Assembly (NCBI RefSeq): GCF_030406325.1
Contig: NZ_JAUEQY010000013.1
Span: 1 to 64,000, forward strand
DNA: 64,000 nucleotides
Source of the DNA: Actinomadura sp. DC4
GTDB taxonomy: Bacteria > Actinomycetota > Actinomycetes > Streptosporangiales > Streptosporangiaceae
Direction of reading: 5' to 3'
The notes under the pieces are model-generated. The model saw only the letters and a program-made list of their open reading frames with translations. It did no database searches and had not been told where the DNA came from. The position numbers and the translations under genes were made by a program. Each line of letters begins with the position of its first letter. Within the stretch, counting starts at the first letter, position 1. Shown piece by piece: positions 1-64,000 of the stretch.

Positions 1-222
1 CTTCGCCCCCGTCTGCTTCTCAAAAGCCGACAAAACCTTCTGGAAGTTCGCCTGCTCCGGACCCGTCCACTTCGCCGCGACCTCAATGGTCGTGCCCTTG
101 AGCTCCTGCGTACCAGTGCTCGCCTTGTCGGAGGTCTTGGAGTCACTGTCGCTGCACGCCGCGGCGGTGACGAGCAGTCCCGCCGCGGCCACCGCGGCGG
201 TCCACCGCGTGTTCATTCTCAT
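1..222 (-). CDS. sugar ABC transporter substrate-binding lipoprotein, N-terminal part
   Basis: Only the first 74 codons lie in the window; the gene runs off the left edge. The N-terminus is a lipoprotein signal peptide: basic start (MRMNTRW), alanine/leucine-rich core and a lipobox ending LVTAAAC at about residue 22, followed by a serine/aspartate-rich linker. The visible mature part (TIEVAAKWTGPEQANFQKVL, then AFEKQTGAK) resembles the first strand of extracellular solute-binding protein family 1. Its ATG overlaps the stop of the upstream MsiK/UgpC-like ATPase gene by ATGA, so the two are co-translated. A second in-frame ATG lies two codons in. Sugar as substrate is inferred from the ATPase partner; permease genes would be expected beyond the left edge. 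Confidence 0.8.
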   Translation of the reverse strand, partial: MRMNTRWTAAVAAAGLLVTAAACSDSDSKTSDKASTGTQELKGTTIEVAAKWTGPEQANFQKVLSAFEKQTGAK

Positions 223-1565
223 TTGTCTTCCTCCTTGGCCTCGTCGCCGGCCTCGTCGCCGGTCTCGTCGCCGGTGGGGGCCGCCGTCTCGTCCTCGGGC
301 GCGGCCTCGGGTGTCTCCGCGGGTGTCTCCGCGGGCGTCTCGGCGGCCGGTTCCTCGGCGGGTTCCGACGGCAGGTCCCAGATCGCCGCGCTGGTGTCCA
401 GGTCGAAGAAGTGCAGCCGGGTCGTGTCGACGCTCACCTCGACGGCGTCGCCCACCTTGACCTCGGTACGGGGGCTGAAGCGCGCCACCACGACCGTGTG
501 CGGCGTCTCGAGCTCGCCCAGGACGTCGCTGCCCGCATCGCGGGCGAGCTCCTTGGTGTCCTCGGTGACGACCGCGCCCGCCTCGATGGTGAAGTGGACC
601 ATCACGTCCGAGCCCATCGACTCGACGAGCTCGGCCGTGGAGGTGAACCGGCTCCCGTCGGTGGCCTCGGCGAGCGAGGCGTCCTCCATGTCCTCGGGCC
701 GTACGCCGACCGCGACCGAGCGGCCGATGTACTCGCGCAGCGCGGGGCGCTGTTCGAGGACCCCGGCGCCGACGCGCAGCTCCTGGCCGCCGACGTTCAG
801 CCGCAGGTCGTCCTCTGCACCGGACAGCTCGCCGCGCAGGAGGTTCATCGCCGGGGAGCCGATGAACCCGGCGACGAACAGGTTCGCCGGCCGGTCGTAC
901 AGCTCCTGCGGCGGCGCGACCTGCTGCAGCTCGCCCTTCTTCATCACCGCGACGCGGTGACCGAGGGTCATCGCCTCGGTCTGGTCGTGGGTGACGTAGA
1001 TCGTGGTGACGCCGAGGTCGCGCTGGATGCGGGCGATCTCGGCCCGCATCTGGACGCGCAGCTTGGCGTCGAGGTTGGACAGCGGCTCGTCCATCAGGAA
1101 GGCCTGCGGCTCACGTACGATCGCGCGGCCCATCGCCACGCGCTGCCGCTGGCCACCGGACAGGTTGCGCGGCCTGCGGTCGAGGTACTCCTCCAGGCCC
1201 AGCGTCTGGGCGGCCTCGTCGACCCGCTTGCGGATCTCCGCCTTCGGCAGCTTGCGCAGCGTCAGGCCGAACCCGATGTTCTGCCGGACCGACAGGTGGG
1301 GGTAGAGCGCGTAGCTCTGGAAGACCATCGCGACGTCACGGTCGCGGGAGGGCACCCGGTTGACCACCTTGCCGCCGACGCTCACCGTCCCCTCGGAGAT
1401 CTCCTCCAGTCCGGCCACCATTCGCAATGCCGTGGTCTTGCCGCACCCTGACGGCCCCACGAGCACCAGGAACTCACCGTCAGCGATGTTCAGATTCAGA
1501 TCGCCGACGGCACGAGTGCCATCGGGATAGACCTTGCCAACTCGGGCCAGGACGACCTCGGCCAC
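219..1565 (-). CDS. sugar ABC transporter ATP-binding protein (MalK/UgpC/MsiK type)
   Basis: Cytoplasmic ATPase subunit of a carbohydrate importer. Walker A GPSGCGKTT at residues 37-45, Q-loop Gln83, signature LSGGQ at 135-139, Walker B FLMDE at 156-160 and switch His193 (VTHDQ) are all intact, followed by the TOBE-containing regulatory region to about residue 390. At 448 residues it is longer than the usual 360-390 because of a low-complexity acidic tail (repeated AETP, then DETGDEAGDEAK). The DNA of the tail is visibly micro-repetitive, so slippage expansion is likely. It is the first gene of an operon continuing into the binding-protein gene by a 4-base overlap. In actinomycetes one such ATPase (MsiK) often serves several sugar permeases; whether this copy does is unknown. 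Confidence 0.93.
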   Translation of the reverse strand: MAEVVLARVGKVYPDGTRAVGDLNLNIADGEFLVLVGPSGCGKTTALRMVAGLEEISEGTVSVGGKVVNRVPSRDRDVAMVFQSYALYPHLSVRQNIGFGLTLRKLPKAEIRKRVDEAAQTLGLEEYLDRRPRNLSGGQRQRVAMGRAIVREPQAFLMDEPLSNLDAKLRVQMRAEIARIQRDLGVTTIYVTHDQTEAMTLGHRVAVMKKGELQQVAPPQELYDRPANLFVAGFIGSPAMNLLRGELSGAEDDLRLNVGGQELRVGAGVLEQRPALREYIGRSVAVGVRPEDMEDASLAEATDGSRFTSTAELVESMGSDVMVHFTIEAGAVVTEDTKELARDAGSDVLGELETPHTVVVARFSPRTEVKVGDAVEVSVDTTRLHFFDLDTSAAIWDLPSEPAEEPAAETPAETPAETPEAAPEDETAAPTGDETGDEAGDEAKEEDK

Positions 1566-1680
1566 CGCGCCTCCTCATAAATGTCCCAAGCACGCCTCAA
1601 GAACGCGTGCCAGAGTCCTACTCCTCCTTTTGCCAAGGCGCAGGATTTCCTGAAGGAGAGCGCTCTTCGTAAAGAGATCG

Positions 1681-2844
1681 TTACCTCGGGCGCGTCAACC
1701 GGCGCCCGATCACGATGCGCTGAACCTGATTCGTCCCTTCGACGATCTGGAGTACTTTCGCCTCCCGCATATACCGCTCGGCCGGGAAGTCACTGACGTA
1801 TCCGTAGCCGCCGAGCACCTGGACGGCGTCGGTGGTCACCCGCATGGCGGCGTCGGTGGCGAAGAGCTTGGCCATGGCCGCGTGCGTGCCGTACTCCAGT
1901 CCGGCGTCGCGGCGCCGGGCGGCGGTGAGATAGAGCGAGCGCGCGGCCTCGACGGCCGTCGCCATGTCGGCGAGCATGAACTGCAGCCCCTGGAACTCCC
2001 CGATGGGCCTGCCGAACTGCTTGCGTTCGCGCGCGTACCCCACGGCCGTCTCCAGCGCCGCCCGCGCCACCCCGACCGCGCAAGCGGCGATGCCCAGGCG
2101 TCCCCCGTCGAGGGCGGACAGCGCGATCGAGAACCCCTGGCCCTCCACGCCGATCAGGTCGCCCGCCGGCACCCGTACGTCGTCGAAGCTGAGCTGCGCG
2201 GTGGGCGAGGAGCGCAGGCCCATCTTCTTCTCCGGCGGCGCCGGGTGCAGGCCCGGCGCGCCGGCCGGGACGTGCAGACACGACACGCCGCGGCTCTTCT
2301 CGGCGGAGGTGCGCGCGAAGACGGTGTAGAAGTCGGCGCGGCCGCCGTGGGTGGTCCACGCCTTGGTGCCGTCCAGCGCGTACGTGTCGCCGTCACGGCG
2401 GGCCTTGGTGACCAGCGCCGCCGCGTCGGAGCCCGAATGCGGCTCGGACAGGCAGTAGGCGCCGAGCATCTCGCCGCCGAGCATGTCCGGCAGCCGGCGC
2501 TCCCGCTGCTCCGCGGAGCCGTACGCGGCGATCGGGAAGCAGGCGAGGGTGTGCACGCTCACGCCGAGGCCGACGGCGAGCCAGCCTGCCGCGAGCTCCT
2601 CGACCACCTGGAGATAGACCTCGTACGGCTGCCCGCCCCCGCCGTACTCCTCCGGGTAGGGCAGCCCGAGCAGCCCGGCGCGGCCCAGCGTGCGGAAGAC
2701 CTCGCGGGGGAACCGGCCGGCCTCCTCGTCGGCGGCGGCGCGCGGCGCGAGCTCGGCCGCGACCAGCTCACGGGTCAGATCGAGCAGGTCGCGGGCCTCT
2801 GGTGTCGGCAGTTCGCGCTCAGGACTCAGCTCGGCTCGGCTCAT
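1681..2844 (-). CDS. acyl-CoA dehydrogenase
   Basis: FAD-dependent acyl-CoA dehydrogenase of 387 residues, the usual family length. N-terminal helical domain (PYPEEYGGGG near residue 65), middle beta domain with the flavin/substrate signature YCLSEPHSGSDAA, and C-terminal helical domain containing RKQFGRPIGEFQ and QVLGGYGY. The terminal QIVEGTNQ motif carries the glutamate expected as catalytic base. Substrate chain length or branching cannot be read from the sequence. It appears monocistronic, with an 18-bp near-palindrome 56 bases upstream of the start that is a plausible repressor site. Confidence 0.93.
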   Translation of the reverse strand: MSRAELSPERELPTPEARDLLDLTRELVAAELAPRAAADEEAGRFPREVFRTLGRAGLLGLPYPEEYGGGGQPYEVYLQVVEELAAGWLAVGLGVSVHTLACFPIAAYGSAEQRERRLPDMLGGEMLGAYCLSEPHSGSDAAALVTKARRDGDTYALDGTKAWTTHGGRADFYTVFARTSAEKSRGVSCLHVPAGAPGLHPAPPEKKMGLRSSPTAQLSFDDVRVPAGDLIGVEGQGFSIALSALDGGRLGIAACAVGVARAALETAVGYARERKQFGRPIGEFQGLQFMLADMATAVEAARSLYLTAARRRDAGLEYGTHAAMAKLFATDAAMRVTTDAVQVLGGYGYVSDFPAERYMREAKVLQIVEGTNQVQRIVIGRRLTRPR

Positions 2845-2899
2845 CGGTCCACCCGCCTCCCGTGTCCCTCCTCGACGTTGAGGAAGGGACTCAGGAAAA

Positions 2900-2917
2900 T
2901 AGTAGGACGTCCGACTA
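2900..2917. promoter_or_regulatory. candidate operator upstream of acyl-CoA dehydrogenase
   Basis: TAGTAGGACGTCCGACTA is an 18-bp inverted repeat with 8 of 9 positions symmetric (left arm TAGTAGGAC, right arm GTCCGACTA). It lies in the only AT-richer part of the gap between the peptidase and dehydrogenase genes, 56 bases upstream of the dehydrogenase start. The size suits a TetR- or GntR-type dimer. No cognate regulator gene is adjacent, so the binding protein is unknown. Confidence 0.45.
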
Positions 2918-2949
2918 ACCGGACTCGCCGCCGGGTCGCGCCCGTACGC

Positions 2950-4077
2950 TCAGGCGTCCACGACGATGAGGTCGTGCGTCACGTGGTTGACGCTCTCGTG
3001 GCCGTCGGCCGTGCACACCACGATGTCCTCGATGCGGGCGCCGTGCGCGCCGGGGTAGATGCCCGGCTCGACGGAGAACGCCATCCCCGCCTCGATCGGC
3101 TCGGTGTTGCCCGCCACGATGTAGGGGTCCTCGTGCGTCTCCAGGCCGATGCCGTGGCCCGTACGGTGGATGAACCACTCGCCGTACCCGGCCGCCGTGA
3201 TGATGTCGCGGGCGGCCGCGTCGACGGCCTCGGGCGTGACCCCGGGGCGTACGGCGGCGCACGCGGCGGCCTGGGCCTCCTGGAGCACCGCGTAGTAGGC
3301 GCGGAAGTCGGCCGGGGCCTCGCCGACCGCGTAGGTGCGGGTCGAGTCGGAGCAGTAGCCGCTCGGCATGGTGCCGCCGATGTCGACGACGACGGGGTCG
3401 CCGGGCCGGATCACCCGGTCGGACAGCTCGTGGTGCGGGCTGGCGCCGTTGGGTCCGGAGCCGACGATCACGAAGTCGACGACCGCGTGGCCCTCGGCGA
3501 CGATCGCCTCGGCGATGTCGCGGCCCACCTCGCGCTCGGTACGCCCGGCCTTGAGCAGGCTCGGCACGATCCGGTGGACGCGGTCGATCGCCGCCCCCGC
3601 CTCGCGCAGCGCCTCGACCTCGGCCCGGCTCTTGCGCATGCGCAGCTCGCGCAGGACCGTACCGGCGGCGACCTGCTCGGCGCGGGGCAGCGCCGCGCGG
3701 AACCGCAGCGCCATCACGGCCCACATGCGGTCGGCGACGCCGACGCGGGCCAGATCCGCGGGCAGCCGCCCGGCCACCAGCGCGAACGGGTCCTCGGACT
3801 CGCCCCACGGCACCATCTCGACGCCCAGCGCGCCGACCGGGGACGCCTCCGCCGCGGCGAGCTCCAGGCGGGGCACGACGAGGAAGGGGTCGCCGGTGGC
3901 GGGGAGGACGAGGCACGTCAGGCGTTCGAGCTGGATGGCGTCGTAACCGGTGACGTAGCGCAGATCGGGTCCGGGCGTGAGGAGCACCGCCCCGAGTCCG
4001 GAGTCGGCAACAGCCTGCCGTGCCCGCTCCAGGCGATCGGGCTCGAACGGTGATGTCGCGCTGGTCAACGTCGCCAC
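2950..4077 (-). CDS. M24 family metallopeptidase (Xaa-Pro dipeptidase, PepE-like)
   Basis: Pita-bread-fold cytoplasmic peptidase of 375 residues: an N-terminal creatinase-type domain (to about 135) and a C-terminal catalytic domain. All five metal ligands are recognisable: Asp in VVVDIGGTM, Asp in CSDSTRTY, His in HRTGHGIG, Glu in FSVEPGIY and Glu in RIEDIVV. Predicted to cleave dipeptides or N-terminal residues before proline. A PepE-type gene (Rv2089c) also sits just outside the 5'-3' exonuclease, helY, tat and paf genes in Mycobacterium tuberculosis, so this is probably the syntenic copy; it could help degrade proteasome-derived peptides, which is inference. Confidence 0.9.
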   Translation of the reverse strand: MATLTSATSPFEPDRLERARQAVADSGLGAVLLTPGPDLRYVTGYDAIQLERLTCLVLPATGDPFLVVPRLELAAAEASPVGALGVEMVPWGESEDPFALVAGRLPADLARVGVADRMWAVMALRFRAALPRAEQVAAGTVLRELRMRKSRAEVEALREAGAAIDRVHRIVPSLLKAGRTEREVGRDIAEAIVAEGHAVVDFVIVGSGPNGASPHHELSDRVIRPGDPVVVDIGGTMPSGYCSDSTRTYAVGEAPADFRAYYAVLQEAQAAACAAVRPGVTPEAVDAAARDIITAAGYGEWFIHRTGHGIGLETHEDPYIVAGNTEPIEAGMAFSVEPGIYPGAHGARIEDIVVCTADGHESVNHVTHDLIVVDA

Positions 4078-4375
4078 CTCTCAATGATTGGCACCTGCGT
4101 GGATTCGCTTGCCGGGGCAATCTACCGGGCGGCCCCGTCAGGACGCACAGGCCGGCGCACGTTCCGTCGCTCTGTGCGATCGTCACATCGCGTACGGTAT
4201 GTATCGCTAGGATAGAACCCGCGCGCGTCGCACGTACGAGGTGGTCGCGCCCGCCAGATCCCAGATTCTCATCCGCTACGACTCCTCCCCAAAACCAGGT
4301 CCTGCTCCTCCGATGCCCGGAGTGACTACTCTAAGTAGCCGGTCGAGTGCGGGCGATCACATCGAAAGCGGTCTC
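4078..4375. promoter_or_regulatory. divergent intergenic region, candidate promoter
   Basis: About 300 bases between the divergent peptidase and PP2C genes with no convincing gene. A TAGGAT hexamer at 4208-4213 in a locally AT-richer stretch resembles an actinobacterial -10 box, but no clear -35 is visible. A 13-base inverted repeat CTACTCTAAGTAG occurs at 4326-4338, about 40 bases before the PP2C start. Confidence 0.3.
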
Positions 4376-5872
4376 ATGGGCATCCCTCACGACATCCCGC
4401 AAGACAAGGGCGGCGAGTCCGCCGAACCGGCGGCCACCGTCGACCAGCTCCGGGTCGAGATCGAGCAACTGCACGCCGCCGCCCATACGACAGCGGTACT
4501 CGAACAGGCCAAGGGCCTCATCGCCGGGCGGCTGGGCTGCGGCCTCGCCGCGGCGCACACCCATCTCCTGGAGGTCGCGCGCGACAGCGGGGTCACCCCC
4601 GAGGTCACCGCGCGCATGCTCCTCACGCCCGAGCCGGGCACGTCCGCCGCGCGGCCGGCGCCCGGCGCGGTCATCGCGCTCCCCGGCGCCTCCCGCACCC
4701 CGCCCGCGCCGCCGCCCGGGCCGGCCCCGCCGGCCGCCGGCGACCTCTGCGCGCAGATCGAGCAGACGCAGCGCATCGGCAACCTCGGCTGGGGCCTGTG
4801 GGACCTCGTCGCCGGCGAGATCCACTGGTCCGACCAGCTCTACTGCATCTTCGGCCGCGACCCGGCCGAGGGACCGCTGCCGCTCGACCGGCTCCCCGAG
4901 CACGTCGTCCCCAGCGACGTCCCCATCGTCGTCCACCTCGTCCGTACGCTCCTGGACGGCAGTGAGAAGGTCGACAATGAGATCCACATCCTGCGTGGCG
5001 AGGAGACCCGCGACGTACGGCTGATGGGCGAGCCCGTGCTCGACACGTTCGGCGTGCCCGTCGCGGTCCGGTGCGTCTGCCAGGACGTCACGCGGTGGCG
5101 GCTCGGCGAGCGCACGCTCAAGGCCTCCCGCGTGCAGCTCGAACGCCGCCTCATCGCCGCCGAGCGGCACCAGGCGATCGAGATGCAGCGCTCGATCCTG
5201 CCCCTGCCGGAGGGCATCGTCACCAAGCCCGGCCTTCGCGCGGCCGTGCGCTACCTGCCCGCGGGCCATTCGGCGCGGGTCGGCGGCGACTGGTACGAGA
5301 CGACGGCGATCGAGGGCGACGGGGTCTTCCTCGCGATCGGCGACGTGTCCGGCCACGGGTTGCAGGCGGCCGCGGCGATGGCGCGGTTGCGCAACGGCCT
5401 CAGCGGCCTGGCGTTCTCCGGCGCGGAGCCCGACCGCCTGCTCGGCTGGCTCAACCGGCTGACGATGCACTGGCCGACGTCGCTGACCGCCACCGTGCTC
5501 GCCGGCCGGTACGACCCGGAGGAACGCACACTGACGTGGTCCCAGGCCGGCCACCTGCCGCCGGTGCTCGTCCGCGACGGCAAGGCGGTCACGCTGGAGC
5601 CACCCGAGGGTGTGCTGCTGGGCGCGATGGAGGCGCCGGAGTTCGCCGTCGAGACGACCTCGCTCGAAGCCGGCGACCTGCTGCTGCTCTACACCGACGG
5701 GCTGGTCGAGCGGCGTGAGCGTGGCCTGCAGGACGGGCTCGACCTCCTGATCCACGCGGCCTCCACGGCCGCCTGCTGCGACCCCGACAGCGTCCTCGAC
5801 CACATACTCGACATCTTCGGCGGGCCCAACCCCGACGATGACACCTGTGTGGTCGCCATCCGCATCGAGTGA
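4376..5872 (+). CDS. ANTAR-PAS-PP2C (SpoIIE-type) phosphatase
   Basis: Predicted serine/threonine phosphatase of 498 residues. Residues 22-85 resemble an ANTAR RNA-binding domain (VLEQAKGLIAGRLGC, then a third helix with VARDSGVTPE). After a proline-rich linker, about 125-235 is a PAS fold (GWGLWDLVAGEIHWSD, then RCVCQDVTRWR). From about 275 comes the SpoIIE/RsbU catalytic domain with metal-binding segments GGDWYE, IGDVSGHG, YTDGLVE and PDDDTCVV. RsbU-type enzymes usually dephosphorylate anti-sigma-factor antagonists, which would make this an environmental sensor. The start is the ATG at 4376, preceded by GAAAG; the frame stays open upstream to 4241 but that sequence has no domain character. 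An ANTAR at the N-terminus of a phosphatase is an uncommon order. Confidence 0.85.
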   Translation: MGIPHDIPQDKGGESAEPAATVDQLRVEIEQLHAAAHTTAVLEQAKGLIAGRLGCGLAAAHTHLLEVARDSGVTPEVTARMLLTPEPGTSAARPAPGAVIALPGASRTPPAPPPGPAPPAAGDLCAQIEQTQRIGNLGWGLWDLVAGEIHWSDQLYCIFGRDPAEGPLPLDRLPEHVVPSDVPIVVHLVRTLLDGSEKVDNEIHILRGEETRDVRLMGEPVLDTFGVPVAVRCVCQDVTRWRLGERTLKASRVQLERRLIAAERHQAIEMQRSILPLPEGIVTKPGLRAAVRYLPAGHSARVGGDWYETTAIEGDGVFLAIGDVSGHGLQAAAAMARLRNGLSGLAFSGAEPDRLLGWLNRLTMHWPTSLTATVLAGRYDPEERTLTWSQAGHLPPVLVRDGKAVTLEPPEGVLLGAMEAPEFAVETTSLEAGDLLLLYTDGLVERRERGLQDGLDLLIHAASTAACCDPDSVLDHILDIFGGPNPDDDTCVVAIRIE

Positions 5873-5905
5873 CCGCGGAGGCGCCGAGGCTGCCAAGATG
5901 GGGGC

Positions 5906-6820
5906 GTGGGTGGACTCATGCTGCTGGACACGCCGTCCCTGTACTTCCGCGCCTTCTTCGGCGTGCCCGAATCCGTGACCGCCTCCGACGGCACGCCCGT
6001 CAACGCGATCCGCGGGCTCCTCGACATGATCGCGCGCCTCGTACGGGACCGGTCGCCGCACTCGGTGGTCGCCTGCATGGACGCCGACTGGCGCCCGAGT
6101 TTCCGGGTCGACGCGCTGCCGTCCTACAAGGCGCACCGGGTCGGGCCCGACGGCGGCGACCAGACCCCGCCCGCGCTCGGCGCGCAGGTGCCGCTGATCG
6201 AGGAGGTCCTCGCGGCGTTCGGCATCGCCCAGGTCGGCGCGGCCGGCTACGAGGCCGACGACGTCATCGGCACGCTCGCCACCGTCGAGAAGGGCGAGGT
6301 GGACGTGGTGACCGGCGACCGCGACCTGTTCCAGCTGGTCCGCGACGACCAGCCGGTGCGCGTCCTCTACACCGCGCGCGGCATCAAGGCCCTGCAGGTC
6401 ATCGGGGAGGCCGAGGTCACCGAAAAGTACGGCGTCCCCGGCCGCGCGTACGCCGACTTCGCGACGCTGCGCGGCGATCCGAGCGACGGGCTGCCCGGCG
6501 TTCCCGGCGTCGGGGACAAGACGGCCGCGGCTCTGATCACGCGATTCGGCTCATTGGATGGGGTCAAAAAGGCGCTCGATGAAGGCGAGACTTCCGGATT
6601 CCCGGCCGGAAGCCGGGCGAAGCTGGAGAAGGCGCGCGACTATCTCGGTTCCGCCGAAATGGTTGTTAGGGTCGTTACCGACATTGCACTTCCCGAGCTC
6701 GACGCGCGCCTGCCACATACGCCGCGCGATCCGGAACGCCTGGTAGAGCTCACCGACCGCTGGAATCTCGAAGGCCCGGTCAACCGCCTGCTCGGAGCGG
6801 TGAAAACGACCGAGGAATAA
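5906..6820 (+). CDS. 5'-3' exonuclease (PolA-type flap nuclease)
   Basis: Stand-alone 5'-3' exonuclease of 304 residues, homologous to the N-terminal nuclease of DNA polymerase I. Metal-binding acidic clusters are visible: LLDTPSLYFR at the start, VACMDADWRPSFR near 52-64, GYEADDVIGT near 114-123 and VVTGDRDLFQLV near 133-144, then the helix-hairpin-helix segment DGLPGVPGVGDKTA. Expected to remove 5' flaps and RNA primers. Start GTG at 5906; ATG at 5918 is an alternative. It begins 33 bases after the PP2C gene. The same gene (Rv2090) lies between pepE and helY in M. tuberculosis, so its position is conserved. Confidence 0.92.
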   Translation: MGGLMLLDTPSLYFRAFFGVPESVTASDGTPVNAIRGLLDMIARLVRDRSPHSVVACMDADWRPSFRVDALPSYKAHRVGPDGGDQTPPALGAQVPLIEEVLAAFGIAQVGAAGYEADDVIGTLATVEKGEVDVVTGDRDLFQLVRDDQPVRVLYTARGIKALQVIGEAEVTEKYGVPGRAYADFATLRGDPSDGLPGVPGVGDKTAAALITRFGSLDGVKKALDEGETSGFPAGSRAKLEKARDYLGSAEMVVRVVTDIALPELDARLPHTPRDPERLVELTDRWNLEGPVNRLLGAVKTTEE

Positions 6821-6925
6821 TGGTTCGCGTCGATTGCGTCATATGGCGCAGTGCTGTGGACCACCCGGAGTTTTCATTTCAGTGAGAGGCGCACTGAAAG
6901 TTGCGCCCGACACTGAGAGGCGGTC

Positions 6926-7426
6926 ATGTCCGCGAAACTCAGCAGGCGAACACCAGCTTACCCGGGGGATGACGAAGCTGCGTTCGGCGGCGTGAGTGCG
7001 ATGTTCGCGATGGTCCAGCGGTCCAATCACGCGACCGCTTTCGCGGGGTGGATCATCGCTACCGGCGCCATGGGGCTGGTCGTCCAGATCGGCACGATCG
7101 AGTCGGCGAGCCGCTCGCCGTACGGCGGGCTTCTGGTCGCGGCCCTGGTTCCCGTGCTCGCCGCGGGGAGCCTCGTCGTCGCCCTCCTCGTACGCGCCAA
7201 CCACATCACCAGGATCGCGCAGGGGGATTTCTACCGCTTCATTGCTGAAATTCCGGGTGATGCACCGGAACTGTGCGCACCGGCGGTACTCCAGCTGCAG
7301 TGGCTGACTGCGGCCACGCGCTATCGCGAAACGCTCACTCAGCAGGCGCTGACCTGGGCGTACATCACGGGGACGGCACTACTCGCCTGGAATGTCACCG
7401 CCGCGGTGATGGCGTCCGGCAGCTAG
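6926..7426 (+). CDS. small membrane protein, function unknown
   Basis: 166 residues with three hydrophobic stretches likely to span the membrane: about 38-58 (FAGWIIATGAMGLVVQIG), 70-92 (LLVAALVPVLAAGSLVVALLV) and 142-162 at the C-terminus. A hydrophilic loop of about 50 residues (ITRIAQGDFYRF onward) joins the second and third. I do not recognise a named family. The neighbouring Crp/Fnr gene follows within 30 bases of the stop, or about 160 if its later start is used, so the two may be co-transcribed. Confidence 0.7.
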   Translation: MSAKLSRRTPAYPGDDEAAFGGVSAMFAMVQRSNHATAFAGWIIATGAMGLVVQIGTIESASRSPYGGLLVAALVPVLAAGSLVVALLVRANHITRIAQGDFYRFIAEIPGDAPELCAPAVLQLQWLTAATRYRETLTQQALTWAYITGTALLAWNVTAAVMASGS

Positions 7427-7455
7427 TGCCCCACATGCTGGTCGGCATCTGGGTC

Positions 7456-8280
7456 ATGGAAAAAACCGCCCCACTCCCCATGCCCCAGGTGCCGACCTCT
7501 AGACAGCGTTCCCCTTCATTGGGTCCACTGGAGGAAATCAGGTTCAATGGCGAACCTCAGCCGGGACAGGCAGACGGGAACTCGGTGCAAGAGACCCTCG
7601 CGAACAGACAAGGTTTTTGGCAGGCACTGAACGAGTCCGAACGGACCGCGCTCCGCGCGGCCGGCCGGACTCGTGAGTACGCCGCCGGTACGCTCCTGTG
7701 CAGCCAGGGGGCCCCGCCGGACCACGTGCTCATCATCTTGGACGGCTGGGTGAAGGTGACGGCCGGGCGTGCCGACGGTCATGAGGTCATGCTGGCGATC
7801 CGCGGCCCCGCGGACACGATCGGCGAGAGCGGCTGGCTGAACGGCCGCCCCCGGTCGGCCAACGTGAAGGCCCTCAACCGGGTCCGCGCCCTGGCGGTAC
7901 CCGCCGACCAGTTCGCGAACTTCCTGAACGGCCACGCCCACGCCGCCCAGGTCCTCGCCCGCGTGATGGTGGGCCGCATGGACGACGCCGACCGCCGCAT
8001 GACGTCCCAGGTCGGCACGAGCGGCCCGAAGCTGCTGGCGCTGCTGCTGCTGGACCTCGCGGAGCGTTACGGCGTCCCCGGCCCGGAGAACTCCGTGGCG
8101 CTGCCGCTGCCGCTGACCCAGCACGAGCTGGCCACGATGATCGGCCGAGCGCGAGAGACGGTCGCACGGGCGCTGACGGTGTGGCGCAAGGACGGCGTGG
8201 TGGTGACGCAGCGAATGCGCATCCTCATCATGAATCCCACCGCCTTGCGCGAGGTCGCCGAAGCCGACGACGACCTCTGA
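7456..8280 (+). CDS. Crp/Fnr family transcriptional regulator
   Basis: N-terminal cyclic-nucleotide-binding-type beta roll (GTLLCSQGAPPDHVLIILDG, IGESGWLNGRPRSANV, then VRALAVPADQFANFL), a long dimerisation helix, and a C-terminal winged helix whose recognition helix is in LPLTQHELATMIGRARETVA. The first sheet has no cysteine cluster, so an iron-sulphur Fnr is unlikely; whether it binds cAMP is not evident. Start is uncertain: ATG at 7456 gives 274 residues, GTG at 7585 gives 231, closer to the family norm. A strong GAGGAAA at 7531 is followed by an out-of-frame ATG at 7547. Confidence 0.88.
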   Translation: MEKTAPLPMPQVPTSRQRSPSLGPLEEIRFNGEPQPGQADGNSVQETLANRQGFWQALNESERTALRAAGRTREYAAGTLLCSQGAPPDHVLIILDGWVKVTAGRADGHEVMLAIRGPADTIGESGWLNGRPRSANVKALNRVRALAVPADQFANFLNGHAHAAQVLARVMVGRMDDADRRMTSQVGTSGPKLLALLLLDLAERYGVPGPENSVALPLPLTQHELATMIGRARETVARALTVWRKDGVVVTQRMRILIMNPTALREVAEADDDL

Positions 8281-8312
8281 ACGGCCGCCGGCCGGCCGCG
8301 AGGGGGGTACGA

Positions 8313-8328
8313 CCCCCGCCGGCGGGGG
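8313..8328 (+). terminator. candidate terminator after Crp/Fnr gene
   Basis: CCCCCGCCGGCGGGGG is a perfect 16-base palindrome (6-bp stem, 4-base loop) 32 bases after the stop codon. No T-tract follows, which is common for actinobacterial terminators. Confidence 0.45.
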
Positions 8329-8831
8329 CTCGGGTAAGACTCGGCCCGCAGGCCGCAGGCAAGGATGGCACGCGCCCGCCTCGGCAGCGAGCCGCACCGC
8401 GAGACTTCGGCGGCCCACCACAGGACCACAGGACCGCACGCCGACCCGCGGCCGCTCGGTCCACGCGATCACCGCAGCGGTCGCCAGGCCGCTGAGCGAG
8501 CGCCCCGGTCGGTGGCCGGCCCGAAGTTCAGGCAGGGCCCGCCGCGGACGACCGGCCCACGTCGCGAACGGGATACCTGTTCGCTTCGCCGCCGGTGCCG
8601 GTCACCGCGACCAAGGACGTGCCGCACAGCCAGGCCGCCGTCCTCGCCGATCTCACGTCGTCGTCCTCGGTGAAGTCCGCGACAACGCCCGTGTGACGCC
8701 CGGCGTTCTCCACGTTGCGGCGGCGGTGGCCCGCGAGGGCTCTGCCGGCCGTACGAGCACGAACCCTCCGTCCGGCGCCGACGTCGCCTTCGTCCGGATC
8801 GCGGTCACGTCCGCCGAGGACCGGGCGAAGC

Positions 8832-8853
8832 CGGCCGGCCGAGCGGCCGGCCG
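8832..8853 (-). terminator. candidate terminator after helY
   Basis: Nine-bp arms CGGCCGGCC and GGCCGGCCG separated by four bases, centred about 36 bases downstream of the helY stop on the minus strand. GC-only stem without T-tract. Confidence 0.4.
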
Positions 8854-8878
8854 CCGGGCCGGCACGGGTGCGGGAGGG

Positions 8879-11617
8879 TCAGGTGACCGAGGTATAGGCG
8901 ACCACTCCGCGGCGCATCGCGTCCATGGCCTTTCCTGCCGTCTCCCGGATGCCGCTGCCGCGCGGCGCGGCGTCGGCGATCTGGCCCAGCAGGTCCAGCA
9001 GCTGCTTCACCCAGCGGACGAAGTCGCCCGCCGTGAGTTCCGCGTCGCTCAGCACCGCGTCCAGTTGGTGGCCCTGTGCCCACCGGTAGGCCGCCCACAC
9101 GAAGCCGAGGTCCGGCTCGCGCAGGAACGCCACCCGATGGTCGCGTTCGACCTCCCGCAGGTCCTCCGACAGCCCCGCCATCTCGGCCAGCGTCTCGCGG
9201 ACCGCGCCCGCCGGGATGCGCGGGGCCTTGCCCTCCTCGGTCTGCCGCGACTCGTACACCAGCGCCGACACCGACGCTGCCAGCTCCGCGGCGTCCAGGC
9301 CGTCCCAGATGCCCTCGCGCAGGCACTCCGCGGTCAGGAGGTCGGCCTCGCTGTACAGACGCCCCAGACGCCGCCCTGCCTCCGTGACGCGCTCGTCCTC
9401 CAGGTAACCGAGCTGCTCCAGCACCGCGCACACCCGGTCGAACGTGCGCGAGATCACCTGCGAGCGGCCCTCCACGCGGCGGCGCAGGTCGGCGGTCTCG
9501 CGTTCCAGGCGGAAGTAGCGCTCGGCCCAGCGGGAGTGGTCCTCGCGCTCGGCGCAGCCGTGGCACGGGTGCTCGCGCAGGGTGCGGCGCAGCTGGGTGA
9601 TCTCCGGGTCCTCCCCCGTCGGCTCGGGCCGCTTGGCCGGCCGGGGGGCGTGGATGCCCGCGGTCTTGTTGCGCAGGGTCGAGGCCAGGTCGCGCCGGTG
9701 CTGGGGCGACTTGCGGCTGAACGAGGCCGGGATCCGTACCCGCTCCACCGGCTCCACCGGGCCGCGGAAGTCCATGAGCGCCAGCTGCTTCACCTGCCGG
9801 TTGACGGTCAGCACGAGCGGCGACGGGTCGTCGACGCGCTTGGCCGCGCCGGGTTCGAGGACCAGGGCGACGCCGGCCCAGCGGCCGTTCGGGATGACGA
9901 TGACGTCACCCGGGCGCAGCCGCTCCAGCGACCGCGCCGCCTCGGCCCGCTGCACGCCCGAACGCGCACGCGCGAGCTCCTTCTCCCGGTCCGAGAGCCG
10001 GCGGCGGATGCCGGCGTACTCCATGAAGTCGCCCAGATGGCACCCGGCCGCCTCCAGGTAGCCGTCCAGGGCCTCCTCGTTGCGGCGCAGCTGCCGCGCC
10101 AGCCCCACCACGGCCCGGTCCGCCTGGAACTGCGCGAACGACTCCTCCAGGAGCGTGCGCGCGCGCTCGCGGCCGACCGCGCCGACGAGGTTCACCGCCA
10201 TGTTGTACGACGGGCGGAAGCTGGAGTTCAGCGGATAGGTGCGGGTGCCGGCCAGCCCGGCCACCGAGCCGGGGTCGACGCCCGGGGTCCACAGCACGAC
10301 CGCGTGGCCCTCGATGTCGATGCCGCGGCGGCCCGCCCGCCCGGTGAGCTGGGTGTACTCCCCCGGCGTCAGGTCGGCGTGCATCTCGCCGTTCCACTTG
10401 ACGAGGCGTTCGATGACGACCGTACGGGCGGGCATGTTGATGCCGAGCGCCAGCGTCTCGGTGGCGAAGACCGCCTTGATGAGGCCCTCGGTGAACAGCT
10501 CCTCGACGACCTCCTTGAACGTCGGCAGCATCCCGGCGTGGTGGGCGGCCAGGCCGCGTTCGAGGCCGGCCAGCCACGTCCGGTAGCCCAGCACGTCGAG
10601 GTCCTCGGCCGGGATGTCCGCGACGCGCGACTCGACGTGCGCGCGGATCTCCCCGGCCTCCTCCATCGAGGTCAGCCGCAGGCCGGAGTACATGCACTGC
10701 TCGACGGCCGCGTCGCAGCCGGCGCGGCTGAAGATGAACGTGATCGCGGGCAGCAGGCCCGCACGGTCCAGGCGGTCGATGACCTCCGAGCGCGGCGGCG
10801 GCCGGAACCGCTGCGGCCGTGCCTCGCGCCGGCGGCCGCTGCGGCGGCCCTGGTTGACCTTCGTACGCCGCAGGTCGTCGAGGGCGAACCGGCGCAGCGC
10901 CGGGTTGACCTTGGCGTGCTCGGCGTTCGGGTCGTCGGTGTCGACGAACAGGTCGTACAGCCGGTTGCCGGCGAGCATGTGCTGCCACAGCGGCACCGGC
11001 CGGTGCTCGTCGACGATGACCGTCGTGTCGCCGCGTACCTCCTGCAGCCACTCGCCGAACTCCTCGGCGTTGCTGACGGTCGCCGACAGCGCCGCGAGGC
11101 GTACGGACTCGGGGAGGTGGATGATGACCTCCTCCCAGACCGCTCCGCGAAACCGGTCGGCGAGGTAGTGCACCTCGTCCATCACGACGTAGGCGAGCCC
11201 GGACAGCGTCCGCGACCCGGCGTACAGCATGTTGCGCAGCACCTCGGTCGTCATGACGACGATCGGGGCCTCGCCGTTGATGGTGTTGTCGCCGGTGAGC
11301 AGCCCGACCCGGCCGGCGCCGTAGCGGCGTACGAGGTCGGAGTACTTCTGGTTCGACAGCGCCTTGATGGGCGTCGTGTAGAAGCACTTCTGCCCGCTCG
11401 CGAGCGCCAGGTGGACGGCGAACTCGCCGACGATGGTCTTGCCCGACCCCGTGGGGGCCGCGACCAGGACACCGTGGCCGTTCTCCAGCGCCCGGCAGGC
11501 GTCGACCTGGAAGAAGTCAAGGTCGAAGTCGTACAGGCTCTGGAATTCCGTCAGCGCGGGTGTGAAGCCGGCCATGCGCTCACGATTCGCGGCATAGCGC
11601 TCCGCGGGGGTCGTCAT
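8879..11617 (-). CDS. helY: Mtr4/Ski2-family DEAD/DEAH-box helicase HelY
   Basis: Superfamily 2 ATP-dependent RNA helicase of 912 residues. Motif I APTGSGKT at 54-61, motif II DEVH at 147-150, SAT motif (ALSATVSN), and the second RecA domain with YTQLTGRAGRRGID. The C-terminal half carries the arm and DSHCT-like region of Mtr4/Ski2 proteins (CHGCAEREDHSRWAERYFRLERE, and VRWVKQLLDLLGQIAD near the end). Bacterial HelY is thought to act in RNA metabolism, but its substrates are poorly defined. It lies 50 bases downstream of tatC on the same strand, the same order as in mycobacteria and streptomycetes. Confidence 0.95.
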   Translation of the reverse strand: MTTPAERYAANRERMAGFTPALTEFQSLYDFDLDFFQVDACRALENGHGVLVAAPTGSGKTIVGEFAVHLALASGQKCFYTTPIKALSNQKYSDLVRRYGAGRVGLLTGDNTINGEAPIVVMTTEVLRNMLYAGSRTLSGLAYVVMDEVHYLADRFRGAVWEEVIIHLPESVRLAALSATVSNAEEFGEWLQEVRGDTTVIVDEHRPVPLWQHMLAGNRLYDLFVDTDDPNAEHAKVNPALRRFALDDLRRTKVNQGRRSGRRREARPQRFRPPPRSEVIDRLDRAGLLPAITFIFSRAGCDAAVEQCMYSGLRLTSMEEAGEIRAHVESRVADIPAEDLDVLGYRTWLAGLERGLAAHHAGMLPTFKEVVEELFTEGLIKAVFATETLALGINMPARTVVIERLVKWNGEMHADLTPGEYTQLTGRAGRRGIDIEGHAVVLWTPGVDPGSVAGLAGTRTYPLNSSFRPSYNMAVNLVGAVGRERARTLLEESFAQFQADRAVVGLARQLRRNEEALDGYLEAAGCHLGDFMEYAGIRRRLSDREKELARARSGVQRAEAARSLERLRPGDVIVIPNGRWAGVALVLEPGAAKRVDDPSPLVLTVNRQVKQLALMDFRGPVEPVERVRIPASFSRKSPQHRRDLASTLRNKTAGIHAPRPAKRPEPTGEDPEITQLRRTLREHPCHGCAEREDHSRWAERYFRLERETADLRRRVEGRSQVISRTFDRVCAVLEQLGYLEDERVTEAGRRLGRLYSEADLLTAECLREGIWDGLDAAELAASVSALVYESRQTEEGKAPRIPAGAVRETLAEMAGLSEDLREVERDHRVAFLREPDLGFVWAAYRWAQGHQLDAVLSDAELTAGDFVRWVKQLLDLLGQIADAAPRGSGIRETAGKAMDAMRRGVVAYTSVT

Positions 11618-11667
11618 GGTCCAAGCCTACGGAAGTGCCGGGCATGGGACGGCAACCCGCCCCGCGA

Positions 11668-12546
11668 TCATGAGCGCGGGGTGTCCTCCAGGTCGTCCAC
11701 GTCGTCCCGGTCCTCCAGCGGCGAGGCCTCGTCGTCGGAGAGGCCGGCGTACGGGTCGGGGCGGGCGGCCTTGCGGCGGTCGTGGAAGTACGCGATGACC
11801 TCGGCCACCTCGAACAGCACGACGGTGGGCAGGGCCAGCGCCAGCATCGTGAAGGGGTCCTGGCTCGGCGTCGCCACCGCGGCGAAGACGAAGATGCCGA
11901 ACAGCAGCGTCCGGCGCCACTTCCTGATGCGCTCGTGGGTCAGCACCCCGGCCAGGTTGAGCACCACGACGAACAGCGGCAGCTCGAACGTCGCCCCGAA
12001 GATCAGCAGCATCGCCACGGCGTAGCTGAGATAACTGGTGATCGTCACGAGCGGGACGACGTGGTCGGGGGTGAAGCCCAGCAGGATGCCCAGGCCCTTG
12101 TCGAGCGTGAGGTACGCGAGGCAGGCGCCGGCCGCGAACAGCGGGATCGCGCCGGCCATGAAGACGTACGTCCAGCGGCGTTCGCGCTGGTAGAGCCCTG
12201 GCGCCACGAACGCCCAGAGCTGGTAGAGCCAGATCGGCGAGGCGAGGACCAGCCCGATGATCACACAGATCTTGATCCGCAGCACGAACGGGTCGAGGAT
12301 GCCCGTCGTCGTCAGCGCGCACTGGCCGTTGAGCCGGTTGGACTGCGGGATCTGGCAGTAGGGGTGCTGGAGGACCCGCCAGATCGGATCGTAGAAGATC
12401 CAGCCGACGACCGCTCCCGCCAGGACCCCCGCGATCGCCTTGAGGATCCGGTTACGCAGTTCGCGGATGTGCTCCATCAGCGGCATGCGGCCGTCCGGGT
12501 TGGACGGTCGCTCGTCACGCCGCCGGGACACCTTCATCGCCGACAT
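11668..12546 (-). CDS. tatC: twin-arginine translocase subunit TatC
   Basis: Polytopic membrane receptor of the Tat export system, 292 residues. The N-terminal segment GRMPLMEHIRELRNRILKA contains the conserved cytoplasmic HIRELRNR element that contacts twin-arginine signal peptides. Six transmembrane helices follow, ending near residue 250, then a hydrophilic acidic tail (DEASPLEDRDDVDDLED). It recognises folded precursors and recruits TatA. Upstream tatA is separated by 38 bases. No tatB is in this window. Confidence 0.95.
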   Translation of the reverse strand: MSAMKVSRRRDERPSNPDGRMPLMEHIRELRNRILKAIAGVLAGAVVGWIFYDPIWRVLQHPYCQIPQSNRLNGQCALTTTGILDPFVLRIKICVIIGLVLASPIWLYQLWAFVAPGLYQRERRWTYVFMAGAIPLFAAGACLAYLTLDKGLGILLGFTPDHVVPLVTITSYLSYAVAMLLIFGATFELPLFVVVLNLAGVLTHERIRKWRRTLLFGIFVFAAVATPSQDPFTMLALALPTVVLFEVAEVIAYFHDRRKAARPDPYAGLSDDEASPLEDRDDVDDLEDTPRS

Positions 12547-12584
12547 GTGATCTGGGGCTCCGGCTCGTCAGGACAAGGTCAGGA

Positions 12585-12905
12585 CTAGGACTGCTTGTCG
12601 TGCTCCGTCTGCCGCAGCGGCACACCGTTCGCACCGCCGTCGTTCACGGGCGGGTTGAGCTGCTGGGGCCCGGCCTGTGCCTCCAGGCGGGCCGCCTCGG
12701 CACGCAGCCGTGCCGCCTCGGCACGCGCGTCGGTGGGCGCGTTGTTCTGCTTGTCGTCATCGTCGCCGATCAGACCCTTGGTCTCGGACTTGAAGATGCG
12801 CATCGAACGGCCGAGCGAACGCGCCGCCTGCGGCAGCTTCGCCGAGCCGAACAGCACCAAGATGACGACCGCGATGATCGCGATCTCCCACGGGCCAAGA
12901 TCCAT
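12585..12905 (-). CDS. tatA: twin-arginine translocase subunit TatA
   Basis: 106 residues: one N-terminal transmembrane helix ([20 protein letters not shown]), the FG-SAKLP hinge, an amphipathic helix ([17 protein letters not shown]) and a charged tail with a coiled-coil-like heptad stretch ([16 protein letters not shown]). This is the canonical TatA/E architecture; the pore-forming or membrane-thinning component. The overlapping heptads [13 protein letters not shown] are a short internal duplication. Confidence 0.95.
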
Positions 12906-12965
12906 GACAGTCCTCTTCAGCAGTGGCCGGTTCTCTCCCGATCGTACGCCGTCCGGGAGGCTGGC

Positions 12966-13154
12966 TCATTCTCGCGCCCGCTCCAGACGCCGTGCCGCGG
13001 TCCGCAGGGCCGAACGTTTCGGCTCCAGACCCGCCTTGGCCTGCTGGAGTTCACGGCCCAGGCCACGGACGGCCACGAACACCTTCACGGCGCAGGCGGC
13101 GATGACGACCAGCCCGGCGAAGGCCAGTCCCAGGAACAACATCACCCACGGCAC
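12966..13154 (-). CDS. small single-pass membrane protein
   Basis: 62 residues: an N-terminal hydrophobic helix (residues 3-26, VMLFLGLAFAGLVVIAACAV) followed by a basic amphipathic segment with regular Leu/Arg spacing (ELQQAKAGLEPKRSALRTAARRLE) that could form a coiled coil. Not a recognised domain, but it has the position and orientation of a small conserved membrane protein between pafC and tatA in actinobacteria. It starts 22 bases after pafC stops, so it is probably co-transcribed. Confidence 0.7.
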   Translation of the reverse strand: MPWVMLFLGLAFAGLVVIAACAVKVFVAVRGLGRELQQAKAGLEPKRSALRTAARRLERARE

Positions 13155-13176
13155 ACGGTGAGACTACACGGGACGC

Positions 13177-14115
13177 TCAGGTGTAAAGCGCCAGCGCCCG
13201 CTCGGCGTCGTCGCGCACCTCTCCGGCGAGCCCGGCGGGGGCCATGACCACGCCGCTGCCGGCCAGCCGCAGCGCCAGGCGGCGTACCCACCGGGTGTCG
13301 CGGGTGCGGAGCTCGACGCGCAGCCGCCCCTCCCCCAGCTCGGTGACGCTCTCGCACGGGTAGTGGTCCGAAACCCAGCGCCCGGCGGGCGTGAGCTCCA
13401 GGATCACCCGGATGTCGTCCGGCGTCGGCCGGAACAGGCCACGGTCGACGTCGACCGGCTCGGCGTCCTCAGGGATGCTCGCGGCGGTGTCGAGGACGGC
13501 CAGCTCCACGATGCGGTCCAGGCGGAACAGCCGCACCGCCTCGGCCCGGCGGCACCAGCCCTCCAGGTAGGACCAGCCGTCGACCAGCAGCAGGCGCATC
13601 GGGTCCACGTCGCGGTCGGTGTTCTCGTCGCGGCCGGGCACGTAGTAGGTCATCCGCAGCCGCCGGCCCTCGTCCAGCCCCTCGCGGACGCGTACGAGCA
13701 CGTCCGGGCGCACGTCGACCTGCACCGAGACCTGGCTGCTGGGCCGCGCGGCGCTGCCTGCGGCGGCCTCCAGCTTGGCGAGCACGCGGCTGAGCGCGTC
13801 GCCCCGGCCGGGGATCTCGGCGAGCGTGCGCAGCGCCACCAGCAATGCGGACGCCTCGTCCACGTCGAGCCGGAGCGGCCTGCTGATCGACTCGGCCTCG
13901 CTGACGACGATCTCGCCGCCCTCGTAGGACAGGTCGATCGGGCAGTACGGGTCGGGGGCGCGCAGCTCGACGCACCACAGGAGGTTGAGGTCGTCGATGA
14001 GCTGCTTCTCGGTGACCTCGAACGCGGCTGCCGCCTCCGCCACGCTCACCGAGGTACGGCTGATGACGTACGGCACCAGCGCCAGCAGCCGCGTCAGCCG
14101 GTCCGAGGAGCTCAT
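13177..14115 (-). CDS. pafC: WYL-domain transcriptional regulator PafC
   Basis: 312 residues: N-terminal helix-turn-helix (RLTRLLALVPYVISRTSVSVAEAAAAFEV), central WYL ligand-binding domain (RLRMTYYVPG, then VDGWSYLEGWCRRAEAVRLFRLDRI) and a C-terminal WCX extension. In mycobacteria PafB and PafC act together as a transcriptional activator of the DNA-damage response independent of LexA. Its ATG overlaps the stop of a 23-codon ORF by ATGA, and its GGAGGAGG Shine-Dalgarno lies in the 3' arm of a perfect inverted repeat, suggesting translational coupling to pafB. Confidence 0.93.
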   Translation of the reverse strand: MSSSDRLTRLLALVPYVISRTSVSVAEAAAAFEVTEKQLIDDLNLLWCVELRAPDPYCPIDLSYEGGEIVVSEAESISRPLRLDVDEASALLVALRTLAEIPGRGDALSRVLAKLEAAAGSAARPSSQVSVQVDVRPDVLVRVREGLDEGRRLRMTYYVPGRDENTDRDVDPMRLLLVDGWSYLEGWCRRAEAVRLFRLDRIVELAVLDTAASIPEDAEPVDVDRGLFRPTPDDIRVILELTPAGRWVSDHYPCESVTELGEGRLRVELRTRDTRWVRRLALRLAGSGVVMAPAGLAGEVRDDAERALALYT

Positions 14116-14183
14116 GAGCCCTCCTCCGTCGGAGGAGTGGCCAGAGCGCTGTGCTCGTCTATTCGCTCGTTCCGCTCGCTCAT
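14112..14183 (-). CDS. 23-codon linker ORF between pafB and pafC
   Basis: A minimal ORF (begins MSERNERIDEHS, ends PPTEEGS) whose ATG overlaps the pafB stop (ATGA) and whose TGA overlaps the pafC ATG (ATGA). A ribosome finishing pafB could re-initiate here and run to pafC without leaving the mRNA, unfolding the hairpin at 14121-14137 on the way. The peptide is charged and lacks any recognised domain, so its role is more likely translational coupling than a protein function. The arrangement could also be chance. Confidence 0.45.
   Translation of the reverse strand: MSERNERIDEHSALATPPTEEGS
14121..14137 (-). promoter_or_regulatory. inverted repeat covering the pafC ribosome-binding site
   Basis: On the mRNA the sequence is CTCCTCCG-A-CGGAGGAG, directly followed by GGCTC and the pafC ATG. 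The right arm contains the Shine-Dalgarno GGAGGAGG, so a folded hairpin would hide it (usable stem about 6 bp with a 5-base loop). Translation of the overlapping linker ORF would open it. Confidence 0.5.
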
Positions 14184-15124
14184 GCGAGGACCGCCTTCAG
14201 GTGCTGGATCATCGCTTCGCGCACGTCGGGCGGGCCGATCACGGCGATGTCGTCGGCGAACCCGGCGAGATAGTCCACGAGCCGGTCGACGTCGGCGAAA
14301 CCGAGCTCCGCGACGTCCCACTCGCCCTCGTCGGGCCGTACGTCCGCGGCCCAGCGGCGGATGCCGAGCGCGGCGCCGCGGCGCAGCCGCACGGTGGCGG
14401 TCCGCCGGTCCGGCGCCGGGCTGCTGCTGGAGTCGACGATCTCGCGGATGTCGGCGTCGTCGGGCACCACGACCGTGCCCACCGCGCCGTCGGGGGCGAC
14501 CGTGCCCAGGATCCGGCTGAGCCGGAACACCCGCACCTGCCCGCGGTCGCGGTCGTGCCCGGCGACGTACCACCGGCCGCGCCGGCTCACCACGCCCCAG
14601 GGCTCCAGGTGACGGCGCTGCGGGGCGCTGCGGCCGATGCCCTGGTAGTCGAAGGTCACCGGGCGCCGGTCGCGTACGGCACGCCACAGGGCCGGGAACG
14701 CCGGCTCGTGGGTGTCGACCCGCGGCTCGATGCCGAGCGAGGCGGCCTCGGCGGTGTCCACGCCGGCGGCGCGCAGTTTCAGCAGTGCTCCGGAGGCGGC
14801 CTCGGCGAGGCTGGCGCGCTGCCAGACCCGCGCGGCCAGGCCGAGCACGGCGGCCTCGTCCGGGTTCAGCTGGATCTCCGGCAGCTCGTACGCCTGGCGC
14901 TGGATGCGGTAGCCGGTCTCCTCCTCGCCCTCGCTGCCGGTCTCCAGCGGGATGCCGAGCTCGCGCAGCTCCTCCTTGTCGCGCTCGAACATGCGCTTGA
15001 ACGCCTCGGAGCCGTCGGGATAGCCGGGTACGGCCTGGCGGATCTGCTCGGCGGTGAGATATCTGCGGGTGGCCAGCAGGCACACCACGAGATTGAGCAA
15101 CCGCTCGGTCTTGCGGCGTGACAT
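14180..15124 (-). CDS. pafB: WYL-domain transcriptional regulator PafB
   Basis: 314 residues: N-terminal winged helix (KTERLLNLVVCLLATRRYLTAEQIRQAV), a helical linker, the WYL domain (RPVTFDYQGIG, then WGVVSRRGRWYVAGHDRDRGQVRVFRLSRI spread over about 30 residues) and a C-terminal WCX-like region. Partner of PafC in a heteromeric regulator of DNA-repair genes; the WYL domain is thought to sense a damage-derived nucleic-acid ligand. Divergent from the DUF3866 gene, sharing a promoter region of only about 50 bases. Confidence 0.93.
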   Translation of the reverse strand: MSRRKTERLLNLVVCLLATRRYLTAEQIRQAVPGYPDGSEAFKRMFERDKEELRELGIPLETGSEGEEETGYRIQRQAYELPEIQLNPDEAAVLGLAARVWQRASLAEAASGALLKLRAAGVDTAEAASLGIEPRVDTHEPAFPALWRAVRDRRPVTFDYQGIGRSAPQRRHLEPWGVVSRRGRWYVAGHDRDRGQVRVFRLSRILGTVAPDGAVGTVVVPDDADIREIVDSSSSPAPDRRTATVRLRRGAALGIRRWAADVRPDEGEWDVAELGFADVDRLVDYLAGFADDIAVIGPPDVREAMIQHLKAVLA

Positions 15125-15174
15125 CGGCTCTCCTTCTTACCCATCCCCGTGGCCCCCGACGCTACCTTTGGCGG

Positions 15175-16245
15175 GTGATCCGATGGCGCAAAGGCACGGT
15201 TGTCAAGATACGCCGGGAGTGGCCCGGCGCGGTCGAACTCGACGTAGAGATCGAGAATGAGGGTGCGGCCCGCGCACTGGCCTACCCGGAACTGGTGGGG
15301 TCGCCCCTGCCGGGCGACGCGGTGCTGCTCAACACCACGGCGCTCGCGATGGGCCTCGGCACCGGCGGGTACGCGATGGTGGTGGCCGTCCCCGACCGCT
15401 TTCCGCCGGACCCCTCCGGGCCGGGACATCTGGTCAAGGCACGGTACACGCCGCTGCAGGCGACCGTCCTGGGCGCCGACGAGCAGGACTCAGAACACCA
15501 CGAGACGCTCCGCGAGGCCGACTCGGTCGGCGGCATGCCGGTGATCGTGGCCGACCTGCACTCCGCACTGCCCGCGATCATCGCCGGGCTGCACCTCGAC
15601 CGGCCGGGGACCCGCGTCGTCTATGTCATGCCGGACGGCGGGGCGCTGCCGTCGTGGTTCTCCCGTTCGGCGGCGGCGCTGCGCGAGTCCGGCGCGCTGG
15701 CCGCGGTCGTCACCGCCGGCCAGGCGTTCGGCGGCGACCTGGAGGCGGTGACCCTCCACACGGGCCTGCTCGCCGCGCGCCTGGTGCTCGACGCGGAGGT
15801 CGCGATCGTCGCCCAGGGGCCCGGCAACCTCGGCACGGGCACACGCTGGGGCTTCTCCGGCGTGTCGGCGGGCGAGGCGGTCAACGCCGCCGGCGTCCTC
15901 AAGGGCCGGCCGGTGGCCTCGCTCCGGGTGAGCGAGGCCGACGCCCGCGACCGCCACCTCGGCATCTCCCACCACAGCCTGACCGCCTACGGCCGGGTCG
16001 CCCTGGCCCGCGCCCAGGTCGTCGTGCCGGAGCTGCCGGGCGACTTCGGCGCCCGCGTCCGCGCCGAGGCCGAGCCGCTGGGCGAACGCCACGAGCTCGT
16101 ACGCGTGCCGGTGACGGGCCTGGAGGAGGCGCTGCGCGCGTCCCCGGTACGGCTGTCGACCATGGGCCGCGGCCTGGACGAGGACCTCGCGGGCTTCCTC
16201 ACGGTCGCGGCGGCCGGACGCCACGCGGCGGCGCTCCTCGCCTGA
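15175..16245 (+). CDS. DUF3866 family protein
   Basis: 356 residues from the GTG at 15175 (IRWRKGTVVKIRREWPGAVELDVE). The frame is open upstream to 15118, but that would overlap pafB. Recognisable conserved segments are the N-terminal beta-rich region, PVIVADLHSALPAIIAGL, VVYVMPDGGALPSWFSRS and VAQGPGNLGTGTRWGFSGV. No catalytic function is established for the family. It is typically found beside pafB in actinobacteria, which makes a link to the Pup/PafBC system plausible but unproved. Confidence 0.85.
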   Translation: MIRWRKGTVVKIRREWPGAVELDVEIENEGAARALAYPELVGSPLPGDAVLLNTTALAMGLGTGGYAMVVAVPDRFPPDPSGPGHLVKARYTPLQATVLGADEQDSEHHETLREADSVGGMPVIVADLHSALPAIIAGLHLDRPGTRVVYVMPDGGALPSWFSRSAAALRESGALAAVVTAGQAFGGDLEAVTLHTGLLAARLVLDAEVAIVAQGPGNLGTGTRWGFSGVSAGEAVNAAGVLKGRPVASLRVSEADARDRHLGISHHSLTAYGRVALARAQVVVPELPGDFGARVRAEAEPLGERHELVRVPVTGLEEALRASPVRLSTMGRGLDEDLAGFLTVAAAGRHAAALLA

Positions 16246-16323
16246 TCGCGGGGCTCATCGGTGGCCCGGGCCGGCGCCTTTACATTGTAGATCAATTAGT
16301 CACGCACGCTCGCCGGGGTCTGG

Positions 16324-16837
16324 TCACGCGGCTCTGGTTCGTGCGCGTCCCCGGCGTTGTTGCCGTTGGCTTCGGAGTTGCCGGTCACGAAGGTGCGCAG
16401 GGGTCCGAATCGGGCTGCGACGGGGTTGGCCCAGGAGGCGCAGGTCGGGGTCAGGCAAAGTTCGATGGTCGCCGCCTTCACGGGTCCGGGTCAGCCCCCA
16501 TGGCTGGTCATCGGCCGGGGAGTAACAGCCGCGGAAGTAGCGGATGCCGTGGGTGCGGCGGTAGGTGGCGGGTAGCCGGTCCGGCCGGGACCGCGGCGCC
16601 CAGGCGGATCCGTGGCAGGGACGGATCATGGCCGGGCGCGTGGTGGCCGTCGTGGCGATGAACTCGACGTCATCGGTACTGATCAGGCGGGGGCCTCCCC
16701 GCCTACTCAGGGTCCAGGCAGGCCAGCGCTAATCCGTTGAACGCATGGATCACGTCCCGGACGGTGTCCTCGTCCGCGGCGACCAGCCGGGCGATCGCCG
16801 GCACCGGCGTCCCGGACGCCGAAGCCATGTTGATCAT
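16324..16837 (-). pseudogene. decayed IS630-family transposase with internal deletions
   Basis: Four collinear fragments of one IS630-type transposase remain, in changing frames. (1) 16703-16837: N-terminal HTH, containing PVPAIARLVAADEDTVRDVI, ending LACLDPE and a stop. (2) about 16630-16700: PRLISTDDVEFIATTATTRP. (3) about 16460-16629: IRPCHGSAWAP, then DRLPATYRRTHGIRYFRGCY, ending EGGDH. (4) about 16390-16470: IELCLTPTCASWANP with FGPLRTF. The terminal RSQRQQRRGRARTRAA (to 16324) follows after another gap. The order matches intact relatives as I recall them, but the segments holding two catalytic aspartates are missing, and the PIEAQFG glutamate reads PVAARFG here. It abuts the 3' end of the DUF3291 gene. 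No terminal repeats were identified. Confidence 0.8.
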
Positions 16838-17316
16838 CTCCCGGCGTTCGTGGTCACCGCACCAGCGAGGCCGGCCGGGTCGTACGGTTCGCGGAAGGTG
16901 AAGGCCTCCGGGCCCGGGCCCTCCTCGCGCAGGAGGTCGAGGCGGCCCAAGGCCTCCTCGACCGATGGGACGTGCCCGGCCTCCACCCACCACAGCACCG
17001 CGATCGGCTCGGCCGTGCGGACGAACCACTCGCGCCGGCGGCGTACGAACTCCAGGTGGTCCGAGCGGTAGGCGAAGTTCCACAGGGCCTCGCGCGACTC
17101 CCACACCGACAGGTTGACGATCATGTCGTCGCCGTTCGGATGGATGGAGGTGGCGTCCTTGCCGTCCTCGTCGGTCAGGCGCCACACGAAGCCCGGCGCC
17201 GTGTCCGCCAGGGCGTTGACCGGCTCGAGGCCGGCCACGAAACCGGCCGACCCCGGGGCGTGGAGGGGGTGCAGCAGGCGTCCCACGTTGAGCTGGGCGA
17301 GGTGGTGATCCGTCAT
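16834..17316 (-). CDS. DUF3291 family protein
   Basis: 160 residues from the ATG at 17316 (MTDHHLAQLNVGRLLHPLHA). DUF3291 has a ferredoxin-like (dimeric alpha-beta barrel) fold related to antibiotic-biosynthesis monooxygenases; conserved segments include VNLSVWESREALWNFAYRSDH and VLWWVEAGHVPSVEEALGRL. Biochemical role unknown. It lies 33 bases downstream of the SufR-like regulator on the same strand, probably an operon. Its last codons overlap the first fragment of the IS630 remnant (ATGA at the stop), so the native C-terminus may have been altered by the insertion. Confidence 0.82.
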   Translation of the reverse strand: MTDHHLAQLNVGRLLHPLHAPGSAGFVAGLEPVNALADTAPGFVWRLTDEDGKDATSIHPNGDDMIVNLSVWESREALWNFAYRSDHLEFVRRRREWFVRTAEPIAVLWWVEAGHVPSVEEALGRLDLLREEGPGPEAFTFREPYDPAGLAGAVTTNAGR

Positions 17317-17349
17317 GGACGACAGCAGACCACCGCGCACTCTCTATTG

Positions 17350-17991
17350 TCAATCTTCATTGTTTTTAGAGATGATCTCGACACAGCACTCCCCCGGCCG
17401 CGGCCGCAGGCACGCCGACAGGCCGGTCTCGCCCATGCCGTCGAGGAGGCCGCCGACCAGTGCCAGGTTCATGCCGCACATCAGCGGCGGGAAGTCGCGG
17501 GCCAGCGTGTGGAACGGGCAGTTGCGCATCCGGATCGCGCCGCCCTCGCGGTACGGCGCGTACCCCTGCCGCGCCAGCATCTCCTCGACGCCGCCCCCGG
17601 CCGAGGCACCGGCACGCCGGCCGTACCGGCGGGCCACCTCCTCCAGGTCGGCCTCGGCGCCCAGCGTGTCCACGACCTCGGCGAGCAGCGACGCCGCGGT
17701 GCCGTAGTCGCGCGGCGGCAGGCTCACCACGTGCTCGGCCGCGGACCTGCGGTAGAGCTTGGCCGGGCGGCCCGCGCCCGGGCCGGCCCTGCCCGCCGGC
17801 CGGCGGAACACCACGTCGAGCAGGCCGACGCCGGCCAGCCGGTCGAGGTGGAAGGCGGCCAGCGTGCGCTGGATCCCGGCGGCGTCGGCGGCCTCGGCCC
17901 GGCCGACCTCGTGGTCCTGCGCGACCACGTAGTCATAGAGCCGCCGGCGTACCGGATCGCCCAGGGCCGTGACGGCCTCGACATCGCTCAC
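17350..17991 (-). CDS. HTH regulator with C-terminal cysteine cluster (SufR-like)
   Basis: 213 residues. Residues 5-70 form an ArsR/DeoR-type winged helix (VTALGDPVRRRLYDYV, RTLAAFHLDRLAGVGLLDVVF). The C-terminal half has conserved cysteines in RNCPFH, LMCGMN, SACLRP and GECCVEI, the spacing seen in iron-sulphur regulators of the SufR type. It could sense redox or iron status and control its own operon with the DUF3291 gene. No suf genes are nearby, so SufR itself is unlikely; it is a paralogue. Confidence 0.78.
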   Translation of the reverse strand: MSDVEAVTALGDPVRRRLYDYVVAQDHEVGRAEAADAAGIQRTLAAFHLDRLAGVGLLDVVFRRPAGRAGPGAGRPAKLYRRSAAEHVVSLPPRDYGTAASLLAEVVDTLGAEADLEEVARRYGRRAGASAGGGVEEMLARQGYAPYREGGAIRMRNCPFHTLARDFPPLMCGMNLALVGGLLDGMGETGLSACLRPRPGECCVEIISKNNED

Positions 17992-18020
17992 GCGCCGATT
18001 GTAGGGACGGCGCCCGGAGA

Positions 18021-18920
18021 TCAGTACGCGGCGAGGATGTCGATGACGAAGGCCAGCGTGTCGGTGCTCCTGATGCCGGACGCGGCATGGCCCTTTTTTC
18101 CGTACCCCTGACCCGGCGGCACGACGACGAGGACGCGGCTGCCGACCGGCTTGCCCACGACCGCGCGGTCCCAGCCCGCGAGCATCTGCCGGGCGCCCAC
18201 GACCACCGAGTCCGGATGGCCCCGGCCGCGCGAGGACTCGAACACCTTGCCGGTACGCCAGATCTGCCCCAGGTCGTGGTAGACGACGAGCTGGCGCGCC
18301 TGCACCGGCTTGCCCGTGCCCTGCACGATCGTGCGCACCTGCAGCTTGGCCGGCGGACGCGCCGAGGGGATCTTCATCGCCGGCGTCGCGCCCGTCGTCA
18401 CCCGCGGCAGACCGCCGGACTGCGCCACCGCCGCGCCGCGGGCGCTCGCGTCGTTCGGGTAACGCCCGAGGACGTCCACCACGAACACCATCGAGTCGGT
18501 GCCGCCGACCTGCAGCGGCGCGTAGCCGTTCGCGCCGTACCCCTCACCGGGAGGGATGACCGCCATGACCCGGCCGCCCGGCCGCTGGCCCGCGAGCGCC
18601 TTGTTCAGGCCCGGCACGAGCTGCCCGTACGGGAACATCGCCGGCCGCCCCGCGTCGAAACTACTGGCGATCAGCTTGTGATCGCCAGCCTTCCAGCGGT
18701 AGCCGACGTAGTTCGCGGCGACCAGGTCACCCTTCACGACCTGGTCGCCCTTGCCCTTGTGCAGCGTCTTGACCTCGAGCTTGCCGCCCGGCCCGGACTT
18801 GGGGATGGTGACCGTCGGCTGCCGGCCGACATCGCCGGCGATCTTCAGCCCGTCCGGCAGTCCTCCCCCGCTACAGGCGGTCAGCAGGACGAGCAGGACC
18901 AGCGGGGCGGCGCGCCGCAT
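18021..18920 (-). CDS. lipoprotein with two FKBP-type peptidyl-prolyl isomerase domains
   Basis: 299 residues. Signal peptide with lipobox LLVLLTACSGGG (cysteine near residue 16), so the protein is anchored outside the membrane. Two FKBP domains follow: about 50-155 (GDLVAANYVGYRWKAGD, ending DSMVFVVDVLG) and about 190-298 (RQLVVYHDLGQIWRTG, LVVVPPGQGYG, ending DTLAFVIDIL). The second is closer to consensus. Likely assists folding of exported proteins. It starts 24 bases after the paralogous FKBP gene upstream, consistent with tandem duplication and one operon. Confidence 0.88.
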   Translation of the reverse strand: MRRAAPLVLLVLLTACSGGGLPDGLKIAGDVGRQPTVTIPKSGPGGKLEVKTLHKGKGDQVVKGDLVAANYVGYRWKAGDHKLIASSFDAGRPAMFPYGQLVPGLNKALAGQRPGGRVMAVIPPGEGYGANGYAPLQVGGTDSMVFVVDVLGRYPNDASARGAAVAQSGGLPRVTTGATPAMKIPSARPPAKLQVRTIVQGTGKPVQARQLVVYHDLGQIWRTGKVFESSRGRGHPDSVVVGARQMLAGWDRAVVGKPVGSRVLVVVPPGQGYGKKGHAASGIRSTDTLAFVIDILAAY

Positions 18921-18944
18921 ACACCGACCTCCAAGCGAGAACGA

Positions 18945-20054
18945 TCAGACCGCGCCGAGGATATCGACAACGAACACCAGCGTGTCGGTGCCCTTGATGC
19001 CCGCCTGGGGAGAGCCCTTCGAGCCGTACCCCTCCTTCGGCGGGACGACAAGCAGCACCCGGCTGCCGACCTTCTGCCCCACGAGGGTCTTGTCCCAGCC
19101 CGGGATCACCTGGCCCACGCCGATCGGGAACCCGGCCGGCGCGCCGTGCTTGTAGCTGGAGTCGAACTCCTTGCCGGTACGCCACAGCACGCCGTCGTAC
19201 TGGCCGATCAGCGTCTTGCCCTTGGCGACGGCCGGGCCGGCGCCCTGGATCAGCGTCTTGACCTGCAGCTTGCTCGGCGCCGAGCCCGACGGGATCTTGA
19301 CCGTCGGAGCCTGGCCGGGCGCGCCCGGCGTCACCTGCGGCAGGCTCTTGTCGAGCGTCTGCTGCGTGCCCTTCACCGACGCCGACTTGCCGAACGTGTT
19401 GATCACGTCCACGGACAGGACGAAGTCGTCGGTCTTGGGCAGCTGCAGCGCCTGTGCGACCTGGTCGCCGACGCTCGCGTAGGGCAGCGTCAGCTCCAGC
19501 CGCGTGCCCTCCGTACGGCCCGCGATCGCCTTGTCCAGTGCCGGGAGGCCGGTGAGCTGGCTCGCGGTGCCCGTGGCCGGCGTGCCCTTCTTGTAGGTGT
19601 TGAGCAGCTCCTTGCCGCCCTTGGCGCCCCACTGGTAGCCGACCAGGTGCGCCACGACGAAGTCGGTGCTCGCGACCTTCGGGCCCGTGCCGTGGATGAG
19701 CTCCTTGACCTGCTGCTTCGGGGCCGGCTTGGCCTTCGGCACCGACACCGCCGGAGCCTTGCCGAACGCGCCCTTGAACTTCACCGACGGCTTGGGCCGG
19801 TTGGCGTACAGCACGCCCCCGGTGACCGCCGCCGCGACCACCACGACGGCGACCGCCGAGTAGATGACCTTGCGGCGCTTGGCGGCCTTGCGGGTGCCCG
19901 AGCGGGGCGCGGGGCGGCCCTTGGTGGCGGCCAGCCCGTGCGGAGTGATGCCACTGCGGCCGATGTCCCTGGCCTGCGGCATCTTCACCTTGGGCCGCGC
20001 ATCCTCCTGCGTCTCCTCGGTCTCCGCATCCTCGCGGCCTTCCACTTCAGACAT
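18945..20054 (-). CDS. membrane-anchored protein with two FKBP-type isomerase domains
   Basis: 369 residues from the ATG at 20054, which has a well-placed GGAGA; longer frames upstream lack this. A cytoplasmic acidic then basic N-terminus (about 1-75) precedes one transmembrane helix (VIYSAVAVVVVAAAVTGGVLY), then two extracytoplasmic FKBP domains (about 120-235 and 260-368; motifs QYDGVLWRTGKEFDSSY, LVGQKVGSRVLLVVPPKEGYG, TDTLVFVVDILGAV). Paralogue of the downstream lipoprotein. It lies 83 bases downstream of pafA; paired FKBP genes next to pafA also occur in Streptomyces (SCO1638-1639). Confidence 0.88.
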   Translation of the reverse strand: MSEVEGREDAETEETQEDARPKVKMPQARDIGRSGITPHGLAATKGRPAPRSGTRKAAKRRKVIYSAVAVVVVAAAVTGGVLYANRPKPSVKFKGAFGKAPAVSVPKAKPAPKQQVKELIHGTGPKVASTDFVVAHLVGYQWGAKGGKELLNTYKKGTPATGTASQLTGLPALDKAIAGRTEGTRLELTLPYASVGDQVAQALQLPKTDDFVLSVDVINTFGKSASVKGTQQTLDKSLPQVTPGAPGQAPTVKIPSGSAPSKLQVKTLIQGAGPAVAKGKTLIGQYDGVLWRTGKEFDSSYKHGAPAGFPIGVGQVIPGWDKTLVGQKVGSRVLLVVPPKEGYGSKGSPQAGIKGTDTLVFVVDILGAV

Positions 20055-20137
20055 CTTCTCCACCGTTTCGCGGGCATGAGACAGCTCGAAAGCACCAACC
20101 ATGTCAGCAGGCACCTAAAGGTAGCGTGAGATGGCGG

Positions 20138-21496
20138 TTACATTCCCGCGATCAGCTTGTCGACCCGGTCGTCGACCGACCGGAACGGGTCCTTGCACAG
20201 CACGGTGCGCTGCGCCTGGTCATTGAGCTTCAGGTGCACCCAGTCCACCGTGAAATCACGGCGTTTCTCCTGCGCCCGCCGGATGAACTCCCCACGCAAC
20301 CGCGCGCGTGTCGTCTGCGGCGGCACCGACTTGGCCTCGAAGATCGCCAGATCGCGGGCCACCCGGTCGACCGAGCCGCGCCGCTCCAGCAGGTAGTACA
20401 GGCCACGGCCCCGGTGCACGTCGTGATAGGCCAGATCGAGCTGCGCCACCCGCGGCGAGCTCAGCGGCAGGTCGTACTTCCGGCGGTACCGCTCGATCAG
20501 CTGGTATTTCGTCACCCAGTCGATCTCGCGGGCGACGTCGTCGAGGTTGCCGGTCTCGACCGCGCGTACGGTCCGCTCCCACAGGTCCAGCACCCGCAGG
20601 ACCACCGGGTCCGCGCCGCGCCGGTCCACGAAGTCGCGCGCCTTGTCGAGGTATTCGGACTGGATCTCCAGCGAGCTGGCCTCCCGGCCGTTGGCCAGCC
20701 GCACCTTGCGGCGTCCGGTCATGTCGTGACTGACCTCGCGGATCGCCCGGATGGGGTTCTCCAGCGTCAGGTCGCGCATCACGACGCCCGCCTCGACCAT
20801 GCGCAGCACCAGGTCGGTCGCGCCGACCTTGAGCAGCATGGTCGTCTCGCTCATGTTGGAGTCGCCGACGATCACGTGCAGACGGCGGAACCGCTCCGCG
20901 TCCGCGTGCGGCTCGTCGCGCGTGTTGATGATCGGCCGGGAGCGCGTCGTCGCGGACGAGACGCCCTCCCAGATGTGCTCCGCGCGCTGGCTCACGCAGT
21001 ACACGGCGCCACGGGGCGTCTGCAGGACCTTGCCCGCACCGCAGATGATCTGACGCGTCACAAGGAACGGGATGAGCACGTCGGCCAGGCGGCCGAACTC
21101 ACCGTGCCGCCCGACCAGGTAGTTCTCGTGACAGCCATAGGAGTTGCCGGCCGAGTCGGTGTTGTTCTTGAACAGATAGATGTCCCCCGCGATGCCCTCC
21201 TCGCGCAGCCGCCGCTCGGCGTCGACCAGCAGGCCCTCGAGGATTCGCTCACCCGCCTTGTCGTGCACGACGAGCTCGTCGACGCTGTCGCACTCGGGCG
21301 TCGCGTACTCAGGATGACTTCCGACATCGAGGTACAGCCGTGCCCCGTTGCGCAGGAACACATTGCTGCTACGGCCCCACGACACCACCCGGCGGAACAG
21401 ATAGCGGGCCACCTCATCAGGTGACAACCGCCGCTGCCCGCGGAAGGTGCACGTAACGCCGTACTCGTTCTCCAACCCGAAGATGCGCCTGTCCAC
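20138..21496 (-). CDS. pafA: Pup--protein ligase PafA
   Basis: 452 residues, glutamine-synthetase-like fold. It phosphorylates the C-terminal glutamate of Pup and joins it to a substrate lysine. The N-terminal [12 protein letters not shown] includes the Mg-binding Glu9; [19 protein letters not shown] includes Asp57, corresponding to the catalytic aspartate. The nucleotide-site segments [18 protein letters not shown] and [10 protein letters not shown] and the C-terminal Pup-binding domain are complete. GTG start. Located downstream of prcBA, separated by a terminator-like hairpin, so it probably has its own promoter. Confidence 0.97.
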
Positions 21497-21600
21497 ACCG
21501 CAAGGCTATGTGTCCGAGCACCACAGTTGGTAGAGATCAAGCCTGGGCGTACCGGTCACATCCGGCCGCCCGGCCTGGTTTGAGAGATCGAAAACGCCGA

Positions 21601-21634
21601 AGCCCGCCGTGACCAGGGACGATCACGACGGGCT
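21601..21634 (-). terminator. candidate intrinsic terminator after prcBA
   Basis: AGCCCGCCGTGA pairs with TCACGACGGGCT across a 10-base loop (12 positions, one G-T pair), 14 bases downstream of the prcA stop. On the minus strand the stem is followed by CGGCGTTTTCG, giving a short T-run. It would separate prcBA transcription from pafA. Confidence 0.6.
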
Positions 21635-21647
21635 GCGGGTGAGGTCG

Positions 21648-22406
21648 TTACTCCTCGGACGTGCCTTCTTCTGCGGTTTCGCCGTCTTCGGACGCCGGAG
21701 CGGCCGGAGCCTCGCCGGCGGCCTCCTCGAGCAGCTGCTCGATGCGCGCGGCCGGCAGGCGCCGGAACAGGCGGTGGTCCCGGTTGCGGTCGAGCACCGC
21801 GACCTCGAGCTGCCCCGCCTCCAGGTGCCGGTCGGCGTCCTGCTGCTCCAGGGCGTGCACACCGACGCCGAGGGCGCGCGCGAGCGGCAGCCCCTCCTCG
21901 AACCGGTCCTTCAGCGCCGCCGCCACCTGGTCGACCTGACCGCCCATCGCGACGTATCCCTGCTCGTCGGCGACCGAACCGTCGAAGGTGAGCCGGTAGA
22001 TCTGGTCCGAGGCGACGTCGACGCCCACCTCGGCCACCACGATCTCCACCTCGTACGGCTTGTTCATCTCGGTGAACACCGTGCCGAGCGCCGTCGCGTA
22101 GGCGTTGGCCAGACCGCGCGCCGTGACGTCGCGGCGGTCGTACATGTAGCCGTTGACGTCGGCGTAGCGGACGCCCTGCTGCCGGAGGTTCTCGAACTCG
22201 TTGTACTTGCCGACCGCGGCGAACGCGATCCGGTCGTAGATCTCACTGATCTTATGCAGGGCGCGCGACGGGTTGTCGGCCACGAACAGGATGCCGTCGG
22301 CGTACTGCAGCACGACCACGCTGCGGCCCCGCGAGATGCCCTTGCGGGCGTAGTCGGCCTTGTCCTTCATCGCCTGTTCGGGCGACACGTAGAACGGCAT
22401 GGACAC
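21648..22406 (-). CDS. prcA: 20S proteasome subunit alpha
   Basis: 252 residues forming the outer rings of the 20S core. Begins [21 protein letters not shown] (gate and H0 helix), with [21 protein letters not shown] and the inactive N-terminal-nucleophile fold typical of alpha subunits. The tail from about 225 is acidic ([18 protein letters not shown]). The GTG at 22406 is chosen over the ATG at 22400 because GAGGAA is 8 bases upstream of it. Lies 39 bases after prcB in one operon. Expected to dock Mpa through pockets between alpha subunits. Confidence 0.96.
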
Positions 22407-22445
22407 CGGTGGCGTTCCTCACTACTCGTTCGTCATTCGGTCGGG

Positions 22446-23294
22446 TTAGCGCAACGGGGCGGTCGGGCCTCCGGGAGCCCGCATCCGCGACTCCATCACA
22501 CTGTCCACCAGCGTGCCCACCCGGTCGTCGGGCAGCCGGCGGAAACCGTCGGCGGTGACCACGGAGACCACCGGGAAGATGCGCCGGGTCATGTCCGGGC
22601 CGCCGGTGGCCGAGTCGTCGTCGGCGGCGTCGTACAGCGCCTGCAGCGATGCGAGCACGGCCTCCTCCTCCGACAGGTCGGAGCGGTACAGCTTCTTCAG
22701 CGCGCCGCGGGCGAAGACCGAACCGGAGCCGATGCTGTGGAACTCGTGCTCCTCGTAGCGGCCGCCCGCCGCGTCGTAACTGAAGATCCGCCCGGCGTCG
22801 GTCTCCTCGTCATAGCCCGCGAACAGCGGCACCACGACGAGACCCTGCAGCGCCATGCCGAGATTGCCGCGCACCATCGTCGCGAGACGGTTGGCCTTGC
22901 CCTCCAGCGAGAGCGTACGGCCCTCCATCTTCTCGTAGTGCTCGAGCTCGACCTGGAACAGGCGGACGACCTCGATGCCGATGCCCGCCGTGCCCGCGAT
23001 GGCGATGGCGGAGTATTCGTCGGCGCGGAAGACCTTTTCGATGTCACGCTGAGCGATCATGTTGCCGGCGGTCGCCCGCCGGTCGCCGCCCATCACCACA
23101 CCGCCCGGGAACGTCACCGTGACGATCGTGGTGCCGTGCGGGAAATGCTCGCCCGCGGCGGTCCCGGCCGGCAGCTCCCGGTTCCCCGGAAGCATGTTCG
23201 GCGAGTGCGCCGACAGGAACTCGGTGAACGAAGAGGGGCTCTGGCTCGCGAACGTGCCCGGCAGGCGTCCCGGGGTGGAACCTTGCGACGTCAC
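22446..23294 (-). CDS. prcB: 20S proteasome subunit beta, with propeptide
   Basis: 282 residues, the proteolytic subunit. A 54-residue propeptide (contains [17 protein letters not shown]) ends at HG-TT; the second half of the junction, Thr55, is the predicted autoprocessed catalytic nucleophile ([21 protein letters not shown]). The conserved Asp and Lys/Arg of the GGDRRAT strand and the [14 protein letters not shown] segment are present. GTG start with a GAAGGAG Shine-Dalgarno. In other actinobacteria pup lies directly upstream; here an accessory gene pair intervenes. Confidence 0.96.
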
Positions 23295-23409
23295 ACGACT
23301 CCTTCCAGTGACAGCGGGACGCGATTCGCCCCCGCTAACCAGACCCTACTGTCAGGGCGCCACCGCGTGCATGCGTCATGATCCCTCCCCTCGTCCGCTC
23401 ACGGCGAAC

Positions 23410-23426
23410 CCGGCCGAACCGGCCGG
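23410..23426 (-). terminator. candidate terminator after the AraC-type gene
   Basis: CCGGCCG-AAC-CGGCCGG, a perfect 7-bp stem 42 bases downstream of the AraC-type gene stop on the minus strand, without T-tract. It would insulate the prcB promoter from readthrough. Confidence 0.35.
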
Positions 23427-23467
23427 ATGTGAATCGGCCGGGGAGAACACCGACATACCCCTCGGTC

Positions 23468-24421
23468 TCACCCGGCGTGACCCTGCCTGCGGTAACGGCC
23501 CGGAGCCACGCCGTACTCCCGCTTGAACGCGTTGGCGAAGGCGAACTCCGAGGTGTACCCGACCCGTACCGCCACCGCCCCCAGCGGGGCGTCGGACTCC
23601 CTCAGGAGCCCGGCGGCCACGGTCATCCGCCACCAGGTCAGATAGCCCAGCGGCGTACGGCCGACCAGCGCGGTGAACCGCCGGGAGAAGGCGGCACGGG
23701 ACAGCCCGGCCTGTTCGCCCAGGTCGGCGACGGTCCACCGCCTCGCCGGGTCGCCGTGCATGCCGCCGAGCGCGGCCGCGACCGCGGGGTCGCGGAGCGC
23801 GGCGGCCCAGCCCGCGGCGTGCCCGGGGCGCTCGGGGCGCTCGTCGAGCCAGCCGCGCACCATGTAGACCAGCAGCGCGTCGAGCAGCGCGGACAGGGCC
23901 GTGTCCGCCCCCGGGCGGCGCCGTTCGAGCTCGGCGCCGAGCAGGTCGATCGCGGCGCGCAGCGAGGGGTGGCGGCCGACGCGCGCCGGGAGGTGGATGA
24001 CCTCGGGAAGCTCGGCCATCAGGGGATGCAGGCGCGTACGGTCCAGCAGGTACGCGCCGCAGAGCAGGACGGACGCGCCGTCTTCGGACCGCTCCCGGTC
24101 GTCGGGGAGTTCGGCCAGCGGGTCGACGGACGGTGTGGCGCCCGGGTCGCCGGCCAGCTCGTGCCCGGCGCCGTGCGGGAGGAGGACCGCGTCTCCGGCG
24201 CCGAGTGCGATCGGGTCGCCGTCGCCGCGTCTCAGGCGGCAGGTGCCCTGCAGGACGACGTGGAAGCCGGCTCCCGCGAACGGCGGGTGGCGTACGGCCC
24301 AGGGGCCGGTCCGTCGGGTGCGGGCGGAGTGCGGCCGGCCAGTACGCATGGCGGCGATGGCGTCGCTGAGCAGGTCCACGCCACCGAGCGTACCGGCGGT
24401 CGAGACGATCACGTATGTCAT
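23468..24421 (-). CDS. AraC family transcriptional regulator
   Basis: 317 residues. N-terminal cupin-like ligand-binding half (FAGAGFHVVLQGTCRLRRGD, VLLPHGAGHELAG), as in AraC regulators of the cupin_6 type, and a C-terminal double HTH (WTVADLGEQAGLSRAAFSRR, then APLGAVAVRVGYTSEFAFAN with the closing FKREYGVAPGRYR). Divergent from the oxidoreductase gene at 24498, which it probably controls. A GTG at 24379 is an alternative start. Together they form a two-gene insertion between prcB and the endonuclease/pup genes. Confidence 0.88.
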   Translation of the reverse strand: MTYVIVSTAGTLGGVDLLSDAIAAMRTGRPHSARTRRTGPWAVRHPPFAGAGFHVVLQGTCRLRRGDGDPIALGAGDAVLLPHGAGHELAGDPGATPSVDPLAELPDDRERSEDGASVLLCGAYLLDRTRLHPLMAELPEVIHLPARVGRHPSLRAAIDLLGAELERRRPGADTALSALLDALLVYMVRGWLDERPERPGHAAGWAAALRDPAVAAALGGMHGDPARRWTVADLGEQAGLSRAAFSRRFTALVGRTPLGYLTWWRMTVAAGLLRESDAPLGAVAVRVGYTSEFAFANAFKREYGVAPGRYRRQGHAG

Positions 24422-24462
24422 GACACTTTCAGCGCATTAATCATCTTGGCGATGCTCCGTAC

Positions 24463-24474
24463 GGTGAGATCACC
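24463..24474. promoter_or_regulatory. short inverted repeat in the AraC/oxidoreductase divergent promoter
   Basis: GGTGAGATCACC has 5-bp arms around GA and lies 23 bases upstream of the oxidoreductase ATG, in the 76-base divergent promoter region. AraC proteins often bind direct repeats, so this assignment is weak. Confidence 0.25.
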
Positions 24475-24497
24475 TTGTTTCTTCGGAGGAGATGGAC

Positions 24498-25529
24498 ATG
24501 CGGATCGCCGTCTATGGCGCCAGTGGACACCAGGGAAAGCTGATCGTCGCCGAGCTGGCCCGGCGAGGTCTCCAGATCGTGGCGGTGGGGCGCGACCGTG
24601 AGCGGCTGCGCGCGGCCGCCGGGGACGCCGAGGTACGCGTCGCCGGCCTGGACGACGCGGACCGGCTCGCCGCCGCGTTCCGCGGCTGCACGGTCGTGAT
24701 CAACTGCGCCGGCCCCTTCACACTCTCGGGCTCGGCCGTGGTGCGCGCCGCGCTCGCGGCGGGATGTCACTACGCCGACACTTCCGGCGAGCAGGCACAG
24801 ATCAAGCAGACGTTCGACCTGTTCGGCGCCGAGGCCGGGCGCGCCGGCGTCACCGTCGTCCCGGCGGCGACCGACGGCGGCGTCCCCGGCGACCTGATCG
24901 CCCACCTGCTCGCCGACCGCCTCGGGCCGCTGGAGGAGATCGTCACCGCCCACCTGATCGCGGGGAGCGGCCGGCTGTCCCGGGGGTCGCTGCGCAGCCT
25001 GCTGGAGACGGCCGAGACGCTGTGGAGCGGAGGCCTGGGCTATGAGGACGGCGCGTGGCACCCGACGGCCGCGGCGCGGCGTACGACGATGAGGTTCCCG
25101 GGAGGCTCGTCGGAGGTGCCGGTCGTACGGTTCGCGCTACAGGAGGTCGTCACGGTCCCCCGGCACGTGGACGTCCGGCGGGTCGAGGGCGTCGCCGACG
25201 CCGCCCTGGCCGCCCGGTTCGCCATCCCGATCGACCCCGCGGCGATCGAGAGCCTGCCGGAGGGACCGGCGGCGGAGAGCCGGGAGGCTCAGGAGTTCAC
25301 CATCGTGATCGACGCCGTGGCCCGGGACGGCCGCTCGGCCCGCGGCGTGGTGCGGGGCCGCGACACGTACGGCACGACCGCGAGGGTCGCCGTGGAGGCC
25401 GCGAGCCGCCTGGCGGCCGACGGCGCCAAGCCGGGCGTACTGGCCCCGTCCCAGGCCTTCGACCCGGCCGCCTTCCTCGACGCCCTGGCTCCGTACGGCC
25501 TCACCTGGGATCTCACCGTCGACGGCTGA
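24498..25529 (+). CDS. saccharopine dehydrogenase-like NAD(P)-dependent oxidoreductase
   Basis: 343 residues. N-terminal Rossmann fold (MRIAVYGASGHQGKLIVAELARRG with a GxSGxxG-like loop), GRDRERLRAAAGDAEV at the second strand, and the ADTSGEQAQI motif typical of saccharopine dehydrogenase-like and trans-acting enoyl-reductase-type proteins. The ATG at 24498 sits 6 bases after GGAGGAG; the ATG at 24492 abuts it and is a poorer choice. Physiological substrate unknown. Paired divergently with an AraC regulator. Confidence 0.85.
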   Translation: MRIAVYGASGHQGKLIVAELARRGLQIVAVGRDRERLRAAAGDAEVRVAGLDDADRLAAAFRGCTVVINCAGPFTLSGSAVVRAALAAGCHYADTSGEQAQIKQTFDLFGAEAGRAGVTVVPAATDGGVPGDLIAHLLADRLGPLEEIVTAHLIAGSGRLSRGSLRSLLETAETLWSGGLGYEDGAWHPTAAARRTTMRFPGGSSEVPVVRFALQEVVTVPRHVDVRRVEGVADAALAARFAIPIDPAAIESLPEGPAAESREAQEFTIVIDAVARDGRSARGVVRGRDTYGTTARVAVEAASRLAADGAKPGVLAPSQAFDPAAFLDALAPYGLTWDLTVDG

Positions 25530-25545
25530 ACGCACGAAGGCCCCG

Positions 25546-26529
25546 TCAGGCGAACACGTCCACTTCCGCAGGGCCGAACGGCTCTGCCGGCGCGGGGTCG
25601 TCCGAGGACGGGGTGCTCAGGTCGAGTGGGGGGAAGCGGAGTTCGGCCGGGCCTGGGTCCGCGACGCCGAGGTCGCTCTCCCCGGGCTGACCGGAGTCGT
25701 CGTGGGCGAGGGCGTGCAGTACGGCGTAGTCGTGCGCGCCGATCTGGCCGATGTCCCACCCCGGGTCGACGGCCGGGCCGTCCCGCCTGGGGCGTACGAC
25801 GGTGACGTCATAGTCACCACCGCCGGTCCGGCTGAGGCCGAACAGGCCGCCGGTGAGGTATCCGATCGCCCTGCGAAGCACCCAGGGGTCGTCGCGCAGC
25901 TGCCCCATCCCGGTATTGCAGTCCCCGCAGAGGACCCCCCGCACCCCGCCCGTCACATGATCATGATCGACGGCGAAGGGCGCCGCATCACGACAGATCG
26001 GACAGAGACCGTCCTGCCCCGCGATCATCCGCTCGACGTCCCGCTCACCGATGCCATAGCGCTCCGCCAGGCGATAGTGGCGTCGGCTCCGGCGTTCACC
26101 TCGCGGAGCCCTCGTCCGCGGTTCCGGCCGGACCTTCTCGACCAGCCGGCCCTCGAGATAGTCGACCGCGCGCCGCATGACCCGCGGATCGTCCTTGAAC
26201 TGGCCCAGACCTCCGTTGCAACGGAAGCACAGCAGACCTCGGACGTCGCCCGAGGCATGATCGTGATCGACGTGCAGAGAGCCTCGGTGCAGACAGATGC
26301 GACAGATACCGCGCTGCTCCTCGACGGCACGCTCGACCTCGGCCTCGGTCATGCCGTAACGGCGTTCGAAGTGGTAACCGCGCACGCTGCCGTGCTTCTT
26401 TGCCTTGATCGCTGCCATGACCTTGTTGTGGCACGGCTTGCAGTAAGTGGCCCGCCCTGAGGGATCGGCCCTGTTGCCGCCGAAGTCCGCAATCGGTTTG
26501 ATCTCGGCGCAGCGCGCGCAGTACTTCAT
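25546..26529 (-). CDS. tandem endonuclease VII-like HNH nuclease (3' part of a split gene)
   Basis: 327 residues. It begins with a zinc ribbon (C4-C7, C30-C33) followed by two copies of the endonuclease VII (T4 gp49-type) domain. Domain 1, about 52-126: ICRIC, VDHDH at 87-91, LCFRCNGGLGQF. Domain 2, about 152-227: LCPIC, VDHDH at 187-191, LCGDCNTGMGQL. Both keep the zinc cysteines and catalytic histidines. T4 endonuclease VII resolves branched DNA. The C-terminal 100 residues are acidic and unstructured-looking. The preceding 45-codon ORF encodes the missing first zinc ribbon half and overlaps it by ATGA; see the frameshift finding. A homologous gene is found at this locus in Streptomyces. 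Confidence 0.85.
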   Translation of the reverse strand: MKYCARCAEIKPIADFGGNRADPSGRATYCKPCHNKVMAAIKAKKHGSVRGYHFERRYGMTEAEVERAVEEQRGICRICLHRGSLHVDHDHASGDVRGLLCFRCNGGLGQFKDDPRVMRRAVDYLEGRLVEKVRPEPRTRAPRGERRSRRHYRLAERYGIGERDVERMIAGQDGLCPICRDAAPFAVDHDHVTGGVRGVLCGDCNTGMGQLRDDPWVLRRAIGYLTGGLFGLSRTGGGDYDVTVVRPRRDGPAVDPGWDIGQIGAHDYAVLHALAHDDSGQPGESDLGVADPGPAELRFPPLDLSTPSSDDPAPAEPFGPAEVDVFA

Positions 26530-26663
26530 TCCATCGGGAACACCCGAGTGGCGACATACAGCGACAGTCCGTCAGGGGACTGTTTGCGGCGCCAGAACTC
26601 GGCGGCGGGCTTCAGCTCCCCGCAATCCTTGCACCGCTTGTGATCCGGAACTAAATCGGACAT
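26526..26663 (-). CDS. 45-codon zinc-ribbon ORF, 5' part of the split endonuclease VII gene
   Basis: Starts 7 bases after pup. Encodes KRCKDCGELKPAAEFWRRKQ then SPDGLSLY, the first half of a CxxC...CxxC ribbon like those at the N-terminus of actinobacterial endonuclease VII proteins. The second cysteine pair is absent in this frame. After TAT (Tyr36, 26556-26558) a -1 shift would read C-R-H-S-G-V-P-D-G-M-K-Y-C-A-R-C and continue into the nuclease. The TGA overlaps the nuclease ATG (ATGA), so translational coupling is possible even without a shift. Likely a one-base deletion; a sequencing error is possible. Confidence 0.6.
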   Translation of the reverse strand: MSDLVPDHKRCKDCGELKPAAEFWRRKQSPDGLSLYVATRVFPME

Positions 26664-26670
26664 ACCAGGA

Positions 26671-26880
26671 TCACTCGCCGCCCTTTTGTACGTAACTGCG
26701 CACGAACTCCTCTGCGTTCTCTTCGAGGACTTCGTCGATTTCGTCCAGAATTGCGTCTACATCGTCCGTGAGCTTCTCGTTGCGCTCCTGGACTTCTTCG
26801 GCCGGCGCGGTCTGGGTCTCGTCGACCTCTTCCTCGCGCCGGGTCGTCTGCTTCTGGCCGCCCGTATCCCTCGTCGCCAT
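26671..26880 (-). CDS. pup: prokaryotic ubiquitin-like protein Pup
   Basis: 69 residues, intrinsically disordered, from the ATG at 26880 with GGAGG 7 bases upstream; longer frames lack this. Contains the Mpa-binding coiled-coil stretch (NEKLTDDVDAILDEIDEVLEENAEEFVRSYVQKGG). The last codon is GAG: the protein ends Gly-Gly-Glu, not Gly-Gly-Gln, so PafA can use it without deamidation by Dop. It is the post-translational tag that directs proteins to the Mpa-proteasome. Followed after 7 bases by the split endonuclease gene. Confidence 0.97.
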   Translation of the reverse strand: MATRDTGGQKQTTRREEEVDETQTAPAEEVQERNEKLTDDVDAILDEIDEVLEENAEEFVRSYVQKGGE

Positions 26881-27090
26881 GCTGAGCCTCCACTCCTGCC
26901 GAGAGACCTCGACTCTATCGTCGCCCGCCGACAACCAGTGGATCACTCACCGTGTCCCACCGGCCGACGTTCGGTCTCATGACGGGGTTATCGCCCGCCA
27001 GGATCGCTGCGAAACGGTCATACCGGTCACGACTGTGCATTGATCGACCTGGGCGCCGTTCCGCCCCGCGGGACGCGCCCGCACCGGCGG

Positions 27091-28605
27091 CTACTCCCCC
27101 GTCAAGGCGGTCACGAGGTCCGAGGCCGTACGGCAGCGGTCCAGGAGGGCGCCCACGTGCGCCTTGGTGCCCCTCAGGGGCTCCAGGGTGGGTACGCGCT
27201 GCAGCGACTCGCGGCCCGGGACGTCGAAGATCACCGAGTCCCAGGACGCGGCGGCCACCGCGTCGGCGTACTGGCGCAGGCAGCGCCCGCGGAAGTAGGC
27301 GCGGGTGTCCTCCGGCGGGTCCTCGATGGCGGCCTCGACCTGCGCGTCGGTCGTGACGCGCTTCATCCGGCCCCGTGCCACGAGGCGGTTGTACAGGCCG
27401 CGGTCCGGCCGGACGTCGGAGTACTGCAGGTCGACGAGCTGGAGGCGCGGGTGGGACCAGTCGAGGCCGTCCCGGCTGCGGTAGCCCTCCAGGAGTTCGA
27501 GCTTGGCCACCCAGTCGAGCTCGCTGGACAGCTGCATCGGGTCGTCGCCCAGGCGGTGCAGCACCGACTCCCAGCGGTCCAGGATCTCAGTGGTCATCTC
27601 GTCCACGTCGGCGCCGAAGCGGTCCTCGACGTACTTGCGGGACTGTTCGAGGTATTCCATCTGCAGTTGGACGGCCGTCATCTTACGGCCGTCGCGCAGG
27701 GTCAGCAGGTGCTTGCAGGACGGGTCGTGTGAGATCGCCCGCAGCGTCGCGACCGGCATGTCGACCGACAGGTCGACGGTGAGGAAGCCGTCCTCGATCA
27801 TGGCGAGCACGAGGGCCGTGGTGCCGAGCTTGAGGAAGGTCGAGACCTCGCTCATGTTGGCGTCGCCGATGATGACGTGCAGCCTGCGATATTTTTCCGG
27901 GTCGGCGTGGGGTTCGTCGCGCGTGTTGATGATCGGGCGCTTCAGCGTCGTCTCCAGGCCGACCTCGACCTCGAAGAAGTCGGCACGCTGGCTGATCTGG
28001 AAGCCGTCGCTGCGGCCGTCGACGCCGATGCCGACGCGGCCGGCGCCGCAGACGACCTGGCGGGTGACGAAGAACGGGGTGAGGTGGCGGACGATCTCCG
28101 AGAAGGAGGTCTCGCGCTTCATCAGGTAGTTCTCGTGGCAGCCGTACGAGGCGCCCTTGTTGTCGGTGTTGTTCTTGTACAGCTGGATGGGCTGGGTGCC
28201 GGGCACCTGGGCGGCCCGGCGCGCGGCGTCGGCCATGACGCGCTCTCCGGCCTTGTCCCAGATCACGGCGTCGCGCGGGTTGGTGCACTCCGGCGTGGAG
28301 TACTCCGGGTGCGCGTGGTCGACGTAGAGGCGCGCCCCGTTGGTGAGGATGACGTTGGCCAGCCCCAGGTCCTCGTCGGTCAACTGGGTCGGGTCGGCGA
28401 CCTCGCGCGCCAGGTCGAAGCCTCGGGCGTCCCGCAGGGGGTTCTCCTCCTCGAAGTCCCACCGTGCCCGCCGCGCCTTGGCCGCCGACGCCGCGAGGTA
28501 GGCGTTCACGACCTGCGAGGAGGTCACCATCGCGTTGGCCCCCGGTTGACCGGGCACGGAAATTCCGTATTCGGTCTCGATTCCCATTACCCGCCGCACG
28601 CTCAT
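27091..28605 (-). CDS. dop: Pup deamidase/depupylase Dop
   Basis: 504 residues from the ATG at 28605 ([16 protein letters not shown]), homologous to PafA. Mg-binding Glu10 and the catalytic aspartate Asp96 ([21 protein letters not shown] spans it) are present, as is the Dop-specific loop before it (about residues 40-80, [19 protein letters not shown]). It cleaves the Pup-lysine isopeptide bond; the deamidase role is unnecessary here because Pup ends in Glu. Separated from pup by 210 bases, which probably hold a pup promoter. Confidence 0.96.
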
Positions 28606-28985
28606 AGACCTGAGCCTAATGCGCGATCGCCGTGGTCTTGGAAGGCGCGGCGGGATCGTGACCCGATTCCGCCCGCCCGTACGGGCTCCGGGCGGGTTCG
28701 GCCGTGTCCGGGGCGTGACGCCGTCCGGGAGATCGTTTCCATGGGCGTCCCAGGTCAGGGTAAAGACCGTGTATCGGGAGCGCGGAACGGCGCCGCCGTG
28801 CGCGAATGGCTCCGCCGCGCAAGAATCCACCGCGAATCAACACGAGACCGGCCCGCGCTCCGTCTCAGCACATGCGGGCGTCCCACCCGGGCACACCCCC
28901 AGGGCCCGCCAGAGCCTCCAGGAGGCCACATGCGTACGCGGCCGGCCCTGGGTGGGCCGGCCGCGTACGGAGTCGTTGGTGGGGA
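28606..28985. other. intergenic region between mpa and dop
   Basis: 380 bases without a convincing gene. The half next to mpa holds a strong hairpin (28934-28970); the half next to dop should contain the dop promoter, but no clear -10/-35 pair is visible. Open frames here are extensions of dop without a Shine-Dalgarno sequence. Confidence 0.5.
28934..28970 (-). terminator. strong hairpin terminator after mpa
   Basis: A perfect 16-bp stem, CGTACGCGGCCGGCCC pairing with GGGCCGGCCGCGTACG across the loop TGGGT, 16 bases downstream of the mpa stop. It is the most stable hairpin I found in the window. No T-tract follows on the minus strand. Confidence 0.7.
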
Positions 28986-30749
28986 TTAGAGGTACTGGCC
29001 GGTGTTGGCGACCGTGTCGATGGAGCGTCCCGCCTCGGTGCCCTGCTTGCCGGAGACGAGCGTACGGATGTAGACGATCCGCTCGCCCTTCTTGCCGGAG
29101 ATGCGGGCCCAGTCGTCGGGGTTCGTGGTGTTGGGCAGGTCTTCGTTCTCGCTGAACTCGTCGACGCAGGCGGCGAGCAGGTGACTGACCCGAAGGCCCT
29201 TCTGCCCGCTGTCGAGGAAGTCCTTGATGGCCATCTTCTTCGCCCGGTCCACGATGTTCTGGATCATGGCGCCGGAGTTGAAGTCCTTGAAGTAGAGGAC
29301 TTCCTTGTCGCCGTTGGCGTAGGTCACCTCGAGGAAGCGGTTCTCCTCGGTCTCGGTGTACATCCGCTCGACGACGCGCTGGATCATGCCGTCGACCGTG
29401 GCGTCGGCCGAACCGTCGTGTTCCTTGACGTCGTCGGGGTGCAGGGGCAGCCCTGCGAGGATGTACTTGGAGAAGATGTCCTTGGCCGCCTCGGCGTCGG
29501 GCCGCTCGATCTTGATCTTCACGTCGAGACGTCCGGGCCGCAGGATCGCCGGGTCGATCATGTCCTCGCGGTTGGAGGCCCCGATGACGATGACGTTCTC
29601 CAGGCCCTCGACACCGTCGATCTCCGACAGCAACTGGGGCACGATCGTGTTCTCGACGTCGGAGGAGACCCCGGATCCGCGGGTGCGGAAGATGGAGTCC
29701 ATCTCGTCGAAGAAGACGATCACCGGCGTGCCGGCGGAGGCCTTCTCCCGTGCACGCTGGAAGACCAGGCGGATGTGCCGCTCGGTCTCACCGACGTACT
29801 TGTTGAGGAGCTCCGGGCCCTTGATGTTGAGGAAGAAGCTCTTCCCCTCGGCACCGGTCTTCTCCGCGACCTGTTTGGCCAGGGAGTTGGCGACAGCCTT
29901 GGCGATGAGCGTCTTGCCACAGCCTGGCGGGCCGTAGAGCAGGACGCCCTTGGGCGGACGGAGTTGGTGTTCGCGGAAGAGATCGGCGTGGAGGTAGGGC
30001 AGCTCGACGGCGTCGCGGATCTGCTCGATCTGCGGGCCGAGTCCCCCGATCTCCTCATAGGAGATGTCGGGAACCTCCTCGAGGACGAGCTCTTCGACCT
30101 CGGCCTTGTGGATCTTCTCGTAGGCGTACCCGGAACGCGTGTCGAGCATGAGCGAGTCGCCGGCGCGCAGTGAGACTCCGCGCAACGGCTCGGCCAGCTT
30201 GACCACACGTTCTTCATCGGCATGCGCGATGACAAGGGCGCGTTCGCCGTCGGCGAAGACCTCCTTGAGCATCACGACTTCGCCCTGGGTCTCGAACTCC
30301 AGCGCGGCCACGACATTGAGCGCCTCGTTGAGCATGACCTCCTGGCCACGCTGCAACTCCTCGACCTCGATGTTCGGACTGACGTTCACCCGTAGCTTGC
30401 GGCCACCGGTGAAGATGTCGACCGTGCCGTCCTCGCGCGCGGCGAGGAACGTTCCGAAAGCGGATGGCGGCTGTGCAAGCCGGTCCACTTCCTCTTTCAG
30501 GGCGATGATCTGCTCTCGGGCTTCCTTGAGGGTCGCCACGAGACGTTCGTTCTGACCCGTAACCGCGGCCAGACTTGCCTGCGCCTCGTGTAGGCGCTCT
30601 TCGAGTACACGAACTTGTCGGGGGGATTCCGCGAGCTTCCGGCGCAGCACGGAGATCTCCTCCTCCAGGAAGGAGACCTGCGTCTGGAGGTCGCGGACCT
30701 CCTTTTCGTGCTGCGCCTTACGCGCCCCGGCATCGTCACGAGCGGCCAC
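28986..30749 (-). CDS. mpa: proteasome-associated AAA ATPase Mpa/ARC
   Basis: 587 residues from the GTG at 30749 ([16 protein letters not shown]), chosen because GAGGAGG lies 8 bases upstream and the length matches the family. N-terminal coiled coil (about 10-92) recruits Pup; two OB folds follow ([19 protein letters not shown]...); the AAA domain has Walker A GPPGCGKT near 271 and Walker B IVFFDEMD near 346. The C-terminus ends GQYL, the penultimate tyrosine motif that opens the 20S gate. Hexameric unfoldase for pupylated proteins. Upstream trmI is 340 bases away on the same strand. Confidence 0.96.
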
Positions 30750-31089
30750 GCTCGTCACCTCCTCAGGCAGAGACGACGACCTAACTGAAACCCTACCTAT
30801 CCGGAGGGCCTCCGTAACCTGGCCGGTGGGTACTCGTGTCGCGGCGCGTCGGCGGACGGCTGCGAAAACGGGGTCCTTCCGCAGGTGGGAGCACGAATAG
30901 GGGGGCTCCTGGGGTACGCGGAAAAACGGCATGGACGGATAAGCCCTCGGAGGTCTTACGCCGTAGCGGACACCGAACGGATACGCCGCGGACACGCGTC
31001 CGACACGGCGGCAACATAAGGAGGCCGCCGGAAACGTACGGAACGCGTCGGCGGCGACACGCAGCGTCAGACCCGGTGCTCAGTCCCCA
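30750..31089. other. intergenic region upstream of mpa
   Basis: 340 bases between trmI and mpa with no recognised gene. It is less GC-rich than its surroundings in places and presumably carries the mpa promoter, but no confident promoter elements or operator could be assigned. Confidence 0.4.
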
Positions 31090-31989
31090 TCAGTCCATGG
31101 GAGTGGGTTCCTCGGGCGCCTGGGCGCCCTTGGCCGGCCGCCTGCGGCGTGCCGGGGGCCGTACGCCGTCGGCGAGGCGCCGGGCGGTCGCGAGGAACCC
31201 GGTGTGCCCGACCATGCGGTGGTCGGGCCGTACGGCGAGGCCTTCGACGTGCCAGGAGCGCAGCATGGTCTCGAAGGAGTACGGCTCGGCGAACGCGCCG
31301 TGCTCGCGCAGCGCCTCGACGACGCGGGAGAGCTGGGTCGTGGTGGCGACGTAGGCGCAGACCAGGCCGCCGGGGATGAGGGCCTTGGCGACGGCGTCGA
31401 CGCACTCCCAGGGGGCGAGCATGTCGAGGACGACGCGGTCGACGTCGGCCTCGGCCAGGGAGTCCTCCAGGGAGCCGACGGTGAGCCGCCAGGCCGGGTG
31501 GGGCCCGCCGAAGTAGGTCTCGACGTTTCCGCGGGCGATCTCGGCGAAGTCCTCGCGGCGCTCGTAGGAGGAGACGAGGCCGTGCTCGCCGACGGCGCGC
31601 AGCAGCCAGCAGGTGAGGGCGCCCGAGCCGGCCCCGGCCTCGACGACGCGGGCGCCGGGGAAGATGTCGGCCATGGTGATGATCTGCGCGGCGTCCTTGG
31701 GGTAGACGACCGCGGCGCCGCGCGGCATGCGCAGCGCGTAGTCGGCCAGGAGCGGCCGGAAGGCGAGGTATTCGGTGCCCCCGGAGGAGCGGAACACGCT
31801 GCCCTCGGGGCTGCCGAGGATCTCGTCGTGCGGGATCGAGCCCTTGTGGCTGTGGTAGAGCTTGCCGGGCTGGAGGGTGACGGTGTTGACCCGGCCCTTG
31901 GGGTCGGTGAGCTGAACCCGGTCGCCGGGCCGGAAGGGCCCGTGGGGTGCTTTGGGCATGGCGGAGCCGCCGGAAGTGGGTTCGCTCAT
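31090..31989 (-). CDS. trmI: tRNA (adenine-N1)-methyltransferase TrmI
   Basis: 299 residues. N-terminal beta domain (PFRPGDRVQLTDPKGRVNTVTLQPG) and a Rossmann-fold methyltransferase with the SAM-binding motif VVEAGAGSGALTCWLLRAVG and DRVVLDMLAPWE. Catalyses m1A58 formation in the tRNA T-loop. The M. tuberculosis homologue (Rv2118c) lies at the same place near mpa. The last 25 residues are basic (PPARRRRPAKG). Separated from the site-2 protease gene upstream by 31 bases, so probably one transcript. Confidence 0.93.
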   Translation of the reverse strand: MSEPTSGGSAMPKAPHGPFRPGDRVQLTDPKGRVNTVTLQPGKLYHSHKGSIPHDEILGSPEGSVFRSSGGTEYLAFRPLLADYALRMPRGAAVVYPKDAAQIITMADIFPGARVVEAGAGSGALTCWLLRAVGEHGLVSSYERREDFAEIARGNVETYFGGPHPAWRLTVGSLEDSLAEADVDRVVLDMLAPWECVDAVAKALIPGGLVCAYVATTTQLSRVVEALREHGAFAEPYSFETMLRSWHVEGLAVRPDHRMVGHTGFLATARRLADGVRPPARRRRPAKGAQAPEEPTPMD

Positions 31990-32020
31990 GTCCTTAAGGC
32001 TATCGAGGTTCGCGGGGCGC

Positions 32021-33157
32021 TCAGGCCCGGGCGAAGGTCTTGGAGATGTCCTCGGCGGCGAGGACGCCGTACAGCTCGCCGGTCGGCTCGACCAGGAGGT
32101 ACTCCGAGGCGGGCGCGCGGCTGATGGCGGCGACGAGGTCCTCGCCGGAGATGTCGGCGGGCAGGATCATGCCGGGGTCGAGCGTACGGGTGAGGGAGGC
32201 CGCGTCGACCCAGGGCCGCCGGTGCTCGGGCGTGGCGATGACGGCGGTCTCGCTGACGATGCCGAGCGGGTCGTCGTCGTGGCCGACCACGACGATGGCG
32301 CCGGCGCCGGCCTCCTGCGCGCGGCGTACGGCCTCGGCGAGCGGTGTGCTCTGGGGTACGCGGACGGCGCGGCGGGCCAGGGCGCGGGCGTTGAGGAGGG
32401 GGATGCGGTCGCGGATGCGGGCGACGCGGATGGCCTCGCCGGCGCCGACCCAGATGAAGGAGGCGACGAGCGCGGCCCAGATGACGGTGAGCCAGCGGCC
32501 GCCGTCGCCGGAGACCGACAGCACGGCGCCGAGGATGAGCACGGCGACGGCGACGACGCGGCCGGCCCAGCCGGCGGCGACGGTCGCGGTGCGCTGGCGG
32601 CCGGTGAGCTTCCAGACGGCGGCGCGGACGATCCGGCCGCCGTCGAGGGGCAGGCCGGGCAGCAGGTTGAAGACGCCGACGATGAGGTTGGCGATGGTGA
32701 GCGCCTGGATGAGCAGGACGGCGACGGCCGGGAGGGGCACCAGGACGAGCGTGACGTAGCCCGCGGCGCCGAGGACCAGGGACAGGAGCGGGCCGGCGGC
32801 GGCGACGAGGAACTCGCGGCCGGGCGTGCGGGGCTCCTGTTCGATCTCGGAGACGCCGCCGAGGATGTGCAGGGTGATGGCGCGTACGGGCAGGCCGAAG
32901 CAGCGGGCGACGACGGAGTGCCCGATCTCGTGGAGGAGCACCGAGGCGTACAGGAGGATGGCGTACGCGAGGGCGACGACGTAGCTGAGCGGCCGGTGGA
33001 CGTGCTCGGCGACCTGGGGTTCGAACATCACGGTGATGACGATCGCGACGACGAACCACGTCGGCGACACGTAGACGGGGATGCCGAACGGCCGCCCCAT
33101 CAGGATGCCCGGTCTGGCCGGGCCGGACTCGTCGCCGCGGGGCGCGCTGTCTGCCAC
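32021..33157 (-). CDS. M50 site-2 protease family metalloprotease with CBS domains
   Basis: 378 residues, about six transmembrane helices. The zinc-binding HEIGH motif lies in LLYASVLLHEIGHSVVARCFG, and the distal aspartate in NLLPGLPLDGGRIVRA. After the membrane domain two CBS domains (about 245-378, e.g. AGAGAIVVVGHDDDPLGIVSE and LYGVLAAEDISKTFARA) may bind adenine nucleotides and gate activity. Predicted intramembrane protease (Rip3-like). Divergent from the RecB-like nuclease. Substrate, perhaps an anti-sigma factor, unknown. Confidence 0.92.
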   Translation of the reverse strand: MADSAPRGDESGPARPGILMGRPFGIPVYVSPTWFVVAIVITVMFEPQVAEHVHRPLSYVVALAYAILLYASVLLHEIGHSVVARCFGLPVRAITLHILGGVSEIEQEPRTPGREFLVAAAGPLLSLVLGAAGYVTLVLVPLPAVAVLLIQALTIANLIVGVFNLLPGLPLDGGRIVRAAVWKLTGRQRTATVAAGWAGRVVAVAVLILGAVLSVSGDGGRWLTVIWAALVASFIWVGAGEAIRVARIRDRIPLLNARALARRAVRVPQSTPLAEAVRRAQEAGAGAIVVVGHDDDPLGIVSETAVIATPEHRRPWVDAASLTRTLDPGMILPADISGEDLVAAISRAPASEYLLVEPTGELYGVLAAEDISKTFARA

Positions 33158-33252
33158 GTCCCCGATGCTACGTGCACCGCGGCGCGGGCGGTCTCCGGCG
33201 GCGCGGAGGGTTCGGCCGTGTTCTGTCCCCGGCCTCCCCTAGGGTTGCGCGC

Positions 33253-34167
33253 ATGACGGCCACCGATGTGAATGCCAGAGCGGGCAAGGGCGACGGCGCG
33301 GACGACGTGGCCGTGGTCGGGACGCTGTCGCCGTCGCGGGCCGGTGACTTCATGACGTGCCCGCTGCTCTACCGTTTCCGCGTCATCGACCGCATCCCGG
33401 AGCGCCCGAGCCCGGCCGCGGCGCGCGGCACGCTGGTGCACGCGGTGCTGGAGCGGCTGTTCGAGCTGCCGGCGGGCGCGCGTACGCCGGCGGCGGCGCT
33501 GGAGATGCTGGGCCCGGAGTGGGAGCGGCTGCTGGCCGAGGAGCCGGAGCTGGCGACGCTGTTCGACGAGGAAGAGGACGGGGAGGGCGCGCGCGAGGAG
33601 TGGCTGACCGAGGCGCGCGGGATGGTCGAGCGCTATTTCTCGCTGGAGGACCCGCGGCGGCTGGAGCCGGCGAGCCGGGAGCTCTACGTCGAGACCGTGC
33701 TCGAGTCGGGGTTGCAGCTCCGGGGCTACATCGACCGGCTGGACGTCGCGCCGACGGGTGAGGTGCGGGTCGTCGACTACAAGACGGGCCGGGCGCCGCG
33801 CGCCGACTTCGAGGCGCGTGCGCTGTTCCAGATGAAGTTCTACGCGCTGGTGCTGTGGCGTCTGCGGGGCACGGTGCCGCGGCTGCTGCAGCTGATGTAC
33901 CTCGGCAACGGGGAGATCCTGCGGTACACGCCGGACGAGTCCGATCTGCTCGCCACCGAGCGCAAGGTGGAGGCGCTGTGGAAGGCGATCCGCCGTGCGA
34001 TGGACTCCGGTGAGTGGCGCGAGCGTACGAGCCGGCTGTGCGACTGGTGTGATCACAAGCAGCGGTGCCCGTCGTTCGGCGGGCAGCCGCCGCCTCTGCC
34101 GGTGGTCGCGCCGGCCCGTACGACGGCTGTGGTCGAGCGGCCGGCGCCGGAGCGCGACGACCTCTGA
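33253..34167 (+). CDS. RecB-like PD-(D/E)XK exonuclease with predicted Fe-S cluster
   Basis: 304 residues from the ATG at 33253. The nuclease core contains RGTLVHAVLERLFEL and the catalytic VVDYKTG (Asp about 174, Lys about 176). A cysteine near the N-terminus (MTCPLLYRFR, Cys36) plus three at the C-terminus (LCDWCDHKQRCPSF) match the 4Fe-4S arrangement of AddB/Cas4-type nucleases. Acts on DNA ends, probably in repair. Syntenic with Rv2119 next to trmI/mpa in M. tuberculosis. Divergent from the M50 protease with a 95-base gap. Confidence 0.92.
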   Translation: MTATDVNARAGKGDGADDVAVVGTLSPSRAGDFMTCPLLYRFRVIDRIPERPSPAAARGTLVHAVLERLFELPAGARTPAAALEMLGPEWERLLAEEPELATLFDEEEDGEGAREEWLTEARGMVERYFSLEDPRRLEPASRELYVETVLESGLQLRGYIDRLDVAPTGEVRVVDYKTGRAPRADFEARALFQMKFYALVLWRLRGTVPRLLQLMYLGNGEILRYTPDESDLLATERKVEALWKAIRRAMDSGEWRERTSRLCDWCDHKQRCPSFGGQPPPLPVVAPARTTAVVERPAPERDDL

Positions 34168-34275
34168 GAGGCATGTGGGGCCTCGTTGGTCGGAGGCGGG
34201 TCTCCTCCCTGCGGATGAGGAGACTTCCACGTTCAGGATGGCACCGCGGCACGGCGCAGCCCCTAACGTGAGGGT

Positions 34276-35466
34276 GTGTCCGAGCTTCTACGCAACCGTC
34301 GTGCGTGGCTTGGGACGCATCCCGTCGTCGCGGATGCGCTCACGTCCGCTTTCCTGGCGCTGGCGTTCTTGGTCTTCACGGCGTTCCAGCACTCGTACTC
34401 CTTCCCCGGCAAGCGCCCTGACCTGGTCAGCGGCATCGTCGTGTCGGTCATGGTGCTGTCGCTGACGCTCCGGCGGCGCATGCCGGTCGGGGTGCTCGGT
34501 TTCGTGCTCGCGGGCTGCGTGGCGCTGTCCGTGCTCGGGTATGTGCCGACGCTCGGGCCGGCCATCGCCACCCTCGTCGCGGTCTACTCGGTCGCCTCGC
34601 ACCGGGGGCTGGCGACGAGCCTGCCGGTGGGAGCGTTCGGGCTGGTCGTCTACATCGTCACGATGGGCGTCGAGGGCTACCACTTCTGGCAGGTCGTGAG
34701 TGACTCGGTGTTGTTCGTCGGGGTGTGGTGGGTGGGGCGGAGCCTGCGGCTGCGCCGCGCGTACCTCGACGAGCTGGAGGCGCGGGCCCGCCGGCTGGAG
34801 CGGGCGCGTGAGGCCGACTCGCGCGCCGCGCGGGCCGAGGAGCGGTCCCGGATAGCGCGTGAGCTGCACGACGTCGTAGCCCACCACGTGAGCGTGATGA
34901 CGGTCCAGGCCGGCGCCGCGCGCCGCATCCTGCACCGCGACCCCGACTCCGTGCAGGACGCGCTTTCCACGATCGAGCAGATGGGCCGTACCGCGCTCGG
35001 GGAGATGCGGCGGCTCGTCGGCGTATTGCGCACCGAGGCCGAGCCGGCGCGTACGGAGCTGTCGCCGCAGCCGGGCGTGCACGACGTGAGCGGGCTGGTC
35101 GACCAGTTGCGGGAGACGGGCCTGCAGGTGCAGCTGTGGATCGAGGGTGAGAGCCGGTCGCTGTCGCCGGGCGTGGACCTGGCGGCGTTCCGGCTCGTAC
35201 AGGAGGCGCTGACCAACACGCTCAAGCACGCGGGTCCGCAGGCGCGGGCGTGGGTGCGCATCCAGTACGCCGACCGGCAACTGGAGATCGAGGTGGAGGA
35301 CGACGGCCGCGGGCTGGTGGCCGGGCTGGGCCGTGCCGGGGGAAACGGGCACGGGTTGGTGGGCATGCGCGAGCGCGTGGCCCTCTATGGTGGCGATCTG
35401 AGGATCGGGCCACGTTCGGGCGGTGGCTTCGAGGTCCGTGCCCGATTTCCGTTGGAGGTGCAGTGA
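34276..35466 (+). CDS. NarL-type sensor histidine kinase
   Basis: 396 residues. Four or five transmembrane helices in residues 20-150, then the HisKA_3 dimerisation domain with the phospho-acceptor in RIARELHDVVAHHVSVM (His about 198) and an HATPase_c domain ending DDGRGLVAGLG and GHGLVGMRERV. No extracellular sensor domain of size, so it may sense the membrane state. GTG start. Its TGA overlaps the regulator GTG (GTGA), making a tightly coupled two-component pair. Confidence 0.93.
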   Translation: MSELLRNRRAWLGTHPVVADALTSAFLALAFLVFTAFQHSYSFPGKRPDLVSGIVVSVMVLSLTLRRRMPVGVLGFVLAGCVALSVLGYVPTLGPAIATLVAVYSVASHRGLATSLPVGAFGLVVYIVTMGVEGYHFWQVVSDSVLFVGVWWVGRSLRLRRAYLDELEARARRLERAREADSRAARAEERSRIARELHDVVAHHVSVMTVQAGAARRILHRDPDSVQDALSTIEQMGRTALGEMRRLVGVLRTEAEPARTELSPQPGVHDVSGLVDQLRETGLQVQLWIEGESRSLSPGVDLAAFRLVQEALTNTLKHAGPQARAWVRIQYADRQLEIEVEDDGRGLVAGLGRAGGNGHGLVGMRERVALYGGDLRIGPRSGGGFEVRARFPLEVQ

Positions 35467-36140
35467 CGATCAGGGTGCTGCTCGTCGATGACCAGCCGCT
35501 GCTGCGCACCGGCTTCCGTCTCATCCTCGAGGGCGAGGCGGACATCGCCGTGGTGGGCGAGGCCGGCGACGGGGCCCGGGCCGTCGAGCTCACCCGGACG
35601 CTGCTTCCGGAGGTGGTCCTGATGGACATCCGGATGCCGGGCGTCGACGGGATCGAGGCGACGCGCCGGATCGTCCGCGAGGAGGCCGCCAAGCACGATC
35701 CCCGTGTGCTGATCCTCACGACGTTCGACCTGGACGAGTACGTCGTGGAGGCCGTACGCGCGGGGGCCAGCGGCTTCCTGCTGAAGGACGCGCCGCCGGA
35801 GGACCTGGTGACGGCGATCCGCATCGTGGCGGCGGGTGACGCGATCGTGGCGCCGAGCGTGACGCGGCGGCTGCTCGACCGGTTCGCCACGCGGCTGCCG
35901 TCCGTACGCGAGGCGGCCCCGCCGCGTGGTCTGAAGATGCTGACCGAGCGGGAGCTGGAGGTGCTGCGCCACGTGGCGCGCGGCCTGTCCAACGCCGAGA
36001 TCGCCCGGCAGCTCGTCGTCAGCGAGACGACGATCAAGACGCACGTGGGCAACCTGCTGGCCAAGCTCGGCCTGCGCGACCGCGTCCAGGCGGTCGTCTT
36101 CGCCTACGAGACGGGCCTCATCCAGCCGGGCCAGACCTAG
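35463..36140 (+). CDS. NarL/LuxR-family response regulator
   Basis: 225 residues from the GTG at 35463. Receiver domain with LLVDDQPLLRTGF, the phosphorylatable Asp in VVLMDIRMPG (about 53) and the Lys in GFLLKDAPPEDL; C-terminal GerE helix-turn-helix (LTERELEVLRHVARGLSNAEIA...). Partner of the preceding kinase. Its last 23 bases overlap the convergent AsnC-type gene. Target genes unknown. Confidence 0.93.
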   Translation: MTIRVLLVDDQPLLRTGFRLILEGEADIAVVGEAGDGARAVELTRTLLPEVVLMDIRMPGVDGIEATRRIVREEAAKHDPRVLILTTFDLDEYVVEAVRAGASGFLLKDAPPEDLVTAIRIVAAGDAIVAPSVTRRLLDRFATRLPSVREAAPPRGLKMLTERELEVLRHVARGLSNAEIARQLVVSETTIKTHVGNLLAKLGLRDRVQAVVFAYETGLIQPGQT

Positions 36141-37089
36141 ATCCGGAGCGCTTGCTGTTGCGGATGACCGGAGCGCTCTCCAGCTGGCGGATGCCGGGCA
36201 GGTCGCCGATGCCGCGTTCGAGAAAGTCGTACAGGGCGTCCACGTCGCGGCAGGCGGCGAAGACCAGCAGGTTGGTCGGGCCGGTCGTGGCGGCGGCGAA
36301 GGCGACGTCGGGGGGCGCGGCGATCGCCTCGGCGGTGCGGCGCACCCGGGCCGGGTCGACGGTCAGCCAGAGGATGGCGAGCGTCTCGAACCCCAGCAGC
36401 AGCGGGTCGATGTCGACGTCGAAGAAGAGCGCGCCGCGCCGGCGTAGCTGCGCCAGCCGGCGTTTGGCCGTCATCTCCGACCAGCCGGTGGCCTTGGCGA
36501 GGTCGGGGTAGGTCGTACGGCCGTCGCGGGCCAGGGCGGCCAGCAGCCGTTCGTCGCCTTCCTGCAGGACGACCTTCTCCTGTGACGCGTCGAGGGGTTC
36601 GGGGGCGAGGGCGGCGACCTGCCCGGGGGTGAGCGAGTCGGCGCGGCCGTGCCAGCCGGACGGGCCCCCGGCGAAGACGCGCAGCAGGCAGTGCGCGGTG
36701 ACGCCGGTGACCCGCGGCGTCCTGGGAAGCTGCCCGAGCAGCAGCGCGTCGCTCTCGCGGGAGCTCCGCGCCCGGGTGACGCAGACGATCTGCGTTCCTC
36801 CGGAGGTGAGGCAGACCCAGGAGGTGTCCTTGCGGCGGGCCAGCGCGTCGGCGACGGGCACCGCCGCGTCGGGGGTCACCTGAACCCGGACGAACCACTC
36901 CACCCAACCCAGCCTGCGGGCGTTCGGCAGGCCGATGACCCGCAGCGACCCGGTGGAACGCAACCGCCGGTAGCGCCGCGCGACCGTCTGGTCGGACACC
37001 CCCAGCACCGCCGCCAGCCGGCTGAACGGCGCCCGCCCGTCGATGTGCAGCGCGTGGACGATCGAGCGGTCGAGCTCGTCCAAGATCAT
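36118..37089 (-). CDS. Lrp/AsnC-type regulator with two HTH domains
   Basis: 323 residues from the ATG at 37089. It has a duplicated layout: HTH 1 (LDELDRSIVHALHIDGRAPFSR...) plus a degenerate ligand-binding domain, then HTH 2 (EGDERLLAALARDGRTTYPDL...) plus a second RAM-like domain (DIDPLLLGFETLAILWLTV). Such proteins may dimerise internally. Ligand unknown. The 3' end overlaps the response-regulator gene tail to tail by 23 bases. Confidence 0.87.
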   Translation of the reverse strand: MILDELDRSIVHALHIDGRAPFSRLAAVLGVSDQTVARRYRRLRSTGSLRVIGLPNARRLGWVEWFVRVQVTPDAAVPVADALARRKDTSWVCLTSGGTQIVCVTRARSSRESDALLLGQLPRTPRVTGVTAHCLLRVFAGGPSGWHGRADSLTPGQVAALAPEPLDASQEKVVLQEGDERLLAALARDGRTTYPDLAKATGWSEMTAKRRLAQLRRRGALFFDVDIDPLLLGFETLAILWLTVDPARVRRTAEAIAAPPDVAFAAATTGPTNLLVFAACRDVDALYDFLERGIGDLPGIRQLESAPVIRNSKRSGSRSGPAG

Positions 37090-37842
37090 GGAACTCACCT
37101 CCGTCAGGGTATTCGGGCCCTTCGCCAAGGACCTGACGTGCGGGAACAAGCGGCCCGACGCCCGGCATGGACGAGGCCCGGCCCCACGTACGCCGCTCCG
37201 CCACCACCCGACCCGTGCGTGCGGTGTGCCGCACTCTTCCTGGCGGGAGCGACCGCGCCCCGACGGACCCACCCGTACCGGCACGCCACGACCGCGCCGG
37301 CGGCAACGTCACACGCCGCCCCGGCGGGCGCGCCGCGACAGCCGCCAGGACTCCCGGGAAGAACCTCGCCGCGCGGGATCCGCCAGCGATCCGGCCCGCG
37401 CCGGAGGCGCACCGCGGGCCCTCCCCCGCGCAACGGACCAGCCGGCACCACCGCACCGGACACCACCACGCCCCGCCGCACCCGGCCCGCGCCGGAGGCG
37501 CACCGCAGGCCCTCCCGCGCGAGTCGGCCGGCGCTGCCGCGCGGGAAGCCGTGACCGCGTGGCGGGCGCGGGGACGGGACCCGTCAGGACCGGAAGATCT
37601 CGCCGCACCGGCGGTGTACCGCGAGCCCCTCTCGCGGCCGCCCGCCAGGCACCCCGCCGTACCGGGCGCCACGATCGCGCCCGCGACAACATCACGGGCC
37701 GCCCCAGCAGGCGCATGGCGAGAGCCACCAGAACTCCTAAAAGACGATCACCGACCCGCCGGCGCGTATCGCGAGCCCTCCCGCGCGAGGCCGGCAGCGC
37801 CGTACGGGAGGCCGTGACCGTGCGGCGCGGGGACGGAGCCCG
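37090..37842. other. 753-base region without a recognised gene, repeat-rich
   Basis: Long frames exist on several strands, but composition is Ala/Arg/Pro-biased, no Shine-Dalgarno or domain is visible, and the sequence consists partly of diverged repeats (37284-37848). The promoter of the AsnC-type gene must lie at the left end. I see no RNA gene. It may be an expanded or decayed intergenic tract. Confidence 0.5.
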
Positions 37843-37848
37843 TCAGGA
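37284..37848. repeat. interspersed degenerate direct repeats
   Basis: Three classes by eye. (a) A 30-base unit, four copies at 37401-37430, 37492-37521, 37608-37637 and 37759-37787, core ACCGCGGGCCCTCCC with variants. (b) An 80-base pair, 37510-37589 and 37775-37848, sharing CCCTCCCGCGCGAG at one end and CCCGTCAGGA at the other. (c) A 78-base pair, 37284-37361 and 37667-37743, sharing CGCCACGA and CGCCGCCCC-type blocks. Copies differ by substitutions and small indels, so the array is old. Confidence 0.7.
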
Positions 37849-38716
37849 TTCCAGGAAGGTGATCGCCGCGCCGCGGGCCTGGGTCGCCCCGACGAAGAAG
37901 CCGCCCGGTAGTTCGCGGACGGTGAAGCCGTTGTCCTCCACCAGGGTGCGGGCCGCGCCGATGTCCCTGACGGCGACGGACTGCCCGGCCATGTACGGCA
38001 GGGAGGGAACCGGCTCGCCGGGCAGGATGTCGCCGAAGGCGGAGACCGCGGCGATCTCCATCCGGCCGGCCGGTAGGGCAAGGGCGTGCAGCGGCCCCTC
38101 GGCCACCGGCCGGGTGTCCAGGATGCGGGCGTAGCGGGCGACCGTGGCCGAGAGCTCGGCGTCGTCCACGACGAGCAGCACGCTGTGCAGGCGGGTGGCG
38201 CCGTTGGCGTGTTCCAGGTAGCGGGGCTGGTGGATCAGCTCGGGCGTCAGATGGTGCGCGATGTGGATCAGCCCCTCCGGGGTGAGCGCGCGGTCGAGGT
38301 GGACCGCCTGGAACCGCGCCGTCGCCGCCCCCTCAGGGGTTTCCACGTCTCGTTGCAGCGGCAGCACCCCGGACGACGACAGTCCCCCCGCGCGCAGGCG
38401 CTTCTCGGTGGTCTCGGCGTCGCCGCAGCCGAACGAGCAGCCGTGCAGGCCCTCGTACCCGGCGATGAGCGGGCGGATGTTCCACGGGTCGGCCGAGCCG
38501 TCCCCGAACAGGCCGAGCAGTTCGAGGTAGGTACGGCCGAACAGCGCGCACCGGTTGCCGGCGCCCATCGGCCTGCGCTCTGCCGCCGGGGCGGTCCGCG
38601 CCCTTGTGCATGGACAGCGGGCTGAGGGTGAAGCCGAGCGCCTCGTACGTCGCGGCGGTGGCGTCCATGTCGGTGGTGTAGAGGACGGAGTGGTCGATCC
38701 TCTCGATGTCGGTCAT
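37843..38716 (-). pseudogene. VOC/glyoxalase-like protein gene with a frameshift
   Basis: Two collinear parts of one two-domain VOC protein. The N-terminal part starts at the ATG 38716 (MTDIERIDHSVLYTTDMDAT, then YEALGFTLSPLSMHKGADRPG). The C-terminal part begins in a different frame near 38580 with MGAGNRCALFGRTYLELLG and runs to 37843 (ends AAITFLES). Removing one G in GGCGGC at about 38582-38592 restores a continuous protein of about 290 residues (glyoxalase_5-like). Enzymatic role unknown. The break may be a real mutation in a GC run or a sequencing error. Confidence 0.75.
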
Positions 38717-38976
38717 GACGGACAGGCTGCTGTCGCGAGCCGGTTCGCTCCAGCCACCGGCGCCCGGCTGAGAGATTCCGACAGAACACGCCGCGAAGTG
38801 ATGGAATCCGCACGACGCGGCACCCTGTCGGTGGAGCGGCTCGTCCTCCCGGCGGAGGATCGCCCTCCCCCGGGAGGTGGAACAAAGATCGGTCCCGTAG
38901 GCCGAGGTGAGCGCGCCGCCGTTCCCATAACGTGTCCTTCGACACACAACAGAACTTAAGCGGCAAGGAGTCTTCG

Positions 38977-39768
38977 GTGACCAGCACCGCCCACACGATG
39001 AACGGTGGGCCGCCCGGCCCCGCGGCCCAGACGCCGGCCGCACGCGCCGATCGCATCTCCAAGGTGTACGGCCGGGGCGACGCCCGGGTCGTCGCCCTCG
39101 ACGAGGTCTCCGTCAGCCTCGACCGCGGCCGCTTCACCGCGGTGATGGGCCCCTCGGGTTCGGGCAAGTCGACGCTCATGCACTGCATGGCGGGCCTGGA
39201 CTCGGTCGACTCCGGCGAGGTCTACGTCGGCGACATCGAGGTCACGGGGCTCGACGACAAGCGGCTGACCCGGCTGCGCCGCGACCGCATCGGCTTCGTG
39301 TTCCAGGCGTTCAACCTGGTGCCGACGCTGACCGCGCTGGAGAACATCACGCTGCCGCTCGACATCGCGGGCCGCAAGGCCGACCAGGCGTGGCTCGACA
39401 CGGTCATCGACACGATCGGGCTGCGCGAGCGGCTGAAGCACCGGCCGAGCGAGCTGTCCGGCGGCCAGCAGCAGCGTGTCGCGTGCGCCCGCGCGATGGC
39501 CTCACGGCCTGAGATCATCTTCGCGGACGAGCCGACCGGCAACCTCGACTCCCGCTCCGGCGCGGAGGTGCTGTCGTTCCTGCGCAACTCCGTGCGTGAG
39601 ATGGGCCAGACCGTCGTCATGGTCACGCACGACCCGGTCGCGGCGGCGTACGCGGATCTGGTGATCTTCCTGGCCGACGGCCGGCTGGTGGACCAGATCC
39701 CGGACCCGACCGCGGAGAAGGTCCTGGAGCGCATGAAGGGCTTCGAGCTTCCCGGAGTGACCCCGTGA
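38977..39768 (+). CDS. ABC transporter ATP-binding protein (MacB/LolD type)
   Basis: 263 residues from the GTG at 38977, 6 bases after AAGGAG. Walker A GPSGSGKST at 58-66, Q-loop in FVFQAFNLVPTLTALEN, signature LSGGQQQRV and Walker B IIFADEPTGNLDSRSG are complete; the NLD-S-RSG segment is typical of FtsX-coupled ATPases. Works with the permease gene 64 bases downstream as a mechanotransmission-type exporter. Substrate unknown; such pairs in actinomycetes often export lipids, peptides or antibiotics. Confidence 0.93.
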   Translation: MTSTAHTMNGGPPGPAAQTPAARADRISKVYGRGDARVVALDEVSVSLDRGRFTAVMGPSGSGKSTLMHCMAGLDSVDSGEVYVGDIEVTGLDDKRLTRLRRDRIGFVFQAFNLVPTLTALENITLPLDIAGRKADQAWLDTVIDTIGLRERLKHRPSELSGGQQQRVACARAMASRPEIIFADEPTGNLDSRSGAEVLSFLRNSVREMGQTVVMVTHDPVAAAYADLVIFLADGRLVDQIPDPTAEKVLERMKGFELPGVTP

Positions 39769-39832
39769 CCGCGACACCCCTGAGCGCGACACCCGCGACC
39801 GCAGGCCCCGCGCGCGACGAGGCGGCCCCGGC

Positions 39833-42337
39833 GTGATCCTCAAAGTCACCCTCCGCAACCTGATCGCGCACAAGCTGCGGCTGGCGCTCACCGCGCTCGC
39901 GGTCATCCTCGGCGTCGCGTTCGTCGCCGGCACCCTCGTGTTCACCGACACGATGGGGCGGCAGTTCGACGACCTGTTCGCCAAGACGGGCAAAGGCGTC
40001 GCGGTGCAGGTGCGTGCCAAGAAGGTCATCGACACCGCAGACGACTCGGACGCGCCGACCGTCCCGGCCTCGCTCGCCGACACCGTCTCCCGCGTGCCCG
40101 GCGTGGCGCGCGTCAGCGGCGAGGTCAGCGGCTTCGCCGCGCTCGTCGGCCGTGACGGCAAGGTCGTCGGCGGCTCGGGCCCGCCCCAGCTCGGCATCGC
40201 GTGGGACCCGAACGACCACGACAACCCGATGAAGGCCGGCCGCGGGCCGGCGACCGCCGGTGAGGTCGCGGTCGACGCCAAGGCGGCGGAGAAGGCCGGG
40301 CTGAAGGTCGGCGACCGTACGCGCGTGCTCATCCAGGGGCCGCCGCAGGACGTCACGATCGTCGGAATCGTCGATCCGGGCAACCTGATGGGCGCGACCG
40401 TCGTCGCGTTCGACCAGGGCACGGCGCAGCGGCTGCTGCTCAAGCCGGACCGCTTCAGCGACATCACGGTCATGGCGCAGAGCGGCGTCGGCGAGACGAC
40501 GCTGCGCGACCGGATCGCCCAGGTGCTGCCCTCGACCGGCTACGAGGCGATCACCGGCACCAAGATGCGCAAGGACAACGAGAGCGACATCGCGCAGCTC
40601 CTGTCCTTCATCCGGACGTTCCTGCTGGTCTTCGCGGTGATCTCGATCTTCGTCGGCGCGTTCATCATCTTCAACACCTTCTCGATGCTGGTGGCGCAGC
40701 GCTCGCGGGAGCTGGCGCTGCTGCGCGCCGTCGGCGCGTCCCGCAAGCAGGTCACCCGCGCGGTGCTCGGTGAGGCGATCGGCGTCGGCATCGTCGGGTC
40801 CACGCTCGGCCTGGCGGCCGGGATCGGGCTGGCGCTGCTGTTGCAGGCGCTGTTCCGCGCGGCGGGTGCCGACCTCGGCGGCGGGCTGACCCTGACGTAC
40901 CAGCCGGTGCTGTGGTCCTACGTCGTGGGCATCGTGGTGACGGTCTCGGCGGCCTACTTCCCGGCGCGCCGGGCGGCGAAGGTGCCGCCGGTGGCGGCGA
41001 TGCGCGACGATGTGGCGATGCCGCGCCGCTCGCTGCGGGTCCGCCTGATCGCGGGTTCGGTGGTGACGGTCCTGGGCGCCGTGCTGTCCGGGTACGGGCT
41101 GGCCGGCGGGCCGATCGCGCTGCTGGGCGCGGGCGCGGCGCTGGTGTTCGTCGGCGTCGCGATGCTGGCGCCGGTGATCAGCCGTCCGGTCGTACGGGTG
41201 CTGGGCGCGGCCTATCCTCGGCTGTTCCACACGCCGGGCCGGCTCGCCACGCAGAACGCCCTGCGCAACCCGCGTCGCACGGCCGCCACGGCGTCCGCGC
41301 TGATGATCGGGCTGGCGCTGGTGAGCGCGATCAGCGTGATGAGCTCCTCGGCGAAGGCCTCGATCTCGGGGCAGGTCGACAAAGAGTTCGCGGCCGACTA
41401 CATGGTCACGCCCGTCTCTCCGGGCTTCGACCCGGCCGAGCCGGCCAAGGCGGTGCGCGCGGTACCCGGCGTACGGCTCGTGACCTCGGCGTACCAGGGC
41501 AGGTTCAAGGTCGGGACGCAGCAGCACTCGTTCCTGGCGACCGAACGGCCGGCCGACCTCGTCCAGGCCGCCAAGCTGTCGCTCACGTCGGGCTCGTCCG
41601 AGCTGGGCCGGGACGGCCTGCTGGTGGACGACGCGACCGCGACCTCCGACCGGCTGCGGGTGGGCTCGACCGTCATGGCGCGGTTCGCCGACGGCGGCAC
41701 CGAGAATCTCCGCGTCACCGGGATCTACGCCAAGAACCAGCTGCTGGGCGCCCGGGTGCTGGCCCTGCCCGCCTACGCGGCGCACAGCACGCACCCGGCC
41801 GGGCTCGGCATGATGATCAACACGGACAAGGCGGACGCCGCGACCAAGGCGGGCATCGAGCGGGCGCTGAGCGCCTACCCGAACCTCAAGGTCCAGGACC
41901 AGTCCGACGTGAAGAAGAACGCGCAGAAGAGCATCGACTCGTTCGTCACGCTGCTGACGGTGCTGCTGGCACTGTCGATCGTCATCGCGGCGCTGGGCAT
42001 CATCAACACGCTCGCCCTGTCGGTCATCGAGCGGACCCGCGAGATCGGGCTGCTGCGCGCGGTGGGCACCAGCCGCCGTCAGACCCGTCGCATGATCCGC
42101 CTGGAGTCGGTGGTCATCGCGGTCTTCGGCGGGCTGCTCGGCATCGCGATCGGCGTGGTGTTCGGCATCGCCATCCAGCACGCGGTGAGCGATGAGGGCC
42201 TGAACGTGCTGAGCGTCCCGGTGCCCACGCTGGTGGGCTACCTCCTGCTGTCGGCCGTCATCGGCGTGCTCGCCGCGCTGTGGCCGGCCTGGCGTGCCTC
42301 CCGTCTGGACGTGTTGAAGGCGATCGCCTTCGAGTGA
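39833..42337 (+). CDS. FtsX/MacB-family ABC transporter permease
   Basis: 834 residues with two tandem units, each an extracytoplasmic MacB-PCD domain followed by an FtsX membrane domain. The first helix (LRLALTALAVILGVAFVAGTLVF) is followed by a periplasm-type domain to about 250, three helices, a central four-helix region (about 400-500), a second external domain (about 520-690) and three terminal helices (LTVLLALSIVIAALGIINTLALSVIERTRE onward). Both REL/REIGLLRAVG coupling motifs are present. GTG start. Partner of the preceding ATPase. Confidence 0.92.
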   Translation: MILKVTLRNLIAHKLRLALTALAVILGVAFVAGTLVFTDTMGRQFDDLFAKTGKGVAVQVRAKKVIDTADDSDAPTVPASLADTVSRVPGVARVSGEVSGFAALVGRDGKVVGGSGPPQLGIAWDPNDHDNPMKAGRGPATAGEVAVDAKAAEKAGLKVGDRTRVLIQGPPQDVTIVGIVDPGNLMGATVVAFDQGTAQRLLLKPDRFSDITVMAQSGVGETTLRDRIAQVLPSTGYEAITGTKMRKDNESDIAQLLSFIRTFLLVFAVISIFVGAFIIFNTFSMLVAQRSRELALLRAVGASRKQVTRAVLGEAIGVGIVGSTLGLAAGIGLALLLQALFRAAGADLGGGLTLTYQPVLWSYVVGIVVTVSAAYFPARRAAKVPPVAAMRDDVAMPRRSLRVRLIAGSVVTVLGAVLSGYGLAGGPIALLGAGAALVFVGVAMLAPVISRPVVRVLGAAYPRLFHTPGRLATQNALRNPRRTAATASALMIGLALVSAISVMSSSAKASISGQVDKEFAADYMVTPVSPGFDPAEPAKAVRAVPGVRLVTSAYQGRFKVGTQQHSFLATERPADLVQAAKLSLTSGSSELGRDGLLVDDATATSDRLRVGSTVMARFADGGTENLRVTGIYAKNQLLGARVLALPAYAAHSTHPAGLGMMINTDKADAATKAGIERALSAYPNLKVQDQSDVKKNAQKSIDSFVTLLTVLLALSIVIAALGIINTLALSVIERTREIGLLRAVGTSRRQTRRMIRLESVVIAVFGGLLGIAIGVVFGIAIQHAVSDEGLNVLSVPVPTLVGYLLLSAVIGVLAALWPAWRASRLDVLKAIAFE

Positions 42338-42350
42338 CCGTCCGATAGGT

Positions 42351-42384
42351 GAACTCGGGCCCGGCGTCCGCCTGGCCCGAGTTC
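42351..42384. terminator. bidirectional terminator between convergent genes
   Basis: Perfect 11-bp arms GAACTCGGGCC and GGCCCGAGTTC around a 12-base loop, placed 13 bases after the permease stop and 5 bases beyond the stop of the convergent binding-protein gene. It can serve both transcripts. Confidence 0.6.
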
Positions 42385-42389
42385 GCGTC

Positions 42390-44069
42390 TCACCGGCCGA
42401 GCGCGGCGAGGTCGTAGGCGCCGTACGCGGGGTGGACATAGGCGTTGCGCAGGGAGTCCGGGCGGTAGAGCACGGTCCTCTCGTCGAGGAGCGGCACCAG
42501 CGCGGCGTCCTCCATCACCTGACGGTCCGCCGCGGCCCAGGCCCGTGCGCGGCCCGTACGGCCGGCGGTCCTCAGCCCGTCGTCCAGCAGCCGCCGGACC
42601 GCCGGGTCGGCCAGTTCCATCACGTTGTGGTTGCCGGTCTTGCCGACCGTGCCGGTGATCGGGGCCAGGAAGGCGTACCCGGTCGGCTGGTCCGCGGCCC
42701 ACGCGTCGATGACGATGCCCAGCCCGTGGTCGTGGACGTACGCGGGCGAACCGGCCGTGCTCCCCCAGCGGAACGCCGACAGCCGCGTCACGCCGGCGTG
42801 GATCCCCACCGCCGCCAGGGAGCGGCTCAGCGCGCCCGCGGCGGCGACGTCGCCCGGGCGGTCGGCGCGGACGGCGATGCCGGTCGTGAAGCCGGCCGGG
42901 CGGCCGCAGGAGGCCAGCTCCTGGCGGGCTCGCGCGAGGGAGAGGGGGTAGCGGTCGGTCCTCTCGTATCCCTCGACGGTCGGCGGCAGGACGTTCGTGG
43001 CCGCGTCGCCGGCGGCCGGCCCCCCGTACGCGGCCCGGATCGCCGCGGGGTCGACGGCGTACTGCACCGCGCGGCGGCAGTGCAGGTCATCCAGGGGCTT
43101 CACCCCGGCGGGCAGCATCGCGTACCGCACCAGGCCGGTCAGCGGGTCGTCCGCCCGCGCCTTCAGCTCCGGGGAGGCCAGGATGCGGGCGCGGGTCTGC
43201 GGCAGGACGCCGGCGCCGCTCAGGTCGGCGTCCGCGCCTCCGGCCAGCAGCCGCGCGTCGAGGTCGGCGGTGGCGACGCGCTCGGTGACCTCGACGCGGT
43301 CGGGGAGGGCGGCGCGATTCGGGTCCTCGCGCCACTGCGGGTTGCGGACCAGGGTGAAGCCCGTGCCGACGTCGTGCCGCGCGAAGCGGTACGGGCCGGT
43401 GGAGACGGGGTGCTCCTCATAGTGCAGCTTCGTGTCGGCGGCGCGCGGCACGGGCGCGGTCTGCGGGCTCGCCGCGAGCTGGTCGAAGTCGGCGTACGGC
43501 TTCTTCAGGTGGAAGACCACGGTCCGGTCGTCGGGCGTGGTGACGCCGGTGAAGTGGTCGAGATCCTTGTCGAGGTACGGGCCCCAGTAGGTGCCGCGCA
43601 GGACCTCGCGCAGGTCGCGGGGGCCGTCGGTCAGCTCGGCGCTGTAGTTGCTGCGCGCGACGGCGTACTTCACATCGCGGGCGCGCACCGGCTTCCCGTC
43701 CTCGTACGTCAGGCCGGGGCGGAGCCGGTACGTCCAGGTCCGCCCGCCGTCACCCGGCCGGCCCAGATCCCCGGCCAGGTCCGGGACGACGCGCAGGCCG
43801 GCCGCGCCGGGCGCCAGGGCGTAGGTCACGAGGGACCGCGCGTACAGGCGTGCCAGGTCGGCGCCGTACGCGAAGCCGATGTTCCCCGGGTCCAGCGACA
43901 CCGGCGCGTCCGTCACGAGGAGTCTCAGCGTGCCGCCCCGCGCCGTGGAGGCGTGCACCGTCCGGGCCGACGCCTCGTCGAAGGAGGTGTCCGGCCGTGG
44001 CCCGGTCCGCCCTCCGCCGCACCCGGCCAGGACGAGCAGGAGCATCATCACGCAAGCCGCAGATCTCAC
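42390..44069 (-). CDS. orphan peptide-binding lipoprotein (SBP family 5)
   Basis: 559 residues. Lipoprotein signal LLLVLAGCGGG (Cys17). Family 5 (DppA/OppA) architecture: GGTLRLLVTDAPVSLDPGN, WTYRLRPGLTYEDGKPVRARDV, VFHLKKPYADFD, HPVSTGPYRF and LVRNPQW. Clearly paralogous to the binding protein of the dpp operon at 49530-51278, sharing these motifs in order. No permease or ATPase gene is adjacent, so it may feed peptides to that transporter or act alone as a sensor. The divergent gene is an MscS channel. Confidence 0.9.
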   Translation of the reverse strand: MRSAACVMMLLLVLAGCGGGRTGPRPDTSFDEASARTVHASTARGGTLRLLVTDAPVSLDPGNIGFAYGADLARLYARSLVTYALAPGAAGLRVVPDLAGDLGRPGDGGRTWTYRLRPGLTYEDGKPVRARDVKYAVARSNYSAELTDGPRDLREVLRGTYWGPYLDKDLDHFTGVTTPDDRTVVFHLKKPYADFDQLAASPQTAPVPRAADTKLHYEEHPVSTGPYRFARHDVGTGFTLVRNPQWREDPNRAALPDRVEVTERVATADLDARLLAGGADADLSGAGVLPQTRARILASPELKARADDPLTGLVRYAMLPAGVKPLDDLHCRRAVQYAVDPAAIRAAYGGPAAGDAATNVLPPTVEGYERTDRYPLSLARARQELASCGRPAGFTTGIAVRADRPGDVAAAGALSRSLAAVGIHAGVTRLSAFRWGSTAGSPAYVHDHGLGIVIDAWAADQPTGYAFLAPITGTVGKTGNHNVMELADPAVRRLLDDGLRTAGRTGRARAWAAADRQVMEDAALVPLLDERTVLYRPDSLRNAYVHPAYGAYDLAALGR

Positions 44070-44140
44070 GCATAAATCATTGCAATCGCTGCATCATTGC
44101 ACCAAGCGCACAAAGTGAGACCTTCACCACGGTCGATTTG

Positions 44141-44153
44141 TTGCACTATGCAA
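44141..44153. promoter_or_regulatory. candidate operator between the orphan SBP and MscS genes
   Basis: TTGCACTATGCAA has 5-bp arms TTGCA and TGCAA around CTA. Further TTGCA half-sites occur at about 44079-44100 (ATTGCAATCG, CATTGCACC). The 135-base divergent gap is unusually AT-rich. Regulator unknown. Confidence 0.4.
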
Positions 44154-44204
44154 GAATTGTCCGATGATCTTTGCGATGACCGACAGACACCCGGGAGGCC
44201 GACC

Positions 44205-45245
44205 GTGAGCGAACCGATGCACTGGGAGCGGCTCGTGGTGGCCGCCGCCATCGTCGCCGGCGCGCTGATGACGGGCCTGCTCCTGCGGGCGATGCTGAGC
44301 TGGCTGACCCGCCGGGCCGGGCGTACCCGCTGGGCCTGGGACGATCTGCTCCTCACGTTGCTACGCGACCTGGCGGTCGTGTCGAGCTCGGCCCTGGGGC
44401 TCTGGGCGGCGGTGCTCATCGTGCCGCTGCGGCCGTCCGTCCGCCAGACCACGGACAGTGTCCTCGTGGCCGTCCTCATCTTGACCATATCGGTGGCCGT
44501 GGCGCGGTTCGCCGCGGGTGCCGTCTCCTCCGTCGTGACCTCGAGGGCGGGCGTCGCGCAGTCGGCGACGATCTTCGTGAACATCGTCCGCGTGGCGGTC
44601 GTCGGGATCGGCATGCTCGTCCTGCTGCAGAGCCTGGGCGTGTCGGTCACGCCGCTGCTGACCGCGCTGGGCGTCGGCGGCCTGGCCGTCGCCCTCGCCC
44701 TGCAGGACACGCTGGCCAACCTGTTCGCCGGGGTGCACATCCTCGTCTCACGGAAGGTGCAGCAGGGCGACTACGTGCGGATCGACAGCGGCCAGGAGGG
44801 CTACATCGTCGACATCAACTGGCGGAACACCACCATCCGCCAGCTCGCCGGCAACCTGGTGATCGTCCCGAACGCCAAGTTCGCCGACGCGATCCTCACC
44901 AACTACCACCGTCCCGAGCAGGACCTGTCGATCCAGATCAAGGTGGGCGTCGGCTACGGGAGCGACCTGGAGTGGGTGGAGAAGGTCACCCTCGACGTGG
45001 CCCACGAGGTGCTGACCGACGTCGACGGCGGCCTCGCCGACCAGGAGCCGTCGGTACGCTTCCAGGCGTTCGGCGAGTCCAGCATCGACTTCGGGGTGAA
45101 CCTGCGCACCCGCGAGTTCACCGACCAGTACGTCGTCGTGCACGAGTTCATCAAGCGCCTGCACCGGCGCTACCAGCTCGAGGGCATCGAGATCCCGTAC
45201 CCGACCCGCGTCCTCAGGCAGGCCGGGCAGCCCGGCTACAACTAG
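44205..45245 (+). CDS. small-conductance mechanosensitive channel (MscS family)
   Basis: 346 residues from the GTG at 44205, which has GGGAGG 7 bases upstream. Three or more transmembrane helices (about 10-30, 57-80, 88-112), the pore-lining TM3 (VTPLLTALGVGGLAVALALQ) and the MscS beta domain with QQGDYVRIDSGQEGYIVDI and VPNAKFADAILTNYHRPEQ, then the alpha/beta C-terminal domain. Opens on membrane tension to release solutes during osmotic downshock. The oxidoreductase gene follows after 19 bases. Confidence 0.92.
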   Translation: MSEPMHWERLVVAAAIVAGALMTGLLLRAMLSWLTRRAGRTRWAWDDLLLTLLRDLAVVSSSALGLWAAVLIVPLRPSVRQTTDSVLVAVLILTISVAVARFAAGAVSSVVTSRAGVAQSATIFVNIVRVAVVGIGMLVLLQSLGVSVTPLLTALGVGGLAVALALQDTLANLFAGVHILVSRKVQQGDYVRIDSGQEGYIVDINWRNTTIRQLAGNLVIVPNAKFADAILTNYHRPEQDLSIQIKVGVGYGSDLEWVEKVTLDVAHEVLTDVDGGLADQEPSVRFQAFGESSIDFGVNLRTREFTDQYVVVHEFIKRLHRRYQLEGIEIPYPTRVLRQAGQPGYN

Positions 45246-45264
45246 CCGGGGCAGATCGGAGCGA

Positions 45265-46209
45265 ATGATGAAGGCAGCCCGTTTCAGCCGGTTCGGCGGC
45301 CCGGAGGTCCTCGAGATCGTGGAGCTCCCCGATCCGCATCCGGGTCCCGGCCAGGTCCGGATCGCGGTGCGCGCGGCCGGGGTCAACCCGAGCGACTGGA
45401 AGAAGCGCGCGGGCCTGATGGACGAGGAGCTCCCGCAGACCCTGGGCCACGAGGCGGCGGGCGTCGTCGACGAGGTCGGCGAGGGCGTCACGGACGTGGC
45501 CGTCGGCGACCGCGTGTTCGGGCTCTCCGGCGAGGGCGCGGCCCAGGCCGAGCTGGCGGTGCTGTCCCACTACGCGCCGATCCCGGCCTCGCTCGGCTTC
45601 GCCGGCGCCGCCGCGCTGCCGGCGGCCGTCGAGACGGCCACGCGCGCGCTCGACCAGCTCGGTGCCGGGAGCGCCGGCACGCTGCTCGTCAACGGCGCCT
45701 CCGGAAGCGTCGGCGCCGCCGCGGTCCAGCTCGCCGTGGTGCGCGGTGCCCGCGTGATCGGTACCGCCGGCCCGGCCAACCACGACCTCCTCCGCTCGCT
45801 GGGGGCCGAGCCCGTCACCTACGGCGAGGGCCTCGCCGAGCGGGTACGCGCGCTCGCTCCCGGCGGCGTCGACGCCGCGCTCGACGTCGCCGGGAGCGGC
45901 GTCCTGCCCGAACTCGTCGAGCTCGCGGGCGGCCCCGAGCACGTCGTGACGATCGCCGACTTCGCCGGCGCGCGGGAGCACGGGGTGCGGTTCAGCAGCG
46001 GCGACGCCGGCCGCGCGGTCCACGCGCTCGCCGGGATCGGCGAGCTGGTCGAGTCCGGGCTCTTCTCGCTCCCCGTCGCCCGGACCTTCCCGCTCACCGA
46101 GATCGCCGAGGCGCACCGCGCCGGAGAGAAAGGCCGCACGCGCGGGAAGCTCGTGCTGGTCGCCGGCTCCCCGGACCGCCAGGGCCCGTCTCGAAGTCCC
46201 CGTCCGTAG
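45265..46209 (+). CDS. NADP-dependent zinc-less MDR oxidoreductase (quinone oxidoreductase-like)
   Basis: 314 residues. N-terminal GroES-like domain (MKAARFSRFGGPEVLEIVELPDPHPGPGQ...; LGHEAAGVVDEVGEGV) and Rossmann domain with GTLLVNGASGSVGAAAVQLA. It lacks the structural-zinc cysteines, as in quinone oxidoreductases of the QOR type. ATG at 45265 or 45268. Probably co-transcribed with mscS; natural substrate unknown. Confidence 0.9.
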   Translation: MMKAARFSRFGGPEVLEIVELPDPHPGPGQVRIAVRAAGVNPSDWKKRAGLMDEELPQTLGHEAAGVVDEVGEGVTDVAVGDRVFGLSGEGAAQAELAVLSHYAPIPASLGFAGAAALPAAVETATRALDQLGAGSAGTLLVNGASGSVGAAAVQLAVVRGARVIGTAGPANHDLLRSLGAEPVTYGEGLAERVRALAPGGVDAALDVAGSGVLPELVELAGGPEHVVTIADFAGAREHGVRFSSGDAGRAVHALAGIGELVESGLFSLPVARTFPLTEIAEAHRAGEKGRTRGKLVLVAGSPDRQGPSRSPRP

Positions 46210-46260
46210 CGAGCGGAGACCTCGGGTGTCGACAACGTCCGGCAGTTCTCTACCTAGGGG

Positions 46261-47373
46261 CTAGGCCAGACCGGCCGCCTTGGCGACGCGGCTCTCGGCG
46301 TCCGACGGGGCGTTCTCCGGGAAGTGGCACGCCACCTGGTGACCCGGGGCCAGCTCGACCATCGGCGGCTCGACCTGCCCGCACACCTCCTGCGCCTTCC
46401 AGCAGCGCGTGTGGAACCGGCAGGCCGGCGGCGGGTTCAGCGGGCTCGGCACGTCGCCCTGCAGCCGGATCCGCTCGCGCTTGGAGCGTGCGGACGGGTC
46501 CGGCACCGGCACGGCCGACATCAGCGCCACCGTGTACGGGTGCATCGGGGTCTGGTAGAGGTCCTTGTTGTCGGCCAGCTCCACCATCTTGCCCAGGTAC
46601 ATCACGCCGACCCGGTCGGAGATGTGCCGTACGACCGACAGGTCGTGGGCGATCACGACGTAGGTCAGGTCGAACTCATCCTGCAGGTCCTCCAGGAGGT
46701 TCACGACCTGCGCCTGGATGGACACGTCGAGGGCCGAGACCGGCTCGTCGGCGACGATGAGCTTGGGCCGCAACGCGAGCGTACGGGCGATGCCGATGCG
46801 CTGCCGCTGCCCGCCGGAGAACTCATGCGGGTAGCGGTTGTAGTGCTCGGGGTTGAGGCCGACGACGTCGAGGAGGTCCTGGACCGCCTTCTTGACGCCG
46901 GCCTCGGTCTTCACGTTCTGGAGCCGGTACGGCGCGCCGACGATCGAGCCGACCGTCTTGCGCGGGTTCAGCGACGAGTACGGGTCCTGGAAGATCATCT
47001 GGATGTCGCGGCGCAGCGGTCGCATCGTCCCCTGGGAGACGTGCGTGATGTCATGGCCCTCGAACACGATGCGGCCGTCGGTCGGCTCCAGCAGCCGGGT
47101 GATCATCCGGCCGGTGGTGGTCTTGCCGCAGCCGGACTCCCCCACCAGGCCGAGCGTCTGCCCGGTGCGCACGCTGAAGTCGACGCCGTCGACGGCCTTG
47201 ACCGCACCCACCTGGCGCTTGATGATCGCCCCGCGGGTCACCGGGAAGTGCTTGCGCAGCCCGCTGACCTCCAGCAGGACCTCGCCCTGCGGAGCGGGCG
47301 GCTCTTCCACCGCCGTGGTCTCCGGTGTCGTCACAGTGTCTCCAGCCTCAACGGCGTCGGTCTCCTCGTTCAC
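46261..47373 (-). CDS. dppF: dipeptide/oligopeptide ABC transporter ATP-binding protein DppF
   Basis: 370 residues. Walker [10 protein letters not shown], signature FSGGQRQRI, Walker [12 protein letters not shown], and the C-terminal oligopeptide-transporter extension with the CRFHTRC cysteine motif. The acidic 30-residue N-terminal extension is not conserved. Last gene of the operon; its GTG overlaps the dppD stop by four bases. Heterodimer partner of DppD in peptide uptake. Confidence 0.93.
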
Positions 47374-48431
47374 AGCTTCGGCCGTACCTCTTCGTTCCAG
47401 AGACGCTGCCGGTCCTCACGGTCCAGGTGGCAGGCCACCCGGTGGCCGGGGGCGATCTCGCGCAGCTCCGGCCGCTCGGTCTCGCTACGGCCGTCGTTCA
47501 GCTCGGCGAACGTGCAGCGCGGGCTGAACGCGCAGCCCTGCGGCACGTTGATGAGGCTCGGCGGGCTGCCCTTGATCGGCAGCAGCCGCTCGGTGCGGTC
47601 ACGGTCCAGGCGGGGCATCGAGCCGAGGAGCCCCCAGGTGTAGGGGTGCTCGGGCGCGTGGAAGATGTCCTCGACGTCGCCGTACTCCACGCACCGGCCG
47701 CCGTACATCACGAGGATGTCATCGGACAGCTCCGCCACCACGCCGAGGTCGTGGGTGATGATGATGACCGCGGAGTTGAACTCCTTCTGCAGGTCGCGGA
47801 TCAGGTCCAGGATCTGCGCCTGCACGGTCACGTCGAGCGCGGTCGTCGGCTCGTCGGCGATCAGCAGCTCGGGGTCGCACGACAGCGCCATCGCGATCAT
47901 CGCGCGCTGCCGCATGCCGCCGGAGAACTGGTGCGGGTAGTCGTCCACGCGCCGGTCCGGCTGCGGGATGCCGACCCGGTCGAGCATCTCGATGGCGTGC
48001 TTGCGCGCGACCTGCTTGGAGACCTCGTTGTGGATGCGGTACGCCTCGATGATCTGCGCGCCGATCGTGTAGAACGGGTGCATCGACGACAGTGGGTCCT
48101 GGAAGATCATCGACATCTTCCGGCCGCGCATCCGCCGCACCTGGTCCGGCGACGAGCCGACGATCTCCTGACCGTCCAGCCAGATCTCGCCGGAGACGTT
48201 CGCGTTCTTGCGGTTGTGCAGGCCCAGCAGGCCCAGGCTGGTGACGCTCTTGCCCGAGCCGGACTCGCCCACGATGCCGAGCGTACGGCCGCGTTCGAGA
48301 CCGAAGGACAGCCCGTCGACCGACTTCACCAGGCCGTCGTCGGTCGGGAAGTGAATCTGCAGGTCACGGACCTCCAGGAACGCCCTCGGCGCCTGGACCG
48401 CGATCGGCTCCTGACTCTCCTTTTCGGTCAT
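47370..48431 (-). CDS. dppD: dipeptide/oligopeptide ABC transporter ATP-binding protein DppD
   Basis: 353 residues. Walker [10 protein letters not shown], signature FSGGMRQRA, Walker [12 protein letters not shown], and the C-terminal GCAFSPRC element of peptide-type ATPases, which in relatives contributes to an Fe-S or zinc site. ATG overlaps the dppB stop (ATGA) and the stop overlaps the dppF start (GTGA), giving a fully coupled trio. Confidence 0.93.
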
Positions 48432-49441
48432 GAGAGCCTCACCCTCGGGTCGATCACCGCGTACAGGACGTCCACGACGAGGTTGGCCAGCACGATGAAG
48501 AAGGCTCCGATCATCACGACGCCGAGCACCCGTGGCAGGTCGTTGTTGTTGATCGAGTCGATGGCGAACTTGCCGAGCCCGGGCAGGGAGAACGTCCCCT
48601 CGGTCAGGACCGCGCCGCCGAGCAACGTGCCCAGGTCGATACCGAAGATCGTCAGCACCGGCGTGAGGGTGGCGCGCAGCGCGTGGCGGACGATCACCGT
48701 CCGTTCGGGCAGGCCCTTGGCCCGCGCCGTTCGGATGTAGTCCTCACCCATGGTCTCCAGCATCCCGGCACGGGTGAGGCGCGCGTACAGCGCGGCCTGC
48801 AGGAACGCCAGGGTGATCCAGGGCAGGACGAGGTTGGAGGCCCACGTGAGGGGGTTCTGGGTCAGCCCGACGTACGTCCCGGCGCCGGGGAACCACTGCA
48901 GGTTGTCCCGGAAGATCGCCAGGGACAGCAGTCCGGTGAAGAAGATCGGCAGGGACACGCCCGCCAGTGCGATGCCCATCGACGCGCGGTCGACCGCGCT
49001 GCCCCGCTTGAGCGCGGAGATGACGCCGGTCGTGACGCCGAACACCAGCCAGATGACGGCCGCACCGCCGGCGAGCGACAGGGTCACCGGCATCCGGTCG
49101 AGCAGGTCCGGCCACACCGGGGTCTGGTTGACGAAGGAGTAGCCGAAGCACGGCGGCCCGCAGTACACCTTCGACGGGCCGAAGTTGTAGTGCGCCCCGA
49201 CGACGATGCCCTTCACGAAGTTCCAGTACTGGATGACCAGCGGGCGGTTCAGGCCCAGCCGGACCTCGACCTCGTGGATCGCCTGGGGGCCGGCGGTCTT
49301 ACCGACGTACCGGGAGGCCAGGTCGGCGCTGCTGGCGCCGGTCAGCCTCGGGACGAGGAAGAAGATCGCGAAGGTCACCATGCTCACGATGATGAGCAGG
49401 GCGATTGCGGCGAGCAGTCGCCGGATTAGGAAGTTGACCAC
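48428..49441 (-). CDS. dppB: dipeptide ABC transporter permease DppB
   Basis: 337 residues, six predicted transmembrane helices. Starts FLIRRLLAAIALLIIVSMVTF; the binding-protein-dependent transport EAA loop is EDYIRTARAKGLPERTVIVRHALR. A longer external loop (residues 75-115, VYCGPPCFGYSF) carries two cysteines. It is separated from the upstream SBP gene by 88 bases holding a hairpin, unlike the overlapping downstream junctions. Confidence 0.92.
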   Translation of the reverse strand: MVNFLIRRLLAAIALLIIVSMVTFAIFFLVPRLTGASSADLASRYVGKTAGPQAIHEVEVRLGLNRPLVIQYWNFVKGIVVGAHYNFGPSKVYCGPPCFGYSFVNQTPVWPDLLDRMPVTLSLAGGAAVIWLVFGVTTGVISALKRGSAVDRASMGIALAGVSLPIFFTGLLSLAIFRDNLQWFPGAGTYVGLTQNPLTWASNLVLPWITLAFLQAALYARLTRAGMLETMGEDYIRTARAKGLPERTVIVRHALRATLTPVLTIFGIDLGTLLGGAVLTEGTFSLPGLGKFAIDSINNNDLPRVLGVVMIGAFFIVLANLVVDVLYAVIDPRVRLS

Positions 49442-49453
49442 AGTGCCTGGCTG

Positions 49454-49497
49454 CGGTGGACGGCGGGCTCACTGTGTCTCCGCCGCGCCGTCCACCG
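49454..49497 (-). promoter_or_regulatory. intra-operon hairpin between the SBP gene and dppB
   Basis: Perfect 12-bp arms CGGTGGACGGCG and CGCCGTCCACCG around a 20-base loop. Position downstream of the SBP gene and upstream of the permease gene suggests an mRNA-stabilising or partial termination element that keeps the binding protein more abundant than the membrane parts, as is known for other ABC importers. Confidence 0.55.
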
Positions 49498-49529
49498 ATG
49501 CCTTCACCTGCCTTCTATGGGACGAGGGG

Positions 49530-51278
49530 CTACTTCACGCCGAGCTGGGCGTAGTCGTAGTAGCCGTTGAGGCCCTGGCTGACGTAGGCGTTCTTGACGT
49601 TCGGCGGCCGGTAGAGCAGCTGCTTGACGTCCAGGAACGGCACCATGTACGCGTCGTCCATGACCTTGGCGTCGACCTGTGCCCAGATCGCGCCGCGGGC
49701 CGTGTCGTCCGCGGTCGTGGTCGCCTTGTCGATCATCGCGTCGACGTCCTTGTCGGTCACACCGAGGTTGGTGTTACCGGCGTCGCGGATGACGCGGCTG
49801 TCGACGATCTGGGACAGGTAGCCGAAGCCCTCGGTCCAGTCCGCGCCCCACGACATGCTGAGCAGGCCGAGGCCGTTCTTCTTCACGTAGGCCGGGTTAC
49901 CGGCGTACAGCTTGAAGTAGTCGCCCTGGGGGTACTTCTTGATCTCGGTCTTGATGCCGACCTTCTGCAGGCCCTGCTGCATCGCGAGCGCGGCGTTGAT
50001 CTCCTTGGGCCGCTCGGTCCGCGCCGAGATGACGGTGCTGAAGCCGTTCGGCTTGCCGCACTGCTGCAGCTCGGACTTGGCCTTGGCGACGTCGCCGTGG
50101 TTGCCCGGGCCCGAGGGGTACGGGTTGATGTCCTGGTTGCCGGGGATGAGCGGCATCATCAGGTGCGTCGCGACGTCACCGCCGGACAGCGGGCCGCCCC
50201 ACGCGGTCTGCATCGCGGCCTTGTCGGTCGCGTACTCCACCGCGCGGCGGCAGTGGATGTTGTCGAACGGCGGCACCGACGAGGAGATCGAGATGTAGTT
50301 CAGCCGTGCCGTCGGCGAGGAGTCCGCGTTCTTCTTCAGGTTCGGGTTCGACTGGATCTTGGCCGCGGCGGCGGCCTGCACGCCGGTGCCCGCCACGTCC
50401 ATGTCCATCGACCCGGCCATCAGGCGGTTGTCCAGGTCGTCGGCGTTGATGCCGATCTGCACCTGGATCCGGTCCGGCAGCTGCTTGCGATTCGGGTCGG
50501 TCGAGGGGTCCCAGTTGGTGTTGCGGACCAGGTTCAGCGACTTGCCCGGCGTGTAGTTCTCGAACTTGTACGGGCCGGTGGAGACCACGTGCATCTTGTA
50601 GTTCGCACCCGTGTCCTTCGCCTGCGGCACCGGGATGGTGGCCGGCAGCATGGCGAAGTAGTCGAAGCCGGAGAACGGCTTCTTCAGGTGGAAGATGATC
50701 GTGTTGTCATCCGGCGTCTCGACGGCCTTCAGACCCAGCTTGCCCGGGGTCTTGTCCTTGTAGGGCGAGGTGTAGCCCTTGGTGTCGAGGAAGTCGTTGA
50801 AGTACGTCGGCCCGTTCGGGAAGGTGTTCTTGTCCAGTGTCCGCTCGACGTCGTACTTCACGTCCTGGGCCCGGACCGGCGTGCCGTCCTCGTACTTGAT
50901 GCCGGGCTTGAGCTTGTAGGTCCAGGTCTTGAAGTCGGCGCTGTGCTCGCCGAGGTTCTGCGCCAGGTCGGGGACCAGCTGCAGGCCGTCCTTGCCGGGT
51001 CCGGGCTTGAACATCGTCAGCGCCCGGCCGTACAGGTGGATGAAGTCCCACGAGTAGCCGTAGTACGTGTCGGCCGGGTCGACGTTGTCCCAGTCGCCCG
51101 CGTTGCCGATGCGGAGCGTTCCGCCGGTCTTCGTCGACGGGTTGACCGTGCTGGTCAGGCCCGCGTTGAAAGTGCCGTTCCCGCTGCTACTGCTGCCGGA
51201 ATCGCCGGTGCCTCCGCACGCGGCGAGGGCGAGGGCCAGTGCTGCGCCCACCGCCACCAGAGGGGTCTTTCTCCTCAT
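49530..51278 (-). CDS. dppA: dipeptide ABC transporter substrate-binding lipoprotein DppA
   Basis: 582 residues. Signal peptide with lipobox ALALAACGGTG (Cys20), then a serine/glycine linker. Family 5 SBP motifs: GGTLRIGNAGDWDNVDPA, WTYKLKPGIKYEDGTPVRAQDVKYDV, FHLKKPFSGFDYF, HVVSTGPYKFENY and LVRNTNWDPSTDP. Captures peptides outside the membrane for DppBC. Placed between dppC and dppB, an unusual internal position for the binding-protein gene. Confidence 0.93.
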   Translation of the reverse strand: MRRKTPLVAVGAALALALAACGGTGDSGSSSSGNGTFNAGLTSTVNPSTKTGGTLRIGNAGDWDNVDPADTYYGYSWDFIHLYGRALTMFKPGPGKDGLQLVPDLAQNLGEHSADFKTWTYKLKPGIKYEDGTPVRAQDVKYDVERTLDKNTFPNGPTYFNDFLDTKGYTSPYKDKTPGKLGLKAVETPDDNTIIFHLKKPFSGFDYFAMLPATIPVPQAKDTGANYKMHVVSTGPYKFENYTPGKSLNLVRNTNWDPSTDPNRKQLPDRIQVQIGINADDLDNRLMAGSMDMDVAGTGVQAAAAAKIQSNPNLKKNADSSPTARLNYISISSSVPPFDNIHCRRAVEYATDKAAMQTAWGGPLSGGDVATHLMMPLIPGNQDINPYPSGPGNHGDVAKAKSELQQCGKPNGFSTVISARTERPKEINAALAMQQGLQKVGIKTEIKKYPQGDYFKLYAGNPAYVKKNGLGLLSMSWGADWTEGFGYLSQIVDSRVIRDAGNTNLGVTDKDVDAMIDKATTTADDTARGAIWAQVDAKVMDDAYMVPFLDVKQLLYRPPNVKNAYVSQGLNGYYDYAQLGVK

Positions 51279-51332
51279 TTGGTCGCATTCCTCCTTTAGG
51301 AACGAACTCTGAAAATCGACCGATCAGTGTGA

Positions 51333-52334
51333 TCAGCGGGTACGGGGGTCCAGCGCGTCGCGAAGGCCGTCGCCGAACAGGTTGAAGGCCAGCACGGTCA
51401 CGAAGATCGCCAGACCGGGGACGATCATGAACCAGGGGTCCACGGAGTAGATCGGGACCGCCTGGGCGAGCATGCCGCCCCACGTCGGCGTCGGCTCGTT
51501 GACGCCCACGCCCAGGTAGGAGAGCGCCGCCTCGAACAGGATGTTCGTCGGGATGAGCAGCGTGGAGTACACCAGGATCGGTGCGATGAGGTTCGGGAGC
51601 AGCTCGCGGAAGAGAATGTAGGGCGCCCGCGCGCCCATCGAGCGCGCGGCGTCGACGAACTCGCGCTCGCGCAGCGAGAGCGTCTGTCCCCGGATGATCC
51701 GGCCGATGTAGGCCCAGTTGAAGAATCCGATGATGAAGATCAGCAGCGCGATGCGCAGGCCGTTGCCCTCCAGCCCGAACACCTTGCCCTGCACGACGCC
51801 GGCCAGCGCGATGGCGAACAGCAGGATCGGGAAGGCCAGGAAGATGTCCATGGCCCGGGCGATCACCGTGTCGACCCAGCCGCCGAAGTAGCCGGCGACG
51901 ATCCCGAGGGTGGAACCGATGATCACCGACAGCATGGTCGCGAGGAACGCGATGAGCAGGGAGATCCGGGCCCCGTAGACGATCCGGCTGAAGATGTCGC
52001 GGCCGTTCGTCGGCTCGATGCCCAGGGGGAAGTTCCCGCTGATCCCCGAGTGCCACGGGCCGTGCAGCGGGCGCTGGAGGTTCGGGTCGATCAGGTCCTG
52101 GTGGAACTCGCTCGGCGGGTGGCCGAACCAGGAGCTCAGCAGGGGCGCGAAGATCGCCATCAGGACGAGCAGGAGGACGAGCACCCCGCCCGACATGGCC
52201 ACCTTGTCGCGCCGTAGCCGCATCCAGGCGATCTGACCGAGCGAGCGGCCCTCGACCTTGCCGCCCATCCCCGCGAGGACGGCCTCGGGCTGTGCCTCGA
52301 CGTCGGAGCCAGACACCTCGATCGGTGCGGTCAC
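51333..52334 (-). CDS. dppC: dipeptide ABC transporter permease DppC
   Basis: 333 residues. Cytoplasmic N-terminus, then six helices beginning VAMSGGVLVLLLVLMAIFAPLL; the DppC-typical external loop (HQDLIDPNLQRPLHGPWHS) and EAA loop REFVDAARSMGARAPYILFRELLPN. GTG start, first gene of the operon on the minus strand, so the operator-like palindrome at 52404-52423 lies 70 bases upstream of it. Confidence 0.92.
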   Translation of the reverse strand: MTAPIEVSGSDVEAQPEAVLAGMGGKVEGRSLGQIAWMRLRRDKVAMSGGVLVLLLVLMAIFAPLLSSWFGHPPSEFHQDLIDPNLQRPLHGPWHSGISGNFPLGIEPTNGRDIFSRIVYGARISLLIAFLATMLSVIIGSTLGIVAGYFGGWVDTVIARAMDIFLAFPILLFAIALAGVVQGKVFGLEGNGLRIALLIFIIGFFNWAYIGRIIRGQTLSLREREFVDAARSMGARAPYILFRELLPNLIAPILVYSTLLIPTNILFEAALSYLGVGVNEPTPTWGGMLAQAVPIYSVDPWFMIVPGLAIFVTVLAFNLFGDGLRDALDPRTR

Positions 52335-52403
52335 TACGGATACCTCCCACGCTCGGCGGCCTTGCCGTCACGGACCGACCGGCCGCTCCACATGCGAAAC
52401 CGG

Positions 52404-52423
52404 GCATATGGGGAGCCATATGC
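52404..52423. promoter_or_regulatory. candidate operator of the dpp operon
   Basis: GCATATGGGGAGCCATATGC is a perfect inverted repeat, 8-bp arms GCATATGG/CCATATGC with a 4-base centre, AT-rich compared with surroundings. It is the clearest palindrome in the 265-base gap upstream of dppC, the rest of which shows no gene. Regulator unknown. Confidence 0.5.
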
Positions 52424-52599
52424 GTCCATTGGAGAGGGAACCTACCTCTCCCGGGACGACTCTCATGCCCGGGAGCAGGTCGGCGCTAGTACCCGTGTCT
52501 CGATTGTGATCTCGTCGTCATCAAGGGCGTATGGGGTGTTACACGATCGTGAGCAAATGCGCTTCCGACGTCACACCAGTCACATATCGGCGCAGGTCA

Positions 52600-53016
52600 T
52601 CAACTGATGCCGCGGTTCTTCAAGATCTGCTCGATCTCGGCCAGGTCGGGGTCCGCCGAAGGCTGCCGCTTCTCGATCGCGGCCTTGGGCGCGCCGCCGG
52701 AGGGGGCCCGCTGGGCCTTCTTGCGGCCGGAGTCCACCTCGGGGGTCTCGCCGCCCTTGCGGAGCATCACGCCGGAGGTCATGTACAGCACCGCGCCGAG
52801 CCCGAGCACGACCACACCGGCCCACTTGACCGGGCTGAAGACCAGGTCCGAGAGGAACTTCGTCAGGCCGGTCAGGTACGCCCCGAGCGGGACCAGGGAC
52901 CAGGCGGCGCCGCGCAGGCCGGAGGCCGCGCCGCGCCTGCGCAGCGCGGCCCAGCTTGCCGCCAGCCCCAGCACCGTGACGGCCAGGCTGATGGAGAAGA
53001 GAAAGAAGTCGCTCAT
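52600..53016 (-). CDS. small membrane protein, function unknown
   Basis: 138 residues from the ATG at 53016 (MSDFFLFSISLAVTVLGL). Three hydrophobic helices (about 5-23, 40-58, 64-84) followed by a hydrophilic basic C-terminus with the segment PDLAEIEQILKNRGI that ends the protein. Similar streptomycete proteins are sometimes labelled cellulose synthase without evidence. Faces away from the dpp operon promoter. Confidence 0.65.
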   Translation of the reverse strand: MSDFFLFSISLAVTVLGLAASWAALRRRGAASGLRGAAWSLVPLGAYLTGLTKFLSDLVFSPVKWAGVVVLGLGAVLYMTSGVMLRKGGETPEVDSGRKKAQRAPSGGAPKAAIEKRQPSADPDLAEIEQILKNRGIS

Positions 53017-53146
53017 CACGGCACCTCGCTGCGCCGGGCTCCCCGGGCTGTTCACAAGGCCGGGCGGACCCGGCTTTTCGTACGACTGGTCCCCCCATGG
53101 TTACACGTAATGACGCGATCGTTCTCCTTCCGCAGGACGGTCGGGG

Positions 53147-54127
53147 CTACTCCCCCGGCATGAGCCCTCCGGCGAGGGCCCGGCCCAGCGGCGTACGCCG
53201 ATAGCGCACCTCATGGCCGTTCCGCCGCCGGGCGAGGAGCCCGGCGCCCTCCAGCGCGGACAGGTGCGCCGAGACGGTGGAGGGCGCCAGGCCGTGCCGC
53301 GCGGCGAGCGCGGCGGTCGAGGCGGGCTCGGCCAGATCGGTGAGGATCAGCGCCCGGGTGCGCCCGAGCAGGCGCGCCAGCGGCGCCGGCGCCGCCGCGC
53401 GGCCGCCCAGCAGGGCGCCGATGCCCCGGGCCGGGTAGACGAGCGTCGGCCGCCAGGGCGGGTCCACGACCGCGGTCACGCTGGGCCACACGAACGCGCT
53501 GGGCATGAGGATCAGCCCGTCGCCGCCGAGCGGGCGCTCCAGGTCCTCGTGGGCCGGCTCGATGACGACGGCGTCGCCCGCCCAGCGGATCCGCTCGTGC
53601 AGGCCGCCGACGACGTGGCCCAGGCCGTGCGCCGCCAGGATCCGCGAGCGGTACTCGACGTCGGCGTCGATCAGCTCCCGCACGCGCGGCCACCACGGCA
53701 GGACGAGCCGCCGCCAGGCGTCCTCCACGTGGTCCGCGAGGCGGTCGCGCGCCGCCCCCGGGTCCTCGATCATGACGCGGACGACGGCGGACGCCACGCA
53801 GTGGCCGGGGTCCACGCGCCGCAGCTCGGCCGCGACCTGCTCGGGCGGCGTGGCGCGCACGGCGTCGAGCTGGGCCTCGATGGACGGCGCGGCGCCCTCC
53901 GGGGGCTGGCAGAGGAAGTCGGGGTTGTAGCCGCGCGGGCTCTGCACGGCCAGCAGCTCGGCCGCCGGGGGCCGGTCGCGCACCCGCTCCCACCACGGCC
54001 GCAGGTACGGCCGGGAGCGCGGGTCGACGAACGCGCGGACGGCCTGGGCCGTCTCCCAGAGCGGGGAGGTGGCGAACCGGCAGCGCAACAGGTCGCCGCT
54101 GCCCGCCACCAGCCGTGTCACGGCCAT
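53147..54127 (-). CDS. ArsR-type HTH regulator, DUF5937-like
   Basis: 326 residues from the ATG at 54127, with AAGGGGG 6 bases upstream. Long N-terminal region of the DUF5937 type (LLRCRFATSPLWETAQAVRAF..., then LAAHGLGHVVGGLHERIRW) and a C-terminal ArsR winged helix (ALILTDLAEPASTAALAARH, APSTVSAHLSALEGAGLLAR). Divergent from an MFS exporter with an inverted repeat between them; probably represses that gene and itself. Confidence 0.87.
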   Translation of the reverse strand: MAVTRLVAGSGDLLRCRFATSPLWETAQAVRAFVDPRSRPYLRPWWERVRDRPPAAELLAVQSPRGYNPDFLCQPPEGAAPSIEAQLDAVRATPPEQVAAELRRVDPGHCVASAVVRVMIEDPGAARDRLADHVEDAWRRLVLPWWPRVRELIDADVEYRSRILAAHGLGHVVGGLHERIRWAGDAVVIEPAHEDLERPLGGDGLILMPSAFVWPSVTAVVDPPWRPTLVYPARGIGALLGGRAAAPAPLARLLGRTRALILTDLAEPASTAALAARHGLAPSTVSAHLSALEGAGLLARRRNGHEVRYRRTPLGRALAGGLMPGE

Positions 54128-54140
54128 GTGCGCCCCCTTC

Positions 54141-54158
54141 ATTCGCCGCTGAACGAAT
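54141..54158. promoter_or_regulatory. candidate operator between ArsR-type regulator and MFS exporter
   Basis: ATTCG and CGAAT arms separated by 8 bases in the 70-base divergent gap. It overlaps the leader of the regulator gene, as expected for autoregulation. Short arms, so weak. Confidence 0.35.
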
Positions 54159-54197
54159 CCTTCGCGTCGGAAGCGTACGCTCTGTCAGCGTCCGCGG

Positions 54198-55433
54198 GTG
54201 ACCACCACCACCCGGCCGGGCCGCTACCGCGACGCCTTCGCCGCTCCGGAGTTCCGCTCGCTGTTCGGGGCCCTCGTCGTGTCCATGCTCGGCTACGTCG
54301 TCGCCGGGCTGGCGCTGACCGTGCTGGTCTACCGGCAGACGGCGTCGCCGCTGCTGTCGGCGCTGACCTTCACGATGGCGTTCCTGCCCTACCTGTTCGG
54401 CGGCACCCTGCTGTCGGGGCTGGTGGACCGGGTCCCGCCCCGGCGGCTGCTGGCCGGCTGCGACCTCGGCTCCGCGGCGATCGTGGCGGTGATGACGCTA
54501 CCGGGCACGCCGGTGCCGGCGCTGTTCGCGCTGCTGTTCGCGATGAGCCTGCTGACCCCGCTCGCCGCCGGGGCGCGGGGCGCGCTGGTCGCGGACGTGC
54601 TGCCGCCCGCCGCCGTGGTGCCGGCCCGCTCGCTGCTGCGGATGGTCTCCCAGGGGGCGCAGATCTGCGGGTACGCGATCGGCGGCGGGCTGCTGGCGGT
54701 CCTGTCGCCGCGGGCCGTGCTCGGCGGTGAGATCGCGACGTTCGCGGCCTCGGCGCTGGTGTTGCGGGTGTCGCTGCGGCGCCGCCCGGCGCGCGGGCGG
54801 GCCGGCGGCTCGCTCGCGGGCGACTCGCTGCGCGGGGTGGCGGAGGTGCTGCGGAACGCGCCGCTCCGCCGGGTGATGTTCCTGGGCTGGCTGGTGCCGT
54901 TCGTCGCGGTCTGCCCCGAGGCGCTCGCCGCCCCGTCCGTGGCCGCGCGCGGGCTGCCGTCCTCGGCCACCGGCTGGTGGCTCGCGGCGGGACCGCTGGG
55001 CACGGTCGCCGGCGAGGTGGCCGGGATCTACCTGATCCCGGCGGCCCGGCGCGGGCGGCTCACCGCGCCGCTCGCCGCCTGCGGATTCCTGTCGCTGCTC
55101 GCCTTCGCGCTGCACCCGCGCCTGGTGCCGGCGGCGCTCCTGCTGGGCGCGGCCGGGCTGTCCGGGGCGTACATGCTCGGCCTGGACCAGCTCCTGCTGG
55201 ACGTCACGCCGCCGGAGCTGCTCGGCCGCGCGTACGCGGTGAACTCCGCGGGCCTGATGACGACCCAGGGGCTGGGCTTCGCGGCGGCCGGGGCGCTCGG
55301 TGAGGCCGTACGGCCCGACACCGCGATCGTGGTCGCCGGCGTGGCGGGCCTGGCGGTGGTGGCGCTGTGCCGTCCGCGGCCCCTCAGACGAGGGAGCGCA
55401 GCCGGGCCAGGTCCACGTCCCGCAGCGAGGTGA
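54198..55433 (+). CDS. MFS transporter
   Basis: 411 residues, about 12 hydrophobic helices (e.g. LFGALVVSMLGYVVAGLALTVLV, ALTFTMAFLPYLFGGTLLSGLVD). The loop DRVPPRRLLAGCDLG corresponds to the conserved MFS motif between TM2 and TM3. Likely drug or metabolite efflux, regulated by the divergent ArsR-type gene. GTG start. The last 50 bases overlap the convergent HAD gene. Confidence 0.9.
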   Translation: MTTTTRPGRYRDAFAAPEFRSLFGALVVSMLGYVVAGLALTVLVYRQTASPLLSALTFTMAFLPYLFGGTLLSGLVDRVPPRRLLAGCDLGSAAIVAVMTLPGTPVPALFALLFAMSLLTPLAAGARGALVADVLPPAAVVPARSLLRMVSQGAQICGYAIGGGLLAVLSPRAVLGGEIATFAASALVLRVSLRRRPARGRAGGSLAGDSLRGVAEVLRNAPLRRVMFLGWLVPFVAVCPEALAAPSVAARGLPSSATGWWLAAGPLGTVAGEVAGIYLIPAARRGRLTAPLAACGFLSLLAFALHPRLVPAALLLGAAGLSGAYMLGLDQLLLDVTPPELLGRAYAVNSAGLMTTQGLGFAAAGALGEAVRPDTAIVVAGVAGLAVVALCRPRPLRRGSAAGPGPRPAAR

Positions 55434-56031
55434 CGACCGTACGGCCCGGGGCCTCGGGGATCGGCACGACGCTCGGCACCGCCACGACGTGACAGCCGGC
55501 GGCGGTCGCGCTCTCGGTGCCGTTCGGGGAGTCCTCCAGCGCGACGCAGCCGCGCGCCTCGACGCTCAGGAGGCGCGCCGCGGTGAGGTAGGGCTCCGGG
55601 TGGGGCTTGGTGTTCTCGACCTCGTCGCCCGCGACCGTGACGGTGAACCGGTCGCGGCCTATGCCGTCCAGGGCGTACTCCATCAGGGCGCGGTTCGTGG
55701 AGGACACGAGCGCGGACGGGACACCCGCCTCACGCACCTCGTCCAGGAGCTCCTTGGCGCCCGGCATCAGCGGGACGTTGGCGCGCAGCCGCTCGGTCAT
55801 GCCCGCCAGGAGCCGACGCGCGACCTCCTCCGGCTCCGCGACCGGCCCGGTGAGCGAAAGCATGTACGCGACGGTGCGGCCGATCGAGCCCCCGACCAGC
55901 GTCTCCTGGTCCTCCGGTCCCCACGTGCGCCCGAGCTCTGCCATGATCTCGGCCTCGGTCTCGAACCAGAGCCGTTCGGAGTCCACGAGCAGCCCGTCCA
56001 TGTCGAACAGGACCGCCTGAAGCACCTGCAT
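55384..56031 (-). CDS. HAD-superfamily phosphatase (beta-phosphoglucomutase-like)
   Basis: 215 residues. Motif I DMDGLLVDSE (nucleophile Asp about 9, acid Asp about 11), helical cap, motif II LVSST, motif III Lys in NTKPHPEPYL, motif IV ALEDSPNGTESA. Typical of small sugar-phosphate or nucleotide phosphatases. Overlaps the MFS gene tail to tail by 50 bases. Confidence 0.92.
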   Translation of the reverse strand: MQVLQAVLFDMDGLLVDSERLWFETEAEIMAELGRTWGPEDQETLVGGSIGRTVAYMLSLTGPVAEPEEVARRLLAGMTERLRANVPLMPGAKELLDEVREAGVPSALVSSTNRALMEYALDGIGRDRFTVTVAGDEVENTKPHPEPYLTAARLLSVEARGCVALEDSPNGTESATAAGCHVVAVPSVVPIPEAPGRTVVTSLRDVDLARLRSLV

Positions 56032-56092
56032 CGCCTCCTCGGCGCGCCGGGGGAATCGGATGCACGAGCCTATGTGAGGTCCCGACCGGTCC

Positions 56093-56117
56093 GGCCCGCC
56101 CCGGACCGGGGCGGGCC
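56093..56117 (-). terminator. hairpin after aldo/keto reductase gene
   Basis: GGCCCGCCCCGG-A-CCGGGGCGGGCC, perfect 12-bp arms about a single central base, 28 bases downstream of the aldo/keto reductase stop on the minus strand. The right arm is repeated as a 10-base tandem to 56140. Confidence 0.5.
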
Positions 56118-56140
56118 GGGGCGGGCCGGGGCGGGCCGGG
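56108..56140. repeat. 10-base tandem repeat GGGGCGGGCC
   Basis: Three consecutive copies plus a partial fourth, immediately after the 56145 gene stop. It is slippage-prone and could vary in copy number between strains. Confidence 0.7.
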
Positions 56141-56144
56141 CGTG

Positions 56145-57083
56145 TCAGGCGGCCGCCTCGGTCAGGCGGTCCAGCTCCTCGGCGGTGAGGCTCAGGCCGG
56201 CCACGGGCAGCAGGTCGGCGAGCTGCCCGGGCGTACGGGCGCTGGCGATCGGCGCGACGACGCTCGGCCGGGCGGCCAGCCAGGCGAGCGCGACCGCGGC
56301 CAGGGTGGTGTCGTGGGCGGCGGCCACCTCGTCCAGGACGCGGAGGGTGGTCAGGCCGCCCGCCTCGTTCAGGTGCTCGCGGGCGCGCTGGGCGCGGGGA
56401 CTGTCACCGTCCGGGCCGCCCGGGCGGTACTTGCCGGTGAGGAAGCCGCGGGCGAGGCCGTAGTAGGGCAGCACGCCGATGTTCTCGCGCTCGCACAGGT
56501 CGGCCAGGTCGCCCTCGAAGGCGTCGCGGTCGACCAGGTTGTACTTCGGCTGCAGGGCCACGAAGCGGGCCAGGCCCTCGCTCTCGGAGATCTTCAGGGC
56601 CTCGGCGAGGCGGGGCGCGCTGTAGTTGGACGCGGCGATGTAACGCACCTTGCCGTCGCGTACGAGGCCGTCGAAGGCCTCCAGCGTCTCCTCCAGCGGC
56701 GTGTTCGGGTCGTCCCGGTGCGCGTAGTACAGGTCGATGTGGTCGACGCCGAGCCGGCCCAGCGACGCGTCCGCGGCGGTGCGGATGGTGCCGGCGCGCA
56801 GGTCGTCCAGCTCCGGGGCCGCGCCCACCTTCGTGGCGATCACGATGTCGTCGCGGCGTCCGCGCCGGGTCAGCCAGCGGCCGATGATCCGCTCGGACTC
56901 GCCGCCGGAGTTGCCCGGCACCCACGCACTGTAGGCGTCGGCGGTGTCGATGAAGTCGCCGCCCGCCTCCGCGTACGCGTCCAGCACCGCGAACGAGGCG
57001 TCCTCGTCTGCGGTCCAGCCGAAGACGTTGCCGCCAAGGCACAGCGGGAAGACGTCGAGTTCCGTGTCAGCAATCTTGGTCAT
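56145..57083 (-). CDS. aldo/keto reductase (copy A)
   Basis: 312 residues, TIM-barrel NADPH-dependent reductase. Catalytic tetrad residues visible: Asp and Tyr in FIDTADAYSAW, Lys in VIATKVG, His in YYAHRDDPNTP. C-terminal cofactor segment APIASARTPGQLADLL. About four fifths identical by eye to copy B downstream, so a recent tandem duplication. It has an insertion of about eight residues after DAY compared with copy B. Substrate unknown. Confidence 0.92.
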   Translation of the reverse strand: MTKIADTELDVFPLCLGGNVFGWTADEDASFAVLDAYAEAGGDFIDTADAYSAWVPGNSGGESERIIGRWLTRRGRRDDIVIATKVGAAPELDDLRAGTIRTAADASLGRLGVDHIDLYYAHRDDPNTPLEETLEAFDGLVRDGKVRYIAASNYSAPRLAEALKISESEGLARFVALQPKYNLVDRDAFEGDLADLCERENIGVLPYYGLARGFLTGKYRPGGPDGDSPRAQRAREHLNEAGGLTTLRVLDEVAAAHDTTLAAVALAWLAARPSVVAPIASARTPGQLADLLPVAGLSLTAEELDRLTEAAA

Positions 57084-57140
57084 GGCGGGAACAACACGCG
57101 TCCCCCGCGTGTTTCTTCCTGCCCGCTCGTCCCGTACGGG

Positions 57141-58055
57141 TCAGGCGGCGGCCCGGGTCAGGCGGTCCAGCTCGTCGGCGGTGAGCCGCAGCTCGGCCAC
57201 GGGCAGCAGGTCGGCGAGCTGCCCGGGCGTACGGGCGCTGGCGATCGGCGCGACGACGCTCGGCTGGGCGACCAGCCACGCCAGGGCCACCGCCGCGACC
57301 GTGGTCTCGTGTGCGGCGGCGACCTCGTCCAGCACGCCGAGCGCGGCGATGCCGCGGTCGTTGAGGTACTCACGGGCGCGCGGGGAACGGGGGCTGTCGC
57401 CCTCCGGGCCGCCGGGCCGGTACTTGCCGGTGAGGAAGCCCTTGGCGAGGCCGAAGTAGGGCATGACGCCGATGTTCTCGCGCTCGCACAGCTCGGAGAG
57501 GTCGCCCTCGAAGGCGCCGCGGTCGACGAGGTTGTAGTGCGGCTGTAGTGCCACGTAGCGGGCGAACCCCTCGCGCTCGGACACCTTGAGGGCCTGGGTG
57601 AGCCGCGGCGCGTCGAAGTTGGACGCGGCGATGTAGCGCACCTTGCCGGCCCGTACGAGGGCGTCGAAGGCGGCCAGCGTCTCCTCGACCGGCGTGTTCG
57701 GGTCGTCCCGGTGCGCGTAGTAAAGGTCGATGTGGTCGACGCCCAGGCGTTCGAGAGACGCGTCGGCCGCGGAGCGGATCGTCTCGGCGGTGAGGTTCTT
57801 CAGGCCGGGGGCCATGCCGACCTTGGTGGCGATCACGATGTCGTCGCGGCGGCCACGGCGGGCGAGCCAGCGCCCGATGATGCGCTCGGACTCGGTGCCC
57901 GCATAGAGGTCGGCGGTGTCGATGAAGTCGCCGCCCGCCCGCGTGTAGGCGTCCAGGACCGCGAACGAGGCCTCCTCGTCGGCCGTCCAGCCGAAGACGT
58001 TGCCGCCGAGGCAGAGAGGGAAGACGTCCAGTTGCGTGTCAGCGATCCTCGTCAT
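57141..58055 (-). CDS. aldo/keto reductase (copy B)
   Basis: 304 residues from the ATG at 58055 (MTRIADTQLDVFPLCLGG). Same catalytic motifs (FIDTADLYAG, VIATKVG, YYAHRDDPNTP) as copy A, 57 bases upstream of it on the same strand. The frame stays open far upstream antisense... to metH on the same strand, out of metH frame, but that part has no reductase character. Probably co-transcribed with copy A. Confidence 0.92.
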   Translation of the reverse strand: MTRIADTQLDVFPLCLGGNVFGWTADEEASFAVLDAYTRAGGDFIDTADLYAGTESERIIGRWLARRGRRDDIVIATKVGMAPGLKNLTAETIRSAADASLERLGVDHIDLYYAHRDDPNTPVEETLAAFDALVRAGKVRYIAASNFDAPRLTQALKVSEREGFARYVALQPHYNLVDRGAFEGDLSELCERENIGVMPYFGLAKGFLTGKYRPGGPEGDSPRSPRAREYLNDRGIAALGVLDEVAAAHETTVAAVALAWLVAQPSVVAPIASARTPGQLADLLPVAELRLTADELDRLTRAAA

Positions 58056-58108
58056 GGGACGACGATAGCCCTCACCAGGGTGTTCGCCCTCACCGCCTCC
58101 CCGGTGGC

Positions 58109-61100
58109 TCAGGTGTTGAAGTACTTCGCCTCCGGGTGGTGGATGACGATCGCGTCGGTGGACTGCTCGGGGACGAGCTGGAACTCCTCCGACAGGCTCA
58201 CGCCGATCCGCCCCGGCCGCAGCAGCTCGACGATCTTGGCGCGGTCCTCCAGGTCGGGGCAGGCGCCGTAGCCCAGGGAGAACCGCGCGCCGCGGTAGCC
58301 GAGCTTGAAGAACTCCTCGACGTCGCCCGGGTCCTCGCCGCCGAAGCCCAGCTCGGCGCGCATGCGCGTGTGCCAGAACTCGGCCAGCGCCTCGGCGAGC
58401 TGCACCGACAGGCCGTGGAGTTCGAGGTAGTCGCGGTAGGCGTTCTTCTCGAACAGCTCCTGCGTGCGGTGGCCGACCCTGCCGCCGACCGTGACGAGCT
58501 GGAAGCCGACCACGTCGACGTCGCCGGACTCGCGGGAACGGAAGAAGTCGGACAGGCACAGGTGCCGGTCGCGCCGCTGGCGGGGAAAGGCGAAGCGGGT
58601 GCGCTCGGACCCGTCGTCGTGCAGGACGACCAGGTCGTCGCCCTCGCTGACGCACGGGAAGTAGCCGTAGACGACGCCGGCCTCGACCAGGCCCTCGGCC
58701 CGGATCCGGTCGAGCCACATCCGCAGCCGCGGGCGTCCCTCGCTCTCGACCAGCTCCTCGTACGTCGGGCCCTCGCCGCCGCGCGCGGCCCTGAGGCCCC
58801 ACTGGCCCATGAAGGTCGCGCGTTCGTCCAGGTAGGCGGTGTAGTCGGCCATCGGGATGCCCTTGACCACGCGGTCGCCCCAGAACGGCGGGTTCGGCAG
58901 CTTGTTGTCGGCCGCCACGTCGGAGCGGGCCGGCATGGCGCCGGGCTCGGTGACCTCCAGCCGGGCGCCCGTCCGGACGCGGCGCTCGCGCAGCGGCGGG
59001 AGCGTGGCGCCGGACTCGCCGCGCTTGACGGCCATCAGGGCGTCCATGAGCCGCAGGCCCTCGAAGGCGTCCCGCGCGTAGCGGACCTCGCCGGGGAACA
59101 GTCCTGCGAGGTCCTGCTCGACGTAGGCCCGGGTGAGCGCCGCGCCGCCGAGGAGCACCGGCCAGCGCTCGGCCATTCCGCGGGAGCTGAGCTCCTCGAG
59201 GTTCTCCTTCATGATCACCGTGGACTTGACCAGCAGGCCGGACATGCCGATGACGTCGGCCCGGTGCTCCCTGGCGGCCTCGAGGATGGAGGACATCGGC
59301 TGCTTGATACCGAGGTTGAAGACCTCGTAGCCGTTGTTGGACAGGATGATGTCGACGAGGTTCTTGCCGATGTCGTGCACGTCGCCCTTGACCGTGGCGA
59401 GCACGATGCGGCCCTTGCCCTCCTCGTCGGCCTTGTCCATGTGCGGCTCGAGGTAGGCCACCGCGGTCTTCATCACCTCGGCGGACTGCAGGACGAACGG
59501 AAGCTGCATCTGGCCGGAGCCGAACAGCTCGCCGACGGTCTTCATGCCCTCCAGCAGCACCTCGTTGACGATCTCCAGGGCCGGCCGCTGCGCCAGCGCC
59601 TCGTCCAGGTCGGCGTGCAGGCCGTCGAGCTCGCCGTCGACGATGCGGCGCTTCAGCCGCTCCCACAGGGGCAGGCCGGCGAGCTCCTCGGCGCGCGCCG
59701 CGCGTACGGACGCCGCGTCCACGCCCTCGAACAGGTCCAGGAACCTCTGCAGCGGGTCATAGCCGTCGCGGCGCCGGTCGTACACGAGGTCGAGCGCGAC
59801 CTGACGCTGCTCGTCCGGGATCCGCGCCATCGGCAGGATCTTGGAGGCGTGCACGATGGCGGAGTCGAGGCCCGCGTTGACGCACTCGTTGAGGAAGACC
59901 GAGTTGAGGACGATCCGCGCGGCCGGGTTGAGCCCGAAGGAGACGTTGGACAGGCCCAGCGTCGTCTGGACGTCCGGGTAGCGGCGCTTCAGCCCGCGGA
60001 TCGCCTCGATCGTCTCGACGGCGTCGCGCCGTGACTCCTCCTGGCCGGTGCCGATCGTGAAGGTGAGACAGTCGACGATGATGTCCTCGACGCGCATGCC
60101 CCAGCCGCCGGTGAGGTCCTCGATGAGCCGGGTCGCGACGCGTATCTTCCAGTCCGCCGTACGGGCCTGGCCCTGCTCGTCGATGGTGAGGGCGATCACG
60201 GCGGCGCCGTGCTCCTTGACCACCGGCATGAGCCGGGCGGTACGCGACTCGGGGCCGTCGCCGTCCTCGTAGTTGACGGAGTTGATCACGGCTCGGCCGC
60301 CGAGCATCTCCAGGCCCGCCCGGATCACCGGCGGCTCGGTGGAGTCGAGCACGACCGGCAGCGTGGCGGCGGTGGCGAAGCGGAAGGCCAGCTCCTTCAT
60401 GTCGGCGGCGCCGTCGCGGCCGACGTAGTCGACGCACAGGTCGAGCATGTGGGCGCCGTCGCGCGCCTGGTCGCGGGCGATCTTGACGCAGTCGTCCCAG
60501 CGCTCCTCGATCATCGCCTCGCGGAACGCCTTGGAGCCGTTGGCGTTGGTGCGCTCGCCGATCGCCAGGTAAGAGGTGTCCTGGCGGAACGGCACGTGCT
60601 GGTAGAGCGAGGCGGCGCCGGCCTCACGCCGTGCCCTGCGGCGGGCGACCGAACGGCCGGGGCGCGTGCCGAGCCGCTCGACCAGGGCGCGGATGTGCTC
60701 GGGCGTCGTGCCGCAGCAGCCGCCGACCAGCGACAGGCCGAACTCGGCGGTGAAGGTGTCGTGGGCGTCGGCGAGCTGCCCCGGGGTCAGCGGGTAGTAC
60801 GCGCCGTCGGCGGTCAGCTCGGGCAGCCCGGCGTTGGGCATGCAGGACAGCATCATGGTCGCGTGCCGGGCGAGGTAGCGCAGGTGCTCGCTCATCTCGG
60901 CCGGGCCGGTGGCGCAGTTGAGCCCGATGACGTCGAGCCCGAGCGGCTCCAGCGCGGTCAGCGCGGCGCCGATCTCCGAGCCGAGCAGCATCGCGCCGTT
61001 CTGCTCGATGGTGACCTGGCCGATGAGGACGGTCTCGGTGCCCGCGGCGGCGATCGCGCGCTTGGCGCCGATGATGGCGGCCTTGGCCTGGAGCAGGTCC

Positions 61101-61591
61101 TGGCAGGTCTCGACGATCAGGCCGTTCGCGCCACCCGCGATCAGGCCGGCGGCGTTGCGCTCGTACGCGTCGCGCAGGTCGGCGAAGGGCACGTGGCCCA
61201 GGGTCGGCAGTTTGGTGCCCGGCCCCATCGACCCCAGGACCCAGCGCGGGCGCTCGGGGGTGGAGAGTCCGGCCGCGACTTCGGCGGCGATCCGCGCGCC
61301 GGCCTCGGAGAGTTCCGTAATGCGGTCGGTTATCCCATATTCGCCGAGATTGGCGAGGTTTGCCCCAAAAGTATTTGTTTCGACGCAATCCGCGCCGGCC
61401 GCGAAGTATTCCTCGTGCACACCCCGGACGATGTCGGGTCTGGTGGCGTTGAGGACCTCGTTGCAACCCTCGTGACCTTCGAAGTCGTCCAAGGTGGGAG
61501 CGGCCGCCTGGAGCATCGTCCCCATGCCCCCATCGGCCACGACGACGCGGTCACGGAGGGCCTGGCGCAGTGTCTGTGGAGTCGCGCTCAT
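58109..61591 (-). CDS. metH: cobalamin-dependent methionine synthase MetH
   Basis: 1160 residues, four modules. Homocysteine-binding domain with zinc cysteines in GLNCATGP (about 225) and GGCCGTTPEH (about 290); pterin/methyltetrahydrofolate domain (YLAIGERTNANGSKAF, then ARDQARDGAHMLDLCVDYVG); cobalamin cap and Rossmann domain with VKGDVHDIGKN near 735, whose His ligates cobalt; and C-terminal activation domain (RFAFPRQRRDRHLCLSDFF, LGYGACPDLEDRAKI) binding SAM. Makes methionine from homocysteine. No cobalamin riboswitch could be recognised in the 164-base upstream gap. Confidence 0.97.
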   Translation of the reverse strand: MSATPQTLRQALRDRVVVADGGMGTMLQAAAPTLDDFEGHEGCNEVLNATRPDIVRGVHEEYFAAGADCVETNTFGANLANLGEYGITDRITELSEAGARIAAEVAAGLSTPERPRWVLGSMGPGTKLPTLGHVPFADLRDAYERNAAGLIAGGANGLIVETCQDLLQAKAAIIGAKRAIAAAGTETVLIGQVTIEQNGAMLLGSEIGAALTALEPLGLDVIGLNCATGPAEMSEHLRYLARHATMMLSCMPNAGLPELTADGAYYPLTPGQLADAHDTFTAEFGLSLVGGCCGTTPEHIRALVERLGTRPGRSVARRRARREAGAASLYQHVPFRQDTSYLAIGERTNANGSKAFREAMIEERWDDCVKIARDQARDGAHMLDLCVDYVGRDGAADMKELAFRFATAATLPVVLDSTEPPVIRAGLEMLGGRAVINSVNYEDGDGPESRTARLMPVVKEHGAAVIALTIDEQGQARTADWKIRVATRLIEDLTGGWGMRVEDIIVDCLTFTIGTGQEESRRDAVETIEAIRGLKRRYPDVQTTLGLSNVSFGLNPAARIVLNSVFLNECVNAGLDSAIVHASKILPMARIPDEQRQVALDLVYDRRRDGYDPLQRFLDLFEGVDAASVRAARAEELAGLPLWERLKRRIVDGELDGLHADLDEALAQRPALEIVNEVLLEGMKTVGELFGSGQMQLPFVLQSAEVMKTAVAYLEPHMDKADEEGKGRIVLATVKGDVHDIGKNLVDIILSNNGYEVFNLGIKQPMSSILEAAREHRADVIGMSGLLVKSTVIMKENLEELSSRGMAERWPVLLGGAALTRAYVEQDLAGLFPGEVRYARDAFEGLRLMDALMAVKRGESGATLPPLRERRVRTGARLEVTEPGAMPARSDVAADNKLPNPPFWGDRVVKGIPMADYTAYLDERATFMGQWGLRAARGGEGPTYEELVESEGRPRLRMWLDRIRAEGLVEAGVVYGYFPCVSEGDDLVVLHDDGSERTRFAFPRQRRDRHLCLSDFFRSRESGDVDVVGFQLVTVGGRVGHRTQELFEKNAYRDYLELHGLSVQLAEALAEFWHTRMRAELGFGGEDPGDVEEFFKLGYRGARFSLGYGACPDLEDRAKIVELLRPGRIGVSLSEEFQLVPEQSTDAIVIHHPEAKYFNT

Positions 61592-61755
61592 GTCAGGACA
61601 GTTTATCGGCGGGCCCTTCAGCGCCGGTTGTGCGTACGTGCGGTCAGGCCCGGTTCGGCGCGGTGACCGACATCACGGCCTGCGCGCGGCGCGTAACCAT
61701 TAGCGTCCTATTGCGTTGTCGTCTAACAAGCACTCTGCGCCCCCAGGGAGACCCC

Positions 61756-62214
61756 GTGGCTTCGTACCGCAAGATTCTTGTCGGCACCGATGGTTCCGAC
61801 TCCTCGTTCCGCGCCGTGGAGGCGGCCGGCCGGGTCGCGGCCGACTCCGGGGCCACCCTGCTCCTGGTCTGCGCGTACCAGCAGATGCCCGACCGCGAAC
61901 GCGCCCGCGCGAGCGACCAGCTCGGCGACCTGGCCTACAAGGTCGAGGGCTCCACTCCCGCCGACGACGCCCTGCGCGCCGCGCGTGAGCGGGCCATCGC
62001 CTCCGGCGCCGGGGAGGTGGAGGAGATCGCGGTGGCCGGCGACGCGGTCGACACCCTGCTGCGGCTGGCCGGTGACCAGGAGGTCGACCTGGTCGTGGTC
62101 GGCAACCGGGGCCTCAACAGCCTCGCGGGGCGCCTTCTCGGCTCTGTTCCCGCCAACCTCTCCCATCGCGCGCATTGCGACGTCCTCATCGTCCACACGA
62201 CGGACGGCAAGTAG
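61756..62214 (+). CDS. universal stress protein (UspA family)
   Basis: 152 residues from the GTG at 61756, preceded by GGGAG. KILVGTDGSDSSFRAVEAAGRVA at the N-terminus and the ATP-binding motif VVGNRGLNSLAGRLLGSVPANLSHRAHCDVLIV (G-2x-G-9x-G-S type) at the C-terminus. ATP-binding USP. Divergent from metH. Physiological trigger unknown. Confidence 0.92.
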   Translation: MASYRKILVGTDGSDSSFRAVEAAGRVAADSGATLLLVCAYQQMPDRERARASDQLGDLAYKVEGSTPADDALRAARERAIASGAGEVEEIAVAGDAVDTLLRLAGDQEVDLVVVGNRGLNSLAGRLLGSVPANLSHRAHCDVLIVHTTDGK

Positions 62215-62298
62215 TCTCCTCCATCGTCGGCTGATCGCGGGTGGGCACCGAGCGGCTTACAGGACATAGGCTTGAGATGTCGTGTAAAGGACGCACCG

Positions 62299-63165
62299 AT
62301 GGGGAGGCAGCGCGTGGTCGAGCTCGACGATGTGCCCGAGCTCGTCGAGCCGGTGGTGATCGCCGCCTTCGAGGGGTGGAACGACGCCGGTGAAGCGGCG
62401 AGCGGCGTGATCCAGCATCTGGAGGAGAGCTGGGGTGCCACCCCGCTGGCCGCACTCGATCCCGACGACTACTACGACTTTCAGGTCACGCGTCCCACGG
62501 TCGAGATGGTCGACGGGGAGACCCGGCGCATCAGCTGGCCCACGACGCGGCTCTCGCTGGCCAAACTGCCCGACTCCGACCGCGACGTCGTCCTCGTCCA
62601 CGGCATCGAGCCGAACATGCGCTGGCGCTCGTTCTGCCAGGACCTCGTGGGCATCATGCTGGAGCTGGGCGTCGAGACGGCCGTGCTGCTCGGCGCCCTG
62701 CTCGCGGACGCGCCGCACACCCGGCCGGTGCCGGTGACCGCGGCCTCCTCCGACACCGGGCTGACCACCCGGCTCCAGCTCGAGCCCGCGCGCTACGAGG
62801 GACCGACCGGCGTGCTCGGCGTGCTGCAGGACGCGTTCGGCACCGCCGGGCTGGAGACGGTGTCACTGTGGGCGGCGGTGCCGCACTACGTCGCCCAGCC
62901 GCCCTCCCCCAAGGCGACCCTGGCGCTGCTGCGCTGGGTGGAGGACCTGCTGGACGTCTCGGTGCCGATGGGCGACCTGCCCGAGCAGGCCCGCGCCTGG
63001 GAGCGCGGCGTCAACGAGCTCGCCGAGCAGGACACCGAGGTCGCCGAGTACGTACGGGCGCTGGAGGAGCAGAAGGACGCCACCGAGCTTCCCGAGGCGA
63101 GCGGCGACGCCATCGCGCGGGAGTTCGAGCGCTATCTGCGCCGCCGCGGCGGCGACCCCGACTGA
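62299..63165 (+). CDS. PAC2 family protein (proteasome assembly chaperone-like)
   Basis: 288 residues from the ATG at 62299, with AAAGGA 8 bases upstream. PAC2 fold: PVVIAAFEGWNDAGEAASGVI, VLVHGIEPNMRWRSFCQDLV, VLLGALLADAPHTRPVPVTA, and YEGPTGVLGVLQDAFGTAGLET. Named for the eukaryotic proteasome assembly chaperone 2. Syntenic with Rv2125 beside metH (Rv2124c) in M. tuberculosis. A role in 20S assembly is not established in bacteria. Its 3' end overlaps the convergent debranching enzyme gene by 34 bases. Confidence 0.9.
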   Translation: MGRQRVVELDDVPELVEPVVIAAFEGWNDAGEAASGVIQHLEESWGATPLAALDPDDYYDFQVTRPTVEMVDGETRRISWPTTRLSLAKLPDSDRDVVLVHGIEPNMRWRSFCQDLVGIMLELGVETAVLLGALLADAPHTRPVPVTAASSDTGLTTRLQLEPARYEGPTGVLGVLQDAFGTAGLETVSLWAAVPHYVAQPPSPKATLALLRWVEDLLDVSVPMGDLPEQARAWERGVNELAEQDTEVAEYVRALEEQKDATELPEASGDAIAREFERYLRRRGGDPD

Positions 63166-64000
63166 CGCACGGCCAGTTCCGGGGGCACGCCCTCGGCCGT
63201 GACGCCGCCGTCCCCGTCGAGCTCGAACGCCAGGGTCGCCGCGCCGATCCGGACGCCCTCGACCCTCGCGGCGACGCCACGGAGAGGCGCGAGCCCGAGA
63301 CGCCCGGCGGGCACGTCCGGGTCCAGGCCCAGCAGGACCGTCACCAGCGCCGGTGAGACGGCGGCGCTCCACGCCTGCGGCCGGCACGCGGCCGGGTAAG
63401 GGCGGGGCGTGCCGGTGCGCTCGCCGGAGAACAGCTCGGGCAGCCGGTGGCCGAACGCCGGTGCCGCCCCGACCAGCCCACGCGCCAGACGCGCGGCGAG
63501 CCCGTGGTGGCCCGAACGGCTCAGGCCGAGCATCGCGATGGCCGTGTCGTGCGGCCAGACCGAGCCCAGGTGGTACGACACCGGGTCGTAGCCGGCCGCG
63601 CGGTCGGTCAGGGTGCGCAGGCCCCAGCCGGAGTGCAGCTCCATCAGCCGCTCCGCGACGCGCGTCTCCTCCTCCGGGGTGAGCAGGCCGGTGCCGGGCA
63701 GGTGGCCGATGTTGGAGGCCAGGCCGTCGACCGGCCGGCCCTCGCCGTCCAGGGCGATCGCCGGGTACCCCTCCTCCAGCCAGAACCGGTCGCGGAAGCG
63801 TACGGCCAGCGCCTCGGCCCAGCTCCGGTCGGCGGCGCCGCCGAACGCCTCCAGCAGGTCCGCGCCGAGCGTCGCCGCCTGGTAGGCGTACGCCTGCACC
63901 TCCGCGAGCGCGATCGGCGGCGCCGCCCGTGTACCGTCCTCGTGCTGCACGCCGTCGGAGGAGTCCTTCCAGCCCTGGTTGGGCAGCCGCTCGGCCGACC
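63132..64000 (-). CDS. glycogen debranching-type amylo-alpha-1,6-glucosidase, C-terminal part
   Basis: The frame enters from the right edge (RLPNQGWKDSSDGVQHEDGT) and ends at 63132; about 289 residues are visible. The (alpha/alpha)6-barrel segments of GH family debranching enzymes are present: IALAEVQAYAYQA, DGLASNIGHLPGTGLL, YDPVSYHLGSVWPHDTAIA (catalytic-loop region), LPELFSGE and ACRPQAWSAAVSP. The N-terminal domain lies beyond the window. It hydrolyses alpha-1,6 branches. Tail overlaps the PAC2 gene. Confidence 0.88.
   Translation of the reverse strand, partial: SAERLPNQGWKDSSDGVQHEDGTRAAPPIALAEVQAYAYQAATLGADLLEAFGGAADRSWAEALAVRFRDRFWLEEGYPAIALDGEGRPVDGLASNIGHLPGTGLLTPEEETRVAERLMELHSGWGLRTLTDRAAGYDPVSYHLGSVWPHDTAIAMLGLSRSGHHGLAARLARGLVGAAPAFGHRLPELFSGERTGTPRPYPAACRPQAWSAAVSPALVTVLLGLDPDVPAGRLGLAPLRGVAARVEGVRIGAATLAFELDGDGGVTAEGVPPELAVRQSGSPPRRRR

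Follow-up and report, generated by a model that had tools for sequence, protein, structure and literature searches.

A split Endonuclease VII-type gene next to pup in an Actinoallomurus-like actinomycete, probably one of many breakages of a pup-linked nuclease

Why is the nuclease gene beside pup divided between two reading frames in the window, the 64,000-nucleotide stretch of DNA analysed here? The gene for the ubiquitin-like protein Pup is recognised by its families (PF05639, E 1.3e-29; TIGR03687, E 8.1e-21; query 26671-26889), and right after it lie a short and a long open reading frame, ORF1 and ORF2 (Table 1), both exactly where the first-pass annotation of this DNA had placed them. That annotation had read the pair as an Endonuclease VII-like gene adjoining pup and split by a frameshift within its first zinc ribbon. 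The identity of the gene is borne out: ORF2 matches Endonuclease_7 (PF02945) in two stretches at E 3.3e-45, with 152.3 bits against a curated cut-off of 23.6, and its two nuclease domains match their own profiles, made without the window, at i-E 2e-38 and 5e-42. ORF1 has no family in Pfam or NCBIfam at E 0.001; the half ribbon that remains in it, as had been supposed, is the first half of ribbon 1 (i-E 4e-17 against a ribbon-1 profile likewise made without the window). The assembly does contain the split, and in our best reading it reflects a deletion rather than a frameshift inside one ribbon. We consider it probable that a pup-linked Endonuclease VII-type nuclease gene with two ribbons has suffered a lesion in the window, whose genome is that of an Actinoallomurus-like actinomycete, and that this is one of many breakages at this place.

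Table 1. Features of the pup-linked nuclease locus in the window
Feature	Position	Strand	Remark
pup, ubiquitin-like protein Pup, GGE end	26671..26880	(-)	start at 26880 ATG assumed
ORF1 (45 codons): zinc ribbon 1, first half only (CKDC ... LY), followed by out-of-frame residues up to the stop	26526..26663	(-)	
Deletion junction, 2 nt	26553..26558	(-)	exact breakpoint +/- few bases
ORF2 (327 codons): zinc ribbon 2, followed by a pair of Endonuclease VII domains and a C-terminal tail	25546..26529	(-)	
ATGA stop/start overlap inside ATG-AAG (Met-Lys)	26526..26529	(-)	

The lesion can be described by comparison with intact relatives. In five of them (L004, L011, L012, L013 and L014; the L002 and L003 genes are those of L011 and L012) the DNA 3' of pup holds one open frame of 360-405 codons from stop to stop, which encodes ribbons 1 and 2, then a pair of nuclease domains and lastly a tail. 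From the Leu-Tyr codon to the (R/S)HS codon there are 84 nt in L011, L012 and L013, all three that were measured, against 2 nt in the window, a net loss of 82 nt; L004 and L014 have 9 nt less at the junction than these three, which makes the difference 73 and leaves the frame effect unchanged. The lost stretch contains the second CxxC of ribbon 1, and its length is no multiple of three. The MKYCARC segment, which had been joined to the ORF1 half to complete ribbon 1, aligns to the first half of ribbon 2, and the cysteine of CRH was created at the junction and is distinct from the relatives' CxxC. The window gene is therefore not a two-ribbon gene, since the frame is interrupted and no second CxxC is left in ribbon 1, and a one-base deletion, as had been suggested, falls short as the whole explanation given the 82 nt net difference. 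At the level of the assembled sequence a single 82-nt event and an 81-nt in-frame loss accompanied by a separate one-base change or error would look alike, and reads would be needed to distinguish them. In L004 (genome G002; 0-1188 nt after pup), we also note an otherwise open nuclease gene that seems to start at a TTG and has a Cys-to-Trp change in its ribbon 1.

Other details of the first-pass annotation stand, and take on a different meaning. A TGA at 26574-26572 does close the nuclease frame upstream, and the stop of ORF1 and the start of ORF2 do overlap as ATGA. The start Met of ORF2 corresponds to an internal Met in relatives, and three of the five relatives aligned (L011, L012 and L013) have ATG-AAG in frame at the overlap site. 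The overlap consequently requires no selection, because an upstream frame change meets a TGA within the existing in-frame ATG-AAG. The earlier suggestion of two translationally coupled proteins thus survives in part: the overlap is real and ORF2 looks constrained, but the overlap itself is a by-product of the Met-Lys codons. None of the five relatives compared encodes two separate ORFs here, so that a split in the window's lineage still stands and a natural two-protein arrangement was not found among them (L004, L011, L012, L013, L014).

What has become of ORF2 since the split? The D-H-H-R-N and cysteine residues (DHxH, Arg, Asn and two CxxC pairs) are intact in both nuclease domains, and at 23 columns that are near-invariant among 59 aligned domains the window's first domain differs at two (F for L, S for T) and its second at none. 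Over 324 codons dN/dS is 0.23 between the window and L011 and 0.22 between the window and L012, against 0.24 between L011 and L012, and unique nonsynonymous and synonymous changes number 19:38 in the window, 20:40 in L011 and 35:46 in L012; in a five-taxon comparison the window's unique changes (3:6) are too few for judgement. The half ribbon of ORF1 is conserved too, over 28 codons with synonymous sites near saturation. As a yardstick, in genus g82, which we take to be Streptomyces, relics have a median dN/dS of 0.72 (15 loci, 44 codons; two of the 17 broken loci, L200 and L202, were omitted as the motif is absent, and the one-ribbon L208 is in neither group), against 0.24 for 11 complete g82 genes. 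The relic value is 0.56 over 11 loci after removal of four with a frame change inside the segment and 0.46 once two further rows are removed, still above that of the complete genes. A functional short peptide in the g82 relics is less likely given this raised dN/dS, the size of the effect varying with the rows included. Because dN/dS in ORF2 equals that between intact relatives, the lesion would be recent, an artefact, or tolerated. The window looks like an intact-gene lineage that was broken recently, or one in which the short product may still be working; the constraint on ORF2 could fit a working short form equally well.

The last of these readings, that the deletion is fixed and that a 327-residue one-ribbon protein, coupled at the ATGA, works as a nuclease without ribbon 1, overlaps with our preferred explanation and differs by deeming the product useful. 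We regard it as possible, if on the unlikely side. The retained catalytic and cysteine residues of both domains and the unraised dN/dS are in its favour, as are relatives in which the CxxC-CxxC pattern of ribbon 1 is departed from while the rest is open (Cys to Trp in L004; His in the last place in L016 and L017) and locus L015, which carries one-ribbon nucleases in tandem. Against these points, no clear ribosome-binding site is apparent by eye before 26529, the two-ORF form occurs in none of the five relatives compared, and the conservation of the half ribbon, short and close to synonymous saturation as it is, fits recency better. L015 is no instance of a two-protein split, since each of its two ORFs is a ribbon plus a nuclease.

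An assembly or sequencing artefact, the true gene being intact or having an in-frame deletion only, would likewise account for a constraint that is the same as between intact relatives, and the window genome is a draft of 101 contigs; yet the overlap contains no run of four or more (the two runs of four in ORF1 lie outside it, at 26621 and 26578), an 82-nt loss is atypical of base-calling error, and other assemblies also hold broken copies of this gene, all of which makes an artefact distinctly improbable. As to a programmed -1 ribosomal frameshift joining ORF1 and ORF2, which the first-pass annotation had offered as an option while correctly noting the absence of a slippery heptamer, the frames do overlap. 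However, neither ORF1 nor the 50-nt overlap contains an X XXY YYZ heptamer, the five relatives use a single frame so that the two-frame form is not conserved, and the joined product would still be without half of ribbon 1; we give this reading hardly any credence.

We therefore return to a lesion of a formerly two-ribbon gene and propose the following model. Comparison with the relatives shows that a net loss of 82 nt took away the latter half of zinc ribbon 1, shifting the frame. The remnants are a peptide with half a ribbon and the 327 codons of ORF2, in which ribbon 2 and both nuclease domains are retained. Some low-level production of ORF2 may persist through termination-reinitiation at the ATGA. 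The lesion is probably young, because ORF2 has not drifted. The same gene appears to have been broken at the same place many times across the sampled Actinomycetes, as is seen for the loci examined, and intact versions seem to have been replaced by those of other lineages as well, for which two genera provide support.

The two best named relatives of the nuclease are from Actinoallomurus, and the window genome is itself Actinoallomurus-like. A nuclease match is present in seven of eight genomes of the window's genus, its own included, and all Endonuclease_7 matches in these eight genomes (E 0.001) are at the pup locus bar one short match on contig C56 of the window genome (425748-425915, E 1.3e-7). 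Between nuclease and prcB (23468-25529) the window has an NADP-binding dehydrogenase-like gene on the plus strand and an AraC-type regulator on the minus strand, and because these two intervene the start of prcB is ~3.4 kb from pup; in L002, L003 and L004 this distance is ~1.35 kb.

How often is the nuclease broken elsewhere? We found pup in 146 of 150 genomes of the family, 86 of 98 of the class and all 61 of genus g82, and surveyed the DNA after pup at 204 non-repeat loci: 145 from the family (142 of the 146, with G050, G148, G150 and G151 left out, plus G002, G004 and G006 of the window's genus), 38 from g82 and 21 others. The class set comprised the best 30 of the 86 pup matches, with four dropped as repeats, and the g82 set the best 30 of the 61; three of the 21 others (L015, L016 and L017) were found with a nuclease query and are biased toward nuclease presence. 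Two ribbons and the nuclease stand in one frame at 39 of the 204 loci (19 family, 11 g82, 9 others), where "complete" denotes profile hits and does not require all cysteines to be present: ribbon 1 deviates in L004, L016 and L017 and ribbon 2 in L180, and L018 is cut short by its available stretch. The hits of L026 and L183 are weak. The nuclease is broken or partial at 26 loci (8 family, 17 g82, 1 other) and has one ribbon at six (4 family including the window, 1 g82, 1 other), a class that includes the lesion-free tandem pair of L015 and, in L208, what may be a working short form. No trace of a nuclease was scored at 133 loci (114 family, 9 g82, 10 others), some of which end at contig ends (such as L070) and one of which, L020, is relic-like by eye. 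Broken, partial or one-ribbon loci together thus number 32 against 39 complete. An antisense control gave no hit of any kind at the 204 loci, and a reversed control none at i-E 1e-3, with a weaker hit at one locus. The prcB gene, found at 159 of the 204 loci, was full-length at 154 and cut by the locus end at five, and was broken at none. Among the g82 relics, those of L198, L204, L195, L212 and L217, which lie 0-620 nt downstream of pup, consist mainly of the final ~60 codons, adjoining or overlapping the prcB start, and their upstream part is gone or unrecognisable.

That these breakages are independent is suggested by the kinds of lesion together with a parsimony count. G075 (L098) has a different out-of-frame deletion, which runs from ribbon 1 into ribbon 2 over 176 alignment columns relative to L086 and was also judged against L092 and L141 of its genus, and in G007 an internal deletion reaches from ribbon 2 into the second nuclease domain. 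A PrcB tree of 34 complete and 23 broken loci (L015 set complete) requires a minimum of 14 switches between the two states, a rough count from a quick tree with unordered changes. Nuclease and PrcB distances correlate (Mantel r 0.736 for 34 loci, with none of 2,000 permutations as high), which points to much vertical descent. In two genera descent does not look purely vertical: although Actinoallomurus and genus g17 each form one clade on the PrcB tree, a single nuclease clade is rejected for Actinoallomurus (p-AU 0.0029) and for g17 (p-AU 0.0040), values that are optimistic as both genera were chosen after the neighbour table had been seen. The PrcB of G003 (L006) is 93% identical to that of L012, and its nuclease is of the one-domain type and falls outside the other Actinoallomurus ones; G081 (L104) has a PrcB 96% identical to that of L087 and a nuclease from another lineage. 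The L004 nuclease lies outside those of L001, L011 and L012, at an open fork. In G001 (L096) the stretch 6-1170 nt after pup holds a relic of ribbon 1 and then a different Endonuclease VII gene of 339 codons, whose tail is window-like by eye; this may be a chimera or a replacement. These observations are best accounted for by a pup-linked nuclease that has repeatedly decayed and been replaced.

What kind of nuclease is involved? The nearest counterparts are the intact Actinoallomurus genes L011 and L012 (67% and 65% identity to the window over 324 codons), which share with it the site after pup and the order of ribbon 2, two nuclease domains and tail, and differ in having a whole ribbon 1 and one open frame. 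The best solved relative by sequence is the type II restriction enzyme Hpy99I (PDB 3fc3; ORF2 residues 2-126, E 1.1e-7; in the intact L011, residues 258-299 only, E 8.3e-7), and a PADLOC type II restriction model covers the same ORF2 residues 2-126 at E 1.1e-18. According to excerpts of PMC6083498, Hpy99I and most of its Helicobacter kin adjoin a methylase; in contrast, none was found among the window neighbours tested (pup, the dehydrogenase-like gene, the AraC-type regulator and two proteasome subunits). The best PHROGs match is a phage endonuclease VII family (phrog_2633, E 5.7e-66), and T4 endonuclease VII (1e7d, E 3.9e-4) is the second solved relative after Hpy99I; in the T4 enzyme, a Holliday junction resolvase, the motif is at the N terminus (PMC6083498, in excerpt), unlike in the window. 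The same excerpts describe F-CphI as founder of a family of homing endonucleases with a DHHRN motif. ORF2 has the corresponding D, H, H, R and N of the Endonuclease VII active site. The motif is C-terminal in the F-CphI family (PMC6083498, in excerpt); in the window ribbons stand before it, but it is followed by a second copy and a ~100-residue tail, and in one-domain relatives the protein ends soon after the motif.

A tentative and rather doubtful speculation is that a selfish, homing-like DHHRN nuclease lands again and again in the 3' flank of pup and passes through gain, decay and replacement in Actinomycetes. Its target would be the conserved pup end, and the window copy would be one just inactivated. 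Such a cycle agrees with a site that is fixed, a presence that is patchy, and the decay and replacement seen, but ordinary horizontal transfer and loss of any dispensable nuclease would give the same picture; homing may be a driver of the pattern.

Among the titles and passages of the open literature that were examined, with subscription papers, preprints and supplements outside their scope, we found no account of an endonuclease in the pup locus. The main text of PMC2588565 contains the word "nuclease" 0 times; the available portion of PMC4255298 says nothing on a pup-linked nuclease gene, that of PMC12451607 names a "phage endonuclease VII" without a locus and contains "pup" 0 times, and literature on Actinoallomurus and pseudogenes gave nothing relevant by title.

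The split in the window is in itself ordinary and probably recent; what merits attention is the repeated decay at the pup address. A nuclease keeps one address beside a bacterial ubiquitin-like system in many families of one class, and yet among the 204 loci examined the broken or reduced copies (32) almost equal the complete ones (39) in number, while prcB is broken at none of 159. It can now be asked why the nuclease persists at this place, whether through selfish homing, through defence, or through a conditional role tied to pupylation.
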